From contig JAQVLS010000029.1 of the NCBI GenBank assembly GCA_028704035.1, forward strand, positions 1 to 12,018: a stretch of DNA of 12,018 nucleotides, given 5' to 3'. A program made the position numbers and the translations under genes. This document shows, in pieces, positions 1-12,018 of this stretch. The notes under the pieces are model-generated. The model had not been told where the DNA came from. It was given only the letters and a program-made list of their open reading frames with translations, and made no database searches. Each line of letters starts with the position of its first letter. Position 1 is the first letter of the stretch. This DNA is from Desulfotomaculaceae bacterium (GTDB lineage: Bacteria > Bacillota > Desulfotomaculia > Desulfotomaculales > Pelotomaculaceae).

Positions 1-2
1 AG

Positions 3-752
3 ATGTCGGAAATACACGGGCTTTATCCAACCACCCAGCTTATAAATCTATATCTGGACACGAAATCTCATTCAAGGCAGGCGGCTCTGCCCCTTGCCGC
101 CATCCACGAGGGTGAGTTTGAATCGGCCAAACCCGGGCTACCAGCGGGCGGCACGGGCCGGTACCTGGCGGGTGAAGTCCCTGTGGCCGCTAAAAGTAAA
201 GTACAGTTCATCGGTACCGCCGTATTCCGGGAAGACAAACTGGTTGGGTTGCTGGACGGGCAAGATACAAGGTATTTCCTGATGCTGACCGGCAATTTCG
301 GGAGCGGGTACATGGGCATCAAAGATCCCCTCGATGAGTCAGGCAATATCGGCCTGCGGGTCCGGCAGGGGCAGAAACCTAAATACAGGACCAGCATTGA
401 TGAAGACGGTAACGTGGCTATAAACGTTGAGCTTTTTTTAGAGTCTGAAATAATTGCCGAAAACAGCGCCAACAACTTTGGACAGTTGGATCTTAAACCC
501 ATTCTGGAAGAAGCCTTTTCAAAACAAATTGAGCAGGGCTGCCATAACCTGATCAAGCGCACCCAGGACGAGTTACGTTCAGATGCTTTTGGTTTTGGTG
601 ATAAAGTAAAACACCTGTTTTTAACAGAACAGTCGTGGGAGGAGTACAAGTGGCTGGAATGTTACCCGGAAGCACAGGTGAATGTCAGTGTCCGTTCCAA
701 GATCAGGCGGACCGGCCTGCTGCTGAAAAGAATTCCCACCGCGAAGGAGTGA
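3..752 (+). CDS. Ger(x)C family spore germination protein, 3' part
   Basis: This is the C-terminal 249 residues of a GerAC-type (Ger(x)C) protein, the lipoprotein subunit of nutrient germinant receptors that acts on the outer face of the spore inner membrane. The family is usually about 370-400 residues. The visible part starts inside the N-terminal domain (around the G-[LI]-Y-P-T segment, residues 6-10) and contains the whole C-terminal Spore_GerAC domain, with the helix that follows the L-D-L-K-P-I-L-E-E segment and the late W-x-x-x-Y-P-E-A region. The frame is open to the window edge, so the ATG at 3 is probably internal, and the lipobox and N-terminus lie outside. A small membrane-protein gene follows 8 bases after the stop, as expected at the end of a ger operon. 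The family call is by overall resemblance. The germinant cannot be inferred. Confidence 0.87.
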   Translation: MSEIHGLYPTTQLINLYLDTKSHSRQAALPLAAIHEGEFESAKPGLPAGGTGRYLAGEVPVAAKSKVQFIGTAVFREDKLVGLLDGQDTRYFLMLTGNFGSGYMGIKDPLDESGNIGLRVRQGQKPKYRTSIDEDGNVAINVELFLESEIIAENSANNFGQLDLKPILEEAFSKQIEQGCHNLIKRTQDELRSDAFGFGDKVKHLFLTEQSWEEYKWLECYPEAQVNVSVRSKIRRTGLLLKRIPTAKE

Positions 753-760
753 CCTGAAAA

Positions 761-931
761 GTGAAATGGCTGATGCTTCTCCCCCCTCTCGCCGTTGCTT
801 ACTATACCTATACCTATGGCCGCTGGGCGCTGGGAAAGGGGAACAAGCGGGGCGGCATTGGGGTTTTTATCCTGGCTGCCTTTGTCCTGTCCATGTCTGT
901 GTACGGCATATTTTTCACTGCGCCTTACTAA
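761..931 (+). CDS. small two-helix membrane protein after gerC
   Basis: A 56-codon frame begins at GTG 761, just after the gerC stop. The ribosome site AAGGAG (744-749) lies inside the last gerC codons, with 11 bases to the start, which suggests translational coupling. The product has two hydrophobic segments: residues 3-16 (W-L-M-L-L-P-P-L-A-V-A-Y-Y-T) and 33-52 (I-G-V-F-I-L-A-A-F-V-L-S-M-S-V-Y-G-I-F-F). They are separated by a basic, glycine-rich turn (G-K-G-N-K-R-G-G, residues 25-32). This predicts a membrane hairpin with the charged loop in the cytoplasm. A strong terminator follows 5 bases after the stop, so this is the last gene of the operon. I do not recognise a named family. Its place suggests a role with the germinant receptor in the spore membrane, but that is inference. 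The GTG start and short length make it easy to miss. Confidence 0.72.
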   Translation: MKWLMLLPPLAVAYYTYTYGRWALGKGNKRGGIGVFILAAFVLSMSVYGIFFTAPY

Positions 932-935
932 GCAC

Positions 936-980
936 AAAACCATCCCTCTATCTCATATGAGACCGGGGGATGGTCTTTTT
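936..980 (+). terminator. intrinsic terminator of the ger operon
   Basis: Perfect 8-bp stem ACCATCCC (939-946) / GGGATGGT (967-974) followed by CTTTTT (975-980). The loop holds a 12-base palindrome (951-962) that can extend the fold. Read on the minus strand the same stem is followed by TTTGTG, so it may also stop the convergent minus-strand transcript weakly. Confidence 0.85.
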
Positions 981-1038
981 GTGTTGTTAACCTTATTGTT
1001 TACCGACATTCACCTCCTTTGTTTCTATTCTGGTCTGG

Positions 1039-1236
1039 TTATATTCTTTTATACTTTTCCTCATTAATAATCCGGTAAAAATCCATGACATTACTGTGGA
1101 AACCATCCATGCCGTCTTTAATATTTTTCACTGTCATCCGGGTTGTCTGGGCAACCGATTGTAAATTTTCCAAATGCTTATCCGCTTCAGGTATAATTGC
1201 CATTGAGATTATCAAAGGATAAAGCAAGCGTATCAT
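1039..1236 (-). CDS. small hypothetical protein, 65 aa
   Basis: A 65-residue frame with an ATG start preceded by an AGGGGTGG ribosome site about 6 bases upstream (around 1243-1250). Residues 3-15 are hydrophobic (R-L-L-Y-P-L-I-I-S-M-A-I-I), which could be a short membrane anchor or part of a signal. The rest is polar and predicted helical, ending in a charged tail (I-I-N-E-E-K-Y-K-R-I). There are no cysteines and no motif I can name. A possible sigma-A-like promoter lies upstream at 1282-1309, and a 9-codon frame overlaps the start (see findings). It converges on the ger operon terminator. The ribosome site and promoter argue for a real gene. The function is unknown. Confidence 0.5.
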   Translation of the reverse strand: MIRLLYPLIISMAIIPEADKHLENLQSVAQTTRMTVKNIKDGMDGFHSNVMDFYRIINEEKYKRI

Positions 1237-1281
1237 TTTTTGCCACCCCTTCTATGCATGGTAATGTCTTAAATCTCCTTC

Positions 1282-1309
1282 TTTATAAGTTATGTTCTAC
1301 AACCGGCAA
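1282..1309 (-). promoter_or_regulatory. possible promoter for the 65-aa gene
   Basis: Minus-strand TTGCCG (1309-1304), a 16-base spacer and TATAAA (1287-1282) resemble a sigma-A promoter. The transcript would start near 1275, about 40 bases before the ATG at 1236. The match is only moderate. Confidence 0.4.
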
Positions 1310-1598
1310 AGGTAACCAAAGACAAAATTTTAATGCGTAAAATTTACAGCATCATAGATCAGGGTATTTATTTACCCGTATTACAGCCGCTGTCAATGTT
1401 ATTTAATTCACCGGCTCTCTCGATCAACTGCGGGCTGCAAATAATTAAAAATGTCACTGGTCAGGTGAAAAACCGTATTCAATTTTTTACTGTCAACCCG
1501 CACATAATATCCGAATAAATATCAAAAAATTCCCTGCTTCTACCATTGCCCTTTTGCTAAAAGCTGTGATATATGTATTTAAGGGTAGAAAATGTTTT
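1310..1598. other. AT-rich intergenic stretch, no supported gene
   Basis: The stretch between the divergent small minus-strand gene and the amidohydrolase is AT-rich. A 61-codon plus-strand frame (1333-1518) lies here but has no ribosome site and no recognisable sequence. Weak promoter-like elements for the amidohydrolase can be drawn (TTGCTA around 1554, TATTTA around 1576), but they are not convincing. Confidence 0.5.
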
Positions 1599-1616
1599 AT
1601 GAAAAGGAAAAGGCAC

Positions 1617-2420
1617 ATGATTATTGACGCGCACACACACATTTACCCCGACCACGTGGCGGGAAAAGCAGTAAGCACAATTTTGGGAAATACCAATGGA
1701 CAAGTAGACGCACATACAGACGGTACCTTTGCAAATTTACTTTCCTCTATGGAAACGGCAGAGATCGACCTGTCTATCGTGCTGACTGTCGCTACATCGC
1801 CTTTACAGGGCTTGGGCATACTCAAATGGCTGAACCAGATAATTGAGAGTACCCCGCGGATAATTTACTTCGGTTCGGTCCACCCCGATGACTCAAATAA
1901 TAAAAATATTATTCGCGAAATGGCAGGAATGGGATTACAGGGTCTTAAATTTCACCCGGCTTATCAGGGTTTCCCGGCTGACGCCGCAGAAGCTTATAAA
2001 GTTTATGAAGAGGCCGTTAGAAATGATTTAATACTGTATTTTCATTCGGGTTTCGATATGAGCATGCCGGATTCAGATTTCGCGTCAATTGACCGGTTCG
2101 CCAGGGTACTGAGAGATTTCACAGGCGCAAAAATAATAATGGCCCATGCGGGTGGAGACGGCGAGTGGGATAAAGTGCTAAATTTGTACGGGGATAAAAA
2201 ATGTTATTACGACACATCATTCGTACTGAAAAAAATGGTGCAGGACGAGAACGCCATAGCACTGTACAGGGAAAATGAAGATAATTTCATCTTCGGTACG
2301 GACAGCCCCTGGCGGGATCAAAAAAAATACGTAGACTTTCTTCGGAAGACGGATTTTTTTACCCAGGAACAGAAAGACAAGCTCTTTTATAAAAACATAT
2401 TGAAATTAATTAAAATTTAA
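1617..2420 (+). CDS. amidohydrolase_2-type metal-dependent hydrolase
   Basis: A 267-residue protein of the amidohydrolase_2 family (TIM-barrel metal-dependent hydrolases and decarboxylases). The family's metal and active-site marks are present: D-A-H-T-H at residues 4-8 (H6 and H8, strand 1), G-L-K-F-H-P near 109-114, H143 in Y-F-H-S-G, H177 in M-A-H-A-G-G and D229 in G-T-D-S-P-W. The length is normal for a compact member, and no signal peptide is seen, so it should be cytoplasmic. I chose the ATG at 1617 because family members typically begin M-I-I-D-A-H-T-H and AAAAGGA (1602-1608) sits 8 bases upstream. The in-frame ATG at 1599 (adding M-K-R-K-R-H) is the alternative. The gene stands alone, with no operon partner to point to a substrate, so none is assigned. 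Confidence 0.87.
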   Translation: MIIDAHTHIYPDHVAGKAVSTILGNTNGQVDAHTDGTFANLLSSMETAEIDLSIVLTVATSPLQGLGILKWLNQIIESTPRIIYFGSVHPDDSNNKNIIREMAGMGLQGLKFHPAYQGFPADAAEAYKVYEEAVRNDLILYFHSGFDMSMPDSDFASIDRFARVLRDFTGAKIIMAHAGGDGEWDKVLNLYGDKKCYYDTSFVLKKMVQDENAIALYRENEDNFIFGTDSPWRDQKKYVDFLRKTDFFTQEQKDKLFYKNILKLIKI

Positions 2421-2429
2421 TGCTGCAGT

Positions 2430-2684
2430 TTAGTCCAGCCTTTTTATCTTAACTACATACTCTTTTATATCACCATCTGCAAATTCTTCATCTGCAACAT
2501 TACCTTTTTCATCATTTTTTTCTTCTTCTCCATTTTCATCATCGTCGTCGTCCTCATCCACGTCCGCCCATAAGGCGAGCATCGCCGAGACTACGGCACA
2601 TTCATTAATATAATTGTCCCACCAGGCACATTGTTCCTTTCTGCAATCGGCTTTAGCTACCGGACAAAATTTGGTTCCTTCCAT
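2430..2684 (-). CDS. small Cys-containing protein with an acidic tail
   Basis: An 84-residue protein of unknown function. The N-terminal third has four cysteines spaced C7-x6-C14-x4-C19-x9-C29, with the pattern F-C-P-V-A-K-A-D-C-R and E-Q-C-A-W-W. This could bind a metal or iron-sulfur cluster. Residues 46-67 are almost entirely acidic, including D-E-D-D-D-D-D-E, and a short mixed tail ends in K-I-K-R-L-D. I placed the start at ATG 2684 because the only ribosome site, AAAGGA (2702-2697), directly abuts the other in-frame ATG at 2696. Spacing to 2684 is about 12 bases. The gene converges on the amidohydrolase (9-base gap). Similar Cys/Trp-Trp small proteins seem familiar from Peptococcaceae, but I cannot name a family. 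Confidence 0.68.
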   Translation of the reverse strand: MEGTKFCPVAKADCRKEQCAWWDNYINECAVVSAMLALWADVDEDDDDDENGEEEKNDEKGNVADEEFADGDIKEYVVKIKRLD

Positions 2685-2792
2685 TTTTATAACCATTCCT
2701 TTCGCTCAGGGCACAACTATTCAATAGTCTCATGTTTTCGCCCATATCCATAAATATCCTGCCTGATACCGGGCCTATTAGTAACATAAACA

Positions 2793-2822
2793 AGAAACCT
2801 TCCTCCAAAGAGGAAGGTTTCT
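2793..2822 (-). terminator. strong hairpin terminator ending the tandem RNA block
   Basis: A perfect 13-bp stem (2793-2805 with 2810-2822) around a 4-base loop. On the minus strand the stem is followed by TGTTTATG, a fair U-rich tail. On the plus strand it is followed by ATCTTAAG, which is not U-rich, so minus is the likely orientation. It would end transcripts coming from the repeat block and rarA. Confidence 0.65.
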
Positions 2823-3185
2823 ATCTTAAGAGCCCGTAATGACCTACGCTCCAGCCATTATGCATCCCTACGCAGCCTACGACATTCTTTCGACTGTCAT
2901 AGACCATTTACGGAACCCATAATGACCTTTGCTCGACTATCATGGATATCTAGGAAGCCTACAGCAATCTTTCGACTGTTACAGACCTCAGGCTAAAGAA
3001 AATCAGCATCCGACACCCATGATAATCTTAGCTCGACCAATAGATATCCCTTACGCCCCCTACAGCAATCGTTCGGACTGCTGCAGAACCTGCCGAAACA
3101 CCTACCAGTCCACCCGCCGACTATTATACAGAGCCATTTGAACCTATAACAGTCTAGGCCATTACGCACCCTAGTGATAATATTT
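2823..3185 (-). ncRNA. tandem structured RNA of four diverged units, family unknown
   Basis: This noncoding block between rarA and the hairpin at 2793-2822 consists of repeated units beginning (plus coordinates) near 2833, 2916, 3016 and 3101, so 83, 100 and 85 bases apart. Each unit has a conserved CCCATAATGACC-like segment, and three have a CCTACAGCAATCTTTCGACTG-like segment. Read on the minus strand, that second segment folds into an 11-bp stem: 2877-2902 and 2959-2984 with GAAA loops, and 3060-3086 with a CGAAC loop. Paired bases change together between copies, and several pairs are G-U only in the minus-strand RNA (they would be A-C mismatches on plus), which fixes the strand. The fourth unit lacks this hairpin but keeps the other half. 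A further stem, CCGUAA (2913-2908) with UUACGG (2839-2834), can close the last unit. No promoter stands out, so it may be the 3' part of the rarA transcript. I cannot match it to a known RNA family. Confidence 0.6.
2833..3180. repeat. four diverged 83-100 bp direct repeats
   Basis: Direct repeats starting near 2833, 2916, 3016 and 3101. The first three are clear: compare 2876-2905, 2958-2987 and 3059-3090, and also 2833-2845, 2916-2928 and 3016-3028. The fourth is degenerate. The units differ mostly at paired positions of the hairpin described under the RNA entry, so the repeats look old and held together by structure rather than recently amplified. They are not a CRISPR array: the repeats are too long and imperfect, and there are no spacers. 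Confidence 0.75.
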
Positions 3186-3215
3186 TGCCCGGTTAAATAG
3201 ATTTAATTCAACAAA

Positions 3216-4529
3216 CTAAAAAGTTTTTTTATCAATTTTTCTTTTTATTTCCGCCTCAAAGCCTCTGCCGGAAGGATCATAAAATGTTTTACCGGCCATG
3301 TTATCCGGCAGGTAGGCCTGCTTGATAAAAGCATCCGGATAATCATGCGGGTATTTATAGCCCCGGCCGGCTCCCAGTTCTGCCGCTCCTTTATAGCCGG
3401 TTCCCCTTAAATGAGGCGGCACCGGTTCCGTTCTTTCTTTTTCAACGGCTGACATAGCCGCGTCGATGCCTCTGATCACCGCATTGCTTTTGGGAGCGAC
3501 CGCAATATAGAGAGCAGCTTCGGCCAGTATGATCCGGGCTTCGGGCATGCCGATCCTTTCTACTGCCTGGGCGGCGGCGGCAGCCACTACTAGCGCCTGC
3601 GGGTCTGCCAGGCCGACGTCCTCAGCCGCGTGGATCATAATCCGACGGCTGATAAACGCGGGATCTTCCCCGGCATACAGCATCCTGGCCAACCAGTAAA
3701 GGGCGGCATGCGGATCGGAACCCCGCATACTTTTGATAAATGCGGATATCACGTCATAATGTTCATCCGCCCGATCATACTTGAGAACCCGCTTCTGAAC
3801 AGCTTCTTCCACGACTGTCAGCGATATAAGCCTCTTTCCTGCAGCATCCGGCGGAGCGGTAAGAACAGCCAGCTCAAGGGCGTTCAAAGCAGCCCTGGCA
3901 TCACCGTTGGCAACGTCGGCAAGATGTTCCAGCGCTTCCGGGGAAAATTCGGACTGAAAGCTTCCCAAACCTTTTTCCTCGTCCCCCAGCGCTCTTAAAA
4001 GTATCTTTAGCAGGGCTTCCCGGGACAGAAGCTCAAAGCGGTAAAGCTGCGAACGGGAAAGCAGCGGGCGGTTTATAGTAAACATGGGGTTTTCCGTAGT
4101 AGAGCCGATCAGAGTAATCAGGCCGTTTTCCACAAAAGGCAGCAGAGCATCTTGCTGAGCCTTATTAAAGCGGTGAATCTCATCAATGAAAAGGATTGTT
4201 TTTTCGTCATAAAGAGAACGGCTTCCCCTGGCTTCTTCTACCACCCGCCTGATATCAGCAACGCCGGCCATCACGGCATTTATCGTTTCAAACCGGGATT
4301 TAGTCATGCCGGCTATTATTCTGGCCAGTGTGGTTTTACCGGTGCCGGGCGGCCCAAAAAAAATAACTGATTGCAGATTGTCCGCTTCTATCGATTTTCT
4401 GAGCAGCGTTCCGCCGCCTACAACCCCGGCCTGTCCGGCAAATTCATCCAGGGTTTGCGGCCTCATCCGCAAAGCTAGCGGCGCGGTTTTCACTATTTTT
4501 TTCTCCATAGCTTGCTCAAACAAATTCAC
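3216..4529 (-). CDS. rarA: replication-associated recombination protein RarA (MgsA)
   Basis: RarA is a homotetrameric AAA+ ATPase related to clamp-loader and RuvB ATPases that acts at stalled replication forks. The 437-residue product has Walker A G-P-P-G-T-G-K-T (about 59-66), Walker B L-F-I-D-E-I-H-R (112-119), a sensor region with S-T-T-E-N-P, and the family's C-terminal tetramerisation part ending with the typical Y-K-Y-P-H-D-Y-P and Q-A-Y-L-P-D segments. Length is normal. I chose GTG 4529: AGGAGG sits 7 bases before it, while the first GTG (4535) is only one base from that site. It lies after a thioredoxin terminator, and no clear promoter is seen in the 50-base gap, so some read-through is possible. 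In Bacillus and many Clostridia rarA also lies near aspS and 6S RNA. Confidence 0.95.
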   Translation of the reverse strand: MNLFEQAMEKKIVKTAPLALRMRPQTLDEFAGQAGVVGGGTLLRKSIEADNLQSVIFFGPPGTGKTTLARIIAGMTKSRFETINAVMAGVADIRRVVEEARGSRSLYDEKTILFIDEIHRFNKAQQDALLPFVENGLITLIGSTTENPMFTINRPLLSRSQLYRFELLSREALLKILLRALGDEEKGLGSFQSEFSPEALEHLADVANGDARAALNALELAVLTAPPDAAGKRLISLTVVEEAVQKRVLKYDRADEHYDVISAFIKSMRGSDPHAALYWLARMLYAGEDPAFISRRIMIHAAEDVGLADPQALVVAAAAAQAVERIGMPEARIILAEAALYIAVAPKSNAVIRGIDAAMSAVEKERTEPVPPHLRGTGYKGAAELGAGRGYKYPHDYPDAFIKQAYLPDNMAGKTFYDPSGRGFEAEIKRKIDKKTF

Positions 4530-4579
4530 CGGCACACCTCCTATTTAAGGGTCTTTGGGATTCCCCCGCTCCGGCGCGT

Positions 4580-4607
4580 AAAAAAAAGCACGTGTAAACG
4601 CGCTTTT
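4580..4607 (-). terminator. intrinsic terminator of the thioredoxin gene
   Basis: On the minus strand AAAAGCGCG (4607-4599) pairs with CGTGCTTTT (4592-4584) around a 6-base loop, with one G-U pair, and runs directly into eight U's. It starts 11 bases after the thioredoxin stop. Confidence 0.88.
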
Positions 4608-4618
4608 CCCATACTGTC

Positions 4619-4948
4619 CTACAAATAATTAGTTATGAAACTGCTTAGTTCATCTTTAGTTTTATAACCGATAGAACGGTCCAATTCCTCACCGTCCTTA
4701 AACAGCACTATTGTAGGTATGCTTATAACGCCAAAAGCAGACGGCATGGCCTGGTTGGCGTCAACGTTCAGTTTGCCCACCATAATTTTACCATCAAACT
4801 GCTCGGCTATTTCTTCAATAACAGGGGCAATCATTTTACAGGGACCGCACCAATCCGCCCAAAAATCAACCAGGACCGGTACTTTCGCTTCGCCCATAAC
4901 CTGTTTAAAATTGTCGTCGTTAATTTCAATTACCTTTTTGCCGGCCAA
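4619..4948 (-). CDS. trxA: thioredoxin
   Basis: A cytoplasmic thiol-disulfide reductant, normally kept reduced by thioredoxin reductase. The active site W-C-G-P-C is at residues 33-37, the conserved cis-proline is P78 in S-I-P-T-I, and the buried aspartate is D28 in V-D-F-W. Counted from the TTG start at 4948 the protein has 109 residues, the usual thioredoxin length, and begins M-A-G-K-K-V-I-E-I. AAAGGGGA (4963-4956) lies 7 bases before that TTG. The ATG at 4966 would add six residues but has no ribosome site of its own, and that ribosome site would lie inside the gene, so I prefer TTG. The gene is its own transcription unit, with a near-consensus promoter at 5043-5072 and a terminator at 4580-4607. 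Confidence 0.93.
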   Translation of the reverse strand: MAGKKVIEINDDNFKQVMGEAKVPVLVDFWADWCGPCKMIAPVIEEIAEQFDGKIMVGKLNVDANQAMPSAFGVISIPTIVLFKDGEELDRSIGYKTKDELSSFITNYL

Positions 4949-5042
4949 AAAACTATCCCCTTTCATGTTTATTTATTTTTGGTTGTCCATTTATGTATTA
5001 ACATAAGGCAATTTTAGGAAAATAAACTAATATTACAAACAA

Positions 5043-5072
5043 ATTATAATCTCCTTTAAAACCCTTTGTCAA
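5043..5072 (-). promoter_or_regulatory. sigma-A promoter of the thioredoxin gene
   Basis: Minus-strand TTGACA (5072-5067), an 18-base spacer and TATAAT (5048-5043). Both hexamers are perfect consensus. The start should be near 5036, giving a leader of nearly 90 bases that is AT-rich and contains one small stem, TTATGT/ACATAA (4991-5006). Confidence 0.8.
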
Positions 5073-5114
5073 TGTAATAAAAGTTTACTGAGTTTCGTTA
5101 TCTATGTCATCCTG

Positions 5115-5162
5115 AAAAAACTAAAGGTTTTCAGTTTAGCGCCAATAAAAACACTGAAAACC
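5115..5162 (-). terminator. terminator downstream of 6S RNA
   Basis: On the minus strand GGTTTTCAGT (5162-5153) pairs perfectly with ACTGAAAACC (5135-5126) across a 17-base loop, followed by TTTAG and a run of six T's (5120-5115). It lies about 15-20 bases after the folded end of the 6S RNA. Confidence 0.7.
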
Positions 5163-5175
5163 ATTGCCGATTAGG

Positions 5176-5367
5176 CTTATTAAGACCCCACAATGCCGTG
5201 CCCACCAAAAGTTTGAACCTGCTCTCACAGGTGGGTGCCCGCCTGGGTGATTTATGTTTCCTCAATAAAGAGGCGTGCAAGCCACATCCAGAGTCGAAGC
5301 TCCCTTTTCTAAGGTGTTGGAACAAAACTTCAGGGCAGACCACGCACACAGCAGGGCGTTTATTACT
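5176..5367 (-). ncRNA. ssrS: 6S RNA (RNA polymerase holoenzyme regulator)
   Basis: 6S RNA mimics an open promoter and binds the housekeeping sigma holoenzyme in stationary phase. The minus strand folds into the 6S shape. The closing stem pairs CCCTGCTGTGTGCGTG (5356-5341) with CACGGCATTGTGGGG (5199-5185). A central bubble is opposed by GTTCCAACACCTTAG and ACATAAATCACCCAGG, and the long terminal arm is CCCACC...GGTGGG with inner hairpin ACCTG/CAGGT (5229-5215 region). The GGGAGCTTCGACT and GGATGTGGC stretches look like those of clostridial 6S RNAs. UUAAG (5370-5366) can also pair with CUUAA (5184-5180), which frames an RNA of about 190 nt. The place, directly after aspS and near rarA, matches bsrA in Bacillus. 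The ends are estimates. Confidence 0.85.
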
Positions 5368-5373
5368 TAATTT

Positions 5374-5402
5374 ATGTTACCACAACGAAACGATTTTTAC
5401 AA
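5374..5402 (-). promoter_or_regulatory. probable promoter of 6S RNA
   Basis: Minus-strand TTGTAA (5402-5397), a 17-base spacer and TAACAT (5379-5374). Start predicted near 5367, at the base of the 6S closing stem. Matches are moderate (4 of 6 in each box). Confidence 0.5.
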
Positions 5403-5442
5403 GTGCGCGCCGCTGACTTCTACAGCCATGTTAATGACCAGA

Positions 5443-7227
5443 TTATACCTTTTTAAAATCTGTTTTAATATGCAGTTCTTTCAGCTGTTTGAAAGCAACC
5501 GGACCAGGCGCCTGGGTCAACAGGCAGGTGGCGCTCTGGGTTTTGGGGAAAGCGATGACGTCCCTGATCGTTTTCTTTCCCGCCAGCAGCATGAGCAAAC
5601 GGTCAAAGCCGATGGCTATGCCTCCATGCGGCGGTGTGCCGTATTCGAAGGCTTCCAGCATAAATCCGAATTTATCTGCAATTTCCTCGCTGCTGACGCC
5701 GATGATGTTAAACATCTTCTCCTGGATATCCCGGCGGTGGATCCTGATGCTGCCACCGCCGACCTCCACCCCGTTGAGCACTAGGTCATAGGCCTTGGCC
5801 CGCACCTGTCCCGGCTCGCTTTCCAGCAGCGGCAGGTCATCCTCCCGCGGCGCGGTAAACGGGTGGTGCATGGCCTGGTAGCGCCCTTCCTCCTGATCAT
5901 ACTCCAACAGGGGGAAATCCACCACCCAGAGAAAGTGGTAGAGACCGTCGGGAATTAAACCAAGACGCTCAGCCAGGTGCTGTCGCAGCGCCCCAAGGGA
6001 GGCGGCCACTACGTTCGGCTTGTCGGCAACAAAAAGCAGCAGATCGCCCGGCTTAGCTCCTAACCTGGACATAATCTGCGCAAGTTCCTGCTTGGTAAAG
6101 AACTTGGCGATGACTGACTTGACGCCTTCATCAGTGACGATGAAATAGGCCAGCCCCTTGGCTTTATAAATGGCCGCGAAGGCAGTCAGGTCGTCGATCT
6201 CCTTCCGGCTGAAAGAAGCGCAGCCTTTGGCGTTGATCCCTTTAACCCGCCCGCCGGCAGCGGCGACGGAAGCAAAAACTTTAAAACCGCAGCCCGCGGC
6301 TATATCGGTAATGTCTTTTAACTCCAGGCCGAAGCGGGTATCCGGCTTGTCCGAGCCGTAGCGATCCATCGCCTCGCTGTATGTAATGAGGGGGAAATGG
6401 CCTGCCACATCAAGTCCAGTAGTCTCCAGGCACATTCTTTTGATCAGGCCTTCTGTGAGTTCCAGCACATTGTCCACGTCCGTGAAGGACATTTCAATGT
6501 CGATCTGGGTAAACTCGGGCTGGCGGTCGGCCCGCAAGTCTTCGTCCCGAAAACAGCGTACGATCTGAAAGTATTTGTCCAGACCGGCTACCATCAGGAT
6601 CTGCTTGAAAAGCTGCGGCGACTGGGGCAGGGCGTAAAATTTGCCCGGGTTTAGCCTGCTCGGCACCAGGTAGTCCCTGGCCCCCTCCGGCGTGCTCTTG
6701 GTCAGCACGGGCGTTTCAATTTCCAGGAAACCGTTCTCATCCAGATAATCGCGGGCCGACTTGGCTGCCCGGTGCCTGAGGATAAGCGCCTCCTGCATCT
6801 CAGGCCGGCGCAGGTCCAGATAGCGGTAGCGCAGCCGGAGGTTTTCATCTACATCGATACCGTCTTCAATATAAAATGGTGGCGTCTTGGCCCGGTTCAG
6901 CACAAGCAGTTCATGGGCCGTCACGTCCACCTGTCCCGTAGCCAGGTTGGGATTGGCCGTTCCCGCCGGACGTTCCCTTACTGTTCCTTCTATGCAGATA
7001 ACGTATTCGCTGCGCACGCCTTCGGCCTTTTCAAAAGCATCCTTTTGAAAATCCGGGCTGAACACCACCTGAATCAGACCGGTCCTGTCGCGCAGGTCGA
7101 TAAAAATCAAACCGCCGTGGTCGCGACGCGTCTGTATCCATCCCATCAGCACCACCTGCGCGCCTACATCCCCGCTTCGCAGGTCGCCGCAGTAGTGGCT
7201 CCGTTTTCTGTCACCTAAAAAGTCCAT
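5443..7227 (-). CDS. aspS: aspartyl-tRNA synthetase, probably non-discriminating (Asp/Asn)
   Basis: Class II synthetase that charges tRNA-Asp. The 594-residue product has the bacterial layout: an N-terminal OB-fold anticodon domain, the catalytic domain split by a GAD insertion, and a C-terminal extension. Class II motif 2 is [12 protein letters not shown] with E-F-T-Q-I-D, and motif 3 is [10 protein letters not shown]. The anticodon domain reads R-R-D-H-G-G with H37. A histidine at this place is known from non-discriminating AspRS, whereas the E. coli discriminating enzyme has R-R-D-L-G, so this one may also make Asp-tRNA-Asn for GatCAB. Start ATG 7227 has AAGGGGG about 9 bases upstream, and an in-frame ATG at 7260 lacks this. 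It lies 90 bases after hisS, and both are under the T-box at 8578-8868. Confidence 0.96.
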
Positions 7228-7317
7228 CCTGTTGGCCCCCTTCTTAAAATTGCTGAACATATCTCAGGTTATTGTCGGAAAATCCATAGTTGAATTTCAT
7301 CCGCCCCTGATGAGTAT

Positions 7318-8577
7318 TTATTTTTTCCGTTGCAGATATCCAATAATATCTGCAAATATTACTGTTTCCTGCTTTCCCGCGCCCATGTCCCGCACCAGGA
7401 CGGCGCCCCGCGCCAGTTCCTCCGCGCCGATAATTACTGCAAAACGGGCTCCGGATTTCCCGGCATATTTCATCTGCGCTTTCAGGCTGCGTCCCAGGTA
7501 ATCCTTGTCCGCCGAGATACCGGCAGCGCGCAGGCTGAACAGCAGTTTATAAGCCATCTCTGCTGCCTCCGTGCCGGCTGTAACCACAAACACATCTGAC
7601 CTGGCAGAAGTGTCAATGGTAATACCCTGCCGCTCCATTGTCAGGATGATCCGCTCCATACCAAGCGCGTAGCCCACACCGGGAGTGAAAGGCCCGCCGC
7701 AAATCTCAACCAGCCCGTTATAACGGCCGCCGCCGCCGATGGAACTCTGGGCGCCGATATCCCTGGCCATAATTTCAAACGCGGTATGCGTGTAGTAATC
7801 CAGCCCCCGGACCAGCCGCCGGTCTATAACATAAGCAATATTCAAAAGATCAAGGTGTTTTTTCACCCGGGCAAAATGGTCTGCGCAGTCCGGGCAGAGG
7901 CAGTCGAGCGTCGACGGGGCGCCTGAGCCAGCTTCCGCGCAGCGCTGTTCTTTGCAGTCCAGAATGCGTAAGGGATTTTTTTCAAACCTTTCCTGGCAGT
8001 TTCTGCAAAGGACGCCCAAGTTGGGCTGAAAATAATTTTTCAACTCACGGCGCTGTACCGGCCGGCATACCGGACAGCCGACACTGTTGATATGCAGCTC
8101 CAGGTTCTGCAGTCCCAGCCTGCTGTAAAAATCCATAGCCATCGCGATTACTTCGGAGTCTACGGCCGGGTCGTTAGTACCGAAAACCTCTACCCCCAAC
8201 TGGTGAAACTGCCGGAAGCGCCCGGCCTGGGGCCTGTCGTAGCGAAACATCGGCCCGCTGTAAGAAAGCTTAACCGGCTGCGGTCCGGCATATAATTTAT
8301 TTTCCAGGTAGGCTCTTACTGCGGGAGCAGTGTTTTCCGGCCTGAGCGTAATGCTCCGGCCGCCCCGGTCCGTGAAGGTATACATTTCTTTCTCCACTAT
8401 ATCGGTGGTATCGCCGACACCGCGCTGGAACAGCTCGGTATGTTCAAATACAGGCGTCCGGATCTCGTTATAACCATAATGGGCACAAATCTTGAAAAAC
8501 TGATTTTCCACCCAGCGCCATTTTTCTACTTCTTCCGGGATAATGTCATTAGTGCCGCGAGGGCGTGTTGTAAGCAT
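7318..8577 (-). CDS. hisS: histidyl-tRNA synthetase
   Basis: Class II synthetase that charges tRNA-His. The 419-residue length is typical. It starts with the family opening (R-P-R-G-T-N-D-I-I-P) and has L-R-P-E-N-T-A-P, motif 2 (M-F-R-Y-D-R-P-Q-A-G-R-F-R-Q-F), the histidine-binding R-G-L-D-Y-Y-T-H-T-A-F-E, a G-G-G-R-Y-N-G loop and motif 3 (G-Y-A-L-G-M-E-R-I). The C-terminal domain, V-F-V-V-T-A-G-T onward, is the anticodon-binding fold. An insertion holds C-P-V-C, C-R-N-C and C-P-D-C pairs, a possible zinc site. ATG 8577 has AGGAGG 6 bases upstream. First gene of the hisS-aspS operon, controlled by the T-box leader. Confidence 0.96.
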   Translation of the reverse strand: MLTTRPRGTNDIIPEEVEKWRWVENQFFKICAHYGYNEIRTPVFEHTELFQRGVGDTTDIVEKEMYTFTDRGGRSITLRPENTAPAVRAYLENKLYAGPQPVKLSYSGPMFRYDRPQAGRFRQFHQLGVEVFGTNDPAVDSEVIAMAMDFYSRLGLQNLELHINSVGCPVCRPVQRRELKNYFQPNLGVLCRNCQERFEKNPLRILDCKEQRCAEAGSGAPSTLDCLCPDCADHFARVKKHLDLLNIAYVIDRRLVRGLDYYTHTAFEIMARDIGAQSSIGGGGRYNGLVEICGGPFTPGVGYALGMERIILTMERQGITIDTSARSDVFVVTAGTEAAEMAYKLLFSLRAAGISADKDYLGRSLKAQMKYAGKSGARFAVIIGAEELARGAVLVRDMGAGKQETVIFADIIGYLQRKK

Positions 8578-8868
8578 CTAAATCCTCCTTAACAAAACAA
8601 AAACCCGGTCCATGCATCAAGCACAGCCAGGGACGGATATTTCTACCCGCGGTGCCACCCTTTTTCGGAAAAATGTGTTTTTCCCTTGATGCCTGTAACG
8701 GAGGCTGCCGGGCCGGCCTACTTGTGCTGATCACTTTCGGGGGCCGCTCCCGGGTGTTGTTCAACGCCTGTTTACGAGGAAGGCTTTCAGTCGGGGCCTT
8801 CCCTTCCTGTCGTATACCAGGTGCGTTTACTTTTCCCGGTCATCGTTTTTTAAAGATAGAGGAACTCT
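8578..8868 (-). promoter_or_regulatory. T-box leader of hisS-aspS
   Basis: T-box RNAs bind an uncharged tRNA and let transcription continue. The conserved T-box AGGGTGGCACCGCGGGT is at 8661-8645, and the antiterminator partner CCGTCCCT at 8636-8629. Stem I base pairs CCGGG (8839-8835) with CCCGG (8754-8750). The specifier loop has AGUA (8831-8828) opposite GAA (8762-8760), as in a loop E. The next stem pairs ACGC with GCGU. The distal arm includes GGAAGGC/GCCTTCC. The specifier strand after GAA reads CAACAC, holding AAC (8758-8756) overlapping CAC (8756-8754). The UGGN bulge reads UGGC, which pairs with a G discriminator base (Asn, Asp) and not with C73 of bacterial tRNA-His. Confidence 0.93.
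8595..8632 (-). terminator. T-box conditional terminator
   Basis: On the minus strand 8632-8621 pairs with 8615-8604 around a 5-base loop (12 positions, two mismatches), followed by TTTTTGTTTT. It shares CCCU with the antiterminator, so the two folds exclude each other. This is how uncharged tRNA would control hisS-aspS. Confidence 0.85.
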
Positions 8869-8875
8869 GAACATC

Positions 8876-8904
8876 ATTTTATGAAAAATTTAATTTTTTG
8901 TCAA
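8876..8904 (-). promoter_or_regulatory. sigma-A promoter of the hisS-aspS leader
   Basis: Minus-strand TTGACA (8904-8899), a 17-base spacer and TAAAAT (8881-8876). Start predicted near 8868, just before stem I of the T-box. Its -35 box overlaps the -35 region of the divergent promoter for the DUF896 gene. Confidence 0.82.
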
Positions 8905-8924
8905 TTCATTGCAAATAGTATAAT
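8898..8924 (+). promoter_or_regulatory. promoter of the DUF896 gene
   Basis: TATAAT at 8919-8924 with TTGTCA at 8898-8903 (15-base spacer; TTTTGT at 8896-8901 with 17 is the other reading). The -10 is perfect and the -35 is poor in spacing. Transcription would start near 8931, giving a very short leader. Confidence 0.55.
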
Positions 8925-8947
8925 ATTGTTCGCGAGGTGATTTGACA

Positions 8948-9169
8948 ATGATCACAAAAAAACTGCTCGACCGGATTAATGAATTGGCCCGCAAACAGAG
9001 AGAAAGCGGACTGACGGAAAAGGAAAAAGAGGAACAAAACCAGCTCCGCCAAGTTTACCTGGCGGGTATCCGCTCCCAGGTCGTTACAGCGCTGGAATCA
9101 GCCGGCTGCAAACCAAAAGCAAAAAATGACAGTGTCTGCAGCTGCCCGGACTGTGACCATAAGCACTAA
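8948..9169 (+). CDS. UPF0291/DUF896 family protein with Cys-rich tail
   Basis: A 73-residue protein whose first 53 residues match the DUF896 helical hairpin of YnzC: I-N-E-L-A near residues 10-14, then L-T-E-K-E-K-E-E-Q and L-R-Q-V-Y-L-A-G-I-R-S-Q. The Bacillus member is a small cytoplasmic protein of unclear function, linked to the SOS-regulated region. Here the C-terminus differs from the Bacillus type: C54, C64, C66 and C69 with H71 and H73, including C-S-C-P-D-C, which could bind a metal. ATG 8948 has GAGGTGAT 6 bases upstream (8934-8941). The gene has its own promoter divergent from hisS and converges with a hydrolase gene (37-base gap). Confidence 0.88.
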   Translation: MITKKLLDRINELARKQRESGLTEKEKEEQNQLRQVYLAGIRSQVVTALESAGCKPKAKNDSVCSCPDCDHKH

Positions 9170-9206
9170 AATCCAGGCAGGTGTTACCGCTGGTTATACA
9201 AGCAAA

Positions 9207-9827
9207 TTACAGCATCATAAGTAATGGGTTGTTTCTTTTTTCCATACCTATTTGTGAACCGGGGCCGTGGCCGGGGTATATTTTGGTTTCCGGCGGGAAT
9301 ACAAGCAGCCTGGTTTGAATAGATGCCATCAGCCGGTCAAATCCTCCCGGGGAATCCACGCTCCCTACTGAGCCGGCAAACAGGGTATCCCCCGTGAAAA
9401 CAATATCCGGCGCGGCTTTTAAGCAGATACTGCCGCTGGAGTGGCCCGGTGTATGAATAACTTCCAACGTTAATGTGCCTGCTTCTATTTTGTCACCATC
9501 CTGCAGCAGGCGGTCGGCAGGAACTTCGACAGATCTAAAAGTATCACTGTACGACAGTTCTTTGATGGATTCAGCCATTTCGTCGACCTCGTCGGCATGG
9601 AGCATCACCGGCGCCCGGGTGGCGTCCCGCACCTCCTCCAGCGCTCCAACATGGTCAACATGACCATGCGTCAGGACGATGGCTTTAATACGCAAGCCCA
9701 GCTCTTCGACCTTTTCCAGGATCCTCTGGCCATCTCCGGCCGGATCCACAATTATACCTTCTTTGGTTTCCTCACAGCCGATAACATAACAATTGGTCAC
9801 GTTTAACAATAATGTCCTTATAATCAC
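9207..9827 (-). CDS. metallo-beta-lactamase-fold hydrolase (glyoxalase II-like), copy 1
   Basis: A 206-residue MBL-fold hydrolase of the YcbL/YqgX (glyoxalase II-like) group. It has T-H-G-H-V-D-H at 53-59, H129 in T-P-G-H, D147 in G-D-T and H187 in P-G-H-G, the usual binuclear metal set. The segment after G-D-T-L-F-A-G-S reads V-G-S-V-D-S-P-G-G, whereas the neighbour and most members have I-G-R-[ST]-D-F-P-G-G, so the Arg and Phe are lost. It is a tandem paralogue of the gene at 9983-10606, and much of the two sequences is alike. Start is GTG 9827, aligned with the paralogue's start. GGAGG lies about 13 bases upstream. The long C-terminal helix domain of true GloB is absent, so the thioester substrate is unknown. 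Confidence 0.9.
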   Translation of the reverse strand: MIIRTLLLNVTNCYVIGCEETKEGIIVDPAGDGQRILEKVEELGLRIKAIVLTHGHVDHVGALEEVRDATRAPVMLHADEVDEMAESIKELSYSDTFRSVEVPADRLLQDGDKIEAGTLTLEVIHTPGHSSGSICLKAAPDIVFTGDTLFAGSVGSVDSPGGFDRLMASIQTRLLVFPPETKIYPGHGPGSQIGMEKRNNPLLMML

Positions 9828-9886
9828 CCTAATACTGGAACCTCCATTTACTATTCTTTAATTTTTGTCCTATTTCAACGGTTTAC

Positions 9887-9907
9887 GCTGCCGGGAGCAC
9901 CGGCAGC
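9887..9907. repeat. 8-bp perfect hairpin between the two hydrolase genes
   Basis: GCTGCCGG (9887-9894) and CCGGCAGC (9900-9907) form a perfect stem with a 5-base loop. No U-run follows on the minus strand, so it is probably not a terminator. It may protect or process the transcript between the two genes. Confidence 0.6.
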
Positions 9908-9940
9908 CACCTTGAATTCAGTTTTCCCCACCCGTACGCA

Positions 9941-9977
9941 AAAATGCCTCCGGTTTTTGAGCAGGTCTGCTCCCGGC
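9941..9977 (-). terminator. possible terminator after copy 2
   Basis: Minus strand after the stop at 9983: CCGG (9976-9973) pairs with CCGG (9953-9950) around an inner GAGCAG/CTGCTC stem, then AGGCATTTTTG. The U-run is 4 bases after the stem, so it is only a fair match. Confidence 0.4.
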
Positions 9978-9982
9978 TTTAT

Positions 9983-10606
9983 TTACCTGAGGAACGGGTT
10001 AAATTTCTTTTCCTCGCCTATGGTTGAACTGGGACCGTGGCCGGGGTAGACCTTGGCTCCGTCCGGGAATACAAGAAGCCTGGTTTTGATTGACGATATT
10101 AGCTGGTTATGGTTCCCGCCGGGGAAATCAGAGCGCCCGATAGAGCCGGCGAACAATGTGTCCCCCGTAATTATGATATCGGGTGAGCATTTTATGCTGA
10201 TACCACCCCTGGTATGACCTGGTGTATGGATCACTTCCAATGTGATTTTGCCTACTTGTATTTTGTCATTGTCCTGCAGCAGGCGGTCGGCCGCCTTTGT
10301 GGATATATTCGAGCCAACATAAACCGACAGGTTTTTGCCGGCGTCTGTCAACTGCGCAGCATCCTCGGCGTGGATCATCACCGGCGCGCTGGTTGCTTCC
10401 CGCACATCGGACAGCGCCCCGATATGGTCAATATGACCGTGAGTAAGGACAATAGCGACAATCTTCAGGTCCAGTTCTTCAACCTTTTTCAGTATCCTTT
10501 TGGCATCTGCGCCGGGATCTACGATAACACCCTCCCTGGTTTCCTCACAACCGATGATATAACAGTTTGAATCCATCATGCCTACTGATAGTCCTCGAAA
10601 AATCAT
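9983..10606 (-). CDS. metallo-beta-lactamase-fold hydrolase (glyoxalase II-like), copy 2
   Basis: A 207-residue paralogue of the gene at 9207-9827 with the standard family motifs: T-H-G-H-I-D-H at 55-61, H131 in T-P-G-H, D149 in G-D-T, G-S-I-G-R-S-D-F-P-G-G from residue 154, and H190 in Y-P-G-H-G. The two proteins align without long gaps over the full length. ATG 10606 has GGAGGG about 12 bases upstream, the same layout as copy 1. It follows dtd by 23 bases, so it is probably cotranscribed with relA and dtd. An MBL-fold gene next to relA-dtd is common in Clostridia. Substrate unknown. Confidence 0.92.
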   Translation of the reverse strand: MIFRGLSVGMMDSNCYIIGCEETREGVIVDPGADAKRILKKVEELDLKIVAIVLTHGHIDHIGALSDVREATSAPVMIHAEDAAQLTDAGKNLSVYVGSNISTKAADRLLQDNDKIQVGKITLEVIHTPGHTRGGISIKCSPDIIITGDTLFAGSIGRSDFPGGNHNQLISSIKTRLLVFPDGAKVYPGHGPSSTIGEEKKFNPFLR

Positions 10607-10629
10607 TGATTCACAACACCCTCCATTTG

Positions 10630-11079
10630 CTAGAAATTTTTCTTGCTGTCAAGCAGCAGGGTAACCGGCCCATCGTTGATAATTTCAACTTCCATATGCT
10701 CACGAAAACATCCGGTGGATACCTTTAAACCCAATTTTTTCAGTTCATCAACAAAGATCTCATAGAGTTCACGTGCCATGTCCGGCGGCGCTGCTGCAGA
10801 AAAACCCGGCCGCCTCCCCTTGCGGCAGTCACCGTAAAGTGTAAACTGAGATACTGCCAGCACTGCCCCTCCGGTTTCTAAAACAGAAAGATTCATCTTT
10901 CCCGCTTCGTCTTCAAACAGGCGCAGGCGCGCAATTTTTTCGGCTAGGTAAGCAGCGTCACGACTGGTGTCGCCCTGGCCTACACCGAGCAGTGCCACAA
11001 GCCCGCAATCTATTTCGCTTATTAACCTGTTTTCCACCTTAACTGAACCACGGCGGACTCTCTGCACCACTAACCGCAA
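10630..11079 (-). CDS. dtd: D-aminoacyl-tRNA deacylase
   Basis: Dtd hydrolyses D-aminoacyl-tRNA (and Gly-tRNA-Ala) made by mistake. The 149-residue product, normal for the family, begins M-R-L-V-V-Q-R-V and has the two active-site motifs: S-Q-F-T-L at 77-81 and the Gly-cisPro G-P-V-T at 137-140. The start is TTG 11079, with GGGAGG 8 bases upstream. A longer in-frame ATG at 11148 lies inside the relA frame and would add 23 unrelated residues. The relA stop is 16 bases upstream, so the two genes are closely coupled. The order relA-dtd is a standard Firmicutes arrangement. Confidence 0.95.
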
Positions 11080-11095
11080 ATATTTCGCCTCCCGG

Positions 11096-11896
11096 TCAGT
11101 TAAGCAGGCCCGGCGGCCGGGAACCAAAACTGACCCGCCTGACGTCATAGACGTCTTTAACCCGCTTTATTCTGTTCATTATATGTTCCAACTGCTCCAG
11201 TCCCTTCATTTCCAGCACCATTTCCAGCACCGCTCCCCCGTCCTTCTTGCCCCTGGCGGTAACCCAGTTGGCGCTGATTTTCATTTCCAGCAGGATAGAC
11301 ATTACATCGCTTAAAAAGCCTGCCCGGTCCATCCCGGTTGCCTCCAGTTTAACCTGAAACGGCTCTGTAAACTCCTTATCCCAGGCTACCTCGACCAGCC
11401 GTTCCCTTTCATAATCCTGAAAGGCAATAATATTCCTGCAGTCGCTACGATGGATTGACACACCCCTGCCGCGAGTAACGTAGCCGGTGATTGGATCCCC
11501 CGGCACCGGATTGCAGCAGTGTGAAAGTCTGATCAGGAGGTTGTCAATACCCTTGACCCGGATCCCCCGGGTGGGCTTACCCCATCCGGCGGTTGGCCTG
11601 TTATCGCCGATTAAAGCCTGGGCTTCCTCAGCTAGCGTGCCTTTCTTCTCAGTTTTGGCTTCTTCCATTTTAATCTTGCTCAGAATATTGCCGGTTGTGA
11701 TTTGACCGACGCCGATCGCTGCATATAGATCATCAAGGCTTACAACATTATACCTCTTACCTATTTCTAACAGTTTGTCGCCTTTGAGCAATTCAGGGTC
11801 AAATCCCTGTTTTTTACCCTCCCGCTCCAGGCTTTCCTTACCTTTGAGGATATTTTCATCTCTTTGTTCTTTCTTAAACCACTGCCTGATCTTCAA
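11096..11896 (-). pseudogene. relA: 3' fragment of (p)ppGpp synthetase/hydrolase RelA
   Basis: About 266 residues from the C-terminal half of a long RelA/SpoT homologue. The fragment starts with K-I-R-Q-W-F-K-K-E, which in full proteins is preceded by A-R-N and lies after the TGS domain. It contains the helical domain (residues 5-105), the zinc-finger/RIS domain with C127, C128, H149 and C153 (H-C-C-N-P-V-P-G-D, S-I-H-R-S-D-C), and an ACT domain from about 176 to 256. The HD hydrolase, synthetase and TGS domains are absent. Immediately upstream (minus strand) the frame has TAA at 11899-11897 and further stops, and the 122 bases to the window edge do not encode RelA. TTG 11896 is the only start offered, with no ribosome site. 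The fragment cannot make ppGpp on its own. An interruption by inserted DNA at about 11896 is likely, with the 5' half beyond the window. Confidence 0.78.
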
Positions 11897-12018
11897 TTAC
11901 CAAGAAATAACAAAAGATGGCTTCTAGTTACTGCTGGGAGAATTACCAGTCTCCCTGAAAGTGGCCCTTGCGATCATGAAGAAGTTGAGCGTTTTCAAGG
12001 CTTAGTAGGCAGATTAGT
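11897..12018. other. foreign-looking sequence abutting the relA break
   Basis: This stretch replaces the relA codons expected before K-I-R-Q-W-F. Read on minus it has stops in the relA frame at 12016, 12004, 11929 and 11899. On plus one frame is open from before the junction to the window edge, but it has no start codon. I recognise no transposase and no clear inverted repeat. It is most simply the end of an inserted element whose body lies beyond the window. Confidence 0.4.

Follow-up and report, generated by a model that had tools for sequence, protein, structure and literature searches.

A conserved RNA of predicted star shape, flanked by a promoter-like element and a terminator, and its putative link to the bacterial forespore

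The window (the whole 12,018-nt stretch of DNA analysed here) carries a rarA gene with a predicted noncoding RNA, here called the star RNA, just downstream of it on the minus strand. Beyond the RNA, at 2430-2696 (minus), lies an ORF for an 88-aa, cysteine-containing and very acidic protein with no Pfam match, a relative of which occupies the same place at two other loci (L003 and L007). The closest named match of the window RarA was from Moorella mulderi (65%), in a comparison from which near relatives may be left out. Against Rfam 15 at the gathering threshold, the window matched only a T-box leader (RF00230, 97.5 bits) at 8626-8852 (minus), upstream of a histidyl-tRNA-synthetase-like ORF at 7318-8577, and a 6S RNA (RF00013, 91.2 bits) at 5181-5360 (minus), between thioredoxin and aspS. 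Clusters of neighbouring genes were named by reading their sequences, with RarA, thioredoxin, and amidohydrolase assigned by Pfam scan. The RNA, its parts, and its flanking elements are as follows.

3204..3209, minus: -35-like element GAATTA, directly after the rarA stop; located with the matrix of 70 homologous upstreams
3181..3187, minus: -10-like element CAAAATA (family consensus CATAATA); from upstream comparison
2793..3174, minus: stand-alone noncoding RNA, predicted from fold, alignment, covariation, and promoter position, with boundaries drawn from sequence
3157..3171, minus: 5' strand of P1, the closing stem; pairing in 99.2% of cells across 70 copies
3119..3154, minus: fused P2/P3 arm; the window row (L001) is gapped there in the alignment
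3035..3110, minus: arm P4, proximal and distal stem, with distal hairpin 3060-3086; helices 6 and 7, 97.7% and 98.9% paired
2935..3027, minus: arm P5, with distal hairpin 2959-2984; helices 8 and 9, 97.9% and 99.1% paired
2853..2927, minus: arm P6, with distal hairpin 2877-2902; helices 12 and 13, 99.0% and 98.2% paired
2830..2844, minus: 3' strand of P1, the closing stem; consensus helix 1
2783..2822, minus: intrinsic terminator, a 13-bp hairpin and T-rich tail; hairpin position conserved in the alignment

The 5' end of the RNA in the window is an estimate, placed 6–7 nt past the -10-like element, and the 3' end is that of the terminator. The terminator hairpin is perfect over 13 bp (2793-2805 pairs with 2810-2822), confirming an earlier sequence-only reading that had noted it with its U-rich tail at the end of the block. 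The predicted minus-strand fold has an energy of -185.1 kcal/mol, compared with -121.0 (sd 5.3) for 100 dinucleotide shuffles (z -12). Two direct repeats were found within the RNA, one of 49 nt in two copies (78% identity, 82 nt apart) and one of 17 nt in three copies, so the repeats that had been reported on the minus strand downstream of rarA are real. They had been taken for diverged tandem units, but rather than separate units they are arms of one multi-branched RNA with a long-range stem (3157-3171/2830-2844), and the three hairpins picked out at the time are the distal stems of P6, P5, and P4. Two finer points are added or corrected: the third loop is not GAAA, and in the second hairpin we read A-U at the fifth pair and place the A-C mismatch at the sixth. 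The proposal of a minus-strand RNA of ~390 nt with a repeated domain and a terminator is supported by both fold and covariation. ORFs inside the region are short and, as far as the ORF listing goes, unconserved. The window copy is itself atypical: its -10 reads CAAAATA, and a deletion has fused P2 with P3, leaving four arms on the junction compared with five in the family, as also happened to P2/P3 in a second copy, L147.

To place this RNA among its relatives, a blastn search was run with the window copy; 71 of 100 relatives, from 41 of 52 genera, contained a match. A covariance model, R1, was built from 57 sequences over 108 positions, covering arm P6 and the 3' strand of P1 only; P6 is the best conserved arm, with an R1 score of 110.2 bits. 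A covariance-model search of relatives had been suggested by the sequence-only reading, and R1 found homologues in 85 of 113 genomes of the same class (45 of 55 genera). In a sample of 398 phylum genomes, 147 had a match at E <= 1e-5, representing 108 of 267 genera. Four of the 50 named genomes searched, out of 80, had a match: Moorella mulderi, Clostridia MAG AS09scLD_21, and Bacillota MAGs all_metabat.193 and AS08sgBPME_442. No R1 match was observed in the cyanobacterial and Chloroflexi genomes among these 50, nor in the Alicyclobacillus pomorum, Alicyclobacillus herbarius, Brevibacillus, and Paenibacillus genomes of the named set. The Moorella mulderi copy is canonical, with a five-arm predicted fold of -259.0 kcal/mol. 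From the 90 class loci, the 71 with a match of 250 nt or more are referred to as near-full copies. Forty distant loci were hand-picked from the phylum matches, strong and weak, mostly one per family; of the nine for which folds were examined, most had the same closing stem and arms, with L241 folding most poorly. Copies can also lie side by side, ~0.5 kb and 2 kb apart at G119:C8 40969-41583 and G023:C134 56377-58649, respectively, and two pairs of similar copies, L020/L021 and L112/L114 (genomes G028 and G053), resemble two old paralogues of the RNA.

The structure was evaluated on alignments of the near-full copies, A1 with 57 of the 71 and A2 with 70, the latter omitting L155, which is cut by a contig end. 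The A2 consensus fold has 142 pairs, of which 97 include at least one sequence changed on both sides, compared with 54.6 +/- 3.4 in shuffles (0 of 500 reach this value). Across the 9881 pair cells, 98.6% are able to pair, and 1000 cells have both sides changed compared with 266 in shuffles; none of the 500 shuffles reached the observed value on any measure. When partners were slid by 1–3 columns, 31–41% of cells paired, a control that flatters the structure because the structure was derived from the same alignment, while the double changes are independent of that. Pairing stands at 98.7% of cells in P2 and 98.2% in P3, with P1 and the two stems each of P4, P5, and P6 at the values listed above. 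The family architecture is a P1-closed junction bearing five long two-tier arms, followed by the terminator. Covariation had been claimed earlier from three copies within the window, which are weak evidence, but the 70 copies from other genomes do show it and support the view that selection keeps the pairs. At the level of aligned sequences, this establishes a conserved RNA of predicted star or rosette shape with its own promoter-like element and terminator.

A second form of conservation was observed within the helices. A triplet consisting of a G.U pair, a Watson-Crick pair, and a U.G pair occurs in six of them, namely P1, P2, P3, and the distal stems of P4, P5, and P6. Among rows with letters at these positions, the complete triplet is found in 64/69 for P1, 67/68 for P2, 58/69 for P3, 55/70 for P4, 66/70 for P5, and 67/70 for P6, while the two wobble pairs alone are conserved in 66–69 of 70 rows. 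Single-sequence folds of class copies contain 7.7 triplets per RNA, compared with 0.8 for the mirror-image motif and 0.9 in shuffles preserving dinucleotide content, and the 40 distant copies contain 5.5 compared with 1.0 mirror-image. Wobble pairs kept in this way, with no switch to Watson-Crick pairing, suggest that a protein recognises them or that they take part in tertiary contacts. Other conserved features are GARA-type loops, repeated internal loops, and GAGC-nAAG linkers that repeat between arms and that presumably resemble UAA/GAN internal loops.

We compared the RNA with known families. The sequence-only reading could not match it to OLE, GEMM, 6S, raiA, or any other family familiar to it, and Rfam 15 scans were likewise empty over the RNA: at E up to 10 the best match of the window region was PyrR, at 22.5 bits against a cut-off of 54, and in 14 other loci, scanned at E up to 0.5, nothing matched within the RNA. 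OLE, ROOL, and GOLLD, which we take to be modelled in Rfam 15, gave no covariance-model match in the window or the 14 other loci. OLE occurs in Clostridia. Like these three, which the excerpted text of PMC12286853 describes as large, highly structured bacterial RNAs of poorly understood function (ROOL and GOLLD being 600 nt and more), the star RNA is large and structured, but its similar arms are arranged as a rosette, its putative promoter is of the forespore type, and it is absent from the phage records searched. CsfG is a forespore or sporulation RNA of Bacillus, and Bvs196, according to a partial source, is a Bacillus sporulation sRNA of 294 nt; both resemble the star RNA in this proposed tie, and the Rfam scan showed no similarity to either, a result that is meaningful for CsfG only if Rfam models it. 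The raiA motif is about 200 nt long. Also known as ModT, it is described in partial source text as structured, conserved in Bacillota, and studied in Clostridioides difficile, but it gave no Rfam match here and is unlike the star RNA in size, architecture, and position. The smtA motif (Soda Lake RNA) is likewise a rare, large (>350 nt) orphan structured RNA, though in the excerpted text of PMC11109978 it is reported only from Thioalkalivibrio, upstream of smtA. No earlier description of the star RNA was found in the literature searched; subscription journals, for the most part, and supplements lay outside this search, so one may exist. A new large structured RNA family is well supported.

The surroundings of the RNA were compared across the 90 class loci, where gene neighbours are constant within lineages and differ between them. 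The lineage-limited neighbours include spoIVA, recJ, ileS, lspA, rluD, sdh, trkA, spoVT, cysteine desulfurase, and rarA. At the 40 distant loci, even the most frequent flanking protein cluster occurs no more than four times. An attempt to read function from conserved neighbours was therefore abandoned, as none recurs beyond lineages in either set. The sequence-only reading had also entertained that the RNA is the 3' end of rarA mRNA. In the window and six other class loci it does follow rarA on the same strand, but the remaining 83 of 90 have other upstream neighbours, and a conserved promoter-like element separates rarA from the RNA; we reject a rarA 3' untranslated region as the general nature of this RNA and regard it as the least credible of the explanations considered. 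A mobile or repeat element spreading by inverted repeats would account for the changing neighbours and for genomes with several RNA places (three in G058, four in G023). We nonetheless consider this very improbable, given that position is kept within families (8 loci beside lspA, 12 at ileS, and 13 at spoIVA, by cluster) and that promoter, RNA, and terminator keep a constant order across loci and move as a unit. Nor was the presence in phage or plasmid records that would be expected of such an element observed: there was no match in 50,697 phage records (queried with the window copy) or 72,556 plasmid records (queried with the L004 copy), and 26 viral contigs with the core pattern did not match R1.

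The promoter-like element was characterised from the 70 class upstreams, which share the pattern GnATAA-15/16-CATAATA. Within the -35 core, A is conserved at 97% and T at 100%; the spacer is 15 nt in 57 of 70 and 16 nt in 12 of 70; and the letters of the -10 CATAATA reach 72, 100, 61, 81, 80, 100, and 100%, in order. The -10 ends 6–7 nt ahead of the RNA in 59 of the 70 loci. A matrix trained on these 70 RNA upstreams alone was then applied to 40 held-out loci, where the best site in a ~330-nt stretch fell 0–16 nt before the P1 strand in 34; the remaining 6 had no site at the right place, and some sites were low-scoring. The mean held-out score was 10.6, whereas the reverse complement averaged 5.8 and shuffles preserving dinucleotide content averaged 4.6, and 24 of 40 loci exceeded the shuffles' 95th percentile compared with 4 of 40 reversed. 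The Moorella mulderi copy has AAATAT-15-GGGCATAATAC directly ahead of its five-arm fold.

The same matrix was used to score the upstreams of sporulation genes, with 30 loci each for SASP and SpoIIR taken from longer match lists. SASP genes belong to sigma-G, SpoIIR to sigma-F, and SpoIVA to the mother-cell factor sigma-E. SASP upstreams had a mean score of 11.2, compared with 5.0 reversed and 5.3 in shuffles that permute non-overlapping dinucleotides; half (15/30) lay above the 95th percentile and half (15/30) below it, and many contain ACATAA-15/16-CATACTAA-like sites about 50–60 nt before the domain. SpoIIR upstreams averaged 7.3 against 3.1 and scored at least 11.2 in 7 of 30, against 1 of 30 reversed. 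Among controls, 3 of 122 other ORF upstreams and 0 of 11 spoIVA upstreams reached 11.2. We infer from the high scores upstream of SASP that the element is a forespore sigma-F/sigma-G promoter and that transcription probably takes place in the forespore; a forespore-type -35/-10 pair beside the start, as a member of that regulon would have, is present here. The exact letters of the B. subtilis sigma-F and sigma-G consensus sequences were taken as background. For C. difficile, the excerpted text of PMC3789822 describes sigma-F and sigma-G promoters as alike and as similar to their B. subtilis counterparts; a G ahead of the -10 marks sigma-F, and an A behind it marks sigma-G. In the class RNAs, the -10 is preceded by G (87%) and G (75%) and followed by C (47%) or T (28%), letters that tentatively favour sigma-F over sigma-G for the class. 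Eleven of the 30 SpoIIR upstreams scored at least 9, and, unlike the RNA set, none of the 11 has GG before the -10.

An alternative to forespore expression is that this is a vegetative regulatory or housekeeping RNA read by sigma-A, its link with spore formers reflecting common descent only. The composition of the sample is compatible with this, since SpoIVA (PF09547) was found in 336 of 398 sampled phylum genomes, and most RNAs there would therefore be linked with spore formers. In favour of a tie to spore formation, SpoIVA is present in 142 of 147 RNA carriers compared with 194 of 251 non-carriers (overlap counted by eye from genome lists; Fisher p 4e-8, ignoring phylogeny). On the other side, five carriers had no SpoIVA match, and these have completeness values of 97% (G200), 90% (G446), 80% (G242), 75% (G353), and 61% (G399). 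Within the class, SASP was found in 111 of 113 genomes, and the two without it also lack the RNA. Also in line with the sigma-A reading, SASP persists in 26 of the 28 class genomes that lack the RNA. With many spore formers lacking it, the RNA is not required for sporulation in general. Against this reading, the GnATAA -35 is unlike TTGACA, a consensus scan detected no sigma-70 site at 3209-3181, and the RNA-trained matrix recognises SASP upstreams and few others. We consider a sigma-A RNA improbable on balance. Two RNA copies have a SASP gene directly upstream on the same strand (G112:C6 34670-35342 and G114:C87 29299-29983), and in another genome a 6S RNA lies 0.6–0.7 kb upstream of a star RNA copy (L028).

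Taking these observations together, we think it likely that the star RNA represents a new forespore RNA family with its own promoter and intrinsic terminator, folded as a rosette and perhaps acting as a multivalent scaffold or sponge. During endospore formation, a forespore sigma factor (sigma-F or sigma-G) would transcribe the RNA from its own promoter, and the intrinsic terminator would end the transcript, which would fold into a P1-closed junction with five long two-tier arms (four in the window). The RNA may then be packed into the forespore, where the wobble motifs, one per helix, might each hold a copy of the same protein; within the forespore or the finished spore, the RNA would thereby serve as a multivalent scaffold or sponge. 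Both the packing and the part assigned to the repeated wobble motif are guesses. CsrA-type sponge RNAs of the CsrB kind would be recognised by many copies of one protein-binding motif together with a known binder; here a repeated G.U/pair/U.G motif was observed, which is at most a candidate binding site. Multivalent binding had been raised by the sequence-only reading and may hold, with some support from this motif. That reading included neither the closing stem nor the size of the family, and it had no forespore-type promoter or spore-former link.

The main rival to protein binding is an RNA-only assembly, in which arms dock into other copies to build an ordered homo-oligomer without a dedicated protein. 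The long conserved arms, GARA-type loops, and repeated internal loops would suit such an assembly, and homo-oligomers have been reported for OLE, ROOL, and GOLLD in the excerpted text of PMC12286853. The Rfam scans, however, showed no sequence or structure relation to those RNAs, and the oligomer contacts here are hypothetical; we judge this assembly rather unlikely. The wobble motif does not separate it from the protein reading, because it may serve tertiary contacts or protein binding. A broader proposal, which we hold only tentatively, is that of a spore-specific RNA machine: a five-arm RNA with pseudo-symmetry, produced in the forespore alone and old enough for its phylum-wide spread, which would organise or protect a component of the spore core, each arm carrying the same docking site, as an RNA-protein or RNA-only particle.

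Large structured RNAs with conservation across more than a hundred genera are few, and all the known ones have proved important. If made in the forespore, the star RNA would add a large noncoding transcript to a stage of spore development that has been described almost entirely in terms of proteins, and it may have an overlooked role in building bacterial spores or keeping them alive. The claim is directly testable in Moorella mulderi, which is in culture and has a canonical copy. Genomes of group f11/g21 come from spore formers that have SASP and SpoIVA but no RNA, or only a weak match to it, and they offer a natural contrast for the function of the RNA.
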